Source: an uncultured Agathobaculum sp.
GTDB taxonomy: Bacteria; Bacillota; Clostridia; Oscillospirales; Butyricicoccaceae
Direction: 5' to 3'
Assembly (NCBI RefSeq): GCF_944384765.1
Contig: NZ_CALWUM010000001.1
Location: 124,001-188,000 of the forward strand
Length of the DNA stretch: 64,000 nt
The notes beneath the pieces were generated by a model. It worked only from the letters and a program-made list of their open reading frames with translations. It had not been told where the DNA came from and searched no databases. Below are positions 1 through 64,000 of this stretch, one piece after another; the stretch's first letter is position 1; every line of letters begins with the position of its first letter. A program made the translations under genes and the position numbers.

Positions 1-4
1 TCAT
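1..4 (-). CDS. Start codon of next minus-strand gene (partial, likely BlaR1/M56-type)
   Basis: Only ATG plus one base of this gene lies in the window. A strong ribosome binding site (AGGAGGGG, plus-strand 11-18) sits 6 bases before the ATG and directly follows the stop of the BlaI-type repressor. BlaI genes are usually followed by a BlaR1/MecR1 M56 membrane peptidase, so that is the likely identity. This is inference from context only. Confidence 0.4.
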
Positions 5-21
5 ATCCTACCCCTCCTGTC

Positions 22-393
22 CTACCGTCCCTGCGCGTCCAGGAAGGCGCGCAGGTCTGCCATGTCCTGCTCGGTCAGCGCGCCTGCGTCCGACAGGCTC
101 GCGACCAGATTTTTCACCGACCCGCCGCACAGCCGGCGCACAAAGCTCGTGCTCTCCCGCTGCAGGTAGGTCTTGCGCGAGATAAGCGGCGTGTAATAGT
201 TCTGCCGCCCCTCCTTTTCGCACGAAAGAAAGCCCTTGTCACACAGGCGCGAGAGGAACGTGAGCACGCTCGTCGCCTTCCACTCCTTGCTCACGCGCTG
301 CTGCACGGCCGCGGCGGTTACCGGCGGCTCGAGCGACCAGACCGCCTGCATCACCTCAAGCTCGGCGTCCGGCAGGCTCTTCATCGTCTTCAT
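22..393 (-). CDS. BlaI/MecI/CopY-family transcriptional repressor
   Basis: A 123-residue winged-helix repressor of the BlaI/MecI family. The N-terminal two thirds (about residues 5-75) carries the typical LPDAELEVMQAVW start and a TSVLTFLSRLCDKGFL recognition region; the rest is the dimerisation tail. Such repressors control beta-lactam or cell-wall stress genes and are removed by proteolysis through a BlaR1-type sensor. The next gene starts 17 bases downstream on the same strand, consistent with a blaI-blaR1 operon. Two dyads in its own promoter (412-423 and 444-455) suggest autoregulation. No beta-lactamase gene is visible here, so the true target is unknown. Confidence 0.88.
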   Translation of the reverse strand: MKTMKSLPDAELEVMQAVWSLEPPVTAAAVQQRVSKEWKATSVLTFLSRLCDKGFLSCEKEGRQNYYTPLISRKTYLQRESTSFVRRLCGGSVKNLVASLSDAGALTEQDMADLRAFLDAQGR

Positions 394-411
394 CCAGATC
401 CCCCCTTTTCT

Positions 412-469
412 CTACAAACGTAAAACCATTTTCTATTTTTATTCTACATACGTAGAGCTATCCTGTCAA
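412..469 (-). promoter_or_regulatory. Promoter and twin operators of the BlaI-type gene
   Basis: On the minus strand TTGACA (464-469) and TAGAAT (441-446) are 17 bases apart. The dyad CTACATACGTAG (444-455) overlaps the -10 and spacer, and a second copy CTACAAACGTAA (412-423) lies downstream of it. These match the CTAC/GTAG-type half sites expected for BlaI-family binding. Confidence 0.75.
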
Positions 470-496
470 GTCATATTTTGTTTACAGTTTGGAACG

Positions 497-525
497 TTGA
501 CAGCACCCGGGTTTTGCTGTATGCT
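497..525 (+). promoter_or_regulatory. Sigma-A promoter for the 570-1866 gene group
   Basis: TTGACA (497-502) and TATGCT (520-525) with a 17-base spacer, about 45 bases before the first start codon. It faces away from the BlaI promoter. Confidence 0.7.
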
Positions 526-569
526 AACAGTGTAAAACCAACCCTCGCAACCATAAAAGGAGCAAAGAT

Positions 570-1007
570 ATGCGCAAATTCACCGCGCTCGGGTTTGCGA
601 TCTGCGGCACTCTTCTGGTGGTGCTGCTGTTCATCGCCGGGCGCATGCTGTATGTCCATCTATACAGCCAATCCTTTGCAGATATCGCAGAGACCGACAC
701 GCCTGCTGTGCTCAGCATTACGGAAAACAGCACCGCGCTGCCCGACATCACCGACCCCGGAAGGATCAGCGCGTTCACCGAGCTGCTTGACAGCTATACT
801 TATAAACCATACCCGCATCTCTTTCAGCCCGGCAAGGAGCAGCTGACCGCCAGCTGCCTCACGGTTACCTTTGAAAACGGCAATTCGATCGGCGTCAATG
901 CGGATGGATATGTGTTCATAGGTGGCGAGCTGCGCGACATCGAGGGCAGCCGCGGGCAGGAATTTTATCACAAACTATACGTTCTGGTCTATCCGAACGC
1001 AAGCTAA
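570..1007 (+). CDS. Small membrane-anchored protein of unknown function
   Basis: A 145-residue protein with one N-terminal membrane segment (about residues 7-28) and an extracytoplasmic domain of roughly 115 residues. The ribosome binding site AAAGGAG is 9 bases before the ATG. The soluble part has no motif I recognise; it is compact and looks like a small beta-rich domain (SCLTVTFENGNSIGVNADGYVFIGG). The barnase-like lipoprotein gene starts 12 bases downstream with its own AAAGGAG site, so the two are co-transcribed. A role linked to the nuclease is only a guess from position. Confidence 0.7.
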   Translation: MRKFTALGFAICGTLLVVLLFIAGRMLYVHLYSQSFADIAETDTPAVLSITENSTALPDITDPGRISAFTELLDSYTYKPYPHLFQPGKEQLTASCLTVTFENGNSIGVNADGYVFIGGELRDIEGSRGQEFYHKLYVLVYPNAS

Positions 1008-1019
1008 AAGGAGCACCCT

Positions 1020-1619
1020 ATGAAAAAGTTAACATCGCTGTGGCTGACGCTGCTGCTCGCGCTCGGCGCGCTGACCGGCTGCACACCGGATACGAGTGTC
1101 GGCGTGATCGGCGGCGCGGACGGGCCGACCCAGGTCTACGTTTCGGATGAGGGCAGCACGGCCGCCGCGGGCGACCCCAGCACCGCCGCCGGCGAGCAAA
1201 TGGGCCCTGCGGTCACCGGAACCGAAACCGTGCTGCGCGGCAGCGAGCCGATCGCCGAGGACGGCAGCTACGACACCCGCGACGCGGTTGCGCTCTACCT
1301 GATGGAATACGGCACCCTGCCGCAGAATTACATCACCAAGGCTGAAGCGCAGGCGCTCGGCTGGGAGGGCGGCTCACTGCTCGCTTACGCGCCCGGCAAA
1401 TCGATCGGCGGCGACCGATTCGGCAACTATGAGGGCGCGCTGCCGGAAAAGGATGGCCGCACCTACACCGAGTGCGATATTGATACCGCGGGCGCTGACG
1501 AGCGCGGCGCGGAACGCATCGTGTTTTCAAACGACGGGCTGATTTTCTACACCGCTGACCACTACCAGACATTCACACTGCTTTTGGGGGAGGAACAAGA
1601 TGAGGGAGCTGCTGCTTGA
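1020..1619 (+). CDS. Lipoprotein ribonuclease of the barnase family
   Basis: A 199-residue secreted lipoprotein with a C-terminal barnase/N1-type RNase domain. Residues 1-21 form a lipoprotein signal peptide ending in LTGC. Residues 28-37 read GVIGGADGPT. A low-complexity linker follows, then the RNase domain (about 85-190) with LPQNYITKAEAQALGW, APGKSIGGD and DHYQTF, all close to barnase. Glu151, Arg166 and His181 align with the catalytic Glu73, Arg87 and His102 of barnase, so the enzyme should be active. Barnases are normally released as free enzymes; membrane anchoring is unusual. The inhibitor gene overlaps the 3' end by 20 bases. Confidence 0.9.
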   Translation: MKKLTSLWLTLLLALGALTGCTPDTSVGVIGGADGPTQVYVSDEGSTAAAGDPSTAAGEQMGPAVTGTETVLRGSEPIAEDGSYDTRDAVALYLMEYGTLPQNYITKAEAQALGWEGGSLLAYAPGKSIGGDRFGNYEGALPEKDGRTYTECDIDTAGADERGAERIVFSNDGLIFYTADHYQTFTLLLGEEQDEGAAA

Positions 1620-1866
1620 CGCAGAGACCCTGTACACGCGCGACCAGGCACACGACGCGCTAGCCAAGGTCTTTGGTTTTCCCGCGGATTACGGCCGCAA
1701 TCTGGACGCTTTATACGATCTGCTGACCGCCTATCCCGCCGCGCGGCTGACCCTGCGCCATGCGGAGATGCTGGTCATCCACATGGGCAACTACGGCGAG
1801 CTGCTGTTACGCGTGCTGGCGGATGCGGCGGCGGAAAACCCTTCCTTTATCCTGCAAACCGAATAA
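1600..1866 (+). CDS. Barstar-family ribonuclease inhibitor
   Basis: An 88-residue cytoplasmic protein of the barstar family, which blocks barnase-type RNases by plugging the active site. The family core FPADYGRNLDALYDLLTAYP is present; Asp36 and Asp40 sit where the barnase-contacting Asp35 and Asp39 of barstar lie. The start codon is inside the nuclease gene in another frame (20-base overlap), so translation is coupled and the inhibitor should be made with the nuclease, protecting the cell before export. A bidirectional terminator follows 7 bases after the stop. Confidence 0.9.
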   Translation: MRELLLDAETLYTRDQAHDALAKVFGFPADYGRNLDALYDLLTAYPAARLTLRHAEMLVIHMGNYGELLLRVLADAAAENPSFILQTE

Positions 1867-1873
1867 AACGAGC

Positions 1874-1909
1874 AAACCCCGCCCGAACCGATCGGTTCGG
1901 GCGGGGTTT
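1874..1909. terminator. Bidirectional intrinsic terminator
   Basis: A perfect long stem (CCCCGCCCGAACC with its complement) flanked by AAA and TTT runs between the convergent barstar and MATE genes. It can serve both strands. Confidence 0.85.
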
Positions 1910-1911
1910 TA

Positions 1912-3291
1912 TCATGCCGTCTCGCCGGGCAGACGCTGTTTGCCGTCCGCCGGGTCGCGCGGCATGGCGCGGCGCAGCGTCGAGCGGAGCAGCACGAGCG
2001 AGATCACAATCGACAGATAATCCGCCACCGTCTGGGTGAAGTTGATGCCGTTCAGGCCGAACACCGCATCCAGGATATACAGCAGCGGGATAAAGAACAG
2101 GCCCTGGCGGCAGACCGAGAGCACGGTCGCGGGCAGCGGGCGGCCGAGCGCCTGCATGCTGTTGATGGCGAGGAACAGCAGGCCCAGGATCGGCCCGGCC
2201 AGCGAGGTCGCAATCAGCATCGGCCCGCCATAGGCGACCACCTCGGCGTCGTCGATGAACAGCCCGACCACCGGCTCACTCCATATAATATATACCGCGC
2301 TGAGCACCGTGCCGCAAATCAGGGTCAGCACCGCACTGAACTTGAGGATACCCCAGAAGCGGTCGCGGTTGCTTGCGCCGTAGCAGTAGCCGAGCAGCGG
2401 CTGGATGCCGTTGGCAATACCCATGTGGACAAAGGCGATGAACATATACGCCTTGGTGACAATGCCCATCGCGGCGACCGCCTTGTCGCCGTATGCCACC
2501 AGCGCGTTATTGAGCAGCACGGTCGCCACGCTCATCAGCGCGGAGTTTGCGCCCGCAGGCAGGCCAATGGACAGCACGCGGCCGCCGATCCCCTTGCCTG
2601 CGCGCAGCGCGGCCGGGTGGATGGACAGCAGCGGGCTTTTGCGCGCAAAGTAATAGAGATAGTACACGCAGCCGAACACATTGCCCAGCACGGTCGCAAT
2701 CGCCGCACCCGCGGTGTCCATGCCAAAGGTCAGGATGAAAATCGGGTCGAGCACGATGTTGACCACTGTGCCGATCATGCCGCCGATCATGGAAGCCTTG
2801 GCCGCGCCCTCGCCGCGCACGGTGTGGCCGAAGGTGTTGGCAAACAGGATAAACGGCGCGCCGAGCGCAATGTAAAACAGATAGTCTTTGGAAAACTGCC
2901 AGGTGTTTTCAGTCGCGCCGAGCAGGGCGAGCAGCGGGTCCATAAACACGATGATCAGCCCGCCGAGCACCACGCCGAAGGCGAGCGAAGCATAGCAGCA
3001 GAACGAGGACGCGGCGCGCGCCTTATCCTTTTCATTCTGGCCGAGCAGAATGGAGATCACCGCGCTGCCGCCGATCCCCAGCAGGTTGGCAATCGCCATA
3101 TACATGACAAACACCGGATTGGTCAGCGAAACGGCCGCAACCTGAAACGCATCGTGCGTCTGGCCGACGAAAAACGTGTCCGCCATGTTGTACACCACGA
3201 GCACAAGCGACGAGATCACGGTCGGAATCGCCATTTGCAGCACCGCTCTTTTGATTGGCGCTTTTTCAAATACCTGTTCGTTTTGGTTCAC
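1912..3291 (-). CDS. MATE-family multidrug efflux transporter
   Basis: A 459-residue polytopic membrane protein with about 12 hydrophobic segments in two repeats, the usual MATE size. The start PIKRAVLQMAIPTVISSLVLVVYN and the motif ADTFFVGQ (about residues 37-44) are typical of the NorM/MepA/DinF group, which exports cationic drugs using a Na+ or H+ gradient. The start codon is GTG (3289-3291) with AGAGGGTGG upstream. The MarR-family gene lies 53 bases upstream on the same strand and probably controls it. A dyad resembling the one in the marR leader sits before this gene (about 3315-3326). Confidence 0.92.
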   Translation of the reverse strand: MNQNEQVFEKAPIKRAVLQMAIPTVISSLVLVVYNMADTFFVGQTHDAFQVAAVSLTNPVFVMYMAIANLLGIGGSAVISILLGQNEKDKARAASSFCCYASLAFGVVLGGLIIVFMDPLLALLGATENTWQFSKDYLFYIALGAPFILFANTFGHTVRGEGAAKASMIGGMIGTVVNIVLDPIFILTFGMDTAGAAIATVLGNVFGCVYYLYYFARKSPLLSIHPAALRAGKGIGGRVLSIGLPAGANSALMSVATVLLNNALVAYGDKAVAAMGIVTKAYMFIAFVHMGIANGIQPLLGYCYGASNRDRFWGILKFSAVLTLICGTVLSAVYIIWSEPVVGLFIDDAEVVAYGGPMLIATSLAGPILGLLFLAINSMQALGRPLPATVLSVCRQGLFFIPLLYILDAVFGLNGINFTQTVADYLSIVISLVLLRSTLRRAMPRDPADGKQRLPGETA

Positions 3292-3344
3292 AAAACCACC
3301 CTCTCACAAAAATGTATGCTGGCAAACTATTTGACCAAAATTTT

Positions 3345-3785
3345 TTATTCCAGACTTTGCAGCATCTTGCGGCACAGCGCCTTAAACTGCGCGGTCTCCT
3401 GCTCGGTCAGCGCCGCGGTGAAGCGGTGCTCGACCTCCTCGCGGATGGACAGGCACAGCTCATGCAGCTGCACGCCGCGCGGCTCAAGCTCGATTTTTTT
3501 GCACCGCCCGTCCTGTTCCACGCTTGTGCGCCGGATCAGCTGTTTGCGCTCCATCAGCGTGAGCATTTTGGAGGCTGTCGCCCGGGTGATGAAAAATTCC
3601 GCCTCGATGTCCTTCTGGAACACGTCCTCCCCGCGGTGGTTATACAGAAAATCCGTCACCCACAGGTTCATCAGGGAGCACTCGTCAAACGCCTTGCGGC
3701 TGTACAGGTAGTGCGCCAGCCGCACCGCGTGATTATCCAGCTTTTTGATGTAGAAGTTGACATCTGTATTGCTCTCGCCCTGCAT
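3345..3785 (-). CDS. MarR-family transcriptional regulator
   Basis: A 146-residue winged-helix regulator. The core FQKDIEAEFFITRATASKMLTLMERKQLIRRTSVEQDGRCKKIELEPRG is the MarR DNA-binding region with its beta wing (about residues 50-110). I place the start at 3785 because GGAGGTG lies 6 bases upstream; longer in-frame starts have no ribosome binding site. It precedes the MATE pump in the same direction, the usual arrangement of a drug-responsive repressor and its efflux gene. Confidence 0.88.
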   Translation of the reverse strand: MQGESNTDVNFYIKKLDNHAVRLAHYLYSRKAFDECSLMNLWVTDFLYNHRGEDVFQKDIEAEFFITRATASKMLTLMERKQLIRRTSVEQDGRCKKIELEPRGVQLHELCLSIREEVEHRFTAALTEQETAQFKALCRKMLQSLE

Positions 3786-3805
3786 ACGGCACACCTCCCT
3801 TTTTG

Positions 3806-3850
3806 TTTGCTTGCAAATTATATGATAGCCTGATCTGCTGCAAATGTCAA
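3806..3850 (-). promoter_or_regulatory. marR promoter with palindromic operator
   Basis: TTGACA (3845-3850), 17 bases, TATCAT (3822-3827). Just downstream of the -10 is the perfect dyad TTTGC-TT-GCAAA (3806-3817), a likely MarR-type operator at the transcription start. Confidence 0.65.
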
Positions 3851-3916
3851 CCGGCAAGATGCCGCAATTTACGCGCCGCGGCAGGTCATTTCCCGTGCAG
3901 CCTGTGCCGCGCCGCA

Positions 3917-3944
3917 AAAAAACGGCCGCTTTGCGGCCGTTTTC
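3917..3944. terminator. Intrinsic terminator of the LacI-family gene
   Basis: Stem AACGGCCGC-TTT-GCGGCCGTT with a T run on the minus strand, 16 bases after the LacI-family stop codon. Confidence 0.8.
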
Positions 3945-3959
3945 CATGCAGGCAGGGGG

Positions 3960-5003
3960 TTATTCAATATTCTCTGCGCAGATAATCGAAATACTGGCGC
4001 TCTGCTGGTCGGTGGCAGGCTCCTCCTGCTTTTGCAACAGGTCGCCCAGCAGCATCAGCGGCTGGTAGCCCTGCCGGTACAGATCCTGCGTGATGGTCAG
4101 GTCGAGCGAGCCCTCCTGCAGCATGGTTTTGCGCCGCGGGGACATATCGTGTGCAATCACGCGGATCTTGCCCGCCATTCCGGCGGCCTTGACCGCGTCC
4201 ACGCATCCGGTCACGCTGCGGTTGGCCATGTAGATCGCGCGCAGGCCGGTGATGTTTTGCAGCGCCTCGGTTACCTTATTATAAGTACGGCGGTAATCGT
4301 TGTAGGTTTCCACCACGTCGATCTGCTCGGCATAGAAGCCGCGCTCGCGCATACGGGCGCAGAACCCGTCCAGCCGCGTGCGGTGGCCGTTATACTCCAG
4401 GTTGCCGACCATTGCCAGCACATGGGCCTCCTGCGGGATGCACTTGCTGAGCAGCTCGGCGGCGATCCGGCCGCTCTTGGCATAGTCCTGCCCCACAAAG
4501 CACAGGCGGCGGCTCTCCGGCAAATCCGAGTTAAACGTGATGCACGGGATATGCTTTTCCGCCATCTCGTTGACCTTTGCCTCGATTGTCAGATCGTTGA
4601 GTGCACAGAGCGCGATCCCCTGCGCGCCCCAGCTGAGCAGTTCATCCAGCAAATCAATCGTCTCGACCGGAATGTCGCTCTCGCAGGTGCACACACGCAC
4701 CTGTGCGCCGCGCTCGGCCAGCACAGCGCGCGCCGCGTCGATCCCACGGGTGACCTCATCGCGGAACGGACCCGCCCAGTTGGGCAGCACGACACCCAAA
4801 CGCACGGGCGGCAGCTGCTGGCCGGTGCCGGCCTGCCGGTGCGCCTCGCGCGGGGACAGATAGCCGACCTCGCGGATCGCATTGAGCACGCGCTCGCGCA
4901 CATCCGCGCGGACATAGGAACGGTTGTTGAGCACGCGGTCGACCGTGCCGCGTGAAACCCCGGCGCGTTCGGCCACCATCTGGATCGTTGGACGTTTGTT
5001 CAT
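3960..5003 (-). CDS. LacI-family sugar-responsive repressor
   Basis: A 347-residue LacI/GalR-type regulator. Residues 5-50 form the helix-turn-helix (TIQMVAERAGVSRGTVDRVLNN) and hinge helix; residues about 65-345 form a type I periplasmic-binding-protein-like effector domain. The recognition helix reads RGTVDRVL where most LacI members read TVSRVL. I take the start at 5003 (MNKRPTIQ) with AGGTGAG upstream. It is divergent from the sugar-binding lipoprotein gene. Two identical palindromes AGCACA-N5-TGTGCT lie in its promoter region, and three AGCACA half-sites lie at the transcription start of the lipoprotein gene, so it probably represses itself and that gene. Confidence 0.9.
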   Translation of the reverse strand: MNKRPTIQMVAERAGVSRGTVDRVLNNRSYVRADVRERVLNAIREVGYLSPREAHRQAGTGQQLPPVRLGVVLPNWAGPFRDEVTRGIDAARAVLAERGAQVRVCTCESDIPVETIDLLDELLSWGAQGIALCALNDLTIEAKVNEMAEKHIPCITFNSDLPESRRLCFVGQDYAKSGRIAAELLSKCIPQEAHVLAMVGNLEYNGHRTRLDGFCARMRERGFYAEQIDVVETYNDYRRTYNKVTEALQNITGLRAIYMANRSVTGCVDAVKAAGMAGKIRVIAHDMSPRRKTMLQEGSLDLTITQDLYRQGYQPLMLLGDLLQKQEEPATDQQSASISIICAENIE

Positions 5004-5030
5004 TTCTCTCACCTGCCAGTTGTTTTCCTT

Positions 5031-5112
5031 ATTATAGCACAAATTCTGTGCTTTGTGTGCATCAAAACGCAGGCTTGTTCATTCATATGTGCAAGAGCAC
5101 ATATCATGTGCT
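5031..5112 (-). promoter_or_regulatory. LacI-family promoter with two AGCACA-N5-TGTGCT operators
   Basis: The minus-strand -10 is TATAAT (5031-5036). Operator 1 (5036-5052) lies in the -10/-35 spacer and operator 2 (5096-5112) upstream. Both have perfect AGCACA/TGTGCT arms around 5 bases and are 60 bases apart centre to centre, close to six helical turns. The rest of 5113-5376 is AT-rich with no gene seen. Confidence 0.7.
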
Positions 5113-5376
5113 TTCTTTCCGACCCTAAAACACGGCATTTTGCCTGTCCGCTCTGCATTTTTGCGCCGGCCGGTCTGCATTTCAGCTGGTTTTTCCTTTA
5201 TTTTTTTGCTTTATCTTTGTCGAGAATGGCTAACTTTTCGGCCGTAAAATCGTCATTATTCCAATTTGCAATCCATTAACGCTCAATTTTTCGTGTTTTT
5301 GAACAAATACAGGCAATTCCCAAACATTTTGCCGGCCTTATCCGGACGGGCTGTTTTTTTCTCCCATTTTATCCGA

Positions 5377-5429
5377 TTGACAACTGCTTTATGCCGGATT
5401 ATAATAAGCACATAAAAGCACAGAGCACA
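5377..5429 (+). promoter_or_regulatory. Consensus promoter of the sugar locus with three AGCACA half-sites
   Basis: TTGACA (5377-5382), 17 bases, TATAAT (5400-5405): a perfect sigma-A promoter. AGCACA occurs at 5407-5412, 5417-5422 and 5424-5429, directly over the expected start of transcription. These are the same half-sites as in the LacI operators. Confidence 0.75.
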
Positions 5430-5463
5430 CAAACACATATTGAGAGAGAAAGGATGTAACGAC

Positions 5464-6484
5464 ATGAAAACCAAAAGATTGCTCGCTGCTCTGATGGCCG
5501 GTACTCTGATGCTCACCATGGCTGCTTGCAGCAGTGGCACCACCAGCAGCGAAACCACGGACGATAGCGGCTCCGCTGCAGAAGGCAGCGAAGGCGGCTA
5601 CCGCATCAGCATGGTCCTCAAGACCAACTCCTCCGAGTTCTGGAAGATCATCCAGGCCGGCGCTGAGGCATATGCTGAGGAGCATCCGGATCTGGTTTCC
5701 GAGCTGTCCATCAAGGGCCCCCCGTCTGAGACCAGCTACCAGGAGCAGATCAACATGATCCAGACCGATCTGTCCGACGATACCTTCGACGGCTACCTGA
5801 TCGCTCCGCTGCAGTCTGATTCTGTCGCAAAGCCTGATTGCGGATATCGACCGCCCGGTTATGGCGTTCGATACCGACATCGACTCCGATAAGTGCCTGG
5901 CCTTCATCGGCACCGGCAACAAGAACGCTGCTAAGGAAGGCGCTCTGGCTGCGGTAGAGGCTGCTAAGGAAGCCGGCTGGGAAGAGATCAAGTGCATTGA
6001 GATCGCGGGCGTTCAGGGCGACGCGACCAACACCGCTCGTATGGAAGGCTACGAGGAAGGCATCACCGAGGCCGGCGGCGAGTTCCTCACTGACGAGGTT
6101 CAGTATGCTGACGCAACCGCAACCAAGGCTGTTGACGCAATGAACGGCATCATGGGTCGTTACCCGGACGGCATTGCCATCATCTGCTCGAACAACGACG
6201 ATATGGCGATCGCGGCGGCTCGTACCGCGCAGGCTAACCCGGCTTACGCAAACACCATCTTCCTCGGCTTCGACGGCCAGCAGTCCGCTTGCGAAGCGAT
6301 CCTGGAAGGCAACCTGACCATGTCTGCTGCGCAGAACAACTACGACATCGGCTACAAGGCTGTTGAGAACATGGTTAAGTACCTGCAGGGCGAAGAGTAC
6401 GGCGACGTTGATACCGGCACGGAGATCGTCACCAAGGACAATGCGCAGGACCGCATCGACCGCTTCGCTGAGTGGCTGGCGTAA
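5464..6484 (+). pseudogene. Sugar ABC transporter substrate-binding lipoprotein, frameshifted
   Basis: A ribose/inositol-type periplasmic-binding lipoprotein of about 340 residues, split by one frameshift. The first part (from 5464) has a lipoprotein signal ending MAACSS and the start of the binding domain (YRISMVLKTNSSEFWKII). The second part continues in another frame (MAFDTDIDSDKCLAFIGTGN to the stop at 6482-6484). Both frames stay intact on their own sides; the break lies at about 5831-5836, where LQSDSVAK should run into LIADIDRPVMAF. A 2-base loss or 1-base gain explains it: either a recent mutation or a sequencing error. No permease or ATPase gene is nearby. Confidence 0.8.
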
Positions 6485-6530
6485 CAACAAAACCGTCTGA
6501 TCACTCCAAATATTTTATTCGATCATCTGT

Positions 6531-6557
6531 TATGCAGGCGGCCCGGCCGCCTGCATA
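6531..6557 (+). promoter_or_regulatory. Strong hairpin after the binding-lipoprotein gene
   Basis: Near-perfect palindrome built from TATGCAGGCGG and CCGCCTGCATA around 5 bases. No T run follows, so it may stabilise the 3' end of the abundant lipoprotein message rather than stop transcription. Confidence 0.5.
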
Positions 6558-6560
6558 CAG

Positions 6561-6805
6561 AAAGAACCGGATGCTTTGAGCTTTTATATCAGGTTCAATC
6601 ACATTTTATCGTTGATAAAGCCCAGAACCCATTTTCTCTTCCAAACAAGTGACGCTCCAACGTTTGTTTTCAAGAAAAACTGGATGCTTTGAGCTTTTAT
6701 TACAGGTAAGCAAACCCACCCACGGCTTGATAGGACCAACCCTCCTATTTCCTCTTACGAACAAGTGGCGCTCCAACGTTTGTTTTTAAGAAGAATCAGG
6801 ATGCT
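6561..6805 (+). repeat. Imperfect tandem repeat, about 115-base period
   Basis: Two full units and the start of a third. The unit opens with GGATGCTTTGAGCTTTTAT (6569 and 6682; a partial copy near 6799) and ends with AACAAGTG(A/G)CGCTCCAACG followed by TTTGTTTT (6644 and 6760). No open reading frame is credible. It fills most of the 393-base gap where transporter genes would be expected. Confidence 0.7.
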
Positions 6806-6877
6806 CTGCATCATCCCTCCTGGATATGCACAGCTTACTGCGCCTTCAAGTCCGGCCGACCAGCAAAGGAGAACAAC

Positions 6878-7885
6878 ATGAAAGTAGGTATCATCGGCGC
6901 GGGCCGTATCGGCAAGGTACACGCCAAGAACATCTCTATGTTCGTGCCGGAGATGGAAATCAAGACCATCGCCGACCCGTTCATGAACGAGCAGACCGAA
7001 GCATTTGCCAAGCAGTGCGGTATCCCGAACTGCACCAAGGATGCCAACGACATCCTCAATGACCCGGAGATCGAAGCAGTTCTGATCTGCTCCTCCACCG
7101 ACACCCATTCCAAGTACATCATCGAAGCGGCCCATGCGAAGAAGCACATCTTCTGCGAGAAGCCGATCGATTATGATCTGGCCAAGGTGCACGAGGCGAT
7201 CAACGCGGCCAAGGAAGCCGGCGTCAAGCTGCAGATCGGTTTCTGCCGCCGCTTCGACCACAACCACCGTGCGGTTTACGACATGGTTCGTGAAGGCAAG
7301 GTTGGCAAGGTCAACATCGTCAAGATTTCTTCCCGTGACCCCGAGCCCCCGTCCATTGACTATGTCAAGGTTTCCGGCGGTATCTTCTACGACATGATGA
7401 TCCACGACTTCGATATGGCGCGCTTCCTGGCGGGCAGCGAGGTCACCGAGGTCAACGCCATCGGTTCCGTGCTGGTTGATCCCGGCATCGGCGAGGCAGG
7501 CGACGTAGACACCGCGCTCGTTACCCTCAAGTTTGAGAACGGCGCAATCGGCGTGATCGACAACAGCCGCAAGGCGGTTTACGGTTACGACCAGCGCGTT
7601 GAGGTGTTTGGCTCCGAAGGCTGTGCCGAGGACCAGAACGACACCCCGAACACCGCGGTTCTGTCCACGGCGGACGGCGCGGTACACGGCACCGCGTACA
7701 AGGTCATGTGGGACCGCTACACCGGCGCGTTCGTTGCAGAGATGCAGGCGTTCGCTGACGCGGTCGTCAATGACAAGGAGACCCCTGTTACCGGCGAGGA
7801 TGGCCTGTATCCGGTCCTGATGGCAGCTGCTGCCACCAAGTCCCTGCATGAGGGCCGCCCGGTCAAGATCTCCGAGATCGAGTAA
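6878..7885 (+). CDS. Gfo/Idh/MocA-family oxidoreductase, inositol 2-dehydrogenase-like
   Basis: A 335-residue NAD(P)-dependent dehydrogenase. Residues 1-120 form a Rossmann domain with GIIGAGRIGKVHAKNI and the family EKP motif (CEKPIDYDL). The C-terminal half carries GGIFYDMMIHDFDMARFL (about 167-184), which is typical of myo-inositol 2-dehydrogenase (IolG) and holds catalytic Asp/His residues. AAAGGAGAAC precedes the ATG. With the isomerase downstream and the binding lipoprotein upstream it suggests uptake and oxidation of inositol or a related polyol; the exact substrate cannot be read from the sequence. Confidence 0.85.
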   Translation: MKVGIIGAGRIGKVHAKNISMFVPEMEIKTIADPFMNEQTEAFAKQCGIPNCTKDANDILNDPEIEAVLICSSTDTHSKYIIEAAHAKKHIFCEKPIDYDLAKVHEAINAAKEAGVKLQIGFCRRFDHNHRAVYDMVREGKVGKVNIVKISSRDPEPPSIDYVKVSGGIFYDMMIHDFDMARFLAGSEVTEVNAIGSVLVDPGIGEAGDVDTALVTLKFENGAIGVIDNSRKAVYGYDQRVEVFGSEGCAEDQNDTPNTAVLSTADGAVHGTAYKVMWDRYTGAFVAEMQAFADAVVNDKETPVTGEDGLYPVLMAAAATKSLHEGRPVKISEIE

Positions 7886-7898
7886 GTAAAAAATCCGG

Positions 7899-7972
7899 TC
7901 AGCTGCCGTCTGGCAGTTGCACGAGAGAAAAGTAAATGGTATCATGGAGCAGGTATCCATGATACCATTTAC
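7899..7972 (+). promoter_or_regulatory. Two intercistronic hairpins, one with a 17-bp perfect stem
   Basis: First hairpin CAGCTGCC-GTCT-GGCAGTTG (about 7899-7918). Second: 17-base perfect inverted repeat, arms 7932-7948 and 7956-7972 with a 7-base loop. No T run follows either. They separate the dehydrogenase and isomerase genes. Confidence 0.6.
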
Positions 7973-8003
7973 ATATCCTGTAATTTCTGGGAGGAATAAA
8001 ATT

Positions 8004-8792
8004 ATGGCACTGAGAAAATGCGCGTGCATCGATACGCTGTATACCGAGCTGGACTGGCTCGACCGCTTCCAGGCGGCTAAGGACGACGGCTTTGAGGCTG
8101 TCGAGTTCTGGGACTGGCGCATCCGCGATCTGGACGCAACCCGTGCGGCCGCTGAAAAGGCCGGCATTGCGATTTCCGGCTTCAACGGCGATGCGGACTA
8201 CTCGCTCGTCGACCCGACCCACAAGGAGAAGTACATCGCGTTCCTGAAGGAATCCATCGCTGCGGCCAAGAAGGTCGGCGCGACCAGCGTCACCATCCAC
8301 TCCAACGCGCTGGGCGAGGGCGGCATCGTTGTCGACCACTACGACAACCTGTCCCACACGGTCAAGCTCTGCTCGATGTATGACACCCTGCTTGCCTGCG
8401 CCAAGCTCGCAGAGGACGAGGGCATCAACCTCAACCTCGAGGCGCTCAACATCACCACCGACCACGTCGGCAACTTCCTGGCAACCACCCAGATGGGCGC
8501 TGAAATCGTCCGCCTGATCGGCTCGCCGCGCCTCAAGCTGCTGTACGACGTATACCACATGCAGATCAACGAGGGCTGCATCTGCGACACGATCTCCAAC
8601 TATTCGGATTGCTTCGGCCATATCCATGTAGCGGACGCACCGGGCCGTCACGAGCCGGGCACGGGCGAGATCAACTACAAGAAGGTCATCCATCACCTCG
8701 AGGAATGCGGCTACACCGGCCGTGTTGGCTACGAGCTGTTCCCGCTGACCGACACCAAGACCGCTGTCAAGGCGATCATGGAGAACGCGTAA
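8004..8792 (+). CDS. TIM-barrel sugar isomerase/epimerase, hydroxypyruvate isomerase-like
   Basis: A 262-residue AP-endonuclease-2-type TIM barrel, the fold of xylose isomerase-like, IolE and hydroxypyruvate isomerase (Hyi) enzymes. Likely metal ligands are in LNLEALN (Glu), LLYDVYHMQ (Asp, His), HIHVADAPGRHEPGTGEINY and VGYELFPL (Glu). The stretch GHIHVADAPGRHEPGTGEIN is characteristic of the Hyi subgroup. The start at 8004 has GGGAGGAA upstream. It lies in the dehydrogenase operon and probably acts on the keto-product or a related ketose. The substrate is not certain. Confidence 0.82.
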   Translation: MALRKCACIDTLYTELDWLDRFQAAKDDGFEAVEFWDWRIRDLDATRAAAEKAGIAISGFNGDADYSLVDPTHKEKYIAFLKESIAAAKKVGATSVTIHSNALGEGGIVVDHYDNLSHTVKLCSMYDTLLACAKLAEDEGINLNLEALNITTDHVGNFLATTQMGAEIVRLIGSPRLKLLYDVYHMQINEGCICDTISNYSDCFGHIHVADAPGRHEPGTGEINYKKVIHHLEECGYTGRVGYELFPLTDTKTAVKAIMENA

Positions 8793-8814
8793 CACGCGAT
8801 TACACTGCGAAAAC

Positions 8815-8846
8815 ACAAAGAGGACGGATACCCGTCCTCTTTTTTC
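8815..8846 (+). terminator. Intrinsic terminator of the sugar locus
   Basis: Stem AGAGGACGG...CCGTCCTCT followed by six or more T, 23 bases after the isomerase stop. Confidence 0.88.
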
Positions 8847-8862
8847 GTTCTGCCTGCAAAAT

Positions 8863-9051
8863 TCTTCGCCCCAGCCGGTTGCTCCCGCAGCCGGTTACAG
8901 CTGGACCGAGGGCGCGCGCTGCTATCAGGAGAACATTTACGACCTTTCTTACGATGCGCTTGCGGACTGCACGCTTTCACTGGACACTTCGGTGTACCAG
9001 ACCGCGATCCACGGCGACTGGCGCGTCACCTTCCGGCTGGAAGATGAATGA
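8863..9051 (+). pseudogene. Remnant: C-terminal fragment of an unknown protein
   Basis: After the terminator, one frame stays open to a TGA at 9049-9051 and ends YQTAIHGDWRVTFRLEDE. The composition (Trp, Tyr, Cys, acidic residues) looks like a real protein tail, but there is no start codon or ribosome binding site. It may be the end of a deleted gene. I do not recognise the family. Confidence 0.35.
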
Positions 9052-9062
9052 GCCGGATACAA

Positions 9063-9098
9063 CAAAAAGCCCGGAACCTGTGGTTCCGGGCCCTTTTA
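9063..9098. terminator. Terminator at the end of the fatty-acid operon
   Basis: Stem GCCCGGAACC-TGT-GGTTCCGGGC flanked by A and T runs, 15 bases beyond the acpP stop on the minus strand. Confidence 0.85.
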
Positions 9099-9112
9099 TG
9101 CTTGGGAATGGA

Positions 9113-9340
9113 TTACGCCTTGTGCTCCTCGATATACTTGACGATATCGCCGATGGTGCTCATCTGGGTCGCTTCCTCGTCCGAAATCGTGACGCCGAAG
9201 TTCTCCTCGAGGTCCATCATCAGCTCAACAACGTCCAGGGAGTCCGCGTTCAGATCTTCCTTGACCTTGGTGTCCATGGTCATGGTGGAAGCGTCAGCGT
9301 CAAACTTGTCAGCCAGGATCTCACATACCTTTTCAAACAT
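9113..9340 (-). CDS. acpP: Acyl carrier protein
   Basis: A 75-residue acidic acyl carrier protein. Ser34 in the NADSLDVVELMMDLEENFG motif receives the 4'-phosphopantetheine arm that carries growing fatty acyl chains. Typical start MFEKVCEILADKF. AAGGAGTG precedes the ATG. It is the last gene of the long minus-strand fatty-acid operon, 5 bases after accA, and a terminator follows. It is distinct from the DltC-like carrier at 22197-22418. Confidence 0.96.
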   Translation of the reverse strand: MFEKVCEILADKFDADASTMTMDTKVKEDLNADSLDVVELMMDLEENFGVTISDEEATQMSTIGDIVKYIEEHKA

Positions 9341-9345
9341 GGGAA

Positions 9346-10164
9346 TTACACTCCTTCGTTTTCATCTTGATTTATTTGTCTGAAAACTCCGATCTTGCGG
9401 AATTTTTCATACCGTTTTTGCAGCAGGATATCAATATCGGTCTCGACCGACAGCTCAGCGAGCTGGTCGCGCAGCGCGCGGCCGACATTGCGGATGATAT
9501 GCGCCGCCGACTGGCCCTCAGGCACAATGCCTTCGATCATACCGAACTCATACAGGTCCTGCGCGGTCAGGCGCAGCGCCTCCGCGGCCTCGCCCTCGCG
9601 CTTGGGGTCCTTCCACAGGATGGACGCACACGCACGCGGCGATACGACCGAGTAGATCGCGTTTTCCAGCATGAGCACACGGTCGGCCACAGCCAGCGCC
9701 AGCGCGCCGCCCGAGCCGCCCTCGCCCGTGACGATCGAAACCACCGGGGTGCGCAGCTCGATGAACTCATACAGGCAGCGGGCAATCGCCTCGCCCTGCC
9801 CGCGCTCCTCCGCGCCCGCGCCCGGGTAGGCACCCGAGGTGTCCACGAAGTTGATCACCGGGCGGTGGAACTTCTCCGCCTGGTGCGCCAGGCGCAGCGC
9901 CTTGCGGTAACCCTCCGGGTTGGCCATGCCGAAGTTCGCATCCATGTTCTGCTCGATGGTGCGGCCCTTGCGGTGGCCGATCACGGTCACCGGCGTGCCG
10001 TTAAAGTAGCCGATCCCCGCCATGATGGCGTGGTCATCCGCGAAATAGCGGTCGCCGTGCAGCTCGACAAAGTCGTCAAACAGCTCGTTGATGTAGTCAC
10101 TGAGCATGGGCCGCTTGGTATCGTGGATGATGCGCATTTTTTCACTTGCCGTTTTGTTAGCCAT
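9346..10164 (-). CDS. accA: Acetyl-CoA carboxylase, carboxyltransferase subunit alpha
   Basis: A 272-residue AccA-type subunit that, with AccD, moves the carboxyl group from biotin to acetyl-CoA to give malonyl-CoA. Visible family motifs are FVDTSGAYPGAGAEERGQGEAIA and VTGEGGSGGALALAVADRVLMLENA, the crotonase-like oxyanion regions. It overlaps accD by 8 bases and is followed by acpP after 5 bases, so the three are translationally coupled. The short length compared with E. coli AccA (319) is usual for Firmicutes. Confidence 0.95.
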   Translation of the reverse strand: MANKTASEKMRIIHDTKRPMLSDYINELFDDFVELHGDRYFADDHAIMAGIGYFNGTPVTVIGHRKGRTIEQNMDANFGMANPEGYRKALRLAHQAEKFHRPVINFVDTSGAYPGAGAEERGQGEAIARCLYEFIELRTPVVSIVTGEGGSGGALALAVADRVLMLENAIYSVVSPRACASILWKDPKREGEAAEALRLTAQDLYEFGMIEGIVPEGQSAAHIIRNVGRALRDQLAELSVETDIDILLQKRYEKFRKIGVFRQINQDENEGV

Positions 10165-11032
10165 GACGACGCACCTGCCATTTCTTTGCCTTGGGGCCGC
10201 AGTGGAGTTTGAGGATGGTCTCCAGCGTCTCCCGCAGCTGATTGCGCGGAACTATTTTATCACAGAAGCCGTGCGATAGCAAGAACTCCGAGGACTGAAA
10301 ATCATCCGGCAGGGTCTGGCCGATCGTGCCCTCGATAACGCGGCGGCCGGCAAAGCCGATGGTCGTGCGCGGCTCAGCGAGGATGATGTCGCCCAGCATG
10401 GCAAACGACGCGGTCACGCCGCCGGTGGTCGGGTCGGTCAACACGGTGATATACAGCAGGCCCGCGTCCGAATGGCGGCGGGCCGCCGCGGACACCTTGG
10501 CCATCTGCAGCAGGGAGTACATGCCCTCCTGCATACGCGCGCCGCCCGAGCAGGTGAAGATCACCACGGGCAGGCTCTTCTCGGTCGCATACTCGAACAG
10601 GCGGGTGAGCTTTTCACCCACGACCGAGCCCATGGACGCCATCATAAAGTGGCTGTCCATCACGCCGATGCAGGTCTCGATGCCGCCGATCTTGCACACG
10701 CCGGTCTTGACTGCATCCGGCATACCGACCTTTTCCGCCAGCTCTGCGGTCTTTTCCGCGTAGCCCGGGAAGTCGATCGGGTCGGCCGGCGCGAGGTTGG
10801 CGTACAGCTCCTCGAAGCTGTCCTTATCCGCGATCTGGCGGATGCGCGTGCGCGCGAGCAGGCGCCCGTACCGCCCACAGTTCGGGCAGACATACAGGTT
10901 TTTGCCGTAGACATAGGCTTTGAGCTCTGCGCCGCAGCCTTTGCACTTGACTACCTTGACGGTGTCGTCCTCCTGCGGTTTCATCTCCATGGAGGTCTCA
11001 CGTGTTTTTTGGAAAAGATCGATCAGTCCCAC
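10157..11032 (-). CDS. accD: Acetyl-CoA carboxylase, carboxyltransferase subunit beta
   Basis: A 291-residue AccD. Near the N terminus a four-cysteine zinc ribbon is clear (CKGCGAEL and CPNCGRY, about residues 30-55). The carboxyltransferase core includes FTCSGGARMQEGMYSLLQM and TDPTTGGVTASFAMLGDIILAEP. The start is GTG (11030-11032) with GAGGGG upstream. It pairs with AccA in the malonyl-CoA-forming complex. Gene order accC-accD-accA is the usual Gram-positive one. Confidence 0.95.
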   Translation of the reverse strand: MGLIDLFQKTRETSMEMKPQEDDTVKVVKCKGCGAELKAYVYGKNLYVCPNCGRYGRLLARTRIRQIADKDSFEELYANLAPADPIDFPGYAEKTAELAEKVGMPDAVKTGVCKIGGIETCIGVMDSHFMMASMGSVVGEKLTRLFEYATEKSLPVVIFTCSGGARMQEGMYSLLQMAKVSAAARRHSDAGLLYITVLTDPTTGGVTASFAMLGDIILAEPRTTIGFAGRRVIEGTIGQTLPDDFQSSEFLLSHGFCDKIVPRNQLRETLETILKLHCGPKAKKWQVRRHG

Positions 11033-11047
11033 TCGTATTCCCCTCTC

Positions 11048-12394
11048 TTACTGGTCAAAATCGCCGTTGGCGATTGAATTGACGTTAAATGCCGCGTCCT
11101 CAAAGGCCTTGGAGCACAGGATGTGCATCTGGTAATCCGTGCTCGTAACCACGCCTTCAAACAGGGTTTCCGCCAGCGCGCGCCGCATGCGGTCGATCGC
11201 CTGCGTGCGGTCCGCGCCGTACACGATCAGCTTGCCGATCATGGAATCATAATACGGCGGGATGGTGTAGCCCTGATAGGCCGCAGAATCCACGCGCACG
11301 CCCGGTCCGCCCGGCAGGTGGAGTGACTCCAGCGTGCCCGGACAGGGCGCAAAGTTCCGCGACGGGTCCTCCGCGTTGATCCGGCACTCGATCGCGTGGC
11401 CGCGCAGCTCGATATCCTCCTGTTTGAAGGAGAGCGGCTCGCCCGCCGCGATGCGGATCTGCTCGCACACCAGATCCACGCCCGTCACCTGCTCGGTGAC
11501 CGGATGCTCGACCTGGATGCGGGTGTTCATCTCGCAGAAATAAAAGTTGCGGTCGTTATCGACCAGAAATTCGATCGTGCCTGCGTTGCGGTAGCCCACG
11601 CGCCGCGCCAAGCTGACCGCGGCCTGCGTCATTTTCTCCCGCAGCTCGGGGGTGACAAACGCAGACGGCGACTCCTCGATGATCTTCTGATGGCGGCGCT
11701 GCACCGAGCATTCGCGCTCGAACAGGTGCACCACGTTACCATAGTTGTCCCCGAGGATCTGCACCTCGATGTGACGCGGGTTATGAATGTATTTTTCCAT
11801 ATACAAGCGGCCGTCGCCGAAATTGGCGACCGCCTCGGCGGATGCGCTGTCGTAGGCTTCCTTGAGCTCGCCCACGCTGTGCGCCACGCGGATGCCTTTG
11901 CCGCCGCCGCCCGACGCCGCCTTGACCATGACCGGATAGCCGATGCGCTCGGCCTCGCTGAGGGCTTCGTCAAAATCGCGCAGCGGACCGTCCGTACCCA
12001 GCGCGACCGGCACACCCGCGGCAATCGCGTTGCGCTTTGCCTCGGACTTGTCGCCCATCAGGCGGATGGTCGCCGCGGTCGGGCCGATGAAGGCCAGACC
12101 GGCCTGGGTGGTCTGCTCGGCAAAATCCGGATTTTCGGACAAAAAGCCGAAGCCCGGGTGGATCGCCTGACAGCCGGAGGCGAGCGCCGCGGAAATGATG
12201 TTCTGCATATTCAGGTAACTGTCCGCCGCGCGCGCCGGACCAATGCAGACGGCCTCGTCCGCGATCTGCGCGTGCAGCGCCTCGCGGTCGGCCTCGGAGT
12301 AAACGGCCACCGCGATCACGCCCAGATCGCGGCAGGCCTGAATGATGCGGACCGCGATCTCACCGCGGTTTGCAATCAGTACTTTTTGAAACAT
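11048..12394 (-). CDS. accC: Acetyl-CoA carboxylase, biotin carboxylase subunit
   Basis: A 448-residue ATP-grasp enzyme that carboxylates biotin on AccB using ATP and bicarbonate. The N terminus MFQKVLIANRGEIAVRII is diagnostic; other motifs are MVKAASGGGGKGIR (ATP-binding loop), EKYIHNPRHIEVQILGD and FLVDNDRNFYFCEMNTRIQVEHPVTE (catalytic Glu/Asn/Arg region). The start at 12394 is chosen because it matches the family N terminus; the upstream in-frame extension reads into fabZ and has no similarity. The gap to fabZ is 13 bases. Confidence 0.96.
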   Translation of the reverse strand: MFQKVLIANRGEIAVRIIQACRDLGVIAVAVYSEADREALHAQIADEAVCIGPARAADSYLNMQNIISAALASGCQAIHPGFGFLSENPDFAEQTTQAGLAFIGPTAATIRLMGDKSEAKRNAIAAGVPVALGTDGPLRDFDEALSEAERIGYPVMVKAASGGGGKGIRVAHSVGELKEAYDSASAEAVANFGDGRLYMEKYIHNPRHIEVQILGDNYGNVVHLFERECSVQRRHQKIIEESPSAFVTPELREKMTQAAVSLARRVGYRNAGTIEFLVDNDRNFYFCEMNTRIQVEHPVTEQVTGVDLVCEQIRIAAGEPLSFKQEDIELRGHAIECRINAEDPSRNFAPCPGTLESLHLPGGPGVRVDSAAYQGYTIPPYYDSMIGKLIVYGADRTQAIDRMRRALAETLFEGVVTSTDYQMHILCSKAFEDAAFNVNSIANGDFDQ

Positions 12395-12407
12395 GCTTTC
12401 CCCTGCC

Positions 12408-12833
12408 TCAGTCCATGATGACCATGCACTTGATCTCCGCCTCGGCAGCCTTCTGGTCGCCCACCCAGGCGACGCCCTCGGCAACCGCCATCGGGCCGCG
12501 GCGCTTGGTAAACTTCACTTCCAGGCGGAGCGTATCGCCCGGCTTTGCCATCGCGCGGAACTTGGCCTTGTCGATGCCGGTATACACCGCGGTCTTGCCG
12601 CGGAACTCGGGCATGGACAGCAGCGCAACGCCGCCGCACTGGGCCAGCGCCTCCAGGCGGAACACCGCGGGCATGATCGGGTTGCCCGGGAAGTGGCCCT
12701 GGAAGAAGAATTCATCCCCGGTCAGGTGCAGTGTGCCGACAACGTGCTCCTCGTCCATTTCGAGGATCTCGTCCACCAGCAGCATGGGCGGGCGGTGCGG
12801 TAAGATCTCCATGATCTGTTCTTTGTTCAGCAT
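12408..12833 (-). CDS. fabZ: 3-hydroxyacyl-ACP dehydratase FabZ
   Basis: A 141-residue hot-dog-fold dehydratase that turns 3-hydroxyacyl-ACP into trans-2-enoyl-ACP. The catalytic His is in ILPHRPPMLLVD (about residue 13) and the catalytic Glu in PAVFRLEALAQ. The motif GHFPGNPIMPAV is typical. The start at 12833 (MLNKEQIMEILPHR) has AAGAGG upstream. A 288-base spacer with hairpins and a repeat separates it from accB upstream, so downstream expression could be tuned there. Confidence 0.95.
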   Translation of the reverse strand: MLNKEQIMEILPHRPPMLLVDEILEMDEEHVVGTLHLTGDEFFFQGHFPGNPIMPAVFRLEALAQCGGVALLSMPEFRGKTAVYTGIDKAKFRAMAKPGDTLRLEVKFTKRRGPMAVAEGVAWVGDQKAAEAEIKCMVIMD

Positions 12834-12961
12834 ATATATTATACCTCTTTCCTGCCAAGCACAAGGGTTTTTGCAAAATACCGTGCATTGCACACACTTT
12901 TTGTGCGATTTGCCGCATGATTTTGCGGAAAACCTTGCCTGCGTGCAGCGCAGCATATAAC

Positions 12962-12988
12962 AGAAAATTGCCGCACCGCGGCAATTTT
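12962..12988. other. Perfect hairpin between accB and fabZ
   Basis: AAAATTGCCGC-ACC-GCGGCAATTTT, an 11-bp perfect stem ending in a T run on both strands. On the minus strand it could act as a partial terminator inside the fatty-acid operon. Confidence 0.6.
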
Positions 12989-13001
12989 CATAAAAAGCCC
13001 A

Positions 13002-13126
13002 TCTCTTGCCGGACTTTTTATCCCCCGATCCAGCCGCCTGGGGCGGCGTCATTCGGGTATCGGGATGCGGTTTCTACCGAAACCGCATCCCGCAACAGGG
13101 GGCTTTTGAAGCCCCCTATACTCATT
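13002..13126. repeat. Structured intergenic repeat, copy 1
   Basis: Shares blocks with 44706-44920: TGCCGGACTTTT, CCAGCCGCC..GGGCGGCGT, CATTCGGGTATCG and CCCCTATACTC. Three hairpins are visible: GCCGCC/GGCGGC, a 13-bp stem around 13061-13090, and AGGGGGC/GCCCCCT (13097-13117). The last stem runs almost to the accB stop codon. Confidence 0.7.
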
Positions 13127-13580
13127 CGATGATCGCGACCGTCTGGTTATATTCCACCATGTCGCCCGGCTGCGCAAGGATGCGCGTGACCGTGCCGTCA
13201 CACGGGGACTTGATCTCGTTCATGGTCTTCATAGCCTCGATGATGCAGATCGTGTCGCCCTCCTTGACCTTCTGGCCGACCAGCACGAACGGCGGCGCGT
13301 CCGGCGACGGGGATGAGTAGAACGTGCCCACCAGCGGGCTCTTGACCTCGGTGCCGGAGGCGGGCGCTTCTGCCGCTTCGGCGGGGGCGGCCTGTCCGTC
13401 CGCGGCGGCGGCCGGAGCCGCTGCAGCGGGCACAGCCATGGCCGGGACGACCGGCGCCGGCGGCGCAGCCTTGATCTTAATCTTCACGTCGGCCATCTCG
13501 AGCTCGACCTCGCCGAGCTTTTTGCTCTGCAGCGCGTCCATCAGCTCGAGCGCGACGTTTTTCAGTTCGTTGATATCCAT
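13122..13580 (-). CDS. accB: Acetyl-CoA carboxylase biotin carboxyl carrier protein
   Basis: A 152-residue BCCP. Residues 1-38 are the N-terminal segment, about 39-75 an Ala/Pro-rich flexible linker, and about 78-152 the biotinyl domain. The lysine in the IIEAMKTMNEI motif is biotinylated. It delivers carboxybiotin between AccC and AccA/AccD. It lies 9 bases after fabF in the operon. Its separation from accC by fabZ and a repeat-bearing spacer is worth noting. Confidence 0.95.
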   Translation of the reverse strand: MDINELKNVALELMDALQSKKLGEVELEMADVKIKIKAAPPAPVVPAMAVPAAAAPAAAADGQAAPAEAAEAPASGTEVKSPLVGTFYSSPSPDAPPFVLVGQKVKEGDTICIIEAMKTMNEIKSPCDGTVTRILAQPGDMVEYNQTVAIIE

Positions 13581-13589
13581 AAATTCGGG

Positions 13590-14819
13590 TTACACCTTCT
13601 TAAACAGGATGCAGGCATTGTGGCCGCCAAAGCCCAGCGCATTGGAAAGCGCCACATTGACCGGCATCTCGACTGCCTTGTTCGGCGTGATGTCCAGATC
13701 GCACTCCGGGTCGGGCTCCTTGTAGCCAATGGTCGGCGGGATGACGCCCTCGCGAATCGCCATAACACACGCGATCGCTTCGACTGCCGCCGCGCCGCCC
13801 AGCAGGTGGCCGGTCATCGACTTGGTCGAGGAGATCTTGACCTTGTAAGCCTCATCGCCAAACGCCTTTTTGATGGCGATGGTCTCGTATTTCTCATTGA
13901 GCGGGGTCGAAGTGCCGTGGGCGTTGATATAGTCCACGTCCGCAGGGGTGAGGCCCGCGTCCTCGATTGCGCCGCGAATCGCATGAGCAGCCGCACCGCC
14001 GTCCGGCGCAGGGCTGGTGATGTGGTAGGCATCGCCGGATGCGCCGTAGCCCGCAACCTCCGCCAGGATGGTCGCGCCGCGCGCCTGGGCGTGCGTCAGG
14101 CTCTCGAGCACGAGGCAGCCCGCGCCCTCACCCATGACAAAGCCCGAGCGGCGTGCGTCAAACGGGATGGAGGCGCACGTCGGGTCGTCGCCCGTATAAA
14201 CCGCCTTCATATTGGCAAAGCCCGCCATCGAGATCGGGATGATGCCGTTCTCCGTGCCGCCGCACAGAACAACGTCCTGATAGCCGTGGCGGATGGCGCG
14301 CATCGCCTCACCGATCGAGTGGTTGCCGGTCGCGCAGGCGGAAACCGGGCAGAAATTCTCGCCCTTAAAGCCAAAGCGCATGGAGATATATGCCGCCGCC
14401 ATGTTGGCGATCATCTCGGGCACGCACAGCGGGGAAACGCGGCCCGGGCCCTTTTCGAGCAGCTTGGGGATCTCCAGCTCTGCAATGTGCAGGCCGCCCA
14501 CGCCCGAACCGTAGATCACGCCCGTGCGGTAGGGATCGAAATTCCCCTCCTTGAGGCCGGCCTGATCGACCGCCTGCTGCGCTGCCGCGAGCGCAAAATG
14601 GCAGTTGAGATCCATGCGGCGCGCCTCGCGCTTGTCCACATACTGGGTCACGTCGAAGTCCTTAACCTCGGCCGCCAGCTTCACCTTATAATCCGTTACA
14701 TCGAAACGGGTGATCGGCCCAATGCCGCACTTGCCGGCCTTGAGCGATTCCCAAAACGTCGCTACGTCATTGCCCACCGGGGTGATTGCACCCATACCGG
14801 TGATGACTACTCGTTCCAT
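13590..14819 (-). CDS. fabF: 3-oxoacyl-ACP synthase II (FabF)
   Basis: A 409-residue condensing enzyme that elongates acyl-ACP with malonyl-ACP. The Cys-His-His triad is visible: Cys in PVSACATGNHSIGEAM, His in NAHGTSTPLNEKYE and His in TKSMTGHLLGGAAAVE. The N terminus RVVITGMGAITPVGND is typical. GAGGAG precedes the ATG. A gap of 110 bases separates it from fabG; I see no promoter there, and it should be read from the fabH promoter. Confidence 0.96.
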   Translation of the reverse strand: MERVVITGMGAITPVGNDVATFWESLKAGKCGIGPITRFDVTDYKVKLAAEVKDFDVTQYVDKREARRMDLNCHFALAAAQQAVDQAGLKEGNFDPYRTGVIYGSGVGGLHIAELEIPKLLEKGPGRVSPLCVPEMIANMAAAYISMRFGFKGENFCPVSACATGNHSIGEAMRAIRHGYQDVVLCGGTENGIIPISMAGFANMKAVYTGDDPTCASIPFDARRSGFVMGEGAGCLVLESLTHAQARGATILAEVAGYGASGDAYHITSPAPDGGAAAHAIRGAIEDAGLTPADVDYINAHGTSTPLNEKYETIAIKKAFGDEAYKVKISSTKSMTGHLLGGAAAVEAIACVMAIREGVIPPTIGYKEPDPECDLDITPNKAVEMPVNVALSNALGFGGHNACILFKKV

Positions 14820-14929
14820 GAAAGCAACTCCTCTTCCCCATAATTCCTGTGCACCGCGCGCTCATCTTGTGCGATACACGCCGCGGGAAGCGCGCGCCCC
14901 GCCGCGTGCAAGTGAAAGATTGGCCACAC

Positions 14930-15658
14930 TCAGATCATGCCGCCGTCTGCAACGATGGTCTGGCCGGTGATAAAACTCGCGTTATCCGACACGAGGAAGG
15001 AAACCACGCCCGCGATCTCCTCCGGCTTGCCGAAGCGGCCGAGCGCGATCTGTTTTTTGGCGTTTTCCTTGAGCTCCTCGGACAGCTTGGATGTCATGTC
15101 CGTATCGATAAACCCGGGCGCGACCGCGTTGACCGTGATGCCGCGTGAGCCGAGTTCCTTGGCCGCGGTCTTGGTCATGCCGATCAGGCCGGCCTTGGCC
15201 GCGCAGTAGTTGATCTGGCCAAAGTTGCCCACCAGGCCCGAAATGGACGAAATATTGACGATGCGGCCCTGCTTGGCGCGCATCATCATTGCGCCGCACA
15301 ACTGCAGCATATTGTAGGCGCCCTTGAGGTTGATGCGGATGACGTCGTCAAACTGCTCTTCCTTCATGCGCACCATCAGGCCGTCACGGGTGATGCCCGC
15401 GTTGTTGACCAAGATATACGGCACGCCGAGCGTTTCCTTGATCTCTTTAAGCGCCTTATCGCAGGCCGCGTGGTCGGAAACGTCCCACTGCATGGGTACG
15501 GCCTTCACGCCGTGCGCGCGGCACTTCTCCGCGACCGCCTCGGCCTTATCCACGCTCGAGGCGCAGTTGATAACGATATCGTGGCCGTCAGCGGCCAGCT
15601 TTTCCGCGATGGCTGCGCCAATGCCGCGCGAGCCGCCGGTTACGATTGCAAGTCCCAT
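14930..15658 (-). CDS. fabG: 3-oxoacyl-ACP reductase FabG
   Basis: A 242-residue short-chain dehydrogenase that reduces 3-oxoacyl-ACP with NADPH. TGGSRGIGAAIAEKLA binds the cofactor, NNAGITRDGLMVRM is the structural Asn region and INYCAAKAG is the Tyr-X3-Lys active site. I choose MGLAIVTGG at 15658 because AAGGAG lies 7 bases upstream; a longer start at 15676 would overlap fabK and lacks a good site. It follows fabK after 10 bases. Confidence 0.96.
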   Translation of the reverse strand: MGLAIVTGGSRGIGAAIAEKLAADGHDIVINCASSVDKAEAVAEKCRAHGVKAVPMQWDVSDHAACDKALKEIKETLGVPYILVNNAGITRDGLMVRMKEEQFDDVIRINLKGAYNMLQLCGAMMMRAKQGRIVNISSISGLVGNFGQINYCAAKAGLIGMTKTAAKELGSRGITVNAVAPGFIDTDMTSKLSEELKENAKKQIALGRFGKPEEIAGVVSFLVSDNASFITGQTIVADGGMI

Positions 15659-15668
15659 GGTGTTCTCC

Positions 15669-16616
15669 TTATTCAAAGCGCTTGTAAGCGTTGCGGAGCA
15701 GATCCTCCGCGTCCGCGGTCATGGTTTTGAGGACCTCCTCGCACGGGCGCAGCTGCTTGAGCATGCCCGCGATCTGGCCGGACATGAAGGTGCCCTCCTC
15801 ATAGTTGCCGTCCTGCACGGCCTTGCGCAGCGAGCCCGAGGTCGCCGCTTCCAGCTCGGCCAGCGACTGCTCGGTGTTGATCTTCTCCAGCTCAAGGCAC
15901 TTGCGCGCCATCGGGGTCTTGAGCGAACGCACCGGATGGCCGGACGGGCGGCCGGTGACAACGGTCGAGATATCGGTCGCCTTGAGCACAAGCTCCTTGT
16001 ATTTATCCGAAATATAGCACTCGTTGGTCGCCAGGAACACGGTGCCGCACTGCACGCCTTCCGCGCCCAGCATGAAGGCCGCCGCCATACCGCGGCCGTC
16101 TGCAATGCCGCCCGCTGCGATGACCGGGATATCCACCGCGTCAACCACCTGCGGCACAAGCGGCATGGTGGTCAGCTCACCGATGTGGCCGCCGCCTTCC
16201 ATACCTTCCGCGATGACCGCGTCCGCGCCCGCGCGTTCCATGCGTTTGGCCAGCGCGACCGACGCGATAACCGGCATGACCTTGATGCCGGCTTCCTTCC
16301 AGGAAGCCATATACTTGCCCGGATTGCCCGCGCCCGTGGTCAGCACCTCGATCTTCTCGTCGATGGCGAGCTGGGCGAGGTCATCCGCATTCGGGGAGAG
16401 CAGCATGATGTTCATACCAAGCGGCTTGTCCGTGATCGCACGCGCCTTGCGGATCTCATCGCGGATATAATCGACCGGCGCTGCGCCGCCCGCGATGATG
16501 CCGAGGCCGCCTGCCTTGGAAACCGCCGCCGCGAGGTGGTGCTCCGCGATCCACGCCATGGCGCCCTGCACGATCGGGTATTCAATACCGAGCAGTTCTG
16601 TAATCTTGGTTTTCAT
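15669..16616 (-). CDS. fabK: Enoyl-ACP reductase II FabK (FMN-dependent)
   Basis: A 315-residue FMN enzyme of the nitronate monooxygenase/FabK TIM-barrel family, which completes each elongation cycle in place of FabI. Family features are LGIEYPIVQGAMAWIAEHHLAAAVSKAGGLGIIAGG, the VIAEGMEGGGHIG loop and IPVIAAGGIADGRG. The start at 16616 (MKTKITELL) is preceded by GGGAG. Location between fabH and fabG supports enoyl reductase over nitronate oxidation. FabK makes such organisms naturally tolerant of triclosan (family knowledge). Confidence 0.94.
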   Translation of the reverse strand: MKTKITELLGIEYPIVQGAMAWIAEHHLAAAVSKAGGLGIIAGGAAPVDYIRDEIRKARAITDKPLGMNIMLLSPNADDLAQLAIDEKIEVLTTGAGNPGKYMASWKEAGIKVMPVIASVALAKRMERAGADAVIAEGMEGGGHIGELTTMPLVPQVVDAVDIPVIAAGGIADGRGMAAAFMLGAEGVQCGTVFLATNECYISDKYKELVLKATDISTVVTGRPSGHPVRSLKTPMARKCLELEKINTEQSLAELEAATSGSLRKAVQDGNYEEGTFMSGQIAGMLKQLRPCEEVLKTMTADAEDLLRNAYKRFE

Positions 16617-16633
16617 TTGCTTTCGCTCCCTCT

Positions 16634-17632
16634 TTACAGTTTGAGTACAAACGCACCATAAGTCAGGCCCGCGCCGAACCCGGTGCACACGATGGTCTGC
16701 CCCTTGGCGAGCAGGCCCTTTTTCCGCATTTCATCCAGGCAGATCGGCACACTTGCGGAGGAGGTGTTGCCGAAGTATTCCATGTTCACATAAACCTTTT
16801 CACGGGGCAGGTGATAGCGCTTGGCGATCACGTCGAGGATACGCAGGTTGGCCTGATGCGGCACTACCCAGTCGATCTCCTCCGGCTGTACGCCCGCGCG
16901 CTGCAGCGCCGTGTCGATGGCAAACGGCACCGCCTTTGCGGTAAACCGCACCACCGCCGCGCCCTGCATCTTGAGAAAGCGCGCCTTGGGGTCGACCGGC
17001 CGCTCGGGGGCAAACGGATCCTCGACCGGCAGCGCCTGCATGTGCAGGTAATCCGCACCCGAACCGTCCGCCGCGACAAAGGTGGACTGGATGCCAACCG
17101 TTTCATCCGCCGTGGCGCGGTAAACCGCCGCCGCGGCACCGTCGCCGAACAGGATACAGGTGGACCGGTCGGTGTAATCGATAATGCGGTGCAGCGTCTC
17201 GGCCGAGACAACCAGCACGGTTTTCGCCTTGCCGGCCTTGATGTAGCTGTCGGCAATATCGGTTGCGGAGATAAAGCCCGTGCAGGCGTTGTTGATGTCC
17301 ATCGCGCCGACCTGACGCGCGCCCAGCTTGTCCTGCAAAATGCTGGCCGTGTTGGGCGTATTGTTGTCCGGTGTGCAGGTGCTCACCAGGATCAGGTCCA
17401 GCTCCTCTGCGCCGATGCCCGCATCCACGAGCGCGTCCTGCGCCGCGCCGAGCGCCAGCTCCCAGGTGTGGGTGTTCTTGGCGATGCGGCGCTCGCGCAC
17501 GCCCGTGCGCTTGACGATCCACTCATCGCTGGTATCCACCATCTGCTCAAGCATCGCGTTGGTCAGGACAAAATCCGGGATACACGAGCCCGTTCCGATC
17601 AGTTGGCTGTTGATGATTTCCACGCTCCCCAA
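16634..17632 (-). CDS. fabH: 3-oxoacyl-ACP synthase III FabH
   Basis: The first enzyme of fatty-acid synthesis, condensing an acyl-CoA primer with malonyl-ACP. The triad is clear: Cys in INNACTGFISATD, His in WVVPHQANLRI and Asn in EYFGNTSSASVP. There is no ATG near the conserved N terminus (IINSQLIGTGSCIPD). TTG at 17632 with GGGAGAG 12 bases upstream is my choice (332 residues); GTG at 17623 is possible. It heads the minus-strand operon from a consensus promoter shared face to face with fabD. Confidence 0.93.
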   Translation of the reverse strand: MGSVEIINSQLIGTGSCIPDFVLTNAMLEQMVDTSDEWIVKRTGVRERRIAKNTHTWELALGAAQDALVDAGIGAEELDLILVSTCTPDNNTPNTASILQDKLGARQVGAMDINNACTGFISATDIADSYIKAGKAKTVLVVSAETLHRIIDYTDRSTCILFGDGAAAAVYRATADETVGIQSTFVAADGSGADYLHMQALPVEDPFAPERPVDPKARFLKMQGAAVVRFTAKAVPFAIDTALQRAGVQPEEIDWVVPHQANLRILDVIAKRYHLPREKVYVNMEYFGNTSSASVPICLDEMRKKGLLAKGQTIVCTGFGAGLTYGAFVLKL

Positions 17633-17676
17633 AAGTTCAAATCGCTCTCCCAAAAAGCGTGGAAAAGCGACAATAG

Positions 17677-17731
17677 TTTGATTGACAAAGTAATCCTTGA
17701 CTATTATAATAAAAGGACACAAAATTGTCAA
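17677..17731. promoter_or_regulatory. Overlapping divergent fabH and fabD promoters
   Basis: Plus strand (fabD): TTGACA 17682-17687, 17 bases, TATAAT 17705-17710. Minus strand (fabH): TTGACA 17726-17731, 17 bases, TATAAT 17703-17708. The two -10 boxes share the 8-base core ATTATAAT, so RNA polymerase can fill only one at a time. A dyad TTTG-ATTGA-CAAA (17677-17689) overlaps the fabD -35 and resembles FabT-type sites. Confidence 0.85.
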
Positions 17732-17772
17732 CCTTTTCCGAGGTTTGACGGCGATTTTTGGAGGAACGAAGC

Positions 17773-18690
17773 ATGGAATACGGTTTTGCATTTTTCCCCG
17801 GCCAGGGTGCGCAGGCGCCCGGCATGGGCAAGGATCTGTACGAAAATTCGCAGGCAGCCAAGCTGGTTTTCGAGGAAGCCAGCGAGGGCGCGGGGCTGGA
17901 CGTGGCAAAGCTCTGCTTTGACAGCGACAAGGCCACCCTCTCCCGCACGGAGAACAGCCAGATCGCGATTTTCACCCACTCGATGGCAGCACTCGCCGCG
18001 CTCACCGAGGCTGGCGTGACCTTCAAGGCCGCGGCGGGCTTTTCGCTGGGCGAATACACCGCGCTGGCCGCCGCAGGCGTGGTTTCGCTTGCGGACGGCG
18101 TCAAGATCGTCTCCATGCGCGGCAAGCTGATGCAGCAGGCGGCGGACACGATCGACGGCGGCATGGCTGCGATCCTCGGCCTGGAGGACGCCAAGATCGA
18201 AGAGGCCTGCGCCAAGGTCACAAGCGGCATTGTCCGCCCGGTCAACTACAACTGCCCCGGCCAACTGGTGATCGCGGGCGAGCGCAAAGCGCTCGACGAG
18301 GCGATCGAAAACTGCAAGGCCGCCGGCGCGCGCCGCGCGCTGCCACTTGCGGTATCTGGTGCGTTCCACACCCCGCTGATGGCCAAGGCTGCGGCCGAGC
18401 TGCGCGCCTATGTGCAGGATTTCACCTTCTCCGCGCCCAAGATGGACATTTACTCCAATTTGGATGGCGAAGTACTCGACTGTTCGGACCTGCCCGCCCA
18501 CCTCGAGCAGCACATGATTTCCCCCGTGCGCTGGACCCGGCTTGTGCAGAACGGCCTGGCGGCGGGTCTTACCACCGCGTGCGAGATCGGCCCAGGCAAG
18601 ACGCTCACCGGGTTTGCAGGCAAGATCAGCAAGGAACTCAGCTGCCGCACCGTGCAGGACATGGCCGGCGTGCAGGCGGCCGCGGAGTAA
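17773..18690 (+). CDS. fabD: Malonyl-CoA:ACP transacylase FabD
   Basis: A 305-residue acyltransferase that loads malonyl onto ACP. FFPGQGAQAPGMG is the oxyanion loop; the nucleophile is Ser91 in AAGFSLGEYTALAAAG (GFSLG where many members read GHSLG), and the catalytic His is in VSGAFHTPLM. GGAGG precedes the ATG at 17773. In most Firmicutes fabD sits inside the fabH operon; here it is inverted and alone, driven by its own promoter that competes with the fabH promoter. Confidence 0.95.
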   Translation: MEYGFAFFPGQGAQAPGMGKDLYENSQAAKLVFEEASEGAGLDVAKLCFDSDKATLSRTENSQIAIFTHSMAALAALTEAGVTFKAAAGFSLGEYTALAAAGVVSLADGVKIVSMRGKLMQQAADTIDGGMAAILGLEDAKIEEACAKVTSGIVRPVNYNCPGQLVIAGERKALDEAIENCKAAGARRALPLAVSGAFHTPLMAKAAAELRAYVQDFTFSAPKMDIYSNLDGEVLDCSDLPAHLEQHMISPVRWTRLVQNGLAAGLTTACEIGPGKTLTGFAGKISKELSCRTVQDMAGVQAAAE

Positions 18691-18725
18691 CCGTCCCGCG
18701 CACTGTTCCCAGCCAAGTAAAACAT

Positions 18726-18784
18726 AGCCCCTGTTCCGCTTTGCCGCATCATGCGGCAGCCGGAACGGGGGCTGTCTTTTTTGT
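18726..18784. terminator. Terminator between fabD and the dlt-like operon
   Basis: Outer stem AGCCCCTGTTCCG...CGGAACGGGGGCT enclosing an inner GCCGCATCATGCGGC hairpin, followed by TTTTTT. It sits between convergent genes and has a T-rich side on the plus strand. Confidence 0.78.
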
Positions 18785-18786
18785 TG

Positions 18787-20619
18787 TTATCCGCCGAGCT
18801 GTTGCAGCAGTTCCTCCGCCGTGATATCGTCGATGCCGTAGCGCGGGATATTCAGCAGGGACTGCGGCAGGCCCTTGACCAGTGTGCTGGTCTGCGGCAC
18901 GGTGCCGAACGTCATCTGGATGCCGGCCTGTGCCGCCACCGCACCAGACAGCAGGGTGGACTGCCCCTCCGGATAAGCCAGCGCATAGCAGCGCGTGCCG
19001 GTCGCCTGCTCCAGTTCCTGTCTAGCGCGTGAGAGATCATCTGAAAACGCCTGAATATAGGACTGCTCGCTCTCTCCTTCCAGCGGCAGGACGTTCTCGC
19101 GCACCGCACTGCCCTCTGGCTCAAACGGCGGCCACTGGTGGAAATCATAGGTGTGGGTCTGTACGGTGATCAGGCCGGATGCCAGCATCTCGTTTGCCTG
19201 CTCCCAGCTGAAATGCGGCGTCATGGCAAAATCCGTGTCCTTGTAGGTATCCTTGCCGACCGACACGCCAATGACAAAAATCGCTGCCTTCATATCCAGT
19301 TCCTTGAGGATCGGGTAGGCTAGCTCGTAGTTGCTGGCGTAGCCGTCGTCAAACGTGATGGCGATTGGCTTTTCAGGTAGCGGCGTGCCGTACCACACAT
19401 AGTTATACAGGTCCTCCAGCGAGACCGTCTGATAGCCCGCCGCCTTGAGCGCCTCCATATGGGAGCGGAACACCTCCGTGCGGATGTCCGACGTGTCCTC
19501 CCCGTTATCGCTCAGGTGGTGATACATCAGCACCGGCACACTAGCGGTATACGCCGATTCCGGCTGGCTGCAGTCCTGCTCGAAATAGGCGCTGTCCGCC
19601 GGCATATCGCCGGTCACATAGCGCCCGAAGCCATCCGGCACATATATGCTGTCTCCGCCCGTGATCACGTCCACCATCATCTCACCGACCGAATTGCGGA
19701 AATGGGTCGCGTCATACCAGTAGCGCGGCTCATAGCTGATCGAGCTGTAAGAAAAATCCCAAATCGGCGTAACCTCGGACAGGGCATGCACAAACTGAGC
19801 CAGCCCCTCGCTCGAGAAATGCCGCAGATAATCCACATAGCACGGATTGTTGACCACGATCAGGTTAATGCCATGCTCCTCGCACAGGTCGCGGATCGCC
19901 GTCAGGCTTTTGACGCAGTTCTCGGTCTGGTACACGCCGTACTGCGCCTCCGGGTAATCGGTAAAGACCTGATACGCCTCCCGCTGCACATACTCCTCCA
20001 GGCTGCCGATCGGCTCGACATCGCGCAGGCGCTTGTCGTACGCGCCGGTTTCCACATCGAACACATCAAAGGTCTGCGGCATTTCGGTGTCGGTAAAATA
20101 CGCCTTGAGCTTTTCGATGCCATAGGTCGGATTGAGGAACAGATAGTCCAGATAAAATGGCAACAGCGGCTTTTTGCTCACCTTGGCATGCATCCGGCTG
20201 TCCAGACTATCCTCCCCCACATCATAGAGGACGGCATTGTCCACATACAGGCTGACGACCAGGTTTTTCACTTCATAATTCTCCACCAGGTAGTCGGCCA
20301 TCTGCTCCAGATCCAGCAGGTCTGCGCCATACATGATCATGTTGTAAAAGCTGGCGTCCAGCGCCTCGTTGAGCGGCTCGGTCGGGATGCTGCTAGACCC
20401 CGAACAGCCGAGGATATAGCTGTCGTACGCATCATGATGCTCGTCCAGCCACGCGATTTTGGCAACGCGCGGATTGCGCGTCATATCGTAACTGTAAAAA
20501 TCCAGCAGGCGGTCCCCAAACACGCCATAGGGATCTGTGGCGACGTTGAACCCCGCCCAGACTGCGACGGTAACGGCCAGCGCGGCGACAAACATCACAA
20601 GCCATTTTTTTGCTGTCAT
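18787..20619 (-). CDS. SGNH/DHHW-type acyltransferase fused to polysaccharide deacetylase
   Basis: A 610-residue membrane-anchored fusion. Residues 7-26 form one membrane segment. Residues about 30-330 resemble AlgX/DltD-like SGNH proteins: ILGCSGSS (69-76) holds the likely Ser and YDATHF (302-307) the Asp-X2-His. Residues about 360-610 form a NodB-type deacetylase with VLMYHHLS (363-370), ITFDDGY (421-427) and THTYDFH (488-494). The fusion should transfer acyl groups to, and remove N-acetyl groups from, an envelope glycan. It is the last gene of a dlt-like operon, in the place of DltD. The start at 20619 follows GGGAGG by 11 bases. Confidence 0.82.
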   Translation of the reverse strand: MTAKKWLVMFVAALAVTVAVWAGFNVATDPYGVFGDRLLDFYSYDMTRNPRVAKIAWLDEHHDAYDSYILGCSGSSSIPTEPLNEALDASFYNMIMYGADLLDLEQMADYLVENYEVKNLVVSLYVDNAVLYDVGEDSLDSRMHAKVSKKPLLPFYLDYLFLNPTYGIEKLKAYFTDTEMPQTFDVFDVETGAYDKRLRDVEPIGSLEEYVQREAYQVFTDYPEAQYGVYQTENCVKSLTAIRDLCEEHGINLIVVNNPCYVDYLRHFSSEGLAQFVHALSEVTPIWDFSYSSISYEPRYWYDATHFRNSVGEMMVDVITGGDSIYVPDGFGRYVTGDMPADSAYFEQDCSQPESAYTASVPVLMYHHLSDNGEDTSDIRTEVFRSHMEALKAAGYQTVSLEDLYNYVWYGTPLPEKPIAITFDDGYASNYELAYPILKELDMKAAIFVIGVSVGKDTYKDTDFAMTPHFSWEQANEMLASGLITVQTHTYDFHQWPPFEPEGSAVRENVLPLEGESEQSYIQAFSDDLSRARQELEQATGTRCYALAYPEGQSTLLSGAVAAQAGIQMTFGTVPQTSTLVKGLPQSLLNIPRYGIDDITAEELLQQLGG

Positions 20620-20638
20620 AAATTGCGCAAACCTCCCG

Positions 20639-22192
20639 TCAGAACTGTGCGTAGATAAACTGTGCCGGTACATAATCCCCGCCTGTGCCGAACAGCAAAA
20701 GCAGCAGCGGCAGCAGCACCGCTGCAAACTGCACCGCCGGCGGCCGCGCCGCCAGCCACTGCCGGATATGCACCCCGCGCTCCTGAGCATACTCGACCGC
20801 CACCAGCACCGCCGAAGCAAGCGCCACGATCAGATAATCCGTCCATCCGATGCCAAGCGACAGCACCGTGTCCGAAAGCAGGGCCGCAGGCTGGAAATCC
20901 GTTACCGTGTTCCACAGCATAGCAAGGCCGGTCAGCAGCCGCGGCGCGCGGGTGATATACCGGCCGATGAACACGATCACACAGGTGCGTGCAATGCGGA
21001 ATAGGCTCCATGCGCGGCTGTGCTCCTCCATGCGGAGCCGCGCGCGCCAAGATACGAATGTGGCCTCCAGCAGCAGGGATGTTGTGATGATAATGCCGTT
21101 ATAAAAGCCGAAAAAGATATATTTCAGGCTGGAACCGTGCCAGATGCCGATGAGCAGATAGACCACAAAAGTCGCCAGCGACGTGGCTAGGATCTTGCCC
21201 GCCTTGCCCTTGATGTGCTTGCGCGACCAGCGGCCCAAGCGGCCGAACGGGCGCGACAGCGAGAGTGGGTAAAACACATAGTCCCGCATCCAGCTGCCCA
21301 GCGTGATATGCCAGCGGCGCCAGAAATCGGCCAGCGAATGGGCAAACAACGGCCGGCGGAAGTTCTCCGTCATCTCAATCCCCAGCATCTGTGCGGTGCC
21401 GCGCGTGATGTCGATACCGCCGGAAAAATCGCAGTACAGCTGAATGCAGTAGGCCAGCGTGCCCAGCGCCAGAATGCTGCCCGGATAGGACGATGGGCTG
21501 GTATACACCGTATCCGCCACCACACCGACCCGCTCCGCGATCAGCAGTTTTTTGAAAAAGCCCCACAGGATCAGCTGGATGCCCGCGCGCAGCTGCTCAT
21601 AATCCACGCTGCGCCTGGCAAAAAGCTGCGGCGCCAGCTGATGATAGCGGCTGATCGGCCCCTGGATGATCTGCGGGAAAAACGAGGTAAACAGCGCCAG
21701 CTTCGCCAGGTTGCGCTGCGGCTCCTGTTTGCCGCGGTACACGTCGATCACATAGCCGACGGACTGGAAAACAAAAAACGACACGCCCAGCGGCATGAGC
21801 AAATCCAGCCGGGGCAGCGCCGTGCCCAGGGCGCGGTCGAGCAGCCCGGCGGTGTAATCCCAGTATTTCAGCAAAAACAGCATGCCGAAGTTGAGCACGC
21901 ACGCCGCCGCGACAACCGCCTTTTTCCTGTGCCGGATGCGCTGCTGCAGGCCGGCCTTATCCGCGTCGGACAGGGCTTTGCGCTGTGCATTCAGCCTGCC
22001 GAGCAGCAGTCCCGCGGCATAGACCGTCACGGTTGTGAACAGCAGGTAGACCACCGTCCGCACACCGCTGCTGCAATAGAACACATAGCTTGCCGCAAGC
22101 AGGATCATCCACTGCATCCGTTTGGGGATGCAGTAGTACACCACCGTCAGCAGGACGAGAAAGGCGATATAGGTGAAAGAGGTGAATGACAT
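20639..22192 (-). CDS. MBOAT-family O-acyltransferase (AlgI/DltB-like)
   Basis: A 517-residue polytopic enzyme with about 11-12 membrane segments. Members move acyl groups across the membrane onto extracellular polymers. Family marks are LMPLGVSFFVFQSVGYVIDVYRG, FPQIIQGPISRYHQL, SLADFWRRWHITLGSWMRDYVFYPL and the catalytic-His region LIGIWHGSSLKYIFFG. It resembles AlgI more than classical DltB. The carrier-protein gene ends 4 bases upstream and the SGNH/deacetylase fusion starts 19 bases downstream, the usual MBOAT-SGNH pairing. Confidence 0.9.
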   Translation of the reverse strand: MSFTSFTYIAFLVLLTVVYYCIPKRMQWMILLAASYVFYCSSGVRTVVYLLFTTVTVYAAGLLLGRLNAQRKALSDADKAGLQQRIRHRKKAVVAAACVLNFGMLFLLKYWDYTAGLLDRALGTALPRLDLLMPLGVSFFVFQSVGYVIDVYRGKQEPQRNLAKLALFTSFFPQIIQGPISRYHQLAPQLFARRSVDYEQLRAGIQLILWGFFKKLLIAERVGVVADTVYTSPSSYPGSILALGTLAYCIQLYCDFSGGIDITRGTAQMLGIEMTENFRRPLFAHSLADFWRRWHITLGSWMRDYVFYPLSLSRPFGRLGRWSRKHIKGKAGKILATSLATFVVYLLIGIWHGSSLKYIFFGFYNGIIITTSLLLEATFVSWRARLRMEEHSRAWSLFRIARTCVIVFIGRYITRAPRLLTGLAMLWNTVTDFQPAALLSDTVLSLGIGWTDYLIVALASAVLVAVEYAQERGVHIRQWLAARPPAVQFAAVLLPLLLLLFGTGGDYVPAQFIYAQF

Positions 22193-22196
22193 GGGA

Positions 22197-22418
22197 TTAC
22201 TGCAGCCTCTGGATCATATCCCACATACTCTGCGCCGAATTAAAGTTCTCCGGCGTCAGGTCGTCCACCGTGATCTCCACCGAAAACGCCTCCATCAGCT
22301 CGGAAACGATCGTCACAATATCCAGCGACTCGATCAGGCCGTCGTCGACCAGCGCGGTCTCATTGCGGAAGTCGATCCCCGGGCAGCACTCGGTCAAAAT
22401 CTCAATCAGCTTATCCAT
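22197..22418 (-). CDS. DltC-like acyl/aminoacyl carrier protein
   Basis: A 73-residue carrier protein. Ser31 in DDGLIESLDIVTIV is the expected 4'-phosphopantetheine site. Size and the LIESLD motif fit DltC-type D-alanyl carriers better than fatty-acid ACP, which has its own gene at 9113-9340. It lies between the GNAT and MBOAT genes and 28 bases from the former, so it most likely carries the group activated by the adenylation enzyme and delivers it to the MBOAT protein. Confidence 0.88.
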   Translation of the reverse strand: MDKLIEILTECCPGIDFRNETALVDDGLIESLDIVTIVSELMEAFSVEITVDDLTPENFNSAQSMWDMIQRLQ

Positions 22419-22446
22419 TTTGTATTCCTCCTGTATCTGTTGTTCT

Positions 22447-23196
22447 TTATCGTATCATGACGGTACTTGTCCATCCATCCGGCGCAAACCCTTCCGCCTG
22501 ATAGACGTGCTGTGCCGCCGCGTTGTCCGCACCCGTCCACACGGTTGCGCGGCAGGCGGCGGTCACGCTGTTAAAGCGGCCGACCAGCGTGCGGGCCAGC
22601 CCCTGTCCGCGCCGGGCGGGCGAAACCGCCAGCTGGCGGATCTCCGCAGTGCGGCCGGGCAGAAAGCGCAGCAGCGCATCCGCGCCGTGCGTCAAAACGC
22701 AGCCTGCGCGCAGATCCTGCACAAATTCCTCCCACACCGGCAGGCAGCCGGTGAGCGGATCAAAGCTCTCCGTAAGCAGCCAGTACAGCGCGCGGGCATC
22801 TTCTTCCGCCGGGGCCGCTGCGGGTTCGTCCTGCGCCTCCAGCGCAGGACGCGCCAGCCGGATGCGCCGCAGCCGCACGGCAAAGCCGAGACGGGTGAAG
22901 TATGCCTGCGCCGCGTCCGCCCGCTGCGGCCGGTGCGGCAGCTCGACCAGCGTGTTGGCCGGCAGGCCAGCCTCTGGCAGCGCCTCGAGGTCGGTCAGGT
23001 AATAATGCAGCACCGCGTGCCCTGGCCGGCGCCGCAGCAGGAACAGTCCGCCCGCCCAGCTGTAAACCGACAGGGTGCCGCGCGCTATTTCGCCGCGCAG
23101 CTCCTCCGCGCCCAGGATGCGGTTGGTCAGCACGCCCGGGCGGAACTGGCTGCTGATCAGCGCGGACAGCGCCCCATAGTCACGAACGGTCTGCAC
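22447..23196 (-). CDS. GNAT-family N-acetyltransferase
   Basis: A 249-residue protein whose C-terminal half (about 130-249) is a GNAT domain: IRQLAVSPARRGQGLARTLVGRF is the acetyl-CoA pyrophosphate loop and VWTGADNAAAQHVYQAEGF the final motif. The N-terminal half is a diverged, possibly second GNAT-like lobe. The start GTG at 23196 has GGAGG 9 bases upstream and overlaps the adenylation gene by 17 bases. Its place in the dlt-like operon suggests N-acylation of the carrier-bound amino acid or of a sugar; this is inference. Classical dlt operons lack such a gene. Confidence 0.83.
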   Translation of the reverse strand: MQTVRDYGALSALISSQFRPGVLTNRILGAEELRGEIARGTLSVYSWAGGLFLLRRRPGHAVLHYYLTDLEALPEAGLPANTLVELPHRPQRADAAQAYFTRLGFAVRLRRIRLARPALEAQDEPAAAPAEEDARALYWLLTESFDPLTGCLPVWEEFVQDLRAGCVLTHGADALLRFLPGRTAEIRQLAVSPARRGQGLARTLVGRFNSVTAACRATVWTGADNAAAQHVYQAEGFAPDGWTSTVMIR

Positions 23197-24706
23197 GGCT
23201 GTATTCCTCCCGCAGGGCCACCCGATCCACCTTGCCGTTTGCATTGTGCGGCAGGCGGTCGTGCGGCCGCCAGATATTGGGCAGCATATAGCGGGGCAGG
23301 CGATCCTTCAGCTGCGCCACCAGCGCATCCGGCGTCAGTCCCCCTTCATAGCAGCACACGATGCGGTCGCGCTCGCTGTCAAAAAAGCAGATGGCATCCG
23401 GCACGCCCGCAAGGGACAGCAGCGCGGTTTCGATTTCGCCCAACTCGATCCGGTAGCCCATGTGCTTGATCTGCCCGTCCTTGCGGGCGGAAAAATAGAG
23501 CAGCCCATCCGCGCCGCGCACGCCGATGTCGCCGGTCCGGTAAATCCGGTCGGGATAGGCTGGATTGAGCGGGTTCTGCACAAAAGCGGCGGCGGTTTTC
23601 TCCGGTTCTCCATAGTAGCCGCACGCCAGGCCAATACCGCGCACGCAGATCTCCCCCGGCTCCCCGTCCGCCGCTGGACACATCGCATCGTTCAGCAGCA
23701 GCACCTGCTTGTTGCGGCAGGCTGTGCCGATCGGCAGCGGCTCTTCATCGGAAAAGCTGCGATCCAACGGCACGGGATACCAGGTACAGTCCACGGTCAC
23801 CTCGGTTGGACCGTACAGGTTGATATACTGCACCCCGGGCAACGCGCGCCGCCAGACATTCAAATTGCGCGCCATCAGCGCTTCACCGCCAACAATGACG
23901 CAGCGCAGGCTGCGCGGCTGGCATTTTTCCAGCGCCTTTGCATTTGCCACCAGATTGAACGCCGAAGTTGCCCAGATCAGCGCGGTGGCGCCGATGCGTT
24001 CGATCTCGCGCAGCAGCATCAGTGGGAACATAAACAGTTTTTTGGGCAGAATGTGCGTGGCTGCGCCGCATTTGAGGGTCAGATAAATGTCCTTTACCGA
24101 CAGGTCAAAGTAAAACGGCGCCTGGTTGGCAAGAATATCGGCCTCGCCGATCCCGCTCGCCTCCGCCATCCACTCGGTAAAGTCGATCACCGCCCGGTGC
24201 GAGATCACAATGCCCTTGGGCGTGCCGGTCGAGCCCGAGGTGAAAATCACATAAGCGGGGTCGATATCCAGCACCATGGCGCGGCGGGCCGCCACCAGCG
24301 CCGCATCCGGCGCGGTGTTTTCCACCTCCTCCAGGCAGAGCAGCGGGCAGCCCGCATCGATTGCCGGCAGCACGCCCTGCTGGTCCGCCGCATACAGCAG
24401 CAGCGCCGGCTGCAGCTGATCCAGCACGGCCTGCATCCGCCGGGCAGGCATCCGCTCGTCGATCGGCACATAGAAATTACCGCTTGCCAACACACCCTGA
24501 AAGGCAGCCAGCGTGATCGCCGTGCGCCCCACCAGCACAGCGACCGGCCGGTTCACCGCCTCTGTCCGCTGTGCGATCGCCGCGGCGCACCGGTGGGCAA
24601 AATCCAGCAGCTGCGCAAAGGTGAAGCTGCGCTTTTCATCTGCGAACGCCGTTTTTTCCGGCACGCGCGCCGCTGAATTTTCCAGATATTCCAACAGATT
24701 CAACAT
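23180..24706 (-). CDS. DltA-like amino acid adenylation enzyme
   Basis: A 508-residue ANL-family ligase with DltA length. Core motifs: VIFTSGSTGTPKGIVISH (ATP loop, about 153-170), NLYGPTEVTVDCTWY, YRTGDIGVRGADGLLYFSARKDGQIKHMGYRIELGEIE, and NANGKVDR with the catalytic Lys near the C terminus. It should activate an amino acid (D-Ala in true DltA) with ATP and load it onto the DltC-like carrier. First gene of the five-gene operon. I place the start at 24706 (MLNLLEYLEN), the normal family N terminus, although the ribosome binding site is weak. The substrate cannot be read from the sequence. Confidence 0.85.
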   Translation of the reverse strand: MLNLLEYLENSAARVPEKTAFADEKRSFTFAQLLDFAHRCAAAIAQRTEAVNRPVAVLVGRTAITLAAFQGVLASGNFYVPIDERMPARRMQAVLDQLQPALLLYAADQQGVLPAIDAGCPLLCLEEVENTAPDAALVAARRAMVLDIDPAYVIFTSGSTGTPKGIVISHRAVIDFTEWMAEASGIGEADILANQAPFYFDLSVKDIYLTLKCGAATHILPKKLFMFPLMLLREIERIGATALIWATSAFNLVANAKALEKCQPRSLRCVIVGGEALMARNLNVWRRALPGVQYINLYGPTEVTVDCTWYPVPLDRSFSDEEPLPIGTACRNKQVLLLNDAMCPAADGEPGEICVRGIGLACGYYGEPEKTAAAFVQNPLNPAYPDRIYRTGDIGVRGADGLLYFSARKDGQIKHMGYRIELGEIETALLSLAGVPDAICFFDSERDRIVCCYEGGLTPDALVAQLKDRLPRYMLPNIWRPHDRLPHNANGKVDRVALREEYSRADRS

Positions 24707-24734
24707 CAATCCGGTTTCCAGCCTTTCTTTCCGC

Positions 24735-24815
24735 CCCCGCCTGTCCGCAGCGGACGGGCGGGGTTTGCACAAACCAATTCTTTTATACTATACCACGGAA
24801 ATCATACGCCCGCAA
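24735..24815 (-). promoter_or_regulatory. Promoter and leader hairpin of the dlt-like operon
   Basis: TTGCGG (24810-24815), 17 bases, TATAGT (24787-24792). The leader holds a very stable hairpin CCCCGCCCGTCCGC/GCGGACAGGCGGGG (24735-24763), 29 bases before the start codon, without a T run. The remaining 24816-24940 shows nothing I can name. Confidence 0.6.
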
Positions 24816-24940
24816 CGCATTTGCGGAATCTTTCTCTATTTTATGCATGGTTCCCGCCCCAAAAGCGGCGCGGCGACGGCCCGCCCTGCAAGTACCTTCC
24901 GCCAGACGGCAGCGTGCCCGCGCCGCGGCGCAGCTTCCAT

Positions 24941-25012
24941 ACAAACCCGCCTTACGGCGGGTTTTCCCAAACGAAAAAAACAGGCCTGAACGCTCGTTTC
25001 AGACCTGTTTTT
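24941..25012. terminator. Two tandem terminators downstream of metQ
   Basis: AAACCCGCC-TTA-CGGCGGGTTTT (about 24943-24965) and AACAGGTCTGAAACGAG..TTCAGGCCTGTT with a T7 run on the minus strand (24974-25012). The second ends the metNIQ transcript. Confidence 0.82.
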
Positions 25013-25068
25013 CTTGGGTCAGTATGTCCGGCTCGTGCGCGTCAAGCCATGCGCCTGACGCGAACTGA

Positions 25069-25908
25069 TCAAAATACCGGCACAACCGCGCCCTTATAAG
25101 TGTCCTCGATGAACTGCTTGACCGTGTCGCTTCTGAGCGCATCGGCCAGCGCCTGGATTTTCTCGCTGTTTTCATCGCCGTTGCGGCAGGCCACGGTGTT
25201 GATATACACCTGCGCATACTCCGGGTTCTCGGTGATGAGCGAGTCCTCGTTCGCGTTCAGGTCAGCCTGCAGCGCATAGTTGCCGTTGATGACCGCGAGG
25301 TCCACGTCCGCCAGCGAGCGCGGCAGCTGCTCGGCTGCGATCTCCTGGATGTTCAGGTTTTTCGGATTTTCCACAATGTCCAGTACGGTCGCGTCCGAGG
25401 TCGGGTCAATGCCGTCCGCCAGCGTGATCAGGCCCGCATCCTGCAGCAGCAGGAGCGCGCGGGTCTCGTTCGAGCCGTCGTTCGGCACAGCGATGGTCGC
25501 GCCGTCCGCCAGCTCCTCGAGCGTTGCGGTCTTGCCCGGATAGATGCCGAACGGCTCATAGTGCATCTCGATTGCGGAGACCAGATCGGCATTGTTTTCC
25601 TTGTTGAAGTTGTTCAGGTACGGAATGTGCTGGAAGTAATTCGCGTCCAGATCGCCATCCACCAGTGCGGTGTTGGGCTGCACATAGTCGGTGAACTCCA
25701 CAACCTCGAGCGTCCAGCCCGCCTCGGCAAGCACATCCTTAGCTGCGTTCAGGATTTCCGCATGCGGCGTGGGCGAAGCGCCGACCACGATGGTCTTGTC
25801 GTCGGATGCGCCGCCTTCCGCGGTCTGTGCGTCGCTCCCGCCGCCGCAGGCGGTCAGGGCGGACAGGCACAGCGCGCCTGCCAGCAGAGCTGCAATTTTC
25901 TTCTTCAT
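25069..25908 (-). CDS. metQ: Methionine ABC transporter substrate-binding lipoprotein MetQ
   Basis: A 279-residue lipoprotein of the NlpA/MetQ family, which captures methionine for the MetNI importer. The signal peptide ends LSALTACGGG. Family motifs are VGASPTPHAEIL, VEFTDYVQPNTALVDGDLDANYFQHIPYL and IAVPNDGSNETRALLLLQDAGLITL. The start at 25908 is preceded by AAAGGAGAG. A 199-base spacer and a 73-residue reading frame separate it from metI, an unusual gap for this operon. I see no clear promoter in 25909-26107. Confidence 0.94.
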   Translation of the reverse strand: MKKKIAALLAGALCLSALTACGGGSDAQTAEGGASDDKTIVVGASPTPHAEILNAAKDVLAEAGWTLEVVEFTDYVQPNTALVDGDLDANYFQHIPYLNNFNKENNADLVSAIEMHYEPFGIYPGKTATLEELADGATIAVPNDGSNETRALLLLQDAGLITLADGIDPTSDATVLDIVENPKNLNIQEIAAEQLPRSLADVDLAVINGNYALQADLNANEDSLITENPEYAQVYINTVACRNGDENSEKIQALADALRSDTVKQFIEDTYKGAVVPVF

Positions 25909-26107
25909 GGCATAGTCTCTCCTTTTTTTGCTTTTTTGCTTTTCTTTTTTCCTTTTCCCAATCAACGAAACCGCGCTGCCCGGCGTATTTTGGCGCGCCG
26001 GCGGCCCGATTCCGTTTGATTCTGTTTTGCACGGGCACAGCCGTGCGGTTTTCCGGGCGCGCGGGGCGGCGCACAGGCGTCAAGCTGTCAACAATCCGCC
26101 GCGCCGG

Positions 26108-26329
26108 TCACTTTTCCGTGCACTTAATGCCGTAATTGCCCCGGCTACCGGGCTCATAGCCGCGGTACACCTCATAGTCCTTCCCGTCGATGCGGACGGT
26201 GTCCTCCGCAGGGAACGAACAGGACCAGCCGTTTTGGGCACAGTAGCCGGAAATGGCGTCTTTTGCCTTTGTGGCGGTCGGGTAGGTTCCGCTGTCCTCA
26301 TAAGGGACCCAAAATGCCTTTTTGAACAT
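26108..26329 (-). CDS. Small 73-residue protein inside the met transporter operon
   Basis: A 73-residue soluble protein beginning MFKKAFWVPYEDSGTYPTA and ending NYGIKCTEK. GAGGTG lies 6 bases before the ATG, and codon use looks like a real gene. It has two cysteines in YCAQNGWSCSF and an alternating strand/helix pattern, but no domain I recognise. It lies 50 bases after metI and before metQ on the same strand, so it should be co-transcribed with the transporter. A regulatory or unrelated role cannot be decided from the sequence. Confidence 0.65.
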   Translation of the reverse strand: MFKKAFWVPYEDSGTYPTATKAKDAISGYCAQNGWSCSFPAEDTVRIDGKDYEVYRGYEPGSRGNYGIKCTEK

Positions 26330-26379
26330 AAGCCGCACCTCTTTTCTGTCCCCTGCTCCGCCCCGGGCGTCCCGCCGGA

Positions 26380-27019
26380 TTATCGGTTGCGCTTGTCCAG
26401 ATGCCGCGCAAGCCACATACCGCAGGTCTGGAAGATCTGCACCACCACCACGATGATGATGACCGCAACCAGCATGATCTCAAAATTATACCGGTTATAG
26501 CCGTAGTTGACCGCGACCGTACCCAGGCCGCCGCCGCCGATAAAGCCCGCCATCGCGGAATAACCCAAAATGGTCACGATCGAAATCGCGCCGCCCACCA
26601 TGAGCGAGGGCTTGGCCTCGGGCACGAGCACCTTGCGCACGATCTGCCAGGGCGACGCGCCCATGGACTGCGCCGCTTCGATCACACCGAAGGGCACCTC
26701 CTTGATCGAGGACTCGACCATGCGCGCGACATAGGGCGCAGCCGCCACGGTCAGCGGCACGATCATCGCGGTTGTGCCGATCGCGCGGCCCGCGATCGCG
26801 CGCGTCAGCGGCGTGATCATGACCGCGAGGATCAAAAACGGGATCGAGCGCAGGATGTTGACGATCACGCCCACCACCGCGTTGACCACGGGCATCGGCC
26901 GGATGCCCTCCTTATCGGTCACGACCAGCAGCAGGCCGAGCGGCAGGCCGATCACATAGGACACCGCGGTCGACACGATGACCATATACAGGGTTTCCCA
27001 CAGGCTCTGGGCCCATACC

Positions 27020-27033
<14 letters not shown>
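26380..27033 (-). CDS. metI: Methionine ABC transporter permease MetI
   Basis: A 217-residue permease with five membrane segments, the normal MetI size. SSIKEVPFGVIEAAQSMGASPWQIVRKVLVPEA contains the EAA loop that docks on the ATPase. Other MetI marks are NILRSIPFLILAVMITPLTR and GGGGLGTVAVNYGYNRY. It overlaps metN by 14 bases, so the two are coupled. The start ATG is at 27031-27033. Confidence 0.95.
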
Positions 27034-28045
<1,012 letters not shown>

Positions 28046-28056
28046 TCCTCCTTTTC

Positions 28057-28098
28057 AAAATAAAAGCGGAAAGCAGACAATCTGCTTTCCGCTCGTTT
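28057..28098 (-). terminator. Attenuator terminator in the metN leader
   Basis: On the minus strand GCGGAAAGCAGA-TTG-TCTGCTTTCCGC (28066-28092), a perfect 12-bp stem, is followed by TTTTATTTT just upstream of the metN ribosome binding site. The preceding AAACGAGCGGA (28088-28098) can instead pair with TCTGCTCGTTT in the leader peptide gene (28178-28188), which would break the terminator stem. Confidence 0.8.
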
Positions 28099-28158
28099 CC
28101 CATCTTTGCTGCGCGCCGCATGACAAGCGGCCCGCTTACAGCTTTGCAACCTGTGTTT

Positions 28159-28227
28159 TCAAGGCTGCTTCGCAGAAAAACGAGCAGAACCGCACATCAT
28201 GCACATTTCCTTCCGGACCAAAAGCAT
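28159..28227 (-). CDS. 22-residue Met/Cys-rich leader peptide
   Basis: A short frame with an excellent ribosome binding site (GGAGG 8 bases before the ATG): MLLVRKEMCMMCGSARFSAK followed by QP and TGA. Methionines at 8, 10 and 11 and cysteines at 9 and 12 form the run MCMMC, far above chance for 22 residues. It lies between the operon promoter (28281-28309) and the terminator before metN. This is the layout of a ribosome-stalling attenuation peptide sensing methionine, or methionine and cysteine, supply. The peptide itself probably has no other role. Confidence 0.75.
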   Translation of the reverse strand: MLLVRKEMCMMCGSARFSAKQP

Positions 28228-28280
28228 TGCGGTTTCCTCCTTTTCCTACGAAATCAATAGAGTTTCATCTCTGTGGTTTT

Positions 28281-28309
28281 AGTGTATTCTATTCCGCGGG
28301 ATTTGTCAA
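28281..28309 (-). promoter_or_regulatory. metNIQ operon promoter
   Basis: TTGACA (28304-28309), 17 bases, TACACT (28281-28286) on the minus strand. The untranslated leader from here to metN is about 230 bases. I find no SAM riboswitch or T-box consensus in it. Confidence 0.75.
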
Positions 28310-28381
28310 GGTTTTTCTGCCCGCGATGCGCCGCCCAGCGCGTGAAACACAGGGAATTTGCACCAGAGACAAAAAAACGTC

Positions 28382-28428
28382 TTGCTTTTTGGCGCGGGCG
28401 GGGTATAATGAAATCGAACAAATGTTCG
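28382..28428 (+). promoter_or_regulatory. SOS promoter with LexA box
   Basis: TTGCTT (28382-28387), 16 bases, TATAAT (28404-28409), then CGAACAAATGTTCG (28415-28428). The last matches the Gram-positive LexA/DinR consensus CGAAC-N4-GTTCG exactly and covers the transcription start. Confidence 0.88.
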
Positions 28429-28453
28429 TATTTCAGTTGTAGGAGGTATCCCA

Positions 28454-29965
28454 ATGTCCGGCCGTACCTATCTCGCCATCGACCTGAAATCCTTTTACGC
28501 CTCGGTCGAGTGCGTCGAGCGCGGGCTCGATCCGCTGACCACCAACCTGGTTGTGGCCGACCCCGACCGCACGGAAAAGACCATTTGCCTTGCCGTGTCC
28601 CCCGCGCTCAAGGCTTACGGCATTCCCGGCCGCGCGCGGCTGTTCGAGGTGGTGCAGCGCGTCCGCGAAGTCAATGCAGCGCGCCGCCTGCGCGCCCCGG
28701 GGCGCTGCCTTGCGGGCGAATCGTGGGATGCGGCAGCGCTCGCGGCCGATCCTGCGCTCGCGCTGTCCTATCTCACCGCCGTGCCGCGCATGGCGCACTA
28801 TATCGCTTACAGCACGCGTATCTACCAGATCTACCTGCAATTTGTCGCGCCCGAGGACATCCATGTCTACTCGATCGACGAGGTGTTCATCGACGCCACG
28901 CCCTACCTTGCCGCGGGCGGGCTGACCGCCCGCGCGCTTGCGCAGCGCATGGTGCAGGCTGTACTGCGTGAGACCGGCATCACTGCCACGGCCGGCATCG
29001 GCAGCAATCTGTATCTGTGCAAGGTGGCGATGGACATTGTCGCCAAGCACGTCAGCCCCGACCGCAACGGCGTGCGCATCGCCGCATTGAACGAGCGCTC
29101 CTATCGCCGCCTGCTGTGGGACCACCGCCCGCTGACCGACTTCTGGCGCGTCGGCCGCGGCTATGCGCGCAAGCTCGAAGCCAACGGATTGTTCACCATG
29201 GGCGACATCGCGCGCTGTTCGCTCGGCGGGCCGGGCGACTACCACAACCAGCAGCTGCTGTACCGGCTGTTCGGCGTGAACGCCGAGCTGCTCATCGACC
29301 ACGCCTGGGGCTGGGAACCGTGCACCATGGCAGACATCAAAGCCTACCGCCCGGCCGCGCACAGCCTGGGCGCGGGACAGGTGCTGCACGAACCCTATCC
29401 CTTTGACCGGGCGCGGCTCGTGCTGCACGAAATGGCCGAGCAGCTCGCGCTCGACCTGACCGAAAAGCACCTGCTGACCGCGCAGCTCGTGCTCACAGTG
29501 GGGTATGACGTTGTAAACCTCTCCGACCCTGCCCGCTGCGCGCAGTACACCGGCCCGGTCACGACCGACCACTACGGCCGCCGCGTACCCCGGCACGCGC
29601 ACGGCACCGTGGGGCTGGAGCAGCCCACCGCCTCGGTGCAGCAGATCGCGGCGGCGCTGTGCGGCCTGTTCGACCGCATCACAGACCCGCGCCTGCTCGT
29701 GCGGCGGCTGACAATCACCGCCGCGCGCGTCACCGATGCGCACACCGCGGCCGCTGCCGCCCGCTATGAGCAGCTCGACCTGTTCACCGACTACGACGCG
29801 CGCCGCCTCGAACAGCAGGCGCGCGCCCGCGAGCAGCATATGCAGCAGGCCATGCTGTCCATCCGGCACAAATACGGCAAAAACGCCCTGTTCCGCGGCA
29901 TGGATCTGCAGGAGGGCGCGACCGCCCTCAGCCGGGGCGCGCAGATCGGCGGGCACCGCGCATGA
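28454..29965 (+). CDS. Y-family DNA polymerase, UvrX/ImpB-MucB-SamB type
   Basis: A 503-residue error-prone polymerase. The N terminus TYLAIDLKSFYASVECVERGLDPL is the Y-family metal-binding motif and YSIDEVFIDATPYL holds the catalytic Asp-Glu pair. Thumb and little-finger regions follow (TATAGIGSNLYLCKVAMDIVAKH; YRPAAHSLGAGQVLHEPYPF). Members bypass DNA lesions during the SOS response. A perfect LexA box overlies the start of transcription, and a YolD-like gene overlaps the 3' end by 4 bases, the standard Firmicutes SOS cassette. Confidence 0.92.
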   Translation: MSGRTYLAIDLKSFYASVECVERGLDPLTTNLVVADPDRTEKTICLAVSPALKAYGIPGRARLFEVVQRVREVNAARRLRAPGRCLAGESWDAAALAADPALALSYLTAVPRMAHYIAYSTRIYQIYLQFVAPEDIHVYSIDEVFIDATPYLAAGGLTARALAQRMVQAVLRETGITATAGIGSNLYLCKVAMDIVAKHVSPDRNGVRIAALNERSYRRLLWDHRPLTDFWRVGRGYARKLEANGLFTMGDIARCSLGGPGDYHNQQLLYRLFGVNAELLIDHAWGWEPCTMADIKAYRPAAHSLGAGQVLHEPYPFDRARLVLHEMAEQLALDLTEKHLLTAQLVLTVGYDVVNLSDPARCAQYTGPVTTDHYGRRVPRHAHGTVGLEQPTASVQQIAAALCGLFDRITDPRLLVRRLTITAARVTDAHTAAAAARYEQLDLFTDYDARRLEQQARAREQHMQQAMLSIRHKYGKNALFRGMDLQEGATALSRGAQIGGHRA

Positions 29966-30408
29966 AGCCGCGCCATCCGGCGGACGGCGGGCACTATGCT
30001 GACCTGTTCGATCTCCCGCACCCTGATCCACCGGCCGGCCGCGCGCGCATGCCGCGCAGCGCCCGAGCGGCGCAATTTGCGCCCTTTGCCGCGTTAAACG
30101 GACACGACGACGCCATCCGCGAGGCCGCACGCGTGACCGATGCACCCGCCGTGCTCGACGAGTACGCGCAGGCCGCACTTGACCGGCGGCTGCGGCTGCT
30201 GCGCGCCTGCCTGTCCGACCGGCCCGAGGCCGTGTTCACCTTTTTCCAGCCGGACGCGCACAAACCGGGCGGAGCCTACCGCACGGTTCGCGGACGGCTG
30301 GCCAAAATCGACGAGGCGGCCGGGGTGCTCGTACTCGCGGACCGCACACGCATCCCCATCGCCGCGCTGTACCGCATAGAAGGGGCGCTGTTCCGGGAAG
30401 GGGAATAG
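29962..30408 (+). CDS. YolD-like family protein
   Basis: A 148-residue protein with the YolD-like signature RMPRSARAAQFAPFAALNGHDDAIREAARVTD in the N-terminal half and a small C-terminal beta domain (RTVRGRLAKIDEAAGVLVLADRTRIPIAALYRIEG). YolD-like proteins accompany Y-family polymerases and are thought to modulate them. The start overlaps the polymerase stop in an ATGA, so both are made from the LexA-controlled transcript. No strong terminator is visible in the 69 bases after it. Confidence 0.85.
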   Translation: MKPRHPADGGHYADLFDLPHPDPPAGRARMPRSARAAQFAPFAALNGHDDAIREAARVTDAPAVLDEYAQAALDRRLRLLRACLSDRPEAVFTFFQPDAHKPGGAYRTVRGRLAKIDEAAGVLVLADRTRIPIAALYRIEGALFREGE

Positions 30409-30477
30409 CCTCCCCTCCGGCACAGCGCCCGTGGTTCTTTTCTATCTGATTTTGCAGCGGCGTCCCGGCCGCGTCAC

Positions 30478-33072
30478 TCACACGGTCTCGGTCTCGGCTT
30501 CGGGCTCAGGTTTGGCCTTATTGCCGCCGCCCAGGCTGTCGATGATTGTGATGACCAGGCCGCGGATCGAGTTCTCGGTCGTGCGGTAAGGCGCGATGCG
30601 CAGCGTGTAGCAGCGTCCGTTCATCGCGGTCACTTCCCGGTCGATCGAAACCAGGCTCTTGAGCACCTTTTTCGCGTCGTTCTCGATCTGTTCATCCGGG
30701 AAGCTGTGCGCAAAGATCTGCAGCGGACGGCCGATATCGTGCTCCATCAGCTGGAACTCGCGCCCGACATACTCGGTGAACTTGCGGATGTTGAGGTTGC
30801 TGTCCACAAACAGAATGCCGATCATGGTCGAGGACAGGAAGTTGGACAGGTCGTTGGTCATCATGGTCAGCTCGTCCAGCTTGAGCTGGTGCTCGGTGTT
30901 GACCGTGTACAGCTCCTCGTTGACCGACTGCAGCTCCTCGGTCGAGCTTTGCAGCTCCTCGTTGGCGGTCAGCAGCTCCTCATTGGTGGCCTGCAGCTCG
31001 CCGTTGACCGTCTCCAGCCGCTGGATGGTCGCGCGCAGGTCGCTCTGCGAGGCCTGGAACTCATGCTCCAGCTCGGCAATGCGCCGCGCGGCGGTCTCAT
31101 CCACATCGTATTTCTCGGTCACGCCGCCTACATCCGGGCTCTTGTTCTCCAGGAACAGCACAGCGGTCAGCTGGTTGTCCCCGTCGCCCCCCTCCTCCGC
31201 GCCGGGCACGGGCTGCACGAGCAGGTTGATCACCCGCCGCCCCTGCGGCAGGTCGACCGGCACATCGGTGTAGGTGACCGCCGTGTGCTCCGACCGGCTG
31301 CGGCTGAGCGCGGTCGCGGCGACCAGATTGAGGTCCTTGTGCAGCATACTGAAGAAGTTGAGCGTCGCCTTGCCCGGTGCCAGCGTCAGGTAATCCGCAT
31401 AATTGCCGAAGAAATGGAGCACATTGTCCTCCGCATCCAGCACAACCGCCGCGGGCATGAACGCTTCCAGGCACTTGATATAGGTGTTGCCCGGTGTATC
31501 GTCCTCCGGCTGACCGCTTGCTACGCTTGCGCTGCGCAGCGAGATCGCGTTGATATTCGGGATGTTGAACGTCGGGGGTGCAAGATCCTCCACCTTGCCT
31601 TCCCCTTTGTGTATGTAGATTTTTTCCGCGCCGCACACCGGCTTGAACAGGCTGACGTATTCGCCCGCGGTCTCGCTTTTGCCGAGGAACAGATAGCCGT
31701 TGTTCTTGAGCGCCGAATGGAAGATCGCAAACAGACCCCGGCGCAGCACGGGCTGGAAATAAATCATCACATTGCGGCAGCAGATCAGGTCGAGCTTGCC
31801 GAACGGCGGGTCGGAAAACATATTGTGCGTGGCAAACACGATCATGCGGCGGATCTCGCGCACCACCTGATACTGGTCGTTCTGCTTGACAAAAAACTTC
31901 GCCAGCCGGTCGGCCGAGACGTCGTCGATGATATTCTCGGAATAAACGCCCTTGCTCGCCTTCTCGATCGACTTACTGTCCACGTCGGTCGCAAAGATCT
32001 TGACGTCCCGCTTGGTTTGCAGCTCCTCCATCGCCTCCTGAAACAGGATCGCGAGCGAGTAGGCCTCCTCGCCGGTCGAGCAGCCCGCGCTCCACACGCG
32101 GATGGGGTCGTTTTCCTTGGTGCGCTCGATGATCTTATAGATCGCATTGTATTTGAGCTTTTCAAAAAAGCCCGGATCGCGGAAGAAGTTGGTCACGCCG
32201 ATCAGGATCTCCTTGATCAGGGTGTTGACCTCCTCCGGATTGTCGCCCAGCAGGCGGGCGAACTCGGTCAGCGTTGCGCTGTGCGTGACCATCATGCGGC
32301 GTTCGATGCGGCGCAGGATGGTCGACCGCTTATAATAGGTGAAATCAATCCCGCAGGCATTTTTCAGAATGGTGTAAATGTGGGAAAGCGTTTCCTCTTC
32401 GGAAAACAGCTCCTCATCCTCGGCAAACACACCGTCCGGCTTGTGGCTGCGGATGAGCGCCGGCGCATTGGAAAAATTGAGGATCTCGTCGGCGATCTCC
32501 TCCGGGGACAGGACAAAATCCGCCAGCCCGGTCATGATGACGTTTTTGGGCATACCGTCGAACTTGGCGGTCTCCGGCTCCTGCGCGATGACCAGGCCGC
32601 CGTACTCCTTGACGACCTTGATGCCGTTGGTGCCGTCCGATCCGGTGCCGGACAGCACAACCACGATCGAATGCTCGCGCCGCTCCTCGGCCAGCGAAGT
32701 GAAAAACGTGTCGATCGGGTGGTTGAGCGTGCCGCCCACATAGTCGGTCAGCATCAGCTTGCCGTCCTTGATCGTCATATACTTTTTGGGAGGGATCAAA
32801 TAGACTGTGTTTGCACAGACCTGCATCCCGTTCTCCGCCTCAAACACGCGCATCTCGGTGTGCTTGCCCAGGATATCTGCCATAAAGCTCTTATAATCCG
32901 GCGACAGATGCTGCACCACAACGAAACTCAGCCCGCTGTTGGCCGGCATACAGCTGAAAAACTGCTGCAGCGCCTCCAGCCCGCCGGCCGAAGCGCCCAG
33001 GCCGATGATCAGCGGCTGGTCTTCTTTTGCAGTCTCCGCCGGAGGCGAATTGGTTTCTTTCACTTCGTTCAC
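30478..33072 (-). CDS. CheB-CheR-PAS fusion protein (methylesterase/methyltransferase)
   Basis: An 864-residue fusion. Residues about 20-205 are a CheB methylesterase (Ser in GLGASAGGLEAL, His in VVQHLSPDYKSF, Asp in LSGTGSDGTNG), without a receiver domain. About 225-490 is a CheR SAM-dependent methyltransferase (VWSAGCSTGEEAYSLAI, LICCRNVMIYF). A long linker, a coiled coil rich in NEELQSSTEELQSVNEELY (about 650-740) and a C-terminal PAS domain follow. Such fusions occur outside classical chemotaxis operons and are viewed as stand-alone sensors. No other chemotaxis gene is here; the 3' neighbour in the transcript is nothing else, and a GGDEF/EAL gene overlaps its start by 4 bases. Confidence 0.9.
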   Translation of the reverse strand: MNEVKETNSPPAETAKEDQPLIIGLGASAGGLEALQQFFSCMPANSGLSFVVVQHLSPDYKSFMADILGKHTEMRVFEAENGMQVCANTVYLIPPKKYMTIKDGKLMLTDYVGGTLNHPIDTFFTSLAEERREHSIVVVLSGTGSDGTNGIKVVKEYGGLVIAQEPETAKFDGMPKNVIMTGLADFVLSPEEIADEILNFSNAPALIRSHKPDGVFAEDEELFSEEETLSHIYTILKNACGIDFTYYKRSTILRRIERRMMVTHSATLTEFARLLGDNPEEVNTLIKEILIGVTNFFRDPGFFEKLKYNAIYKIIERTKENDPIRVWSAGCSTGEEAYSLAILFQEAMEELQTKRDVKIFATDVDSKSIEKASKGVYSENIIDDVSADRLAKFFVKQNDQYQVVREIRRMIVFATHNMFSDPPFGKLDLICCRNVMIYFQPVLRRGLFAIFHSALKNNGYLFLGKSETAGEYVSLFKPVCGAEKIYIHKGEGKVEDLAPPTFNIPNINAISLRSASVASGQPEDDTPGNTYIKCLEAFMPAAVVLDAEDNVLHFFGNYADYLTLAPGKATLNFFSMLHKDLNLVAATALSRSRSEHTAVTYTDVPVDLPQGRRVINLLVQPVPGAEEGGDGDNQLTAVLFLENKSPDVGGVTEKYDVDETAARRIAELEHEFQASQSDLRATIQRLETVNGELQATNEELLTANEELQSSTEELQSVNEELYTVNTEHQLKLDELTMMTNDLSNFLSSTMIGILFVDSNLNIRKFTEYVGREFQLMEHDIGRPLQIFAHSFPDEQIENDAKKVLKSLVSIDREVTAMNGRCYTLRIAPYRTTENSIRGLVITIIDSLGGGNKAKPEPEAETETV

Positions 33073-36000
33073 AATGATTCCTCCTTTTTGCTCGTATTTT
33101 TCCCATGCCCTGCCGGATGCAGATACTTGCGCGCAAACTGCTTTGCCGGCATCGGCCGGTCGTAATAAAATCCCTGTGCGTAAACGCAGCCCGCTGTCTT
33201 GAGCGCGGTCAGCTGCGCTTCATTTTCCACGCCCTCGGCCACGCAGGTCATGCCCTGCTTTTTGCAGATGCGGGCGATGTCCTTGACCATCATCCGGCCA
33301 ACCTCATTGCCGGACAGGCCCGCGACCAGGCTGCGGTCCAGTTTCACTGTGTCGAATTTCACATTGGTAAAAGCGGATACATTGGCATATTTGGAACCGA
33401 AATCGTCCAGCCCGAACCGGATGCCGAACTCGTGCAGCTGTTCCATGATCGCGTTGAGCGTCACCTTTTCCGCATTGCCCGCGCTTTCGGTGATCTCCAC
33501 CTCAAGCAGTCCGTCCGGCAGCTCGGGATAGCGGCTCTGGATCGCCAGGATGGACGCCACGATCGTGGAGTCGAACAGCGTGATGCGGGAGAAGTTGACC
33601 GAAACCGGCACCAGCTCCATCCCCTGTTCGCGCCAGCGGTCCATCTGGGCCAGCGTCTGGTCGAGCACAAACAGATCCAGATCGCGTATGCTGCCGTTTT
33701 TCTCCATCGCTTCGATAAACTTGCCCGGCAGGATGATCTTGCCGTCCTCATCCACGCCGCGCACCAGCGCCTCCGCCCCCACCAGCTTGCCGGTGCGGAT
33801 ATCGATCTGGGGCTGGAAGAACACGGTAAACCGGCCGTCCTTCGTGGCGGCGCCCACATTCGGGTAATCGGCCGTCAGCATACGCCGCGCCTCCGGATGC
33901 GCGCAGCGCATGATCGTACGCGCCTCCTCAGCCAGCTTTTTCCCTTCAAACACGCCGTCCGACCAGGTGTGCCCGATGCGCACCTCCTGCGGATAGCGGC
34001 GGCGCAGCTGCATCCCCAGCCGCACACACCGGCCGGAGAACACCTGCTGGGTGATATTCGGGCTGAGCACCACAAACTCCGCATCCCAGGTGCGGAACAG
34101 CACGCCGCTGCCGAATATGTCGGCCAGCGTTTCATAAACATAGGCCAGCAGCCTGCCCCCGTATTCAAACCCGCGTGTACTGTTGATCTTGGACCAGCCC
34201 GGCACATCCACGCAGACCGCGCCGAGCGAACTGTAATGGTCGGAGGTGAAGGAGCTGACCGTGTTGGTAAAATCGCGCAGGTTGGGCATCTCGTTGAGGG
34301 CGTCGGTCACAGCCCCCTCGTCCCGCAGCTGCTTTTTGCCCTGGAAGCGCTGCCGCTCCCGCAGCATATGCGGCACCAGCGCGTCAAACAGCGCGGCATC
34401 CGTCGCGTGCTCATGCGGGTTTTCGATGCATAAAAAGCTGTCCAGCCGGTCCTCCTGTATCATCGGCACCACCGTATAGCGCCACACATCCTCCACGGTG
34501 CGTCCCAGGCGCAGCATATTTTTCTGATCCCGCGTCAGGAAGACCGGCGCCCGTTCCTTCATGCAGCGCGCCAGCAGCGGAAAACGCTCGAATGCCATGC
34601 CGGTCACGGCCTGCTGGATGCTGCGTTTTTTCACATTGGTCCACTCATACGGCATGGTGATGATACGCCGCCCCTCGCCCGCGCGCAGCAGATAGACGCG
34701 GTCGGCCTTGTAATACAGGCCAAGGTTGTGCAGCACACCCTGCATCGATCCCTCGAGCGAGTCCGCGTCGAGCATCGACGAGATACAGTCGTAGGCCACC
34801 TGTTTTTCCTGTTCGGAAAGCGGGCGGCGCTTGCCCGGCGTATATACGTCGATCCGGTCCTCCCTTGCGCTTTTCTGTATCTCGGTCCAGGCCCAGTCGT
34901 CATCCTCATGCGGGAACGCGACGATATCCACCGCGGCGTTTTGCCACAGCGTGCACACCTGTGTGGCCTGAAACAGCATTTCACTGTATAGTGCGCTTCC
35001 GCCGTGCCCATACACCGTGCCTGCCACAAAGCGCACCGGCGCCAGCCGGACTGCATCGGCCAGCACAAGGCGGACAAAGGCAAAGGCGCTTTCGATCTGC
35101 CGGCGCAGATCCGCTTTGGCGCGCGCCTCCGGATAAAACACGATCAACTCGTCGCGGCCATACCGGCCCAGGACGCAGTTCGCGCCCAGGCTGACCGACA
35201 GCGCAATCGCAATATAGTGCCGCTCGCGGTCCATCTCGCTGCTGCCCGCAGCCTGCAGCTTGGACAGGCCGCACAGCCGGATCACGGTCAGCGCGCAGGT
35301 GCCGCTGCGCCGGTTGTGCAGGATCGCCTCGATCATCGCGCGCGCCGTCGCGCGGTCATACAGGCCGGTGGCCGTATCCCGGACCGGCGCGCTTTCCAGC
35401 ATATCCTCCCAGCGGTGCCGGCGGTCCGCCAGGCTGAGATAGGTGAACAGATAGACCTCGTGCGTCAGCGGGTCCTCCACCAGGTTGATCACATGATAAA
35501 CCCAGCGGATGCTGCCGCTGCCGTCCGCCCGCCGGTATTCCGCAGCAAGCCAGTGCCTGCCGGCCTCAAGCGCCTGCAGCATCCTGTCCCGGTCGAACAG
35601 CACGTGCAGCGCCTTGCGGTCATCGTCGGAAAATACCTTTTTTTCCTCCCGCGCCAGCAGCTGCGTGCAGCTCTCGCCGCCCGCGCCGCCGCTCATATCG
35701 CGTCCCTCGATCCACAGATTGCGCAGGCTGTCCCGCGTCAGGTTGGCCCGCAGGCCGAGGATCAGATCGGGCATCAGCGCCTCGGGCATCGGCCGCTTGA
35801 GGATCGAGCGCGTCGTCTCGCTGTTTGCCGCGTTGAACAAATCCTCCATCACGCCCACCGCCTTGACGGCGCGGCCAGCCTCGTCATACAGCATCCGGTA
35901 GGACATCGCCACCCAGCGGTAACAGCCGGTCTCCTGATAGCGGACAATGAAGTTGCCGTATCCCTGGGTCTTGCCGCCGAGCAATTCGTCGGCAAATTCG

Positions 36001-37163
36001 CGGAACCGGGAGATCGAATCCGTATGCACCCAGCCACTGCCGATCAGCGATTCCGGGAATTTGGCGTTGCCGGCGTCGGCAGCGGCCGGCCTGCCGCCGC
36101 TGTCAAATATATTCACCCGCCGCCGCGCGATATCGACCTCCCACAAAATCTGCGGTGTTTGTGAAAAGGCGATGCGCAGGCGCTCATTTACCTGCTGCAG
36201 GCGGTTTTCATTTTCCTTATAGGCGGAAATATCCGCCACGGTCACCAGAATCACCGAGCTGGGGTTGCCGTAGCCGATCTTTTTGGCTCGAACGTGCCAC
36301 CACATCCACCGGCCGTCCTCCGCCCGGATGCGGCAGGTGTATTCGGTTACGCCCTCCCCCGCCGCGGCCTGGCTCAGCATATCCTCCAGCCCGGCCATAT
36401 CGTCCGGATGGACGGATTTCCCGACCGGCCGGGGCAGCGCAAACGCCTTGGGCTCACAGCCGATCAGGCGGCAAAAACTCGGGCTGACGTAGATCATCTG
36501 CATGGGATTGCCTTCCTCCACCAGTGCAACGCCGCTGTCCATGCATTCCAGCAGGCTCGCCAGCGGCACGCTGTTGAAGGATATCACGGTCTGGGGAGCC
36601 GCGTCCTGCGCATCCCCGTCCATATGCAGGCAGAAGCCGCCCCGCTTCTGGTTTTTGACCTCATAAAGCGCCATATCTGCGGAATGATACAGGCTGGAAA
36701 AATCCGGCGCCCGGTTAAAGCTCAGGTGAACGCCCACACTCGCCGACAGGCTGATGTTTGCCCCGCTGCTCAGCGTGATCTGCAGGCGCTGGCAGATCTG
36801 CTCCGCCTTGTTCCGCACCAGCTTTTCCGTGATCCGCCCGGAGAGAAAGACGATAAATTCATCACCGCCCAGACGGCCGAGGATGTCGGTCGCCCGAAAC
36901 AGCCCGGACAGGATATGCGCTGCCTGCTGGATCACCAGATCCCCTGCCTGATGGCCGAGACGGTCGTTTACCTGCTTGAAGTGATCCAGATCGATGACGA
37001 ACAGGGCGCAGCAGTCCCCCTCCGGCAGATACTGCAGCCGGCGGCGGATATAGTTCTCCGCGGTTTCCCGGTTGAGTAAATTGGACAACGCATCCTTGTT
37101 GGCGCGTTCCTGCAGCTGCCGGAGCGCAGCCGAATCCATCATAACGGATTCCTTCTCCTGCAT
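33069..37163 (-). CDS. Very large multidomain GGDEF/EAL protein (c-di-GMP turnover)
   Basis: About 1364 residues. Near the N terminus is a canonical GGDEF domain (RLGGDEFIVF, 97-106), then one or two PAS domains (VALVEEGNPMQMIYVSPSFCRLIG), a second degenerate GGDEF (GRYGRDELIVFYP), a GAF-like region, a third degenerate GGDEF (TWDAEFVVLSP) and a C-terminal EAL domain with EALVRG, EVEITES, GLDDFGSKYANVSAF, VKLDRSLV and VAEGVENEAQL. It could both make and break cyclic di-GMP. There is no membrane segment. The start at 37163 follows AAGGGGG; 37142 is also possible. It overlaps the CheB-CheR gene by 4 bases, so the two form a signalling pair. Confidence 0.9.
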   Translation of the reverse strand: MQEKESVMMDSAALRQLQERANKDALSNLLNRETAENYIRRRLQYLPEGDCCALFVIDLDHFKQVNDRLGHQAGDLVIQQAAHILSGLFRATDILGRLGGDEFIVFLSGRITEKLVRNKAEQICQRLQITLSSGANISLSASVGVHLSFNRAPDFSSLYHSADMALYEVKNQKRGGFCLHMDGDAQDAAPQTVISFNSVPLASLLECMDSGVALVEEGNPMQMIYVSPSFCRLIGCEPKAFALPRPVGKSVHPDDMAGLEDMLSQAAAGEGVTEYTCRIRAEDGRWMWWHVRAKKIGYGNPSSVILVTVADISAYKENENRLQQVNERLRIAFSQTPQILWEVDIARRRVNIFDSGGRPAAADAGNAKFPESLIGSGWVHTDSISRFREFADELLGGKTQGYGNFIVRYQETGCYRWVAMSYRMLYDEAGRAVKAVGVMEDLFNAANSETTRSILKRPMPEALMPDLILGLRANLTRDSLRNLWIEGRDMSGGAGGESCTQLLAREEKKVFSDDDRKALHVLFDRDRMLQALEAGRHWLAAEYRRADGSGSIRWVYHVINLVEDPLTHEVYLFTYLSLADRRHRWEDMLESAPVRDTATGLYDRATARAMIEAILHNRRSGTCALTVIRLCGLSKLQAAGSSEMDRERHYIAIALSVSLGANCVLGRYGRDELIVFYPEARAKADLRRQIESAFAFVRLVLADAVRLAPVRFVAGTVYGHGGSALYSEMLFQATQVCTLWQNAAVDIVAFPHEDDDWAWTEIQKSAREDRIDVYTPGKRRPLSEQEKQVAYDCISSMLDADSLEGSMQGVLHNLGLYYKADRVYLLRAGEGRRIITMPYEWTNVKKRSIQQAVTGMAFERFPLLARCMKERAPVFLTRDQKNMLRLGRTVEDVWRYTVVPMIQEDRLDSFLCIENPHEHATDAALFDALVPHMLRERQRFQGKKQLRDEGAVTDALNEMPNLRDFTNTVSSFTSDHYSSLGAVCVDVPGWSKINSTRGFEYGGRLLAYVYETLADIFGSGVLFRTWDAEFVVLSPNITQQVFSGRCVRLGMQLRRRYPQEVRIGHTWSDGVFEGKKLAEEARTIMRCAHPEARRMLTADYPNVGAATKDGRFTVFFQPQIDIRTGKLVGAEALVRGVDEDGKIILPGKFIEAMEKNGSIRDLDLFVLDQTLAQMDRWREQGMELVPVSVNFSRITLFDSTIVASILAIQSRYPELPDGLLEVEITESAGNAEKVTLNAIMEQLHEFGIRFGLDDFGSKYANVSAFTNVKFDTVKLDRSLVAGLSGNEVGRMMVKDIARICKKQGMTCVAEGVENEAQLTALKTAGCVYAQGFYYDRPMPAKQFARKYLHPAGHGKNTSKKEESL

Positions 37164-37314
37164 AGGTTTGATCCCCCTTCTTCCGCCTGTTCGCTTGCTG
37201 CAAGGCCCTGTTTGCCTTTTTGCGGCGGTGTTTTCAGCTTGATTACAAATGGGGACAGATTCGCTTTTCTGTCTGTTTCTGTGATCTGACCTGCCTGTTT
37301 GTCTACTTGACTCT

Positions 37315-37323
37315 ATTATATCA
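37315..37323 (-). promoter_or_regulatory. Extended -10 promoter of the GGDEF/EAL gene
   Basis: TGATATAAT on the minus strand (-10 at 37315-37320) with a poor -35. The leader of about 145 bases shows no c-di-GMP riboswitch that I recognise. Confidence 0.55.
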
Positions 37324-37399
37324 TATTTTGGGGAAATTGGTCGATTTCCTCCGCAATTTATTTCCATTTTACCTATCCCCCGTCCGCCGCAGACAGGCA

Positions 37400-37435
37400 T
37401 TGACAGACCGCCTATTATCGTATACTATATATAGT
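37400..37435 (+). promoter_or_regulatory. nrdJ promoter with NrdR-like box
   Basis: TTGACA (37400-37405), 17 bases, TACTAT (37423-37428). The palindrome ACTATATATAGT (37424-37435) overlaps the -10 and matches the NrdR-box core. A weaker AT-rich copy lies near 37456-37471. Confidence 0.65.
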
Positions 37436-37481
37436 GCACCTAATCCAAAATCTATACACGATATATTATCGGAGGTTTCCT

Positions 37482-39824
37482 ATGAATGTAAAAAAGCGCA
37501 GCGGCACGGTCGTGCCCTTCGACGCCGGCTTTATCCAGCGCGCCATCACGCTGGCTGCCGCCGCCGCAGGCGAGCACGATGAGGACGCCATCGAGCGCGT
37601 CACCGAAGCCGTCACAGCCAAGCTCGCCGCACGCGGCGAGGACACAGTCTATATTGAAAGCATCCAGGACACGGTCGAGGAGACCCTGCTCGAACAGCAG
37701 CTGTATCACACGGCCCGGGCCTATATCCGCTACCGCATTGAAAAACAGAAGGAGCGCGGCCGCGGCAAGGAGGAGGAGGGCCTGCTCTCCCGCGAATTTT
37801 TAAGCCCCTATAAGCACGCGCCCAACCCCATGGGCCAGCTGGGCGCCTTTGTCTATACGCGCACCTATTCGCGCTTCCTGCCCCGGCTGGGCCGCCGCGA
37901 GTTCTGGTGGGAGACCGTGCGCCGCGCGGTCGAATACAACTGCTCGCTCGCGCCCACCCCGCGCGAGGAGGCGGAAAAGCTGTTCGACAACATCTATCAT
38001 ATGCGGCAGTTCCTGTCCGGACGCACGCTGTGGGTGGGCGGCACGCCGGTGGCGGAGATGTACCCCATGGCAAACTACAACTGTGCCTTCACGGTCATCG
38101 ACAACTTCACCGCCTACCACGACCTGTTCTACCTGCTGATGGTAGGCAGCGGCGTGGGCGTGCGCGTGTTGCAAAGCGACGCGGACAAGCTGCCGCCCGT
38201 GCGCACCGATCTGGAGATCCTGCACAAGTCCTATGATCCGGTGCCGCCCTATGCGCGCCTGGAATACACCGACCTAACCTTTGCGCACGACACCGCCACC
38301 CTCACCGTGGGCGACTCCAAAGAGGGCTGGGCGCAGGCGCTGACCCATTATTTTGACCTGCTCTCCAACCGCGAATACCGCAAGATCCACCGCCTGATCG
38401 TGGTATACGACTCGATCCGCCCCAAGGGCGAAAAGCTGCGCACCTTCGGCGGCACGGCCAGCGGCTACGGCTCGATGATGTCCATGCTGGACAAGATCCA
38501 CAAGGTGGTCGCCGCGGCGGGCAAACGCGAGAGCACGGTCTGGACCGCGCTGCGGCCGATCGACCTGTTGGACATCGCCAACATCATCGGCGAGAACGTG
38601 GTCTCGGGCGGCGTGCGCCGCACCTCGGAGATCGGCCTGATCGACGCGGACGACCAGACGTGCATCCAGGCCAAGAGCAACCTGTACCGTCAGGTGCGCG
38701 GCCATTGGGAGATCGACAAGTCGATCGCCCACCGCCAGATGAGCAACAACTCGATCTACTACCGCCACAAGCCCGCCCGCGAGAAGCTGCACTGGCACTT
38801 GCAGCAGATGCGCTACTCAGGCGAACCGGGCTGGATCAACGAGGAGGCCGGCGCCAAGCGCCGCCCCAACTTCAACGGCTGCAACCCCTGCGGCGAAATC
38901 CTGCTGGACAGCAATGGCCTGTGCAACCTGACCACGGTCAACGTGATGGCCTTTGTGCGGGACGGCAAGCTGGACCGCAAGGCCCTGCTCGAAGCGCAGC
39001 GCCTGTCCGTGCGCGCGGGCTACCGCATGACCTGCCGCGAACTTGAGCTGTTCCGCTGGAACGCCGTGCAGCAGCGCGACCGCCTGCTCGGCTGCTCGCT
39101 GACCGGCTGGCAGGATATGGTCAACGCCACCGGCCTGGACCGCGATGCACAGATCGCCCTGCTTGAGGAGCTGCGCGAAACCGCGCACACGGCGGCCAAG
39201 TCCATCGCCGCGCGTCTGGGCGGTAACGAGCCCCTGCTTGTGACCACGCTCAAGCCCGAGGGCACGTTGTCCCTGCTGCCGACCGTGTCGAGCGGTGTGC
39301 ACTATTCGCACGCGCCCTATTATATCCGCCGCGTGCGCATCACCGCGGCCGACCCGCTGTGCAAGGTGTGCGAGGACCTGGGTTATCCGGTGCTGCCCGA
39401 GGTTGGCCAGGACCCGGATGACCCGATCACCAAGGTGGTCGAATTCCCGGTCAAGGCGCCCGAGGGCCGCGTCAAGGCGGATGTATCCGCTATCGAGCAG
39501 CTCGAAACCTACAAGATGTTCATGCAGCACTATGTAGACCACAACTGCTCGATCACGGTCCATGTGCGCGAAAACGAGTGGGACGCGGTCGAACAGTGGG
39601 TGTGGGACAACTGGGACGACGTGGTCGCCCTGTCCTTCCTCAGCTATGACGACAGCTTTTACGAGCTGATGCCCTACGAGGCCATCACCCAGGCGGAGTA
39701 TGAACGCCGTCTGTCCGAGATGAAGCCGTTCAACCCCTCGCTGCTCTCGCGCTACGAGCAGGAGGAGACCGAGCTGGACATCGGCGACTCCGAGTGCGTC
39801 AACGGCGTGTGCCCGGTGCGGTAA
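37482..39824 (+). CDS. nrdJ: Vitamin B12-dependent ribonucleotide reductase (class II)
   Basis: A 780-residue class II reductase that makes deoxyribonucleotides with adenosylcobalamin and needs no oxygen. Residues 1-90 form an ATP-cone (VKKRSGTVVPFDAGFIQRAI). Catalytic parts are MANYNCAFTVID (first active-site Cys), MSNNSIYYR, NGCNPCGEILLDSNGLCNLTTVN (thiyl Cys and Glu) and TLKPEGTLSLL. The tail ECVNGVCPVR has the redox-active Cys pair. GGAGG precedes the ATG. It stands alone with its own promoter, NrdR-like box and terminators. No B12 riboswitch lies in the short leader. Confidence 0.95.
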   Translation: MNVKKRSGTVVPFDAGFIQRAITLAAAAAGEHDEDAIERVTEAVTAKLAARGEDTVYIESIQDTVEETLLEQQLYHTARAYIRYRIEKQKERGRGKEEEGLLSREFLSPYKHAPNPMGQLGAFVYTRTYSRFLPRLGRREFWWETVRRAVEYNCSLAPTPREEAEKLFDNIYHMRQFLSGRTLWVGGTPVAEMYPMANYNCAFTVIDNFTAYHDLFYLLMVGSGVGVRVLQSDADKLPPVRTDLEILHKSYDPVPPYARLEYTDLTFAHDTATLTVGDSKEGWAQALTHYFDLLSNREYRKIHRLIVVYDSIRPKGEKLRTFGGTASGYGSMMSMLDKIHKVVAAAGKRESTVWTALRPIDLLDIANIIGENVVSGGVRRTSEIGLIDADDQTCIQAKSNLYRQVRGHWEIDKSIAHRQMSNNSIYYRHKPAREKLHWHLQQMRYSGEPGWINEEAGAKRRPNFNGCNPCGEILLDSNGLCNLTTVNVMAFVRDGKLDRKALLEAQRLSVRAGYRMTCRELELFRWNAVQQRDRLLGCSLTGWQDMVNATGLDRDAQIALLEELRETAHTAAKSIAARLGGNEPLLVTTLKPEGTLSLLPTVSSGVHYSHAPYYIRRVRITAADPLCKVCEDLGYPVLPEVGQDPDDPITKVVEFPVKAPEGRVKADVSAIEQLETYKMFMQHYVDHNCSITVHVRENEWDAVEQWVWDNWDDVVALSFLSYDDSFYELMPYEAITQAEYERRLSEMKPFNPSLLSRYEQEETELDIGDSECVNGVCPVR

Positions 39825-39836
39825 CACTCCAAATGG

Positions 39837-39906
39837 AAAAAGAGCGGCTTCTCGGCCGCTCTTTTCTTGTCAATCAAAAAACGCAGGGTGTATCCCTGCG
39901 TTTTTA
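39837..39906. terminator. Two tandem bidirectional terminators between nrdJ and prfC
   Basis: AAAAGAGCGGC..GGCCGCTCTTTT (39837-39866) and AAAAACGCAGGG-TGTAT-CCCTGCGTTTTT (39876-39906). The pair serves both convergent genes. Confidence 0.88.
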
Positions 39907-39961
39907 TACAAGCGTGCAATTTTGTGTGCCGTATGCGGCGCGCTTCCATGGAGGCGCGCTT

Positions 39962-41557
39962 TTACGCGTTCTCCGAAAACTCTGCCAGCCGCAGGCCCTC
40001 GTTGTGGTCGAGCGCATAGGTAATGTTCCACGGCGAGGAGAACAGCAGCAGCGTATTGCCCTTGAGGTCCTCGACGATCTTGGTGTCGCTCGTGAGCACG
40101 AGGCGCTTGACATCAAAGCCCTCCTCGTCGTTCTCCACCCAGCGGATATGCTCGTAGGGCAGGTTCTCGCGGATGATCTCGACGTTATACTCATTTTTCA
40201 GGCGGTATTCGAGCACCTCAAATTGCAGCACGCCGACCACGCCCACGATGACCGACTCCATGCCTGCGCCTGGCTCGCGGAAGATCTGGATCGCGCCCTC
40301 CTGCGCGATCTGCTCCACGCCCTTGACAAACTGCTTGCGCTTGAGGGTGTCCTTCTGCCGCACGGTTGCAAACAGCTCGGGCGCAAAGGTCGGGATGCCC
40401 GAAAACACGCATTTGCGCTTGGGGTCGCACACCGTATCGCCGATTGCAAACACGCCCGGGTCAAAAATACCGATGATGTCGCCCGCGTAGGCCTCGTCCA
40501 CGATCGAACGGTCCTGCGCCATCAGCTGCTGCGGCGCGGCGAGCACCATCTTTTTGCCCGTGCGCATGTGCAGCACCTCTTCACCGCGCACAAACTTGCC
40601 CGAGCAGATGCGCATGAACGCAATGCGGTCGCGGTGCGCCTTGTTCATGTTCGCCTGGATTTTGAACACAAACGCCGAGAAGTGGTCGTCGAACGGGTCG
40701 ATCACGCCGATGTCGGCCGTGCGCGCAGTCGGCGGCGGAGTCATCTGCAAAAACTTCTTGAGGAAGGGTTCCACGCCAAAGTTGGTCAGCGCCGAGCCGA
40801 AAAACACTGGCGACAGCTTGCCCGCATGCACAGCCGCAAGGTCAAACTCGTCGCCCGCGCCCGAGAGCAGCTCCACATCGTCGATCAGGGTCTGGTACTG
40901 ATCCTCGGGCAGCAGGCCCTCAAGCACCGGATCGTCGATAGACAGACGTTGTGCCTTGACCTCGTGGCGGAAATCCGCGCCCTCGAAGGCGATGACCTCG
41001 TCGTCCATACGGTCGTACACGCCCTTGAAGCGCTTGCCCGAGCCGATCGGCCAGTTGACCGCATAGGTGCCGATCCCCAGCTCGTTCTCGATCTCTTCGA
41101 GCAGGTCGTAGGGGTCGCGCGCCTCGCGGTCCATCTTGTTAATAAAGGTAAAGATCGGCACGCCGCGCATCGCGCACACCTTGAACAGCTTGCGCGTCTG
41201 TGCCTCGACGCCCTTGGAGGCGTCGATAACCATAACCGCGGAGTCCGCGGCCATCAGCGTGCGGTAGGTATCCTCGGAGAAGTCCTGGTGGCCCGGGGTG
41301 TCCAGAATGTTGATGCACTTGCCCTCATACCGGAACTGCAGCACCGAGGACGTGACCGAAATACCGCGCTGCTTTTCGATCTCCATCCAGTCGGAAACCG
41401 CATGGCGGCTGTTTTTCTTGCCCTTGACCATGCCGGCCTCCTGGATGGCGCCGCCGTAAAGCAGGAATTTCTCCGTGATGGTGGTTTTGCCGGCGTCCGG
41501 GTGCGAAATAATCGCAAACGTGCGCCGGTTTTCGATTTCTTTTTTCAGGTCTGCCAC
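39962..41557 (-). CDS. prfC: Peptide chain release factor 3 (RF3)
   Basis: A 531-residue translational GTPase that recycles RF1/RF2 from the ribosome. G motifs: AIISHPDAGKTTITEKFLLYGGAIQ (P-loop), LDTPGHQDFSEDTYRTL (G3) and FINKMDREARDP (G4); the RF3-specific region GVVGVLQFEVLEYRLKNEYN follows near the C terminus. GTG at 41557 has GGGAGGAA upstream and gives the family N terminus (VADLKKEIENRRTF); the longer ATG start lacks support. Single gene; the 41558-41873 gap carries its promoter side and the recR terminator. Confidence 0.94.
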   Translation of the reverse strand: MADLKKEIENRRTFAIISHPDAGKTTITEKFLLYGGAIQEAGMVKGKKNSRHAVSDWMEIEKQRGISVTSSVLQFRYEGKCINILDTPGHQDFSEDTYRTLMAADSAVMVIDASKGVEAQTRKLFKVCAMRGVPIFTFINKMDREARDPYDLLEEIENELGIGTYAVNWPIGSGKRFKGVYDRMDDEVIAFEGADFRHEVKAQRLSIDDPVLEGLLPEDQYQTLIDDVELLSGAGDEFDLAAVHAGKLSPVFFGSALTNFGVEPFLKKFLQMTPPPTARTADIGVIDPFDDHFSAFVFKIQANMNKAHRDRIAFMRICSGKFVRGEEVLHMRTGKKMVLAAPQQLMAQDRSIVDEAYAGDIIGIFDPGVFAIGDTVCDPKRKCVFSGIPTFAPELFATVRQKDTLKRKQFVKGVEQIAQEGAIQIFREPGAGMESVIVGVVGVLQFEVLEYRLKNEYNVEIIRENLPYEHIRWVENDEEGFDVKRLVLTSDTKIVEDLKGNTLLLFSSPWNITYALDHNEGLRLAEFSENA

Positions 41558-41712
41558 TGGCCTAATTCCTCCCGATTGGTGAAAACTCAAATTTGTTGCG
41601 AAACGTACACAAAATGTTCACAATTCCATTTTATCATAATACTCGTGGAAAGCGTAAGATCCCCCCACATGTTCTTGCTTTCTACTCTCTATCCTACCTT
41701 TTATTGCGGGAG

Positions 41713-41822
41713 CGGCCGGACGAAAGTCCGGCCGTTCCTGTTTTTATGCCTACGGCTCGATCGGAAACACGTTTCCGAGTGAATAAAACGCACCGCGGCT
41801 GCGCCGCGGCGCGTGCGTTACA
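41713..41822 (-). terminator. Terminator hairpins downstream of recR
   Basis: Strongest is the minus-strand stem AACGCACGCGCCGCGG..CCGCGGTGCGTT followed by TTATT (41783-41822). Further hairpins are CGGAAAC-AC-GTTTCCG (about 41760-41777) and CGGCCGGAC-TTTC-GTCCGGCCG (41713-41734). No gene is seen in this 283-base gap. Confidence 0.75.
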
Positions 41823-41873
41823 TAAAAATAAAAGACAGGAACAAAGCAGAAATTGACACACCCGGCAGAGGGC

Positions 41874-42473
41874 TTACAGCTCCTGCCGCCCTTCAAGCGC
41901 GCGGGTCAGCGTCACCTCGTCGACATACTCCAGATGCCCGCCGACCGGAATGCCGTAGGCCAGGCGGGTGATCTTGATGCCGAAGGGCTGGAGCAGGCGC
42001 GAGATATACATTGCGGTGGCCTCGCCCTCGGTGTCCGGATTGGTGGCGAGGATGACCTCCTCGGTATCCTCGTCCGCCACGCGCTGCACCAGCTCGCGAA
42101 TGCGGATATCGTCCGGGCCGACATGGCCCATGGGCGAGAGCGTACCGTGCAACACATGGTACAGCCCTTTGTATTCCCTAGTGCGCTCAAAGGCGACCAC
42201 GTCGCGCGGTTCTGCCACCACGCAGATGGTCTTCTGGTCGCGCGAGGGATCCGAGCAGATCGGGCAGGTTTCGCTGTCCGTCAGGTTCTGGCAGCGCTTG
42301 CAGGTAAAGGTGTGCGCCTTGGCGTCGCGGATCGCATCCGCGAAACGCTCCGCATCCTCCTTCGGCAGGTCGAGCACATAGAATGCCAGCCGCTGCGCGG
42401 TTTTCTGCCCGATGCCGGGGAGCTTTGCGAACTCCTCGATCAGCCGTTCGACCGGCGGTGCAAAAAAATCCAT
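41874..42473 (-). CDS. recR: Recombination protein RecR
   Basis: A 199-residue RecR that acts with RecO in loading RecA at gaps. Residues 1-50 form the helix-hairpin-helix (LPGIGQKTAQRLAFYVL), 55-75 a four-Cys zinc finger (CKRCQNLTDSETCPIC), and 80-170 a Toprim domain (ICVVAEPRDVVAFERT, LATNPDTEGEATAMYI). The C terminus has the Walker-like RLAYGIPVGGHLEYVD. It overlaps the YbaB/EbfC gene by one base in the standard dnaX-ybaB-recR order. Confidence 0.97.
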   Translation of the reverse strand: MDFFAPPVERLIEEFAKLPGIGQKTAQRLAFYVLDLPKEDAERFADAIRDAKAHTFTCKRCQNLTDSETCPICSDPSRDQKTICVVAEPRDVVAFERTREYKGLYHVLHGTLSPMGHVGPDDIRIRELVQRVADEDTEEVILATNPDTEGEATAMYISRLLQPFGIKITRLAYGIPVGGHLEYVDEVTLTRALEGRQEL

Positions 42474-42829
42474 CAGAACAGGCCGCCGCCCAGTCCGCCC
42501 ATGCCGCCCGTGATGGCGGACATCTGGCTCTGCGACTTCTCCGCCGCTGCCTTGAGCGCTTCGTTGACCGCCGCAACCACAAGGTCCTGCAGCATCTCGA
42601 TATCGTCCGGATCGACAACATCCGGCTTGATCTCAATGCTCTTGATCGTCGAGGTGCCGGTCACGGTAACGGTCACCATGCCGCCGCCCGCGGTGCCGGT
42701 GGTCTCCATCTGGGCGATTTCCTCCTGCGCTTTGAGCATACTCTCCTGCATCTTCTGCGCCTGCTTCATCATCGCCTGCATGTTCATGCCGCCGCCGAAG
42801 CCGCCGCCAAAGCCCTTTCCCTTTGCCAT
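42473..42829 (-). CDS. YbaB/EbfC nucleoid-associated protein
   Basis: A 118-residue DNA-binding protein of the YbaB/EbfC family that forms tweezer-like dimers. [29 protein letters not shown] is the typical helix and [43 protein letters not shown] the core. Gly-rich N and C termini ([22 protein letters not shown]) are common in Firmicutes. It lies 15 bases after dnaX. Confidence 0.95.
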
Positions 42830-42844
42830 ATCGTTATGTCCTCC

Positions 42845-44494
42845 TTATAATTCTTTCACCTGAATGTCAAATGCCTTTGCACGTCCGATGAGTTCGTCCA
42901 CTTTGCTGTTTTTCGTGCGCGCAGGCTCGTCGCCCGCCTCGCGCACCTTGACCTTGACCGGCCCGCCCGCAAGGGCTGCCGCCTGCTCGCGGACAACCTT
43001 CAGCGTCGGCTCCTTGGCTGCGAGGATCGCGGTCATCTTATCCTCGCACAGGATGACGAGCGCGCCGTCCTCCTCTACGCCCCTCGCGGACAGCTTGAGG
43101 TTGGTGTGCGCGCCGATGTTGATTTTACCCGCCAGCGCCTCGAGCAACCGGGGCCAAAGCGGCCAGTCCTTATAAGCCGCCGCCGGGGCTGCCGGTGCAG
43201 CAGCAGGGACAGGCGCGGCCTGCGCCTGTTCTTCCTCCAGCCAGGGCGGCGCATCGCTGTCGTCCGGCAGCGGAGGGGCGTCCGCATCCCCCGGCGAGGG
43301 CGGCGCATCTGTGCCGCGCGCGGGCGCGGCACCCTGCACCACTTGCACCGGCACGCCGTTTTTGAGCTTTTCCTCGAGCGCCTCCACGCGCCCGCCCAGG
43401 GTGTCGTAATCTTCCGCCCCCAGGCTGCACAGCCGCACGGCGCACAGCTCGGCTTCCACGCGGCGGTTGGCCGCGCTGCGCATCCGGTCGAGCGCCTCGC
43501 CGATCACGCGGCTCCACGCGATGAGCGTGGAGGAAGCGAGCCCGTCGCACAGCTTTTGCAGCGTTTTGACGCTGTACGCTGGTGAGATCAGGGCGGAAAC
43601 ATCGGTTTTGCTGGTTTTGACCAGCAGCGCGTCCCGGATCAGGCCGAGCAGCTGGTCATAGACCGCCGCCAGATCGCGTCCCTCGCTGTAATATTCGTCC
43701 AGCAGGCCGACTGCCGCTGCCAGGTCGCCCGCCTTGAGCGCCTCCGCCAGGCGGACGCCGTCGTCCTGTCCGAGCACGCCGAGCGCCGCGGTCACGGTCT
43801 GCTCGTCCACCGCACCGGCAGCCGCCGCGCGGTCGAGCATGGAGAGCGCGTCGCGCATCGCGCCGTCGGCCAGGCGCGCGATCAGCCGCGCTGCGCCTTC
43901 GGTCAACTGGATGCCCTCGCCGTCCGCCACCTGGAGCAGGCGGCGCGCGATATCCTCCGCGCCGATGCGGCGAAAATCAAACCGCTGGCAGCGCGACAGA
44001 ATGGTTGCGGGCACCTTGTGCAACTCGGTGGTCGCCAGAATGAACAGCACATGCTCAGGCGGCTCCTCTAACGTTTTGAGCAGCGCATTGAACGCGCCGA
44101 TCGAGAGCATGTGCACCTCGTCGATGATGAACACGCGCTTTTTGACCTGTGCAGGAGTATAGCGCGTCTCATCGCGCAGGTCGCGGATGTTGTCCACGCC
44201 GTTGTTCGAGGCCGCGTCGATCTCGGTCACGTCGAGCACCGAGCCGTCCAGAATGCCGCGGCAGGCCGCGCATTCGTTGCACGGGTCACCGTTTACCGGG
44301 TGTTCGCAGTTGACCGCCCGCGCCAAAATTTTCGCACAGGTGGTCTTGCCCGTGCCGCGCGTGCCGGTAAACAGATACGCGTGGCTCAGCCGGCCGGATT
44401 TGAGCTGCGCGCGCAGCGTGTCCGTCACGTGCTGCTGGCCGATCACGTCCGCAAACGTCTGCGGGCGCCATTTGCGATATAATGCCTGATACAA
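42845..44494 (-). CDS. dnaX: DNA polymerase III subunits gamma/tau
   Basis: A 549-residue clamp-loader ATPase. Walker A GTRGTGKTTCAKILARA, a four-Cys zinc finger (CEHPVNGDPCNECAAC), Walker B FIIDEVHMLS and the SRC motif LSRCQRFDF are present. The C-terminal part has a Pro/Ala-rich linker and a tau-like domain. No ATG fits the conserved start YQALYRKWRPQTF; TTG at 44494 with AGGAG 13 bases upstream is the best choice. Second in a minus-strand order ffs-dnaX-ybaB-recR that is conserved in Firmicutes. Confidence 0.94.
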   Translation of the reverse strand: MYQALYRKWRPQTFADVIGQQHVTDTLRAQLKSGRLSHAYLFTGTRGTGKTTCAKILARAVNCEHPVNGDPCNECAACRGILDGSVLDVTEIDAASNNGVDNIRDLRDETRYTPAQVKKRVFIIDEVHMLSIGAFNALLKTLEEPPEHVLFILATTELHKVPATILSRCQRFDFRRIGAEDIARRLLQVADGEGIQLTEGAARLIARLADGAMRDALSMLDRAAAAGAVDEQTVTAALGVLGQDDGVRLAEALKAGDLAAAVGLLDEYYSEGRDLAAVYDQLLGLIRDALLVKTSKTDVSALISPAYSVKTLQKLCDGLASSTLIAWSRVIGEALDRMRSAANRRVEAELCAVRLCSLGAEDYDTLGGRVEALEEKLKNGVPVQVVQGAAPARGTDAPPSPGDADAPPLPDDSDAPPWLEEEQAQAAPVPAAAPAAPAAAYKDWPLWPRLLEALAGKINIGAHTNLKLSARGVEEDGALVILCEDKMTAILAAKEPTLKVVREQAAALAGGPVKVKVREAGDEPARTKNSKVDELIGRAKAFDIQVKEL

Positions 44495-44580
44495 AGGCCG
44501 GTCACAGCTCCTTTCCCTGTTTTGGTGCAGCGGCGCGCGGCCTGCGCACCGGCTGCCAAGTCCCATGATGATACCACAAA

Positions 44581-44605
44581 GGAGGCGGGCCGCAAGCCCG
44601 CCTCC
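44581..44605. other. Hairpin upstream of dnaX
   Basis: Perfect 10-bp stem GGAGGCGGGC...GCCCGCCTCC, 87 bases before the dnaX start, not followed by a T run. The bases between it and 44700 contain two small hairpins of the form GTCC-AGCTTTGCC-GGAC. Confidence 0.5.
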
Positions 44606-44690
44606 AAAGCGTCTTTTCCGTGCGCTCCGCGCGCATTATACTCTGTCCAGCTTTGCCGGACCCTCCCGCGCATCGCGCGACATAAAATCC

Positions 44691-44923
44691 ATCAAAAGTC
44701 CAGCTCTGCCGGACTTTTGATACCTCGACCCAGCCGCCTTGGGCGGCGTACCCCAGGGTATCTTCTCTTGCCCCCTGCGGGGCAATTCACCTTATCATTC
44801 GGGTATCGAAAGTAGGTTTCTTCTGGAACCTGCTTTCGTATATAGGGGACTTTCGCTCATTTAATCGCCGTATAACGGCGGAACAATGACAGTGGCCTAC
44901 GGGCTGAAGTCCCCTATACTCTC
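44691..44923. repeat. Structured intergenic repeat, copy 2
   Basis: Second copy of the family at 13002-13126, in the same orientation. It shares TGCCGGACTTTT, CCAGCCGCC..GGGCGGCGT, CATTCGGGTATCG and CCCCTATACTC. The central hairpin is here CGAAAGTAGGTTTC/GGAACCTGCTTTCG (44807-44839), different in sequence from copy 1 but still paired. The last stem AGGGGACTT/AAGTCCCCT carries a loop about 60 bases longer. It ends at the 3' end of the SRP RNA. Confidence 0.68.
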
Positions 44924-45226
44924 GTTCAGCGCCCCACAAGACCGCACGCGGTCAATTCGAAAGCACACGCCCGGCTGCCTTTCCGCGGTTCGGGCTCAAA
45001 ATCGGCAGCTCTGCGGCACACGATGGTTTCCGCTTAATGCTGCTCGGTTCCCCGCCTGACATGGTTCACGGTCCTCCGTTGCGCAGTACCGGTCTCTCAT
45101 CGCCCTGTGGGCGGCTGCCTCGCCGCGCGTGCGTCCCTCCTTGCCCGCATCATCCCCGCTGTAGCGGATTGCGGGTGCAGGGCACCGCTAACGCCCCGAT
45201 GTGTGCGGCCTTGTGCGGCGCTGAAC
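44924..45226 (-). ncRNA. ffs: Signal recognition particle RNA, large (Alu-containing) type
   Basis: About 303 bases on the minus strand. The S-domain tip reads CATGTCAGG-CGG-GGAA-CCG-AGCAGCATTAAG (near 45040-45075), with the invariant GTCAGG/AGCAGC asymmetric loop and a GGAA tetraloop. The Alu part has GTGCCCTGCACCCGCAATCC near the 5' end, typical of Firmicutes scRNA. The ends pair: GTTCAGCGCC (45226 side) with GGCGCTGAAC (44924 side), continuing through GCACAAG/CTTGTGG. The RNA scaffolds Ffh for co-translational targeting. It lies upstream of dnaX as in other Firmicutes. Exact ends are estimated from the terminal helix. Confidence 0.9.
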
Positions 45227-45263
45227 GGTATTCGATTTTCAGTGTATGCGGCCGGGCCGCGTT

Positions 45264-47774
45264 TTATGCCTCCGGATCGTCGGGCGGTGGGGCTTCCGGT
45301 TCGGTTGAGCCGCCGCTGCCGCCGCCTCCACCGGAGCCTTCGCCACTGCCGCCTCCGCCGGTTTCGCCGCTGCCGCCGCCTCCGCTGCCGGAGCCTTCGC
45401 CGCTGCCGCCGCCGGAGCCGCCGCTGCCGCCGGTTTCACCGCCGCCAGAGCCTTCCCCGCCGCCTTCCGGATCGGTCGGGGTCACCGGCTCGCCGGTTTC
45501 GGGATCAATGGTCGGATCGACCGCAGGTTCGGTCGGTGTTGTGGTCTCAGGCGTTGTGGGAGTCTCGGTGGTCTCCTCCTCGTCTTCCTCGTCGTCGTAG
45601 TAGTCGTCGCCTACCGAGCTGTTGCGGCCCAGATCATACGAGGTGGTGATATCCTGATGGCTGCACGTCTCGGTCGGCACCTGGTCGTTCCAGAAGCGGC
45701 CGGTCGCTGCACGGCCCGCGGCGCGGCATGCGCCCGAAGCCCGCAGGCCGGTATCCATGCAGTAGGTGATCTCGGTGAAGTCCTCCGGATGCGAGTCGAA
45801 CACCAGGTTCGAATCGCCCTCGTGCACCTTCTCCATAACTTCCAGCCAGATATTTGCCGCATTGCGGCCATACAGGCCGTCCAGCGTATAGTTGTGTTCA
45901 TAGCCAACCCAGACCGCTGCGGAATACTCCGGGGTCAGGCCGCAGAACCAGATATCCGTGTTCGAGGTGGTGGTACCGGTCTTACCGGCGGTCTCGACGC
46001 CGTCGATCTGGATGCCGGATGCGGTACCGACCGCAGTAACATTCTGCAGGCAGTCGAGCATATAGTAAGCTGTGCGCACATTGCGGAAGCCCAAATCGGT
46101 GGACGGGTTGTTTTCCAGCACCGTATTACCGTCCGCATCGGTCACCTTGGTATAGGTGCGTGTGCCGCCGTAAACGCCTTCGTTGATGAAGGAGGCAAAG
46201 CCGCCCGCCATCTCGCGCACGGTCACGCCGTCGGTCAGGCCGCCGAGCGCCAGGGGCGCCAGGTTGATATCCGACTGCACGGTGCCGTCCGCATTGGTGC
46301 GGCTGCTGACCAGCGCATCCTGGAAGCCCAGGCGCTGGGTCATAAAGTCATAGGAGGCCTGCGGCGTCAGCGCGTTGAGCACCTGCACCGCAATCGTGTT
46401 GACCGAGCTTGTGATACCGCTCTTGACCGTCATCGCACGGCCGGTCGGGTATTTGCCGTCGTTCATCGGCCAGGGACGGCCGTTGTCATCCGTTGTCAGC
46501 GCGCGGTCATAGACCGTGCTGCTGGGCACAACGACGCCTGCGTCCATCGCCGGACCATAGGTCGACAGCGGCTTGATGGACGAACCGGGCTGCCGGCGCG
46601 CGTCGGTCGCAAAGGAGAAGCCGAGTTTGGTGGTCTTTTCCCCGCGGCCGCCCGCGATACCCACGATATTGCCCTGCTTGTCCGTGATGACCATAGCGCT
46701 CTGCGGCCGCTCACCGTATTTCTCGGTGTTCGGGAAGATCGAATCATCCGCCCAAACCTGATCCAGAATGGACTGGATCTCGGTGTCGGTGGTCGCATAA
46801 ATTCGCAGGCCACCAGAGTTGACCATGTTGTAGGCCACGGTCTCGGAATAGCCCTTCTGCTCGATCAGGTCGTTTACCACGTCCTTGACCACCGCATCGG
46901 TGAAGTAGCTGTACGGCTCGCCGACATCCTCCACATAGTCCTCATACGGACGGTAGTTGAGCTCCTCAGCCACGGCCGCGTCGTGTGTGGCCTGGTCGAT
47001 CATGCCCTGGTCGAGCATCTGGTCCAGGATCAGCTCCTGGCGCTCTTTGACCTTTTCCGGGTGGTTATACACGTCATAAATCGACGGGTTGTTGGTCAAT
47101 CCGGCGAGCACCGCGCACTCCGCCAGCGTCAACTCGGACACGTCTTTGCCGAAATAAGTTTCGGCTGCGGTCTGTACGCCGTAGCTGCGGTAGCCGAGGT
47201 AGATTGTATTGAGGTACATGGTCAGGATGCGGTCTTTATCGTTGACCACATCCTCCAATGCAAGCGCGCGGAAGATCTCATTGAGCTTGCGCTTGACCGA
47301 ATAGTCGTTATCCTTGGTCGCATTTTTGATCAGCTGCTGGGTGATGGTCGAGCCGCCATATTGCTCGCCGCCGAACAGCCAGTTTTTCACCGCGCCCAGC
47401 GTGCGCTTCCAGTCCACGCCGCTGTGCGAGTAAAAACGCTCGTCCTCGATCGCGACCACCGCGTTTTTCAGGTCCTGCGGGATCTTGTCGCTGTCCACCC
47501 ATTCGCGGCTCTCGTTGCCGCTCAGGGTCTCATATACTACATATTCGCCTGTGTTTGGGTCCTCTGCATAGATAAAGCTGTTGAGGTTCAAGCCCAGGTT
47601 GCTGTTGAGCTCATTTGCCGTTTCCTGTGCGGCGGGATTGATATAGGCGTGGACATAATACGCAAACGCAACGCCGCAGAAACAGGCGCAAAGCACACCG
47701 ATAAGCAGCAGCGTCAGCAATATGCGGGAGATAAAATGCCAAGCGCCGGTTCTCTTTCTTTTGCCAGTTGCCAA
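45264..47774 (-). CDS. Class A penicillin-binding protein (PBP1A-type)
   Basis: An 836-residue bifunctional peptidoglycan synthase. Residues about 15-40 are the membrane anchor. The GT51 transglycosylase (about 75-260) has AIEDERFYSHSGVDWKRTLGA and GGSTITQQLIKN; the transpeptidase (about 340-650) has PGSSIKPLS (active Ser), SSVN and AGKTGTT. From about residue 735 the tail is acidic and Thr/Pro-rich, then an 80-residue Gly/Ser/Glu run. The start is TTG (47774) with GGAGGAAA upstream; no ATG is available. The SRP RNA follows 37 bases after the stop. Confidence 0.95.
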   Translation of the reverse strand: MATGKRKRTGAWHFISRILLTLLLIGVLCACFCGVAFAYYVHAYINPAAQETANELNSNLGLNLNSFIYAEDPNTGEYVVYETLSGNESREWVDSDKIPQDLKNAVVAIEDERFYSHSGVDWKRTLGAVKNWLFGGEQYGGSTITQQLIKNATKDNDYSVKRKLNEIFRALALEDVVNDKDRILTMYLNTIYLGYRSYGVQTAAETYFGKDVSELTLAECAVLAGLTNNPSIYDVYNHPEKVKERQELILDQMLDQGMIDQATHDAAVAEELNYRPYEDYVEDVGEPYSYFTDAVVKDVVNDLIEQKGYSETVAYNMVNSGGLRIYATTDTEIQSILDQVWADDSIFPNTEKYGERPQSAMVITDKQGNIVGIAGGRGEKTTKLGFSFATDARRQPGSSIKPLSTYGPAMDAGVVVPSSTVYDRALTTDDNGRPWPMNDGKYPTGRAMTVKSGITSSVNTIAVQVLNALTPQASYDFMTQRLGFQDALVSSRTNADGTVQSDINLAPLALGGLTDGVTVREMAGGFASFINEGVYGGTRTYTKVTDADGNTVLENNPSTDLGFRNVRTAYYMLDCLQNVTAVGTASGIQIDGVETAGKTGTTTSNTDIWFCGLTPEYSAAVWVGYEHNYTLDGLYGRNAANIWLEVMEKVHEGDSNLVFDSHPEDFTEITYCMDTGLRASGACRAAGRAATGRFWNDQVPTETCSHQDITTSYDLGRNSSVGDDYYDDEEDEEETTETPTTPETTTPTEPAVDPTIDPETGEPVTPTDPEGGGEGSGGGETGGSGGSGGGSGEGSGSGGGGSGETGGGGSGEGSGGGGGSGGSTEPEAPPPDDPEA

Positions 47775-47824
47775 TTCGGTTTCCTCCTTGCCCGGCGGCG
47801 GCCGCGCCGCGGGGTCTTATCCCA

Positions 47825-47877
47825 TCAGACGAAGGCAGCGTCTGATATGTTCCCAACACACGGTGGTATTATACCAC
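47825..47877 (-). promoter_or_regulatory. PBP promoter with palindrome over the -10
   Basis: Extended -10 TGGTATAAT (TATAAT at 47868-47873) lies inside the perfect 15-base palindrome GTGGTAT-T-ATACCAC (47863-47877), a candidate operator. The leader has a hairpin TCAGACG-AAGGCAG-CGTCTGA (47825-47845). Confidence 0.55.
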
Positions 47878-47917
47878 ATTCTCCCGCAAATTCCAAACAA
47901 ATTTTACATTGGTCCGC

Positions 47918-47947
47918 GAATAGTTTACAATTTTTCCGGGCATACTC
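47918..47947 (+). promoter_or_regulatory. Forespore-type (sigma-G/F) promoter for the BofC-like/pdaA pair
   Basis: GAATA (47918-47922), 18 bases, CATACTC (47941-47947). This fits the B. subtilis sigma-G consensus GHATR-18-CATWHTA at all but one position. No good sigma-A promoter is visible here. Confidence 0.6.
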
Positions 47948-47980
47948 CGGTCAAATCCATTGATCGGGGGAGGATGACCC

Positions 47981-48316
47981 ATGTTGCAGGGCTTTTACCT
48001 GCTTGCATTGCAGCGGGCGCGCCGGCAGCGGCGCATCGCCATTCTGTTCTGTATTTTGGCACTTGTGAGCGCATTTTTCGCCGCGCGCGCCTGGTTTTCG
48101 GACGACGCCGTGCCCGTGAGCACAGCTGCCGCGGCGCCCTATATCGCGCAGAGCGAGTCCGACCGGCTGGTCGTGTCGCGCGACGGCGAAATCGTGCTGC
48201 GCACGGCGATTGACGTGCGCAGCCTGCCTGCGGCCGACCAGCAGGCGCTCGCGGACGGCATCGTGCTGCCGGACGCCGCATCGCTCGCCCGCCTGCTGGA
48301 GGACTACGGCTCGTAA
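47981..48316 (+). CDS. BofC C-terminal-domain-like membrane protein
   Basis: A 111-residue protein with one membrane segment (about 20-38) and an exported domain: YIAQSESDRLVVSRDGEIVL then RTAIDVRSLPAADQQALADGIVLPDAASLARLLEDYGS. The last part matches the conserved end of BofC-type proteins (IDVxxLPxxDxxxLxxGI...LxRLLEDYxS), which act between forespore and mother cell in sporulation. GGGGGAGG precedes the ATG. It precedes pdaA in the same direction and lies behind a sigma-G-like promoter. The similarity is by eye and the exact role is not known. Confidence 0.7.
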   Translation: MLQGFYLLALQRARRQRRIAILFCILALVSAFFAARAWFSDDAVPVSTAAAAPYIAQSESDRLVVSRDGEIVLRTAIDVRSLPAADQQALADGIVLPDAASLARLLEDYGS

Positions 48317-48382
48317 GCCGCGGCATTTTCCGTCATACCGCCCCGCCCCGCCGCATAGGATATGCGCGAGGGGGCGTTTATC

Positions 48383-49219
48383 ATGTTTATCACCATCACC
48401 CGCGACACCTTATGCCGCATCGGCGCGGGCGCCGGCGTATGCGCGCTGCTGGCTGCGCTGTTTTTCCTGCTGCCGCAGCAGGAGGAGCCGGACGCGGCGC
48501 AGACCACCGCCCAAGCCCAGGCCGCGGCTGAGATCACCGACTGGGGGCTGTCCTTCCAGGTAAGCGGCGAGCCGCCCGTGGGTAATGTTTCCGCCGAGAC
48601 GCTCCGGCAGTGGAACGCCTATTATGTGGGCGACACCAGCAAGAAAACCATTTATCTGACCTTTGACGCGGGCTATGAAAACGGCTTTACCGCTTCCATT
48701 CTGGATACGCTGGCGGCGCACCATGCGCCCGCGTGCTTTTTCGTGGTAGGCAATTACATTGATACCGCGCCCGAACTCGTGCAGCGCATGGTGGACGAAG
48801 GGCACATCGTAGGCAACCACACGCTGCACCACCCGGATATGTCCGCCATTGCGGATAAAGACGCATTTTCCGCCGAGCTGACCGGGCTGGAGGAGAAGTT
48901 CACCGCCCTGACCGGCCAGCCCATGAGCAAATTCTACCGCCCGCCGCAGGGTAAATTCAGCGAAGAAAACCTCCGGCAGGCGCAGGAGCTGGGCTACACG
49001 ACCGTGTTCTGGTCGCTCGCCTATGTGGACTGGTACACGGACAACCAACCGACCGACGAGCAGGCGTTCTCCAAGCTGGTGCCGCGCATGCACAACGGGG
49101 CGATCGTTCTGCTGCACTCGACCAGCGAGACCAACGCCCGCATCCTTGACGAGCTGCTCACCCGTTGGGAGCAGGCGGGATACACCTTTGGGCGGCTGAC
49201 CGACCTAGCCGCCGGGTGA
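48383..49219 (+). CDS. pdaA: PdaA-type polysaccharide deacetylase (delta-lactam formation)
   Basis: A 278-residue exported enzyme with an N-terminal membrane segment (about 10-28). The PdaA-specific stretch WGLSFQVSGEPPVG then TLRQWNAYYVGDTSKKTIYLTFDAGYENG leads into the NodB domain: TFDAGYENG, HTLHHPDMS (His-X3-His) and FYRPPQGKFS. PdaA removes the N-acetyl group from muramic acid to allow muramic-delta-lactam in spore cortex. Start at 48383 with GAGGGGG upstream; 48362 is possible. Partner of the BofC-like gene; together they indicate a spore former. Confidence 0.88.
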   Translation: MFITITRDTLCRIGAGAGVCALLAALFFLLPQQEEPDAAQTTAQAQAAAEITDWGLSFQVSGEPPVGNVSAETLRQWNAYYVGDTSKKTIYLTFDAGYENGFTASILDTLAAHHAPACFFVVGNYIDTAPELVQRMVDEGHIVGNHTLHHPDMSAIADKDAFSAELTGLEEKFTALTGQPMSKFYRPPQGKFSEENLRQAQELGYTTVFWSLAYVDWYTDNQPTDEQAFSKLVPRMHNGAIVLLHSTSETNARILDELLTRWEQAGYTFGRLTDLAAG

Positions 49220-49417
49220 TCAGCCGCTGGCCGTATCCTCGGCGCGGGCCAGCGCCTGCGCCAGGCGGTCATGCACCTCGCCGACGCTGATGCGGGCGCC
49301 CGCGGCTTCGATGCGCTCGGTGAGCTCGGCGACATCGGAAAACAGCCGCAAATATGCAGCGCGGTAATTGAGGGGAGTGCAGTCGTCCGGCTGCACCATT
49401 GGTTCATTGGGTTTCAT
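49220..49417 (-). CDS. Small 65-residue protein divergent from an XRE regulator
   Basis: A 65-residue acidic, helical protein (LRLFSDVAELTERIEAAGARISVGEVHDRLAQALARAEDTASG) with AGGTGAT before the ATG. No known domain. It shares the 49418-49509 regulatory region with the divergent XRE gene, which carries TGTCA/TGACA dyads. Small divergent proteins next to XRE regulators are often their partners or targets, but nothing here proves a toxin or antitoxin role. Confidence 0.65.
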   Translation of the reverse strand: MKPNEPMVQPDDCTPLNYRAAYLRLFSDVAELTERIEAAGARISVGEVHDRLAQALARAEDTASG

Positions 49418-49441
49418 TCATATCACCTCACCAATAATATT

Positions 49442-49483
49442 GTGTCATATTGACACAAAAGTCAAGTGTTTCATTTTGACACA
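49442..49483. promoter_or_regulatory. Divergent operator region of the XRE locus
   Basis: Perfect dyad GTGTCA-TAT-TGACAC (49442-49456) and a second, looser GTGT...TGACAC pair (about 49467-49483). Candidate -35 TTGAC boxes lie inside these on both strands, so binding would block both genes. Confidence 0.6.
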
Positions 49484-49509
49484 TTAAAATGAACTGCGAG
49501 GTGATCTCT

Positions 49510-49725
49510 GTGAGGCTTCGCATCAAAGATTTGCGTGAGGATCATGACCTGAGTCAGGAAGCCGTTGCGCACGCGCTGGGCATTCCCCGCGCAACCTATT
49601 GCAATTATGAAAATGGCAGACGGAACATCCCCAACGCGTTGTTATGCGACCTCGCGGATTTTTACCATACCAGCGTTGATTATCTTCTTGGGCGGACGGA
49701 TGATGACACCCCATTTGCACCGTAA
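49510..49725 (+). CDS. XRE-family transcriptional regulator
   Basis: A 71-residue Cro/CI-type helix-turn-helix protein: LRIKDLREDHDLSQEAVAHALGIPRATYCNYENGRRNIPNALLCDLADFYHTSVDYLLGRTDD, nearly all of it the HTH_3 domain. GTG at 49510 with GAGGTGAT 6 bases upstream is my choice; an in-frame ATG at 49489 would add 7 residues but lacks a ribosome binding site. It likely represses itself and the divergent small gene through the TGTCA/TGACA dyads. Confidence 0.85.
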   Translation: MRLRIKDLREDHDLSQEAVAHALGIPRATYCNYENGRRNIPNALLCDLADFYHTSVDYLLGRTDDDTPFAP

Positions 49726-49752
49726 GGGCGCGCGCATTGCGTGCCCTTTTTG
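49724..49752 (+). terminator. Terminator of the XRE gene
   Basis: Stem AAGGGC(G)CG...CG(T)GCCCTT followed by TTT, overlapping the stop codon. Confidence 0.65.
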
Positions 49753-49827
49753 TGTTCGCCCGACAGAGCGAAGGGAGTGTCCGCGCATCACGGGCGGGAT
49801 TTCGCCTGCGCGGCGTGCGGACAAGAA

Positions 49828-50165
49828 GGAGAAAACCTGCGGTTTTCCCCTTCTTGCGGGTCACCCCTTTCCCTCAGGCGCGCCACAGGCGCGGTTGATC
49901 GTAGTCCCGCCAAGCGGTTGCCGCCCAGCTGCTGTTACGGCAGGCATGGTTTGGCTGCCACCCCAGAGGGGCGGGGATTTCCCTTCTTGCTGCTTCTAAA
50001 ACGTGGGCGGCAGACACTTCGGCGTAACGCACCTTTGCGCGCGTCAGCGCGCCCTTATTTGCGGCAGCAAATGCCGCAAATCTTCGGGCAGACGCCTAAC
50101 TGCCTGCTCCCGCTAAAAGGAAAAGGGGTGATTCGCAAGAGGGGAGAAAACTTGGTTTCTCCCCT
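49828..50165. repeat. Non-coding element with about 48-base inverted arms
   Basis: Left arm 49828-49875 and right arm 50115-50162 are inverted copies with roughly three quarters identity; both contain CTTGCG..TCACCCCTTT and an internal GAGAAA/TTTCTC hairpin. The 240 bases between hold further hairpins (TTGCGGCA-GCAAA-TGCCGCAA). The whole 49726-50290 gap lacks a credible gene. It may be a MITE or decayed element. Confidence 0.55.
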
Positions 50166-50250
50166 CTTGTGCGCCCGCGGCGCGCAGCCGCACCGTCCCC
50201 GCGCGCCGCAGCGCGCGGAACCCCCAGCCCGCTGGGGGCGGGCAAACAAA

Positions 50251-50282
50251 AAACGGACTGCCTTTTCAGCAGTCCGTTCTGT
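50251..50282 (-). terminator. Terminator of the O-antigen-ligase-like gene
   Basis: Stem AACGGACTGC..GCAGTCCGTT followed by TTTTTTG on the minus strand, 9 bases after the stop. Confidence 0.8.
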
Positions 50283-50290
50283 TTTGCTCG

Positions 50291-51895
50291 CTAAGTGCGC
50301 CGCCGCTTGCGGAAGTACCCCAGATACAGGATCGCCGCCGCCATGCTCCAGAAGTAAGCCATCATATACGGCACTTCGAAGATGTTTTCGAAATAGCAGT
50401 GCACTAGCACGCCGCACATTCCTGCAAACATGGATACCGCCAGCACACGGGTGCGGTCGGTCTCGTTGTAGCCCGTGCGCCCGATCGCGCGCAGGCTCCA
50501 CAGCACCATGCCGATCAGCAGCAGGATGAAGAAGATCAGGCCGATATAGCCCATCTCCACCAGCGTTTTCAGATAATAGTTATCCATATAAAAGTAGCTG
50601 AACCCGTTCGTCTCCTCAATCACCTGGTTCTGCATGGCGACCGCGCCGCCGAACCGCCCCAGGCCGAACCCCAGCCAGGAATTGCCGCTGTGCAGCAGAT
50701 TCAAACCGGTCTCCCAGCGCACCATGCGTCCCGCGCGCTGGCTGGCCGCCATATAGTCCGAGGTGAACAGATAGGTGATGCGGCTCGCAATCGAGGGGAT
50801 CGCCATCAGCGCCCCCGCGCCCGCCACGCCCATCAGCGCAATCAGGCGGCGGTCCAGGAAAATGGCAAAGACGATTACCGCCACCGCAAGGCCGCCCCAG
50901 GCGCCCTTGGAGAAGGTGAAAATGCAGCACAGGCACATCATGCCGGTGCCGCAGATGGCCAGTACCTTGACCCACATTTTTTTGCTGTAATACGCAATGC
51001 CCGCCACCATGGGGGCAAACAGCACCAGCAGGCTGCCCATGATATTCGGGCTGCCGGTGATCGAATACACGCGCGTGCGCACGCTTTCCTCGGTCGAGGA
51101 AACCCAGCTGGACGGCATCGGCGCGGCGACAATATACTGATAAATGCCGTGCGCCGCCACTGCGAGCGCCATAACGACCAGCGCGCCGTAAAAAATTGCA
51201 AAATCGCGGTCATCCTCGATCAGGCGGGTGACCAGGAAGAACCACAGCAGATATTGCACCACCGCGCGGTAGCCGTCTATCGCAATGCCCATATCCGGGG
51301 ATACGGCGCACATCAGGAAAAATCCCACGCCGATAAACAGCGCCAGATAAGCATCCACCGGCGTTGCGCGCGACTGGAGCGGCGCGCGCCGCATCGCGGT
51401 GTGCCACAGGATGTAGGCGATCGCGGCGAGCATCATGCACTCGTCCCAGGTCGAGCCGATAAAGCCGGGCAGATAACCCATGGTCGTCGAAAGATAACGG
51501 ATCAGCACATCCAGCGGCAGATAGAGCGCCAGGCAGACCAGCAGCAGGCCGCGCACACTGAAAAACCGGCACGCCCGGCCGATCAGGCCGCCGCCCAGGA
51601 AGGTGGAGACCGGCCGCCAGACGGCAAGGCAGATGCGGTAAATCAGGCTGTTTGCCGCCGCGTCGCCGAGCCGCTCGACAAAGCGCCGCAGCGCCGCCAG
51701 CAGGCGCGCATAGCGGCTGTTTGCCGCCGTGCAGATAGGCGCCGCGCAAAAGCGCTCCCAGATCTGCCGGAAACGGGAATAGGGATAGGCGCGCGCAATG
51801 CGGCGGAAAAATCCCGCGATCGCGCCCGCATGATACCACGCGCGCAGGCGCATGATCAGCCGCACGAGCAGACTGTTTTCAAACATCGCTTTCAT
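50291..51895 (-). CDS. O-antigen ligase/polymerase family membrane protein
   Basis: A 534-residue polytopic protein with about 10-12 membrane segments. The central VYSITGSPNIMGSLLVLFAPM, CIFTFSKGAWGGLAVAVIVF and SWLGFGLGRFGGA with YMDNYYLKTLVEMGYIGL fit the Wzy_C/WaaL family, which joins or polymerises glycans on the outer membrane face. An N-terminal cytoplasmic region of about 110 residues, Arg-rich, is long for the family. It starts 4 bases after the DUF4330 gene at ATG 51895, so the two are coupled. No glycosyltransferase cluster is near, so its glycan is unknown. Confidence 0.82.
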   Translation of the reverse strand: MKAMFENSLLVRLIMRLRAWYHAGAIAGFFRRIARAYPYSRFRQIWERFCAAPICTAANSRYARLLAALRRFVERLGDAAANSLIYRICLAVWRPVSTFLGGGLIGRACRFFSVRGLLLVCLALYLPLDVLIRYLSTTMGYLPGFIGSTWDECMMLAAIAYILWHTAMRRAPLQSRATPVDAYLALFIGVGFFLMCAVSPDMGIAIDGYRAVVQYLLWFFLVTRLIEDDRDFAIFYGALVVMALAVAAHGIYQYIVAAPMPSSWVSSTEESVRTRVYSITGSPNIMGSLLVLFAPMVAGIAYYSKKMWVKVLAICGTGMMCLCCIFTFSKGAWGGLAVAVIVFAIFLDRRLIALMGVAGAGALMAIPSIASRITYLFTSDYMAASQRAGRMVRWETGLNLLHSGNSWLGFGLGRFGGAVAMQNQVIEETNGFSYFYMDNYYLKTLVEMGYIGLIFFILLLIGMVLWSLRAIGRTGYNETDRTRVLAVSMFAGMCGVLVHCYFENIFEVPYMMAYFWSMAAAILYLGYFRKRRRT

Positions 51896-51899
51896 AGGC

Positions 51900-52412
51900 T
51901 TATTCCGCGGAATCCGCAATATCCACCATCTCGATATTGCCCGTTGTCTCAAAATCGTTGGTCTTGACGATCATCGTGCGGCCCGCACGGATTTCTTGCG
52001 TGCCGATTGACGGGGATGCCGTATCCTTGGGCACGGTGGTCTCGATGGTGAAGATGATATCCTTCTTGCTCGGGTCAGTCGCGTTGACGATACGGCCGTC
52101 CGCCGTGGTCACCTGCTGCACATAGTCCTCGATCTGCATATCCGTGATCTTGGCGCTGGTGTAGGAGTTGCCGCTGACGAGCTGCTTGCCGACCTGATCG
52201 TTGCGCTGCAGCTCTTCCACCAGGAAGGGCGTCGCACCGCGCACGCGCACAACGACCGTCATCGGCACCTGGGGCGAGGCAATCTCGGTGATCTGGGGTG
52301 CGAATAACTTATAGCCCACGCCGATCACGACTGCGATCGCCGCGAGCAGCACCAGCAGGTCGACGACGTTGATCACGCCGAACAGCTTGCCTTTTTCATT
52401 GATCAGTTTCAT
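51900..52412 (-). CDS. DUF4330-family membrane protein
   Basis: A 170-residue protein with one membrane segment (about 15-35, VVDLLVLLAAIAVVIGVGYKLF) and an exported beta-rich domain of about 130 residues (MTVVVRVRGATPFLVEELQRNDQVGKQLVSGNSYTSAKI). This pattern, beginning LINEKGKLFGVINVVDL, is typical of DUF4330 proteins, whose role is not known. GGAGGAAT precedes the ATG. It forms an operon with the O-antigen-ligase-like gene, which suggests a role in the same export or polymerisation step. Confidence 0.82.
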   Translation of the reverse strand: MKLINEKGKLFGVINVVDLLVLLAAIAVVIGVGYKLFAPQITEIASPQVPMTVVVRVRGATPFLVEELQRNDQVGKQLVSGNSYTSAKITDMQIEDYVQQVTTADGRIVNATDPSKKDIIFTIETTVPKDTASPSIGTQEIRAGRTMIVKTNDFETTGNIEMVDIADSAE

Positions 52413-52456
52413 GGTATTCCTCCGCTTTTGGTAATAGTTCTGGAATTTACCATGCT

Positions 52457-52484
52457 ATTATATCATAGCGCCCGGCATTTGCAA
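52457..52484 (-). promoter_or_regulatory. Promoter of the DUF4330/O-antigen-ligase operon
   Basis: TTGCAA (52479-52484), 16 bases, extended -10 TGATATAAT (TATAAT at 52457-52462) on the minus strand. Confidence 0.7.
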
Positions 52485-52518
52485 AGCATAATCGTATATG
52501 GCGGACTGGGTTTCCACT

Positions 52519-52737
52519 TCAGCTGCAAAGCTGCCGCAGCCAGTCCGCCAGCCACAGGCGGCATTCCACCGCGCCGTTTTCCATCCCGCCGTCCGTCCGC
52601 ACCGCCTCGGCCGGGACGGCGGAAAACACTGTGCACCACCACGCCGCGCGCGGCTGCACGGGGGCAAACGCCCCTGCCGCAAGTACCGCGGCCGCGGCGG
52701 CCAGCGCCGCAGCCGCCTGTTTCCTGTTGTTTCGCAT
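52519..52737 (-). CDS. Small secreted or membrane-anchored protein
   Basis: A 72-residue protein with a clear signal sequence (MRNNRKQAAAALAAAAAVLAAGAFA) and a short exported part with Cys in AAWWCTVFSAVPAE and a second and third Cys near the C terminus. No family is recognised. The start follows the T run of the ispE terminator closely, and AAGGCGG in the terminator stem is the only ribosome binding site, so expression is uncertain. It may be read from ispE read-through. Confidence 0.45.
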   Translation of the reverse strand: MRNNRKQAAAALAAAAAVLAAGAFAPVQPRAAWWCTVFSAVPAEAVRTDGGMENGAVECRLWLADWLRQLCS

Positions 52738-52739
52738 AA

Positions 52740-52791
52740 GAAAAACCGCCTTCCGTCATCTGGTGTTCCCAGTATGCCCGGCAGGCGGTTC
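52740..52791 (-). terminator. ispE terminator
   Basis: AACCGCCTGCCGG ... CGGAAGGCGGTT followed by TTTCTT on the minus strand, beginning 3 bases after the ispE stop. Confidence 0.65.
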
Positions 52792-52793
52792 CA

Positions 52794-53693
52794 TTATACG
52801 GTTTCGGTCAAAAAGGTGTCCGCAAAGCGGCGCGAGAGCATCTTGGCTGCGGTTTTGGCACGGTTTTCATCGGAAAACAGGCCGTAGACCGTCGGCCCGG
52901 AGCCGCTCATCAGCGTGCCGTCCGCGCCGTTTTCGGTCAGAAATGCCTTGATCTCCCCGATCTGGCGGCGTTTGGTCGCGGTCACAAGCTCCATCACGTT
53001 GGACAGGCGGCGGCACACGCCGCTGTAATCGCCCTTTTCGAGCGCCTTGACCATGCCCGCGGTGTCCGGCCGCTTTTTGATATCGACCTCATCCATCGCG
53101 CGGTACACATCCTTGGTCGATACGGCAAACGGCGGCTTGCACAGCACCACCCAGCAGTGCGGCATGGGCGCGAGCGGGCGGAGTTCCTCACCGATGCCTT
53201 CGGCCAGCATGGTGCCGCCGCGCAGGCAGTAGGGCACGTCCGCACCCAGTTTGAGGCCCATCGCGCACAGCTCGTCATCGGTCAGCCCGACGGCGTGCAG
53301 CGCGGCGAGCGCGCGCAGCACCGCGGCAGCGTCGGACGAGCCGCCGGCCAGTCCCGCAGCGATCGGGATGCGCTTGTCGATGTGGATCTCGCAGGTGCCC
53401 GGCAGCACGCCGGTCTCCTGATAAAACAGATCGGCCGCGCGCCAGGCGAGGTTGCGCTCGTCCACCGGCAGGTAGGGCAGATTGCAGGTCAGGATAATGC
53501 CGCGCGGTTTTTTTTCGCCCTGCGTCACCGTCACGCGGATCTCATCGTGCAGCGCGACTGACTGCATCACCATGCAGACCGTGTGATAACCATCCGCCCG
53601 GCGGCCGGTCACATCCAGTGTCAGATTGATTTTGGCGCGCGCGCAGACCGTGGTCTCCGCGTGCGTGATCTCTTGCTTTTTGCCAAATAACAT
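52794..53693 (-). CDS. ispE: 4-diphosphocytidyl-2-C-methyl-D-erythritol kinase
   Basis: A 299-residue GHMP kinase of the MEP isoprenoid pathway, which phosphorylates CDP-methylerythritol with ATP. The N terminus ARAKINLTLDVTGRRADGYHTV is diagnostic, PIAAGLAGGSSDAAAVLRAL is the ATP-binding GHMP motif and MSGSGPTVYGLF the C-terminal one. GTGAGG precedes the ATG. No other MEP gene is in the window. It stands 46 bases after the PHP-phosphatase gene and may share its transcript. Confidence 0.95.
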   Translation of the reverse strand: MLFGKKQEITHAETTVCARAKINLTLDVTGRRADGYHTVCMVMQSVALHDEIRVTVTQGEKKPRGIILTCNLPYLPVDERNLAWRAADLFYQETGVLPGTCEIHIDKRIPIAAGLAGGSSDAAAVLRALAALHAVGLTDDELCAMGLKLGADVPYCLRGGTMLAEGIGEELRPLAPMPHCWVVLCKPPFAVSTKDVYRAMDEVDIKKRPDTAGMVKALEKGDYSGVCRRLSNVMELVTATKRRQIGEIKAFLTENGADGTLMSGSGPTVYGLFSDENRAKTAAKMLSRRFADTFLTETV

Positions 53694-53739
53694 AGGTCCT
53701 CACTTCTATATAACGGCACTGCATCCGCAGCACCGGTAT

Positions 53740-54540
53740 TTATCCCAGCGCGACCGGCACGGGCTGGCGGCCGCGGAACACGGTCACACTCGTAAAACCG
53801 GCCGCGCGCGCGTTGGCGGCGCACTCGTCGAACCCGCGGCCGACTGTGTCCAGCGTATGCGAGTCCGAGCCGATCGAAATGCGCTCACCGCCCATGCGGC
53901 GGTATTCATACAGGATATTCTGCGGCGGGCCGACTTTTTTCATCCAGCCGCCCAGTCCTGCCGCGTTCAGCTCAAGCGCATAGCCGTGGTCGATGCAGGC
54001 GCGCAGCACCTGCTCGACCCGGTCCATATACTGGTCGAAGGACGGCACATAGTCGCCGTGCTTCATCACGCGCAGTGGATAATCGATGTGCGCCAGCACG
54101 TCAAACCCGCCGTGCGCCTCCATTTCAAGCACCTGATCGAAGTATTCCTGCAAAAACGCGTCGCAGTCGAGCGATGCAAAGTCGTGGAAATAGATATCCA
54201 AGTCGTTCGGCATCACGTGCAGCGAGCCGATCACCATATCCAGCTCATGTGTGCGCAGGAACTCGTCCGCCGCCGGGTCGACGTGCGGCTCGCCGATCTC
54301 GATGCCGGTGAGCACCTCGATCTCATCCGCAAACGCCCGCCCTGCCGCGCGAATGTCGCGCAGGCAGGCCTCTACATCGCGGTTTTCAGACGGACCATGC
54401 GTGCGGAAGTAATCCCAGTGATCGGTGATGCCGATGATATCCAGCCCCGCGTCCACGCAGGCGCGCACCTTGTCCGCCACCGGCTGGGGGCTGGCCGCGT
54501 CCACCGAATAGTCCGTGTGCATATGCAAATCCACTCGCAT
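53740..54540 (-). CDS. PHP-domain histidinol-phosphatase-like protein
   Basis: A 266-residue PHP metallo-phosphoesterase. Metal-binding motifs are MRVDLHMHTDYSVDA, IIGITDHWDY, EVLTGIEIGEPHVDP, MVIGSLHVMP, VLAHIDYPLRV and ISIGSDSHT. Size and motifs fit the HisJ/HisK histidinol-phosphate phosphatase group, but no other his gene is near, so another phosphoester may be the substrate. I choose ATG 54540 (MRVDLHMHT) over GTG 54564, which overlaps the CPBP stop by 3 bases. Confidence 0.85.
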   Translation of the reverse strand: MRVDLHMHTDYSVDAASPQPVADKVRACVDAGLDIIGITDHWDYFRTHGPSENRDVEACLRDIRAAGRAFADEIEVLTGIEIGEPHVDPAADEFLRTHELDMVIGSLHVMPNDLDIYFHDFASLDCDAFLQEYFDQVLEMEAHGGFDVLAHIDYPLRVMKHGDYVPSFDQYMDRVEQVLRACIDHGYALELNAAGLGGWMKKVGPPQNILYEYRRMGGERISIGSDSHTLDTVGRGFDECAANARAAGFTSVTVFRGRQPVPVALG

Positions 54541-54560
54541 TGTTTGTGATTCCGCCTTTC

Positions 54561-55448
54561 TCACAGGAACGGCAGCGTCGCCTCGACAAAGCAGACCACG
54601 ACCGCCGCCGTCATCCCAAAATTAAAGAAGATTGTCCGCACCGAAGGCACGGCAAAACCGTGCGCCCACACCTGCTTTTTCCAGCCGCGAACGAGCATTG
54701 TCACGCCTGCAACCGTGAGCACCGGCCAGCTGAGCGCATACAGCATAGGCAGCGGGCTGTTTTCCGGCAGCAGCATCATGATGGACGACCCATAGAAGTT
54801 GAACAGCATATGCAGCACGGCCGGCGCTTTCAGCGTACCCGTGTAAAAATACGTGTAGGCCAGCAGCAGGCCAAGCGCAAATGCGTAAAAGAACTGGCTG
54901 ACATTGGCATGATACAGTGCAAACAGCAGCGCCGAGACCAGTGCCGCAGGCCGCTGTCCATAGCGCGCAAGCCGTCCCGCGATCAGGCCGCGGAACAGCA
55001 GCTCCTCGCACAGCGGACCGAGCACGCACGCGCCCAGCAGCATCACCGCAGGCGGCATCATCAGCAAGGTCTCGGTCACGCTGTCCACCGGCTGGAGACC
55101 CGCGATGCGGTAAACCAGATCGTTGACCCAGGACCCGGCGAGCGAACCCAGCCACATCAGCGCCGCGCCGATCACAAACCAGCGCCCGAGCAGCCGCGGG
55201 GTCATGCCCCGCCCCGCCGGCGGCGAAACCGGGATGCACCGGCACAGCCGGCGGGCCAGCGGCAGCGCGGCGATATAATACCCCACCAGCACCAGCAGGT
55301 AATATGCCGTCGGCCCGATAGGCAGCAGGCCGGTCCAGATCAGCCCCGCGACCGCGTACTGCCACAAAAGCGCCGTGACAAGCGTCAGCACCAGCGACCA
55401 GCCCAGCCGTGCGCAGTATTTTTTCTCCTGCCGCTCGTTTTGCTCCAT
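54561..55448 (-). CDS. CPBP-family intramembrane metalloprotease
   Basis: A 295-residue protein with about 8 membrane segments. The CPBP/Abi motifs are clear: LCEELLFRGLIAGRLARYG (Glu-Glu and Arg), SALLFALYHANVSQFFYAFALGLLLAY (His) and KAPAVLHMLFNF (second His). Family members are CaaX-protease-like and act in prenyl-protein processing, bacteriocin immunity or unknown roles. It overlaps or abuts the PHP gene, so they share a transcript. No bacteriocin gene is seen nearby. Confidence 0.88.
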   Translation of the reverse strand: MEQNERQEKKYCARLGWSLVLTLVTALLWQYAVAGLIWTGLLPIGPTAYYLLVLVGYYIAALPLARRLCRCIPVSPPAGRGMTPRLLGRWFVIGAALMWLGSLAGSWVNDLVYRIAGLQPVDSVTETLLMMPPAVMLLGACVLGPLCEELLFRGLIAGRLARYGQRPAALVSALLFALYHANVSQFFYAFALGLLLAYTYFYTGTLKAPAVLHMLFNFYGSSIMMLLPENSPLPMLYALSWPVLTVAGVTMLVRGWKKQVWAHGFAVPSVRTIFFNFGMTAAVVVCFVEATLPFL

Positions 55449-55468
55449 AAATGACCCCCGTTACACGC

Positions 55469-55507
55469 AAAAACAGGGCAGAGCTTTTCGTCCCCTGCCC
55501 CGTTTTG
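55469..55507 (-). terminator. ackA terminator
   Basis: On the minus strand GGGGCAG...CTGCCCTG followed by TTTTT, about 20 bases after the ackA stop. Confidence 0.7.
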
Positions 55508-55526
55508 CTTTGCCAAATGTGCCCGA

Positions 55527-56732
55527 TTACTTCATTTCGTTGACCAGACGCTCGGTGTCCTTTGCGATCATCAGCTCCTCGTTGGTGGGGATGACCAGCA
55601 CGCGGACACGCGCCCAATCGATGGAGATATCCATCTGCTTGCCGCGGTACTTGTTCTTCTCGGGATCGATCTTGATACCCAGGTATTCCATGTGCTCGCA
55701 GACATCCCAGCGGACCGAGCGGTCGTTCTCGCCGACGCCCGCGGTGAAGATGATGGCGTCTACGCCGCCCATCTCGGCGATGTAGGAACCGATGATCTTC
55801 TTGACCGAGATGTTGAACATATCCTTAGCCAGCGCCGCGCGTGCGTTGCCGTCCAGGATCGCCGCGTCCAGATCGCGGAAGTCGGACGAAACGCCCGAAA
55901 TACCCAGCATACCGGACTTCTTGTTGAGGATATTGATGACCTGCTCCGCAGAGATGTTCTCATGCTCGGACAGGAACTCGATGATCGCCGGGTCGATGTT
56001 GCCCGAACGGGTACCCATCGGCAGGCCGTCCAGCGGCGTGAAGCCCATCGAGGTATCATAGCTCTTGCCGCGGTTGATCGCGCAGATCGAAGAACCGTTG
56101 CCCAGGTGGCAGGTGATCAGGCGCAGCTCCTCCAGCGGACGGCCGAGCATCTCAGCGGCCTGCTGGGAAACATACTTGTGGCTGGTGCCGTGGAAGCCGT
56201 AGCGGCGGATCTTGTACTTCTCATAGTACTCGTAGGGGATCGCGTACATGTAGTGCGACTGCGGCATGGTCTGGTGGAACGCGGTGTCGAACACGGCGAC
56301 CATCGGAACGTCCGGCCCCATAACGTCGCGGCAGGCCTGAATGCCGATCAGGTTGGGCGGATTGTGGAGCGGTGCGAGCGGCACGCAGTCCTCGATCGCC
56401 TTGAGAACCTTCTCGGTGATGACCACGCTGTCGGTGAAGAACTCGCCGCCGTGTACCACGCGGTGGCCGACCGCGTCGATCTCGCTCATCGAGGAGATCA
56501 CGCCCTTGTCGGGATCGAGCAGAACGTTGATGACCGCCTGGATCGCTTCCTTATGGGTCGGCATCGCGATTTCGAACTTGAACTTCTCATCCGACTTGTT
56601 GCCGGTGTGCGTCAGGACGCCATCGATGCCGATGCGCTCGCACAGGCCCTTGGCCATGACCTCGCCCGACTCGGTGTCGAGCAGCTGGTACTTCAGCGAA
56701 GAACTGCCGGCGTTGATAACCAGAACTTTCAT
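55527..56732 (-). CDS. ackA: Acetate kinase
   Basis: A 401-residue ASKHA-fold kinase that makes ATP and acetate from acetyl phosphate. The N terminus [19 protein letters not shown] is family signature 1, [16 protein letters not shown] signature 2, and [42 protein letters not shown] the core. The start at 56732 has GAGGGAG upstream. No phosphotransacetylase gene is adjacent, so pta must lie elsewhere. It has its own promoter, divergent from tmcAL. Confidence 0.97.
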
Positions 56733-56760
56733 TTTGCAAAACTCCCTCATGCCGTATTTG

Positions 56761-56837
56761 GCGGCTTGCTTCAAGCCGCGGAAGCCTATATAATAATGCT
56801 GTATCTTTATTTTACACGATTTGTCCGGAATGCACAA
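56761..56837 (-). promoter_or_regulatory. ackA promoter and leader hairpin
   Basis: TTGTGC (56832-56837), 17 bases, TAAAAT (56809-56814). The leader has GCGGCTTG-AAG-CAAGCCGC (56761-56779), a perfect 8-bp hairpin 29 bases before the start codon. Confidence 0.6.
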
Positions 56838-56893
56838 GCCATAATTTCCCCATACCTCACCAAAATTCCACCGTATTTAAGGAGACTGAAACC

Positions 56894-58108
56894 ATGACCG
56901 TCTGCGGCATTGTCGCCGAATACAATCCCTTTCACGCGGGCCACGCGCACCATATCGCCGAGACGCGCCGCATTTTGGGCGCGGATGCCGCAATCGTGTG
57001 CGCGATGAGCGGCAACTATGTGCAGCGCGGCGACCTGTCTGTGCTGGAAAAATACGCCCGCGCCGAAGCGGCCGTGCGCTGCGGGGCCGACCTTGTGCTC
57101 GAGACGCCGCTCGCGGCCTGCCTGTCCTCGGCGGAAGGGTTCGCGCGCGGGGCGGCGGCGCTGCTGGACGCGCTCGGCTGCGTCACCCACCTGTCCTTCG
57201 GCGCGGAGACCGCCGGCCTTGCCCTGCTGCGGCGCGCGGCCGGTCCGGCGCGCGCCGATGGAGTGCACACGGCCGCGCTGCGGCAGGCGCTGGACGCCGG
57301 TCTGCCCTACGCCGCGGCCATGCAGCAGGCGGTCAGCGCCGCCGACCCGGCGGCCGGTGCGCTGCTCGCCAGCCCGAACAACACGCTCGCAGTCGAATAT
57401 CTGCGCGCGCTGAACGTGCTGGGTAGCCGGATGCAGCCGCTTGCCATCGAGCGGCAGGGCGGCGCGCATGACAGCGATACCCCGGCGGACGGCCTGCCCT
57501 CGGCCTCCTACCTGCGCCGCCTGCTGGCGGACGGGCAGGCCGAAGCCTGCCGCCCGCTCATGCCCGCGGCCTCCTTTGCGGTGCTCCAGCGGGAAATGCA
57601 GCGCGGCGCGGCGCCGGTCACGCGGGGCGCGGCCGATCAGGCTGTGCTCGCGCACCTGCGGCGGCTGGACGCGGCCGCGCTTCTTCCCTTCTGCGGCGGG
57701 GATGACGGGCTTGCGCACCGCCTGGCGGACGCCGTCCGCGTCAGCACCAGCTTTGCCGCCGCCTGCACCGCCGCGCAGACCCGGCGCTACCCGCTCGCGC
57801 GGGTGCGGCGCGTGCTGCTGCGCGCGTGGCTCGATCTGCCGCAGTCCGTGCCGCCGCTGCCGGGTTATGTGCGCGTGCTCGCCATCGGCAGACAGGGCCG
57901 GACGCTTTTGCGCCGCATGAAGGAGACCTGCGCCCTGCCGGTCATTGTGCGGCCGGTCACGGAACACGGCCTGCCCGCGGATTTGCAGCCCGCCCTCCGG
58001 CGCGACGCACTGGCGGACGACCTGTATGCCCTCGCCTTTCCTGCCCCCGGCCTGCGCACCGGCGGCGGGCACTACCGCAAAACGCCGTTTTGCCTGCCGG
58101 AAGGCTGA
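56894..58108 (+). CDS. tmcAL: tRNA(Met) cytidine acetate ligase (TmcAL/YlbM family)
   Basis: A 404-residue nucleotidyltransferase-like enzyme. The start MTVCGIVAEYNPFHAGHAHHI is diagnostic of the YlbM/TmcAL family, which in B. subtilis makes N4-acetylcytidine in the anticodon of elongator tRNA-Met using acetate and ATP. CAMSGNYVQRGDLSVLEKYARAEAAVRCGADLVLETP and ASPNNTLAVEYLRAL are further conserved blocks. AAGGAG precedes the ATG. It lies divergently next to acetate kinase, a link through acetate that may be chance. Confidence 0.92.
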   Translation: MTVCGIVAEYNPFHAGHAHHIAETRRILGADAAIVCAMSGNYVQRGDLSVLEKYARAEAAVRCGADLVLETPLAACLSSAEGFARGAAALLDALGCVTHLSFGAETAGLALLRRAAGPARADGVHTAALRQALDAGLPYAAAMQQAVSAADPAAGALLASPNNTLAVEYLRALNVLGSRMQPLAIERQGGAHDSDTPADGLPSASYLRRLLADGQAEACRPLMPAASFAVLQREMQRGAAPVTRGAADQAVLAHLRRLDAAALLPFCGGDDGLAHRLADAVRVSTSFAAACTAAQTRRYPLARVRRVLLRAWLDLPQSVPPLPGYVRVLAIGRQGRTLLRRMKETCALPVIVRPVTEHGLPADLQPALRRDALADDLYALAFPAPGLRTGGGHYRKTPFCLPEG

Positions 58109-58142
58109 GCTTCCCGCCGCTCTGCACGGCGGGAAATTTTTT
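58109..58142 (+). terminator. tmcAL terminator
   Basis: TTCCCGCCG-CTCTGCA-CGGCGGGAA followed by TTTTTT, directly after the stop codon. Confidence 0.88.
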
Positions 58143-58150
58143 ACACAAAC

Positions 58151-58201
58151 TACTTGACCTGTCGTAGTAGTTCTGTTATGATTACTACGACAGATCAAGT
58201 A
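58151..58201 (+). promoter_or_regulatory. PadR-gene promoter inside a 19-bp-arm inverted repeat
   Basis: TTGACC (58154-58159), 17 bases, TATGAT (58177-58182). Arms 58151-58169 and 58183-58201 are inverted copies matching at 18 of 19 bases; the inner 11 (CTGTCGTAGTA) match perfectly. The pair covers the -35 and the start region, as expected for a strong autorepressor operator. Confidence 0.8.
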
Positions 58202-58214
58202 ATGGGGTGATGGC

Positions 58215-58562
58215 ATGCTGGGAAGCGACGTGATGCGCGGTTATAACGACATGCTCATCCTGTGCCTGCTGCTGGAGGGCGACTCTTACGGCTACGCCAT
58301 CTCGCGCGAGATCGAGCAGCGCAGCGGCGGCGAGTACCCGATCAAGGAGACCACGCTGTATTCCGCGTTTGGACGGCTGGAAAAACAGGGGTATATCGTC
58401 CCCTATCAGGGCAGCGAGACGCAGGGCAGGCCGCGCACCTATTACACCATCACGGACGAAGGGCGAAAAGCCTATGCCGCCAAATGCGCGGAGTGGCGCG
58501 TGCTCAAGGCCGTGGTGGACCGTTTTGCAAAGGAGGATATGACAGATGGAAGCAATCCGTAA
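58215..58562 (+). CDS. PadR-family transcriptional regulator
   Basis: A 115-residue PadR regulator: MLILCLLLEGDSYGYAISREIEQRSGGEYPIKETTLYSAFGRLEKQGYIVPYQGSE is the winged helix and RPRTYYTITDEGRKAYAAK the wing and first dimer helix. GGGGTG precedes the ATG. It overlaps the following membrane-protein gene by 17 bases. Regulators of this class with a HAAS-domain partner respond to envelope or antibiotic stress; the palindrome over its promoter suggests autoregulation. Confidence 0.92.
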   Translation: MLGSDVMRGYNDMLILCLLLEGDSYGYAISREIEQRSGGEYPIKETTLYSAFGRLEKQGYIVPYQGSETQGRPRTYYTITDEGRKAYAAKCAEWRVLKAVVDRFAKEDMTDGSNP

Positions 58563-59265
58563 TTATGTGGAGGCCCTGTTTGCCTCGCTGCCGCAGAACG
58601 CGGACACACAGCGCATCAAGGACGATATGCTGGCCAATCTGGAGGAAAAATACCAAGCCCTGCTGGCAGAGGGCAAAAACCCGGCCGAGGTGACCGGCAT
58701 AATCATCGCGTCCATCGGCTCGGCCGAAGAGCTGCGGAAGGAACTGGGGTTGGATGCCGCACCCCCGCAGCCGGACGCCGCCGCGTCACAGCCCGGCAGC
58801 GGTACGCCCGCCCCCGCTGTTGCGCAGGAATACGGCCGCTATCAGACGCGCAAATACGCTATGATCGCTGCCGGGGTTGCGCTGTTCATCCTTGCGCCGT
58901 TCACCGCGTCTTTTTTTGAAGACACCTTGCACCTGGAAGCGCCCGGCACCTTCCTGTTTTTTGCCATGGTTGCGGTGGGTGTGGCGCTGTGCATCCTGTC
59001 CGGCCGAAAAGACGACTATTACCGCGAGCTGTACGGTCTCGGCCGTGACGAGGACGACGACGAAGGAGACAACGATGACAGCGAGGAAAAGGCGCATCCG
59101 GTCAGCACGCTGTTCGCTTCGATCGCATTTCCGCTCGCGGCGGCGGTGTATGTGTGCATCGGCGTTTTCTATGGTTTCTGGCATCCCGGCTGGGTGATCT
59201 TTCTGATCTGCTTTGCAATCAAAACCGCCATTGCCGCGTGGGAGGACTACCGGCGCCGCACCTGA
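58546..59265 (+). CDS. HAAS/DUF1700-like membrane protein, PadR partner
   Basis: A 239-residue protein. The N-terminal 70 residues form a helical signalling domain of the HAAS/DUF1700 type (MEAIRNYVEALFASLPQNADTQRIKDDMLANLEEKYQALLAEGKNPAEVTGIIIASIGSAEELRKELG). After a Pro/Ala linker come about four membrane segments in two pairs, separated by an acidic loop (DEDDDEGDNDDSEE). Such proteins follow PadR genes and are thought to pass membrane signals to them. The 17-base overlap shows tight coupling. Confidence 0.85.
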   Translation: MEAIRNYVEALFASLPQNADTQRIKDDMLANLEEKYQALLAEGKNPAEVTGIIIASIGSAEELRKELGLDAAPPQPDAAASQPGSGTPAPAVAQEYGRYQTRKYAMIAAGVALFILAPFTASFFEDTLHLEAPGTFLFFAMVAVGVALCILSGRKDDYYRELYGLGRDEDDDEGDNDDSEEKAHPVSTLFASIAFPLAAAVYVCIGVFYGFWHPGWVIFLICFAIKTAIAAWEDYRRRT

Positions 59266-59324
59266 CCGGCTATCCTTCCGGCATCGGCCGCACGGCGCCC
59301 GCCGCCGGACGGCCGCAGCGCGCA

Positions 59325-59353
59325 TTGACTTTGTCCCTCTTTTGCTTTACAAT
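59325..59353 (+). promoter_or_regulatory. Promoter of the DUF554 gene
   Basis: TTGACT (59325-59330), 17 bases, TACAAT (59348-59353). Confidence 0.7.
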
Positions 59354-59392
59354 ACTTTTCAGCACTGTAACAAGCAAAAGAGGGATTTCGAT

Positions 59393-60139
59393 ATGATCGG
59401 ACTGGGTACCATTGTCAACTGCGCCGCCGTGCTGGCGGGCACGGCGCTGGGCGTGCTGCTGGGCGGCGGGCTGCCGCGGCGGTTTGAGACAACCATCATG
59501 CAGGCGCTCGGGCTGTGCACGTTTTTCATCGGTATTGGCGGCGCGGTCGCCGGCCTGCTGACCATCGAAAACGGCACGCTCTCCACGCAGCACACCATGC
59601 TGCTTGTGCTCAGCCTGGTCATTGGCGCGCTGATCGGCGAAGCGCTCGATATCGAAACGCGCCTCAATGAATTCGGCACCTGGTGTCAGACGCGGTTTGC
59701 GGGCGGCGGAGAGGACGGCAAATTCGTCGAGGGTTTTGTCGCCTCCTCCCTGCTGTTCTGCGTGGGCGCAATGGCGATTGTCGGCTCGCTCGAGGACGGC
59801 CTGAACGGCAATCCGTCCATCCTGATCGCCAAGGCGATGATCGACGGCGTGGCTGCGATCGTGTTCGGCGCATCGCTCGGCAAAGGTGTGTTCCTGTCCG
59901 CGCTGCCGCTGCTGATCTATGAGGGCGGTATCACGCTGCTGGCGCGGTTCATCCGCCCGTGGCTGACCGATGCGCTGATCAGCCAGTTGTCCTGCATCGG
60001 CTCGGTGCTGATTTTCGCAATCGGCTTTAACCTGATGTTTGACAAAAAGGTCAAGGTCGGCAATCTGCTGCCCGCAATCCTGCTGCCCGTGGTATTTTTC
60101 TTCCTTGCGAAGTTCTTCCCCGGGCTTGCAACACTGTAA
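59393..60139 (+). CDS. DUF554-family membrane protein
   Basis: A 248-residue protein with about 7 membrane segments. The start MIGLGTIVNCAAVLAGTALGVLLGG and SSLLFCVGAMAIVGSLEDGLNGNPSILIAKAMIDGVAAIVFGASLGKGV are typical of DUF554 (YdfK-type) proteins. Their function is unknown; a transport role has been proposed for the family. The start at 59393 has GAGGGA upstream. It has its own promoter and terminator. Confidence 0.9.
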   Translation: MIGLGTIVNCAAVLAGTALGVLLGGGLPRRFETTIMQALGLCTFFIGIGGAVAGLLTIENGTLSTQHTMLLVLSLVIGALIGEALDIETRLNEFGTWCQTRFAGGGEDGKFVEGFVASSLLFCVGAMAIVGSLEDGLNGNPSILIAKAMIDGVAAIVFGASLGKGVFLSALPLLIYEGGITLLARFIRPWLTDALISQLSCIGSVLIFAIGFNLMFDKKVKVGNLLPAILLPVVFFFLAKFFPGLATL

Positions 60140-60145
60140 CACGCA

Positions 60146-60173
60146 AAAAGGAGGCCAAATGGCCTCCTTTTTG
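60146..60173. terminator. DUF554 gene terminator
   Basis: AAAAAGGAGGCC-AAAT-GGCCTCCTTTTT, a perfect stem with T run right after the stop. Confidence 0.88.
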
Positions 60174-60181
60174 CATGGGTT

Positions 60182-60349
60182 TTAAGGCAATACCGCATAA
60201 TCGGGCAAGAGCGATTTGTGAGAATATTTTGCGTCCGGATGCGGCGCGTTTTTGCAGCAATACTTGATGTATTGCAAGAAAGCGCAACAAAATCCGGGCA
60301 CAAAATTTCCGCAAAGCGCCGCAGACATAATTGTGCGGTGTTGCCTTAA
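60182..60349. mobile_element. MITE-like palindromic element, 168 bases
   Basis: Terminal inverted repeats of 20 bases (60182-60201 and 60330-60349; TTAAGGCAATACCGCATAAT against its near-complement, 18 of 20 matches). Inner segments also pair: ATTTTGCGTCCGGAT with ATCCGGGCACAAAAT, and GCAATAC-TTGAT-GTATTGC at the centre. The element has no gene and begins and ends in TTAA-type sequence, as expected for a miniature inverted-repeat element. It ends 6 bases after the anti-sigma stop. Confidence 0.72.
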
Positions 60350-60355
60350 TTTGGC

Positions 60356-60838
60356 TCAGTCGCCGACTACGCTTTCACTAATCGACACGCTTCCCGATGC
60401 GCCGGGCTGCGCACCGTCCTTGGTGATCACTGCCGCGCCGTTTTCGCCAACCGTGATCTCGTATTCGCCGGCGGCGCCGTTCTTGCCTTCGACGATATAC
60501 TGCGTTGTATCAGAACCGTCCTCATTCCGCTCCTCCGGGATGGTGACCGCGATATCGCTGCCGTCCTCGCCCTTGACCGCATAGGTGGTCGAGCCGTCCG
60601 GATTGGTGTGCGTTTCGGTCACCTCGCCGGTGAACACCACGCGGATGCTCTCGAGCAGCGCGCCGTCGGTTGCGACGTTCGCCGCGCCCGCGGCCGTCAC
60701 GGTGAGCGCCGCGGCGGCGGCAATCACAACGCCCTTGCGGATATGACCCTGTTTCATGTGTTTGGCCTCCTGTCTGATCTCGCTGCCGGAGGCGTGCAGA
60801 TGTGCAAAGGTTGCCTGATATAACTCTCTATCCGTCAT
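60356..60838 (-). CDS. Putative anti-sigma factor, membrane-anchored
   Basis: A 160-residue protein. Residues 1-32 are a short cytoplasmic helix region (MTDRELYQATFAHLHASGSE), 35-55 a membrane segment (KGVVIAAAAALTVTAAGAAN) and the rest an exported acidic domain with repeated DGS/ENG turns (THTNPDGSTTYAVKGEDGSD). Start 60838 overlaps the ECF sigma gene by 11 bases, the standard layout of a sigma/anti-sigma pair. No classical zinc anti-sigma motif is present, so this is inferred from position and topology. Confidence 0.75.
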   Translation of the reverse strand: MTDRELYQATFAHLHASGSEIRQEAKHMKQGHIRKGVVIAAAAALTVTAAGAANVATDGALLESIRVVFTGEVTETHTNPDGSTTYAVKGEDGSDIAVTIPEERNEDGSDTTQYIVEGKNGAAGEYEITVGENGAAVITKDGAQPGASGSVSISESVVGD

Positions 60839-61310
60839 CGTTCCAGTCCTCCAGCTTGTGTTTGAGTTTTTGTCTGGCCCGCAGCAGGCGGGTCTGCACC
60901 GCGCTTTCGCGCAGGCCGAGCGCCGCGGCGATCTCGCGCACCGAGTAGTCCTCATAATAGTACAGATGAATGGGCACGCGGTATTTCTGCGGCAACTCCA
61001 TCACCGCAAGGAACAGCGCGGACTGCTCAGGGGTTTCAAAGCCAAGCGTTTCGGCGTAGTCCTCAATCGGCGCGGTGTACCGCCGCCAGGGGGATACCAG
61101 ATACCGCTTGCACTCGTTGACGGTCACGCGGATGAGCCAGTGCCGGATGTGCGCCTCATTTGCAAACGGCTTTTTCGCCTGCAGGCACTTGAGCAGCGCG
61201 ATCTGCACCATATCGTCCGCATCGGCCGCGTTTTTGGTGTATTGGAACGCGATTGCGAACAGGTTGTCCCGGTATCGCCCTGCGATCTCTTCAAACTGTG
61301 CCTCGTCCAT
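60828..61310 (-). CDS. ECF-type RNA polymerase sigma factor
   Basis: A 160-residue sigma-70 family factor with region 2 (YRDNLFAIAFQYTKNAADADDMVQIALLKCLQ, about 12-43) and region 4 (LPQKYRVPIHLYYYEDYSVREIAAALGLRESAVQTRLLRARQKLKHKLED, about 106-156). It would direct polymerase to envelope-stress-type promoters when released by the anti-sigma encoded directly downstream. GGGGTG precedes the ATG. I could not assign an autoregulatory promoter in the upstream 168 bases with confidence. Confidence 0.93.
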   Translation of the reverse strand: MDEAQFEEIAGRYRDNLFAIAFQYTKNAADADDMVQIALLKCLQAKKPFANEAHIRHWLIRVTVNECKRYLVSPWRRYTAPIEDYAETLGFETPEQSALFLAVMELPQKYRVPIHLYYYEDYSVREIAAALGLRESAVQTRLLRARQKLKHKLEDWNDDG

Positions 61311-61379
61311 GGTTCACCCCGTCTGCTGTGGATTTGAAAGGCCTTTCATAGACAATACCCGGCAGGCGGCCGAAATATC

Positions 61380-61412
61380 ACAAAAAATTTGCCGCGGGCG
61401 GAAATTTTTTGT
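61380..61412. other. 33-base palindrome upstream of the sigma gene
   Basis: ACAAAAAATTT (61380-61390) and AAATTTTTTGT (61402-61412) flank a GC core GCCGCGGGCGG that is itself self-complementary. It could be a terminator for either strand or an operator. Confidence 0.5.
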
Positions 61413-61435
61413 GCGCCGCCCGTCCCGGGGCAAAA

Positions 61436-61462
61436 AAAGAGGGCCGTCCGGCCCTCTTTTAT
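61436..61462. terminator. Terminator of the PfkB-kinase gene
   Basis: AGAGGGCC-GGA-CGGCCCTCT with T7 on the minus strand, 17 bases after the kinase stop. Confidence 0.88.
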
Positions 61463-61478
61463 CATTTTTCTTTCAGAC

Positions 61479-62420
61479 TCAAAGTATGTAAACCTGGGTG
61501 GTTTCATACACCTCATAGACCCGCTTGAGCGAGGCCATCTCGGTGCCCGGCAGACGGCTGCACGCGCGCGCGGTCGCAACCGCAAAACGCGCCATCTCGT
61601 CAAACTTCAGGCCGTTGTTCATGGAATTGGCGATCGCGCCGACCATGGCGTCGCCCGTGCCGACCGCGCCCTCGTCGTAGATCTTGGGATTGGTGTTGAC
61701 ATACAGCGCCTCGGGCTCGTCCTTGGAAACCAGTACCGCGCCTTCCTGGCTCATCGAAACGCAGACCGCACGCGCGCCCATATCCAGCATCTTGCGCGCG
61801 GAAACCACAACCACCTCGGGGTCGGCGGAGGGCTTGTCACCCACAGCCTCGGCCAGCTCGAAGATGTTGGGCTTGACAAAGTCCGGCTCGAGTTTCAGTG
61901 CTTCGAGCAGCAGCTCGCCCTGCGCGTCGATAATCAGCTTGCAGCCGTGCTTCTTGATGGTCTTGCACAGCTTGAGATAGTTTTTGATCGGGAATTCAGG
62001 CGGCGTGGAACCGGCCAGGACAAAGATGTTGCCCTCGCCGAGGTAGCCTTCCATCCGGTCGACCAGACGGAGGAAATCCGCATCCTCCACCTTGCTGCCC
62101 GGCTCGTTGACCTCGGTGTGCCCGCCCTGCGCATCAATGATCTGCGTATTCACGCGCTGCTGCCCTGCGATATCCACAAAATCGTGGTGGATGTCCGCAG
62201 CCGTCAGCATATCCTTCATAATGCGGCCATTGGTGCCCGCGCAGAAACCGAGCGCAACACTGTTGCCGCCCAGCGCCTTGATGGCGCGCGAAACGTTGAT
62301 GCCCTTGCCGCCCGGCTCCAGATGGCTGGAGGTCGCACGGTTGAGCTTGCCGACCACCAGCGGATGCTCGATGCGCTGGGTGCGGTCAAGTGCGGCGTTG
62401 AGCGTTATCGTGATAATCAT
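61479..62420 (-). CDS. PfkB-family hexose kinase, 1-phosphofructokinase-like
   Basis: A 313-residue ribokinase-fold sugar kinase of the FruK/LacC subgroup. MIITITLNAALDRTQRI is the FruK/LacC start, LEPGGKGINVSRAIKALGG signature 1 and EGAVGTGDAMVGAIA signature 2 with the catalytic Asp. It should phosphorylate a hexose phosphate such as fructose 1-phosphate or tagatose 6-phosphate. No PTS or fru/lac genes are adjacent, so the substrate stays open. GGAGGGG precedes the start. Confidence 0.9.
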   Translation of the reverse strand: MIITITLNAALDRTQRIEHPLVVGKLNRATSSHLEPGGKGINVSRAIKALGGNSVALGFCAGTNGRIMKDMLTAADIHHDFVDIAGQQRVNTQIIDAQGGHTEVNEPGSKVEDADFLRLVDRMEGYLGEGNIFVLAGSTPPEFPIKNYLKLCKTIKKHGCKLIIDAQGELLLEALKLEPDFVKPNIFELAEAVGDKPSADPEVVVVSARKMLDMGARAVCVSMSQEGAVLVSKDEPEALYVNTNPKIYDEGAVGTGDAMVGAIANSMNNGLKFDEMARFAVATARACSRLPGTEMASLKRVYEVYETTQVYIL

Positions 62421-62450
62421 GGGACGCCCCTCCTGAATTTTTTCTTTTCT

Positions 62451-62478
62451 ATATTATTTTACCCAATCAAACGGACAA
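62451..62478 (-). promoter_or_regulatory. Promoter of the PfkB-kinase gene
   Basis: TTGTCC (62473-62478), 16 bases, TAATAT (62451-62456) on the minus strand. Confidence 0.55.
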
Positions 62479-62528
62479 TGTAAATCCCTTTTATGCCTTC
62501 AGTGCAAAAAAGCCGGCGGAAATTTCCC

Positions 62529-63311
62529 TTAAAATCCCATTCCGGCCAGCTCCTGCACCAGCCCGGTATAGAATTTCGGCGCCGAAAAGCCCGGCGCGTC
62601 CTTGCCGAACGCATCCACCAGCTGCTGGTGGGACACGCCCTCCAGCGTGCCGCGATATCGGCCCCAGCGCGCGGAGGCGGGCGTGACCAGCCCGTCGCTC
62701 GCCCCTTGCGCGGGGTAGAACAGGCCGTGTGTCAGCATCATGAAGCCGTCCGTGTGCACCGCGCCGATCTCCGTCCCCCAGCTCTGGTAATAGACACAGT
62801 TCGCATCCAGATTGTCCCGATTGAACTGCGCAAGGTACTTTGGCGTCAGCTGCTCGCCCGCGCGCAGGGAATCCGGTTTTTCATCCCCGTGCTGCGCCCA
62901 CCAGGCGTCGTTGCGGCGCGCCCACAGCTGCGCCCCCGGCCGGGCGCGCAGCAGCAGTTCGGCCGTGCGTGCGCCGCGGTTTGGCGTGGCTAGCATGGAA
63001 AGCGAGGCCACATACCGTCCGCAGCCCATGGACGAAATCAGATACCGCGCTTCCAGCCCGCCCTTGGAGTGGGCGATGAGGTTGACACGCGCGCTGCCGG
63101 TTTCGCGCAGCACACGCTGCACCGTACGCCCCAGCTGGGCTGCACCGGTCTCGATGCTGCCCCAGGCATCCTGTCCGCCAAAATACACCGACGCCCCGCC
63201 TGCGCGCAGCGCCGCCGGGATGCGGCCCCAGGGCACATACAGGCCGCCCGTATCGGTCACCCCCAGCCCGTGCACAAGGATGATGGGGTATTTTGTCCTG
63301 CAACCTTCCAT
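62529..63311 (-). CDS. Lipase-like alpha/beta hydrolase
   Basis: A 260-residue alpha/beta hydrolase similar to bacterial triacylglycerol lipases. PIILVHGLGVTD gives the oxyanion loop, NLIAHSKGGLEARY the nucleophile Ser (G/H-S-K-G), and a late GVSHQQLVD the likely catalytic His. There is no signal peptide, so it is cytoplasmic as read. The ATG follows the rlmH stop after one base (TGATATG), so it depends on rlmH translation; it has no ribosome binding site of its own. Confidence 0.82.
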   Translation of the reverse strand: MEGCRTKYPIILVHGLGVTDTGGLYVPWGRIPAALRAGGASVYFGGQDAWGSIETGAAQLGRTVQRVLRETGSARVNLIAHSKGGLEARYLISSMGCGRYVASLSMLATPNRGARTAELLLRARPGAQLWARRNDAWWAQHGDEKPDSLRAGEQLTPKYLAQFNRDNLDANCVYYQSWGTEIGAVHTDGFMMLTHGLFYPAQGASDGLVTPASARWGRYRGTLEGVSHQQLVDAFGKDAPGFSAPKFYTGLVQELAGMGF

Positions 63312-63312
63312 A

Positions 63313-63795
63313 TCACTTGTGGTATTTGCCGCCCGCGGCGATGTTGAGCGCGCGGTACAGCTGCTCGAGCACCATCACGCGCGCGAGATGGTGCGGGAAG
63401 GTCATCGGCGACATGGACAGCCGCAGCGACGCGCGCTGCTTGATCCGGTCGGACAGGCCGCATGACCCGCCGATCACCAAGCACAGCCGGCTCGTCCCCG
63501 AGACGGTCAGTCGGCCGAGCCAGTCCGCCAGCTGCTCGGAGGACATCTCCCTGCCCTCGACACACAGCGCGACCACCGCCGCCCCGGCGGGCAGCTTGGC
63601 CTCGATGAGCGCAGCCTCCTTGTCGAGCGCCTGCGTGATCTCGCCCGCGGATGGCGTCTGCGGCAGGCGCTGTTCGGGCAGCTCAATGATCTCCAGTTTG
63701 CAGTAGGCGCCCAGACGCTTGGCGTATTCCTGCACCGCGGCGGCCCAGAACTTTTCGCCCAGTTTTCCCACGCAGATCAGCCGGACAGCGAGCAC
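63313..63795 (-). CDS. rlmH: 23S rRNA (pseudouridine-1915) methyltransferase RlmH
   Basis: A 160-residue SPOUT methyltransferase that adds N3-methyl to pseudouridine 1915 of 23S rRNA. Family marks are RLICVGKLGEKFWAAAVQEYAKRL, LCLVIGGSCGLSDRIKQRA (SAM knot), LSMSPMTFPHHLARVMVLEQLYRA and the C-terminal YHK. GTG at 63795 with AGGAGG 8 bases upstream gives the standard length. It overlaps the upstream metallo-hydrolase gene by 19 bases, a conserved Firmicutes neighbourhood. Confidence 0.95.
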   Translation of the reverse strand: MLAVRLICVGKLGEKFWAAAVQEYAKRLGAYCKLEIIELPEQRLPQTPSAGEITQALDKEAALIEAKLPAGAAVVALCVEGREMSSEQLADWLGRLTVSGTSRLCLVIGGSCGLSDRIKQRASLRLSMSPMTFPHHLARVMVLEQLYRALNIAAGGKYHK

Positions 63796-64000
63796 GCGGC
63801 TTCCTCCTCTCCCCAGCGAACGGGCGCATCCATGTGTTCCCGCGGGGCGACGAGCACCTCGCACGCAGGCAGGCCGCGCAGTGCCGCGCGGGTCTGCTGA
63901 AGCGCCAGCACCGGGATGTTATTCTTTTCACTCAGATGCGCCAGAATGATTGTGCGCGTGCCGTTTTTAACCAGATCGGCCGCAAACACCGCACAGTCCG
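63777..64000 (-). CDS. MBL-fold metallo-hydrolase, YycJ/WalJ type (C-terminal part)
   Basis: Only the last 73 or so codons are in the window; the gene continues beyond 64000. The visible sequence (DCAVFAADLVKNGTRTIILAHLSEKNNIPVLALQQTRAAL, then VLVAPREHMDAPVRW) matches the C-terminal part of YycJ/WalJ-type beta-lactamase-fold hydrolases, which act near cell-wall and replication control. Adjacency to rlmH is the usual context. The metal-binding HXHXDH motif would lie outside the window. Confidence 0.82.
   Translation of the reverse strand, partial: DCAVFAADLVKNGTRTIILAHLSEKNNIPVLALQQTRAALRGLPACEVLVAPREHMDAPVRWGEEEAACSLSG

Follow-up and report, generated by a model that had tools for sequence, protein, structure and literature searches.

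A five-gene operon on the minus strand (24706 to 18787) of the 64,000-nucleotide stretch of DNA from a gut Agathobaculum analyzed here (the window) probably encodes a modular, carrier-fed system of the MBOAT-SGNH kind for acylation and de-N-acetylation of an envelope glycan, for which we infer the substrate, the acceptor and the role of the GNAT; the core mechanism is considered quite likely. The cassette is spread over many Clostridia and represents a distinct and undescribed variant resembling the dlt pathway. A literature search that covered mostly open-access journal papers found no operon of this composition and no SGNH-deacetylase fusion. The features of the operon are as follows:

23180..24706, minus strand: stand-alone amino-acid adenylation enzyme, 508 aa (TIGR01733, 344.5 bits, above the cut-off of 317.4)
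22447..23196, minus strand: tandem GNAT (PF00583, 35.5 bits; AlphaFold2 pLDDT 94.4)
22197..22418, minus strand: carrier protein, 73 aa, with phosphopantetheine site Ser31 in DGLIESLD (weak PF00550, DltC and ACP matches)
20639..22192, minus strand: MBOAT acyltransferase, 517 aa, with catalytic His352 in IWHG (PF03062, 59.5 bits, above the cut-off)
20642..20659, minus strand: C-terminal acyl-shuttle motif FIYAQF (FxYxxF), MBOAT residues 512-517 (conservation and PMC12148441)
18787..20619, minus strand: SGNH-NodB fusion, 610 aa, with a single predicted N-terminal TM helix at residues 3-28 (AlphaFold2 pLDDT 96.1, pTM 0.92)
19615..20496, minus strand: SGNH acyltransferase-like domain of DltD-like fold, with Ser73, Asp303 and His306 (structure matches and residue conservation)
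18790..19548, minus strand: NodB/CE4 polysaccharide deacetylase domain, with TFDDG at 422-426 and HTYDFH at 489-494 (PF01522, 80.9 bits)

The initial annotation of a five-gene operon with short spacers or overlaps was correct, as all five ORFs are intact, co-directional and overlapping or closely packed, in the order adenylation enzyme, GNAT, carrier, MBOAT and fusion. The adenylation and GNAT genes overlap by 17 bp, the latter starting with GTG at 23196, and the spacers measure 28 bp (GNAT to carrier), 4 bp (carrier to MBOAT) and 19 bp (MBOAT to fusion), the last as read from the ORF sequence; the selection and statistics run took a start 3 bases downstream. Analyses of dN/dS revealed purifying selection on all five genes, with values of 0.155 for the adenylation enzyme (compared to an ortholog with 80% identity) and 0.086 for the carrier (88% identity in L038). 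A sigma-70 scan found no promoter-like site 5’ of the operon on the operon strand.

Further analysis of genome neighborhoods, suggested in the initial annotation, showed that the genes are co-conserved. Scanning about 85,000 species genomes for the fusion yielded 80 loci; in at least 31 of these the complete set is present in unchanged order, with unrelated genes around it, and a neighborhood comparison revealed no additional conserved neighbor at the five-gene operons. The five-gene order was also found in 5 of 87 family genomes examined, representing 3 genera, and the operon is also present in the cultured Agathobaculum butyriciproducens DSM 100391. The GNAT was found in 5 of the 87 family genomes, each time inside this operon. 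At the order level, the fusion was present in every genome with a strong GNAT match (6 of 6, compared with 19 of 394; hypergeometric about 5e-9). Such a set of genes would hardly come together by chance.

The MBOAT and the fusion form a constant core, with the donor modules swapped in evolution (A+GNAT+ACP, A+ACP, ACP+FkbH or none). It could be argued that this core just O-acetylates from acetyl-CoA and de-N-acetylates, while the adenylation enzyme, GNAT and carrier constitute a separate small-molecule pathway on a shared transcript. An MBOAT and fusion without a donor gene are indeed found in Paenibacillus, Planococcus, Gracilibacillus and Fusibacter, and acyl-CoA is the donor of those fused-shuttle MBOATs that have been studied to date (PMC12148441), a generalization that predicts no carrier here. 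However, in the 41 loci with an A domain the donor genes and the core form an uninterrupted, ordered row, 15 other loci have the same core joined to ACP-FkbH as a third loader, and the fusions cluster by donor type on a tree, all of which makes separate pathways improbable.

As proposed initially, the operon is Dlt-like in its logic. As in the Dlt system (DltA, DltB, DltC, DltD and DltX), an adenylation enzyme would feed a carrier, an MBOAT and an SGNH transferase of DltD-like fold; the operon differs from Dlt in its acidic-type pocket, the extra GNAT and the de-N-acetylase fused to the SGNH domain. While this shared logic, the DltD-like fold and weak matches to the DltA, DltB and DltC models could indicate a diverged or decaying dltABCD operon of the classical type, serving to D-alanylate teichoic acid, the scores are far under the respective cut-offs (TIGR01734 for DltA, 276.5 bits, cut-off 559.85; TIGR04091 for DltB, 152.8 bits, cut-off 375; TIGR01688 for DltC, 16.4 bits, cut-off 52.35). 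When the genome was searched by protein family, DltD (PF04914) was absent throughout, with positive B. subtilis and L. lactis controls, and the other Dlt-like operon of this genome, at C1:200.7-204.5 kb, was also under the Dlt cut-offs. Moreover, what we take to be the DltA signature is missing from the adenylation pocket, the shuttle motif sits on the MBOAT and not on a DltX, and the genes are under purifying selection. A classical dlt operon is hence highly unlikely, and a decayed dlt copy was rejected because the genome has no DltD, in agreement with the initial annotation. The claim that the fusion has replaced DltD, on the other hand, was not borne out: DltD is not lost, but the N-terminal half of the fusion has a DltD-like fold to which a PgaB/IcaB-type deacetylase is appended.

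The MBOAT matched DltB structures (E about 2e-23), and both H352 and the FIY..F of FIYAQF, its final six residues, are invariant among the five family MBOATs aligned; a closely similar C-terminal motif is present in a wider MBOAT set. The FxYxxF shuttle mechanism has been established for PatA and Dlt (PMC12148441), and the MBOAT is predicted from its sequence to carry its own acyl-shuttle of the PatA type. With FIYAQF at the end of the MBOAT, no DltX would be needed, which may be why no separate DltX gene was found in the operon, where gaps of 28 bp or less leave no room for one. A C-terminal shuttle on the MBOAT and an SGNH partner are also features of PatA/PatB, AlgI/AlgJ/AlgX, WssHI and CcsHI, but these systems are described as taking acyl-CoA as donor without any carrier (PMC12148441), whereas here a loader and a carrier are encoded and the SGNH protein has a deacetylase domain. 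The carrier-plus-DltX design of Dlt and the acyl-CoA-plus-fused-shuttle design of PatA/AlgI have been treated as separate (PMC12148441). Since carrier genes and FIYAQF are found together here, the operon appears to be a hybrid that is fed by a carrier as in Dlt and has its shuttle fused to the MBOAT as in PatA/AlgI.

The adenylation enzyme also matched the Pfam AMP-binding family (227 bits), and a fatty-acid-type A domain was ruled out because the amino-acid model TIGR01733 scored above its cut-off and Asp235 (D201 of the enzyme, invariant) is present; the claim that an amino acid is activated was thus upheld. The pocket reads DLKIIGLVDK at GrsA positions 235/236/239/278/299/301/322/330/331/517, with 278 as the least certain, alignment-sensitive assignment. 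It holds K239, G301, V330 and D331, and it appears to be neither DltA-like nor fatty-acid-like, with a lysine at 239 as in glutamate-specific A domains. In the surfactin A domain, K239 is a Glu-recognition residue (PMC11355689); looking for the surfactin Glu code as a string gave no match. Overall, the pocket gives about even chances that the substrate is an acidic amino acid. K239 and V330-D331 are kept in nearly all operons with a GNAT, locus L147 has Q at position 239, and K239 is also present in CNK-type pockets. A GNAT was found in 30 of 33 VDK-type operons versus none of 5 CNK-type operons (Fisher p 1e-4, uncorrected for phylogeny), suggesting that pocket type tracks the tailoring gene.

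The N-terminal repeat of the GNAT is degenerate, the C-terminal repeat has an intact RxxGxG/A acetyl-CoA motif (RRGQGLA), and the nearest solved fold to its model is the tandem mycothiol synthase MshD (2c27, Z 17.2). The view of the GNAT as an addition to a dlt-like set holds for this operon and for the conserved five-gene loci, but not as a general rule: 8 related operons have the order A-ACP-MBOAT-fusion without a GNAT, and 15 loci have the FkbH loader. Because related operons lack it, the idea that the core requires the GNAT was rejected, and the GNAT appears to be an optional, class-specific part. The carrier has an intact ESL serine and a marginal PF00550 score (20.2, cut-off 20.8). N-acetylation of the carrier-bound amino acid by the GNAT is possible, if somewhat doubtful; related operons do without the enzyme, which could have a different target, and by analogy with Dlt, N-acetylation would remove a free amino group that may be functionally important. 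Butirosin BtrI/BtrK and the exosortase-A-associated ligase/decarboxylase/ACP sets resemble the operon in that a carrier-bound amino acid is tailored by an operon enzyme. A PLP decarboxylase occupies the GNAT slot only in the sister operon of this genome, C4, the window operon having a GNAT instead.

Structure prediction of the fusion, as had been suggested, yielded DltD-like and PgaB/IcaB/PplD-like halves. The SGNH half had no match in Pfam, PF04914 included, and was confirmed by structure prediction; model residues 25-342 matched DltD with Z 10.4-11.1, and the structure matches were DltD (6o93, 3bma and 7dxm) and PatB (8tlb). The NodB half matched PgaB (3vus, Z 31.2), PplD (6dq3, Z 29.4) and IcaB (4wcj, Z 29.3), and scored 123.4 bits with the PgaB model TIGR03938, under the curated cut-off of 321.9. 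While it shares the NodB fold and motifs with these CE4 enzymes (Z 29-31), it is fused to an SGNH domain, and no glycan synthase, PNAG synthase included, is among the operon's genes. A PNAG locus was rejected, as a genome profile search found no PgaC/IcaA-type synthase above cut-off and no glycosyltransferase is conserved next to these operons. Based on the model, the fusion is predicted to be membrane-anchored, with its SGNH domain extracellular.

Taking into consideration that the A, T and GNAT proteins look like a minimal NRPS module and that MBOATs are able to act on lipids, the operon might instead make and export a small N-acyl amino acid or lipoamino acid signal or antibiotic, with the MBOAT esterifying a lipid or a small alcohol. 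This is very unlikely, as an anchored extracellular DltD-like SGNH domain and a PgaB/IcaB/PplD-like deacetylase indicate glycans and the operon genes include neither an exporter nor a condensation domain.

Asp303/His306 and TFDDG at 422-426 had been positioned exactly in the initial annotation, which had also placed the nucleophile in the region of Ser74; a serine is present there, but it is Ser73 (of GCS). All 50 aligned fusions that adjoin an MBOAT keep S73, D303/H306 and TFDDG, so that both catalytic sets, reported as intact, appear to be under constraint. The SGNH serine is missing in 2 of 6 fusions without an adjoining MBOAT and lost nowhere else, and stand-alone proteins of group g8 have a shortened and decayed SGNH part with the NodB motifs kept. 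Since NodB motifs persist where the SGNH half is degenerate and no MBOAT adjoins, deacetylation seems useful alone, consistent with the two halves serving different glycans and being joined for co-localization alone, with no chemical coupling. This variant of the main explanation, whose probability overlaps with it, is rather unlikely, as both sites are kept in all MBOAT-adjoining fusions, which span several phylogenetic classes.

In the proposed carrier-fed mechanism, the adenylation enzyme would activate an acidic amino acid, of which glutamate is the likeliest, and load the carrier with it; there the GNAT would N-acetylate (or otherwise N-acylate) it. The MBOAT would then take the acyl group over from the carrier onto its C-terminal Tyr514, which would deliver it to Ser73 of the SGNH domain for ester formation on an envelope-glycan hydroxyl, and the NodB domain would strip N-acetyl groups from GlcNAc-type residues of the same or a neighboring glycan. 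Deacetylation possibly creates the acceptor site. An acyl exchange within this single extracellular protein is a long shot: NodB would remove the N-acetyl of GlcNAc, and SGNH would transfer the (N-acetyl-)aminoacyl group received from the carrier to that very sugar, perhaps at the freed amine, turning N-acetyl sugars into N- or O-aminoacyl sugars. If true, envelope glycans would undergo an N-acyl swap, a type of modification new to glycans.

In this operon family, MBOATs with a fused shuttle are fed by carriers, and the core can be combined with at least two or three different loaders; the family is thus a natural experiment in how MBOATs come to take carrier rather than CoA donors. From this system, many gut Clostridia would be expected to de-N-acetylate their surface glycans and to attach amino acids that differ from D-Ala to them, and the predicted product is specific enough for mass-spectrometric detection in a cultured species. 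Aminoacylation and de-N-acetylation would both change the charge of the cell surface and might also affect how sensitive the cells are to lysozyme and cationic peptides.

The five genes lie on the minus strand, overlap or are separated by gaps of at most 28 bp, and are all intact:

24706-23180, minus strand: adenylation enzyme, exceeding the TIGR01733 cut-off in a profile search
23196-22447, minus strand: GNAT (domain call firm)
22418-22197, minus strand: carrier (domain call marginal)
22192-20639, minus strand: MBOAT (domain call firm)
20619-18787, minus strand: SGNH-NodB fusion (call for the NodB half firm)

The operon is isolated between a MetQ-like lipoprotein gene (ending at 25069) and a convergent malonyl transacylase gene (fabD, end at 18690), with a terminator-like hairpin at 18755-18776 between the fusion and fabD ends. 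Relative to the closest ortholog, dN/dS was 0.09-0.31 across the five genes.

The co-conservation expected in the initial annotation was borne out by a genome-neighbourhood survey. The GNAT was present in exactly 5 of 87 family genomes (G000, G002, G016, G041 and G044, from three genera), in each case within a complete five-gene operon. Across the order, six of 394 genomes have a strong GNAT match, and in each of them the complete fusion follows about 1.8-1.9 kb downstream, on the GNAT's own contig and strand (hypergeometric probability of co-occurrence ~5e-9). With the fusion as query against one genome per species (~85,000 genomes), 80 loci were found, including one in Agathobaculum butyriciproducens DSM 100391 (L096), of the same genus as the window. 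An automatic profile search placed all five genes together in 33 of these loci, at least 31 of which are sure on a conservative count, the GNAT match being weak in L147 and the GNATs divergent in L129, L130 and L165. Comparison of the neighbourhoods of the scan loci revealed no further gene conserved beside the five-gene operons.

Although no match to the SGNH half of the fusion was found in a Pfam search, an AlphaFold2 model built from an alignment of 56 homologs (pLDDT 96.1) resolved the two domains that had been proposed. Its single N-terminal helix (residues 3-28) is taken as a putative membrane anchor. The domain at ~42-335 resembles DltD along its length (6o93, Z 11.1; 3bma, 10.7; 7dxm, 10.7) and also PatB (8tlb, Z 11.0), moderate values tied with other SGNH hydrolases, such that the model establishes the fold class and not the function. 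Residues 358-610 match E. coli PgaB (Z 31.2), S. pyogenes PplD (29.4) and IcaB (29.3); this half belongs to CE4, with a score under the PgaB cut-off. Both catalytic sets are intact, as first noticed, and Ser73, Asp303, His306, Asp424, Asp425, His489 and His494 are kept in all 50 aligned fusions with an adjacent MBOAT. Among the six without one, Ser73 is lost in two, both of which keep the NodB residues. This pattern is what one would expect if the SGNH half needs the MBOAT while deacetylation is useful alone. In family genus g8, which has no such operon, the SGNH part is shortened and divergent and the NodB part intact; these stand-alone proteins (L043-L047), whose neighbours are unrelated (e.g., formate-tetrahydrofolate ligase), are apparent relics of the fusion after MBOAT loss. 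The enzymes closest to the NodB half act on GlcNAc-containing polymers. No PgaC/IcaA over cut-off was found in the genome from which the window comes, so that PNAG is a less likely acceptor than peptidoglycan or a secondary cell-wall polysaccharide.

The same genome has three Dlt-like systems, represented by the window operon and two others. On contig C4 (L076:7575-12122), an adenylation domain, a PLP type III decarboxylase-like protein (TIGR03099/LysA-like), a carrier and an MBOAT ending in PIYAAF are encoded; the relatives L077 and L078 have an additional separate SGNH protein. The position of the window's GNAT is thus filled here by a different tailoring enzyme, the decarboxylase, and it looks as if the carrier-bound amino acid is decarboxylated (BtrK-like) before export. 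The third operon (contig C1, ~200.7-204.5 kb; L075:8668-12483) encodes an adenylation domain, a carrier, a short MBOAT without C-terminal shuttle and an SGNH protein without Pfam match. A full dltABCD operon elsewhere in the genome, raised in the initial annotation as an objection, was not found: the C1 proteins fall below all dlt cut-offs and the genome has no true DltD.

Substrate-code analysis of the adenylation pocket, also proposed initially, gave Asp235, Leu236, Lys239, Ile278 (Ile or Trp, depending on the alignment), Ile299, Gly301, Leu322, Val330, Asp331 and Lys517. Six of these ten positions are common to what we take to be the full surfactin Glu code, DAKDLGVVDK, and a seventh is a close substitute. 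Lys239, found here as in the Glu-recognising surfactin A domain, separates Glu from Gln recognition in that enzyme (PMC11355689). The L147 A-domain has Gln at this position. The pocket is of a Val-Asp type in nearly all GNAT-bearing operons, and a Cys-Asn type is found in five fusion operons that lack the GNAT as well as in the PLP operons; tailoring gene and pocket thus go together, a pairing that supports a putative action of the GNAT on the loaded amino acid. The simplest reaction would be N-acetylation on the carrier, and we speculate that, if the side-chain carboxylate is the activated one, this would prevent cyclisation.

In Dlt systems, the MBOAT passes D-Ala from the carrier to a Tyr of the microprotein DltX, within its FXYXXF motif, before DltD takes it over, whereas in PatA/AlgI-type systems the MBOAT itself carries this motif as a C-terminal fusion and acyl-CoA is the donor (PMC12148441). 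In the window, the last residues of the MBOAT are FIYAQF, and nearly all MBOATs of the class carry the FIY motif. With a Dlt-like carrier and loader and the fused C-terminal shuttle of PatA, the window system is thus a hybrid. Operon composition and loader swaps suggest that its MBOAT would take the acyl group from the carrier. The GNAT-less operons L112, L118, L126, L136 and L137, with Cys-Asn-type pockets, have MBOATs ending in AYVYE instead of FIYxQF, such that the shuttle motif appears to co-vary with donor class. With its MBOAT, shuttle and SGNH features all found, the window system is of the MBOAT-SGNH acylation kind; none of the DltA, DltB, DltC, DltD and DltX features was found in it, and it is outside the Dlt family though Dlt-like in working. 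The impression that this exact gene set was undescribed held in a literature search, in which, with most subscription journals outside its coverage, no account of the five-gene set or of the SGNH-NodB fusion was found.

Fusion and MBOAT together make up a constant core, beside which donor modules are exchanged; donor types cluster on the fusion tree (12 changes for 7 labels vs. a shuffled mean of 29.4). Eight loci have the adenylation domain, carrier and core without GNAT. Two have a carrier and the core, one of them with a GNAT: L104 (GNAT-carrier-MBOAT-fusion) lacks the A-domain and L122 (carrier-MBOAT-fusion) any kind of loader, and here a loader gene may lie elsewhere in the genome, or some other enzyme may charge the carrier. 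An FkbH-type loader is found at 15 loci, usually in the order MBOAT-fusion-carrier-FkbH (L119, L123, L127, L131-L133, L135, L138, L140, L143, L145, L146, L152, L154 and L042, the last in genome G008, where the loader scores 254 bits against TIGR01686). Such loaders yield glyceryl-carrier in known pathways, and glyceryl-type (gellan-like) esterification coupled with de-N-acetylation is predicted for these loci. Ten loci, in Paenibacillus, Planococcus, Gracilibacillus, Fusibacter and others, consist of MBOAT and fusion only (e.g., L149, L151, L153, L156-L158 and L161-L163). This loader-less version, probably fed by acetyl-CoA, occurs in cultured, more tractable hosts.

Follow-up and report, generated by a model that had tools for sequence, protein, structure and literature searches.

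Methionine genes of Clostridia are usually described as being under the control of SAM riboswitches or T-boxes. What, then, controls the metNIQ operon of a gut Clostridia bacterium with an Agathobaculum-type genome, where a first-pass annotation recognised neither and proposed a trp/his-type attenuator instead? We analysed this operon within a 64,000-nucleotide stretch of the genome (the window; positions 124,001 to 188,000 of contig NZ_CALWUM010000001.1), together with related loci. Folding models and comparison indicate that the operon is very probably controlled by a trp/his-type ribosome-mediated transcription attenuator. Its leader contains a short ORF with a run of Met and Cys codons, an intrinsic terminator, an antiterminator that excludes the terminator, and a protector helix, P1; the conservation of these parts and the absence of a known riboswitch support the first-pass proposal.

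The metN locus and its leader ORF

Downstream of the leader the operon runs metN–metI–DUF4318–metQ on the minus strand, as do all leader features described below. The metN product (27020–28045) matches the Pfam domains ABC_tran and NIL, and its best NCBIfam match is MetN, under that model's cut-off. The permease gene metI (26380–27033) scores over the cut-off of NCBIfam NF008049 MetI, a small DUF4318 protein (26108–26416; Pfam PF14201) is encoded between metI and metQ, and the substrate-binding lipoprotein gene metQ (25069–25965) is identified by Pfam Lipoprotein_9 (E 2.5e-91) and NCBIfam MetQ/NlpA family matches. While the metN ORF opens with GTG at 28045, translation more likely begins at the conserved TTG at 28039, since the upstream ATG/GTG codons lie too near the ribosome binding site and are out of frame in one relative (L021).

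The sigma-70-type promoter that the first-pass annotation had placed at 28281–28309 (TTGACA-17-TACACT) is found there, with 10 of 12 consensus matches, and all 18 aligned relatives keep both the TTGACA box and a −10 element of the TA-AACT/TACACT type. Further upstream, CGAACATTTGTTCG (28415–28428) fits the Gram-positive LexA (SOS) box; it is the sole CGAACN4GTTCG in the window, where 0.12 are expected, and precedes a divergent Y-family DNA polymerase gene (28454–29965).

The leader ORF (28159–28227) has 22 codons (MLLVRKEMCMMCGSARFSAKQP, stop TGA). A Shine-Dalgarno core GGAGG (28236–28240) can be read from the sequence and is conserved in the alignment, and the control codons, 8 to 12, spell Met-Cys-Met-Met-Cys (MCMMC; 28192–28206); ORF, ribosome binding site and codon run thus all stand where the first-pass annotation had put them. 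Comparison suggests that the ORF is under selection as a reading frame. The frame is kept in 18 relatives, length changes within it come in multiples of three only (−3 in L018, −6 in L021), ATG gives way to GTG as start codon, and TGA and TAA alternate as stop. Those same 18 relatives also keep the promoter, the ribosome binding site, the Met/Cys run, the antiterminator and the terminator, which answers for the small ORF and the terminator the question of conservation that the first-pass annotation had left for checking.

The codon run itself varies. The L015 and L017 leaders read MxC-D-M11-C and keep Met11, and L021 has lost MCMMC and keeps Met10 without a Cys. Every aligned relative has Met at position 10 or 11, while Cys is absent from this region in L021, L109 and L110; methionine is therefore more likely to be the main signal. 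Cysteine is possibly sensed as well.

Such ORFs are concentrated at metN. An ORF of 12–50 codons was counted as Met/Cys-rich if it had a ribosome binding site and five or more codons for Met or Cys, of which three or more had to be Met. In the roughly 500 bp ahead of metN, such an ORF is present at 35 of 77 related loci: at 17 of the 18 Agathobaculum-type loci and at 18 of the 59 that are more distant. Elsewhere in those 77 loci a single small ORF out of 936 qualifies, itself a metN leader just past the cut-off, and at non-metN sites none is found in about 1 Mb on both strands; of the 99 window ORFs that have a ribosome binding site, only the metN leader ORF qualifies. Because Met/Cys-rich ORFs concentrate upstream of metN in this way, the presence of a Met/Cys leader ORF there is not due to chance. 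Since Met/Cys content was part of the basis on which the distant leaders were chosen, it is their position at metN, and not their composition, that counts as independent evidence.

Known methionine sensors and distribution of the leader

Rfam scans at both gathering-score and permissive settings detected no riboswitch or T-box at the metN leader: neither the SAM-I riboswitch (S-box, RF00162) nor the T-box (RF00230) matched, bearing out the first-pass reading on this point. In the genome as a whole there is one SAM riboswitch, ahead of metK, and none of the 13 T-boxes is at metN. The same genome encodes one protein with an S-methyl_trans domain (PF02574; C3:89403–90215), and a MetE-type methionine synthase (PF01717) was not detected in it. 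The Rfam scan of the window also located the bacterial large SRP RNA (44942–45208). We do observe T-boxes or S-boxes at the metN genes of other Clostridia, where the SAM-I riboswitch and the Met T-box have been described (PMC11477304). These elements share with the leader examined here the control of metN operon transcription and differ from it in the sensor.

Searched with a covariance model of the leader, 23 of 25 genus genomes yield a single copy each, and these are exactly the 23 that carry this metN; in one of them (G003), leader and metN are on separate contigs, each ending at the contig edge. No convincing match was obtained in other members of the family, including 22 with a metN homologue. 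Three further matches were rejected: a second one near rnpA in G026 (E 2.5e-4) is a terminator-like sequence that resembles P3 and not a leader, and two weak ones in other genera (E ~0.07) lack such an ORF.

Alternative helices of the leader RNA

The leader of the window folds at z = −6.6. A helix stronger than the antiterminator, absent from the first-pass annotation, is P1, which was recovered both by RNAalifold and in the minimum free energy structure of this leader. The 5′ strand of P1 (28229–28249) includes the Shine-Dalgarno sequence, and its 3′ strand (28172–28193) lies within the leader ORF directly after the Met/Cys run and is the very strand that the antiterminator needs. The P2 hairpin (GCAGCC/GGTTGC; 28146–28168) surrounds the leader stop codon and perhaps has a role in pausing. 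P3 (CGGGCCGC...GCGGC; 28115–28134) is conserved and is the sole exact copy in the genome; an unpaired CGGG ahead of it is likewise conserved in the genus, and hairpin and CGGG together are perhaps a pause site. The intrinsic terminator, immediately ahead of metN, has a conserved stem-loop (28064–28094) and a T-rich tail (28057–28063). Its location agrees with the first-pass annotation, while the terminator scan gives a stem of 14 rather than 12 bp. Across P1, P2, P3 and the terminator, 97.8% of cells are paired, and nine pairs have changed on both sides in a total of 21 cells, more than in any of 500 shuffles; P2 supplies most of these compensatory changes, in 6 of its 6 pairs.

The antiterminator is formed by TTCTGCTCGTTTTTC (28175–28189) and GGGAAACGAGCGGAA (28087–28101). 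The first-pass annotation had described this pairing as 11 bp (28178–28188 with 28088–28098) taking five bases of the terminator stem; the pairing is real but extends to 15 bp, and it takes eight bases of the stem's 5′ arm. Among 19 sequences 97.9% of its cells are paired, compared with 56–65% when one strand is slid by 1–3 columns, and pairing of the leader with the 5′ side of the terminator gives z = −2.8, with 3 of 300 dinucleotide-shuffled controls doing as well. The pairing is thus conserved, as the first-pass annotation anticipated, but the covariation that it also anticipated is not seen: the 19 sequences contain no two-sided change, only changes of the U-A/U-G type, and the support for the helix therefore lies in conservation and purine-only variation. 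The best support comes from the stretch where the 3′ strand extends upstream of the terminator stem, to which no other role is assigned and in which nearly every base that faces a U is A or G. Antiterminator pairing was of weak or no significance in the other leaders L015, L017, L116, L119, L121, L132 and L134.

Ribosome stalling and the proposed switch

Calculated helix energies are −29.7 kcal/mol for P1, −22.5 kcal/mol for the terminator hairpin and −19.9 kcal/mol for the antiterminator. Folding of the unhindered leader yields P1 and the terminator. When the upstream RNA is masked and the 3′ arm of the terminator is not yet made, the antiterminator forms in 20 of 20 leaders folded. With the full terminator present in the stalled state, the leader of the window retains the terminator at equilibrium and most relatives retain a shortened form of it; antitermination must therefore be kinetic, that is, a matter of timing.

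To place the stall we moved a 30-base ribosome footprint codon by codon along the ORF, ignoring kinetics. If pairing across the ribosome is allowed, the antiterminator forms for stalls at codons 2–6 and 9–11 and P1 at codons 7–8, with neither structure from codon 12 to codon 21 and partial pairing again once the ribosome reaches the last codons and would be terminating. If pairing across the ribosome is forbidden, the antiterminator forms for all stalls up to codon 11, so that among the control codons only the outcome at codon 8 hinges on this choice. Stalling at control codons 9–11 thus favours the antiterminator in silico in both cases, and this effective stall window (Cys9, Met10, Met11) contains the position 10 or 11 Met of every aligned relative.

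The switch would then operate as follows. With plentiful charged Met-tRNA, and perhaps also Cys-tRNA, the ribosome would pass quickly; once it is gone, P1 would re-form and sequester the antiterminator strand, leaving the terminator to fold and transcription to end near 28057. A ribosome stalled at codons 9–11 would instead break P1 and leave TTCTGCTCGTTTTTC free to pair with GGGAAACGAGCGGAA before the 3′ arm of the terminator is synthesised, and RNA polymerase would continue into metN.

Other readings of the leader

The attenuator could work as proposed and yet respond to cysteine, to sulfur amino acids in general or to a slowdown of translation, which we regard as unlikely though worth weighing. 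Cys9 is inside the effective stall window, and Cys stands beside Met in 27 of 27 representative leaders (Met 20% and Cys 10.5% of residues), a set partly picked for its Met/Cys content. On the other hand, L021-type leaders keep the Met at the effective position with no Cys there, and the operon is annotated as one for methionine transport.

We give very little credence to the idea of a novel riboswitch that binds SAM, methionine or a similar metabolite, with P1–P3 as aptamer and the ORF incidental. The strong covariation of P2 would suit it, as would the conservation of P3 and its unpaired CGGG, which is left without an explanation otherwise. However, Rfam returned no match, the frame survives changes of 3 and 6 bases with synonymous changes of start and stop codons, coding and pairing account for most of the conserved bases, and unrelated leaders elsewhere have only the Met/Cys ORF, promoter and terminator in common. 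Nascent-peptide arrest of the TnaC type, with MCMMCGFARFSA acting as a ligand-sensing peptide that halts the ribosome making it, would account for the high conservation of GFARFSA after the Met/Cys run. It is most improbable, however: the conservation of this stretch is explained by its being the strand common to P1 and the antiterminator, L111 has VPARFSA, L021 is without MCMMC and the peptides of other lineages are unrelated in sequence.

Relation to known leader peptides

The attenuator proposed here shares with trp/his-type systems (trpL, hisL) a translated short ORF with codons for the regulated amino acid, followed by mutually exclusive protector, antiterminator and intrinsic terminator before amino-acid genes. 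It differs from them in its predicted signal, Met (perhaps also Cys), and in preceding transporter genes, as well as in the layout of the RNA: the 5′ strand of the trp protector is formed by the control codons themselves, whereas region 1 of the window leader is the strand of the ribosome binding site, upstream of the control codons.

A precedent at the same operon is metL of Streptomyces lividans, proposed before metNIQ as a leaderless ORF with no typical terminator found (PMC8079986). The two have the operon and a Met/Cys-rich peptide (ending in RCMCRRMCAF in S. lividans) in common, while S. lividans belongs to another phylum and no sequence relation is visible by eye. Classification of the window ORF as metL-type was rejected, as an untranslated leader and a ribosome binding site precede it and it is not leaderless. 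In Campylobacter jejuni, a MetL of 20 amino acids with three Met codons was predicted before metBA (PMC3847290); its initiation and translation were seen by Ribo-seq, which also revealed another small Met-rich ORF ahead of a gene for methionine transport (PMC11955535). MetL resembles the window leader in being a short Met-containing peptide encoded on a short RNA whose end lies past the stop codon, and differs in preceding biosynthesis genes in an epsilonproteobacterium (PMC3847290). Among Firmicutes, the histidine leader peptides of bacilli hisS/hisZ (PMC2965389) are likewise leader-peptide attenuators that replace T-boxes, though for histidine and at tRNA synthetase genes. A survey of Actinobacteria reported no methionine leader peptide (PMC1262725).

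We found no earlier report of a methionine leader peptide in Firmicutes in a literature search that left subscription journals mostly outside. The novelty claimed in the first-pass annotation for a Met leader attenuator of MetNIQ thus holds for Firmicutes as far as could be found and is narrowed by the S. lividans precedent: the Clostridia version before metNIQ appears to be new, the kind of switch is already known. Such ORFs are shorter than the usual gene finders can pick up and Rfam has no entry for the element, which is therefore likely missed in annotation.

Met/Cys leaders elsewhere in Clostridia

Met/Cys leaders at metN are recurrent but patchy. In other genera of the family, metN is preceded by leaders unrelated to that of the window (L116, MMMQCAMMCRMSAMMCGFF...; L119 and L121, MRNFIAMM.MEM...; L131; L134), as it is in another family (L181, MTICGFVMMMAMFMCGMMMMPRF...). 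One genus member (G007) has a second metN on contig C8, whose product is 46% identical to MetN and which is preceded by an unrelated Met-rich leader of its own, L132 (MFIVNARMSGRMCMNMLYYAQMLPDRQNMKLL), with a terminator. Terminators are present in all seven and promoters are shown for all except L181; what these leaders have in common with that of the window is the Met/Cys ORF, the promoter and the terminator, not the RNA sequence. Neither an S-box nor a T-box was found in any of the 18 loci with distant Met/Cys leaders. Outside the family, the order sample has a Met/Cys leader at 1 of 26 metN loci. A search of 391 genomes of the class with the strict DNA pattern MCxMCGMC was dropped after a single match and no pattern of spread.

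Related genera have four solutions at metN, namely the S-box, the T-box and at least two leader peptide families unrelated in sequence; metN is therefore well suited to the study of how one RNA sensor comes to replace another. It is a tentative idea that Met/Cys leader peptides arose repeatedly at metNIQ in Clostridia, replacing S-box and T-box and reading Met-tRNA and Cys-tRNA together through one leader as a common sulfur amino acid sensor.

The second large leader type, M[RK]TS...MCNMCGMC, occurs in Herbinix-like and related Clostridiales. A strict pattern finds its terminator conserved in 14 of 19 leaders. An 11-bp helix joins the start codon region to a later strand with 95.2% of cells paired, counted in the corrected register, as the search model had this helix one column out. 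That model (R2, Lachnospirales-type) finds one copy per genome in 10 of 10 source genomes and matches 1 of 150 members of the wider family; the R2-type leader is therefore restricted to a clade.
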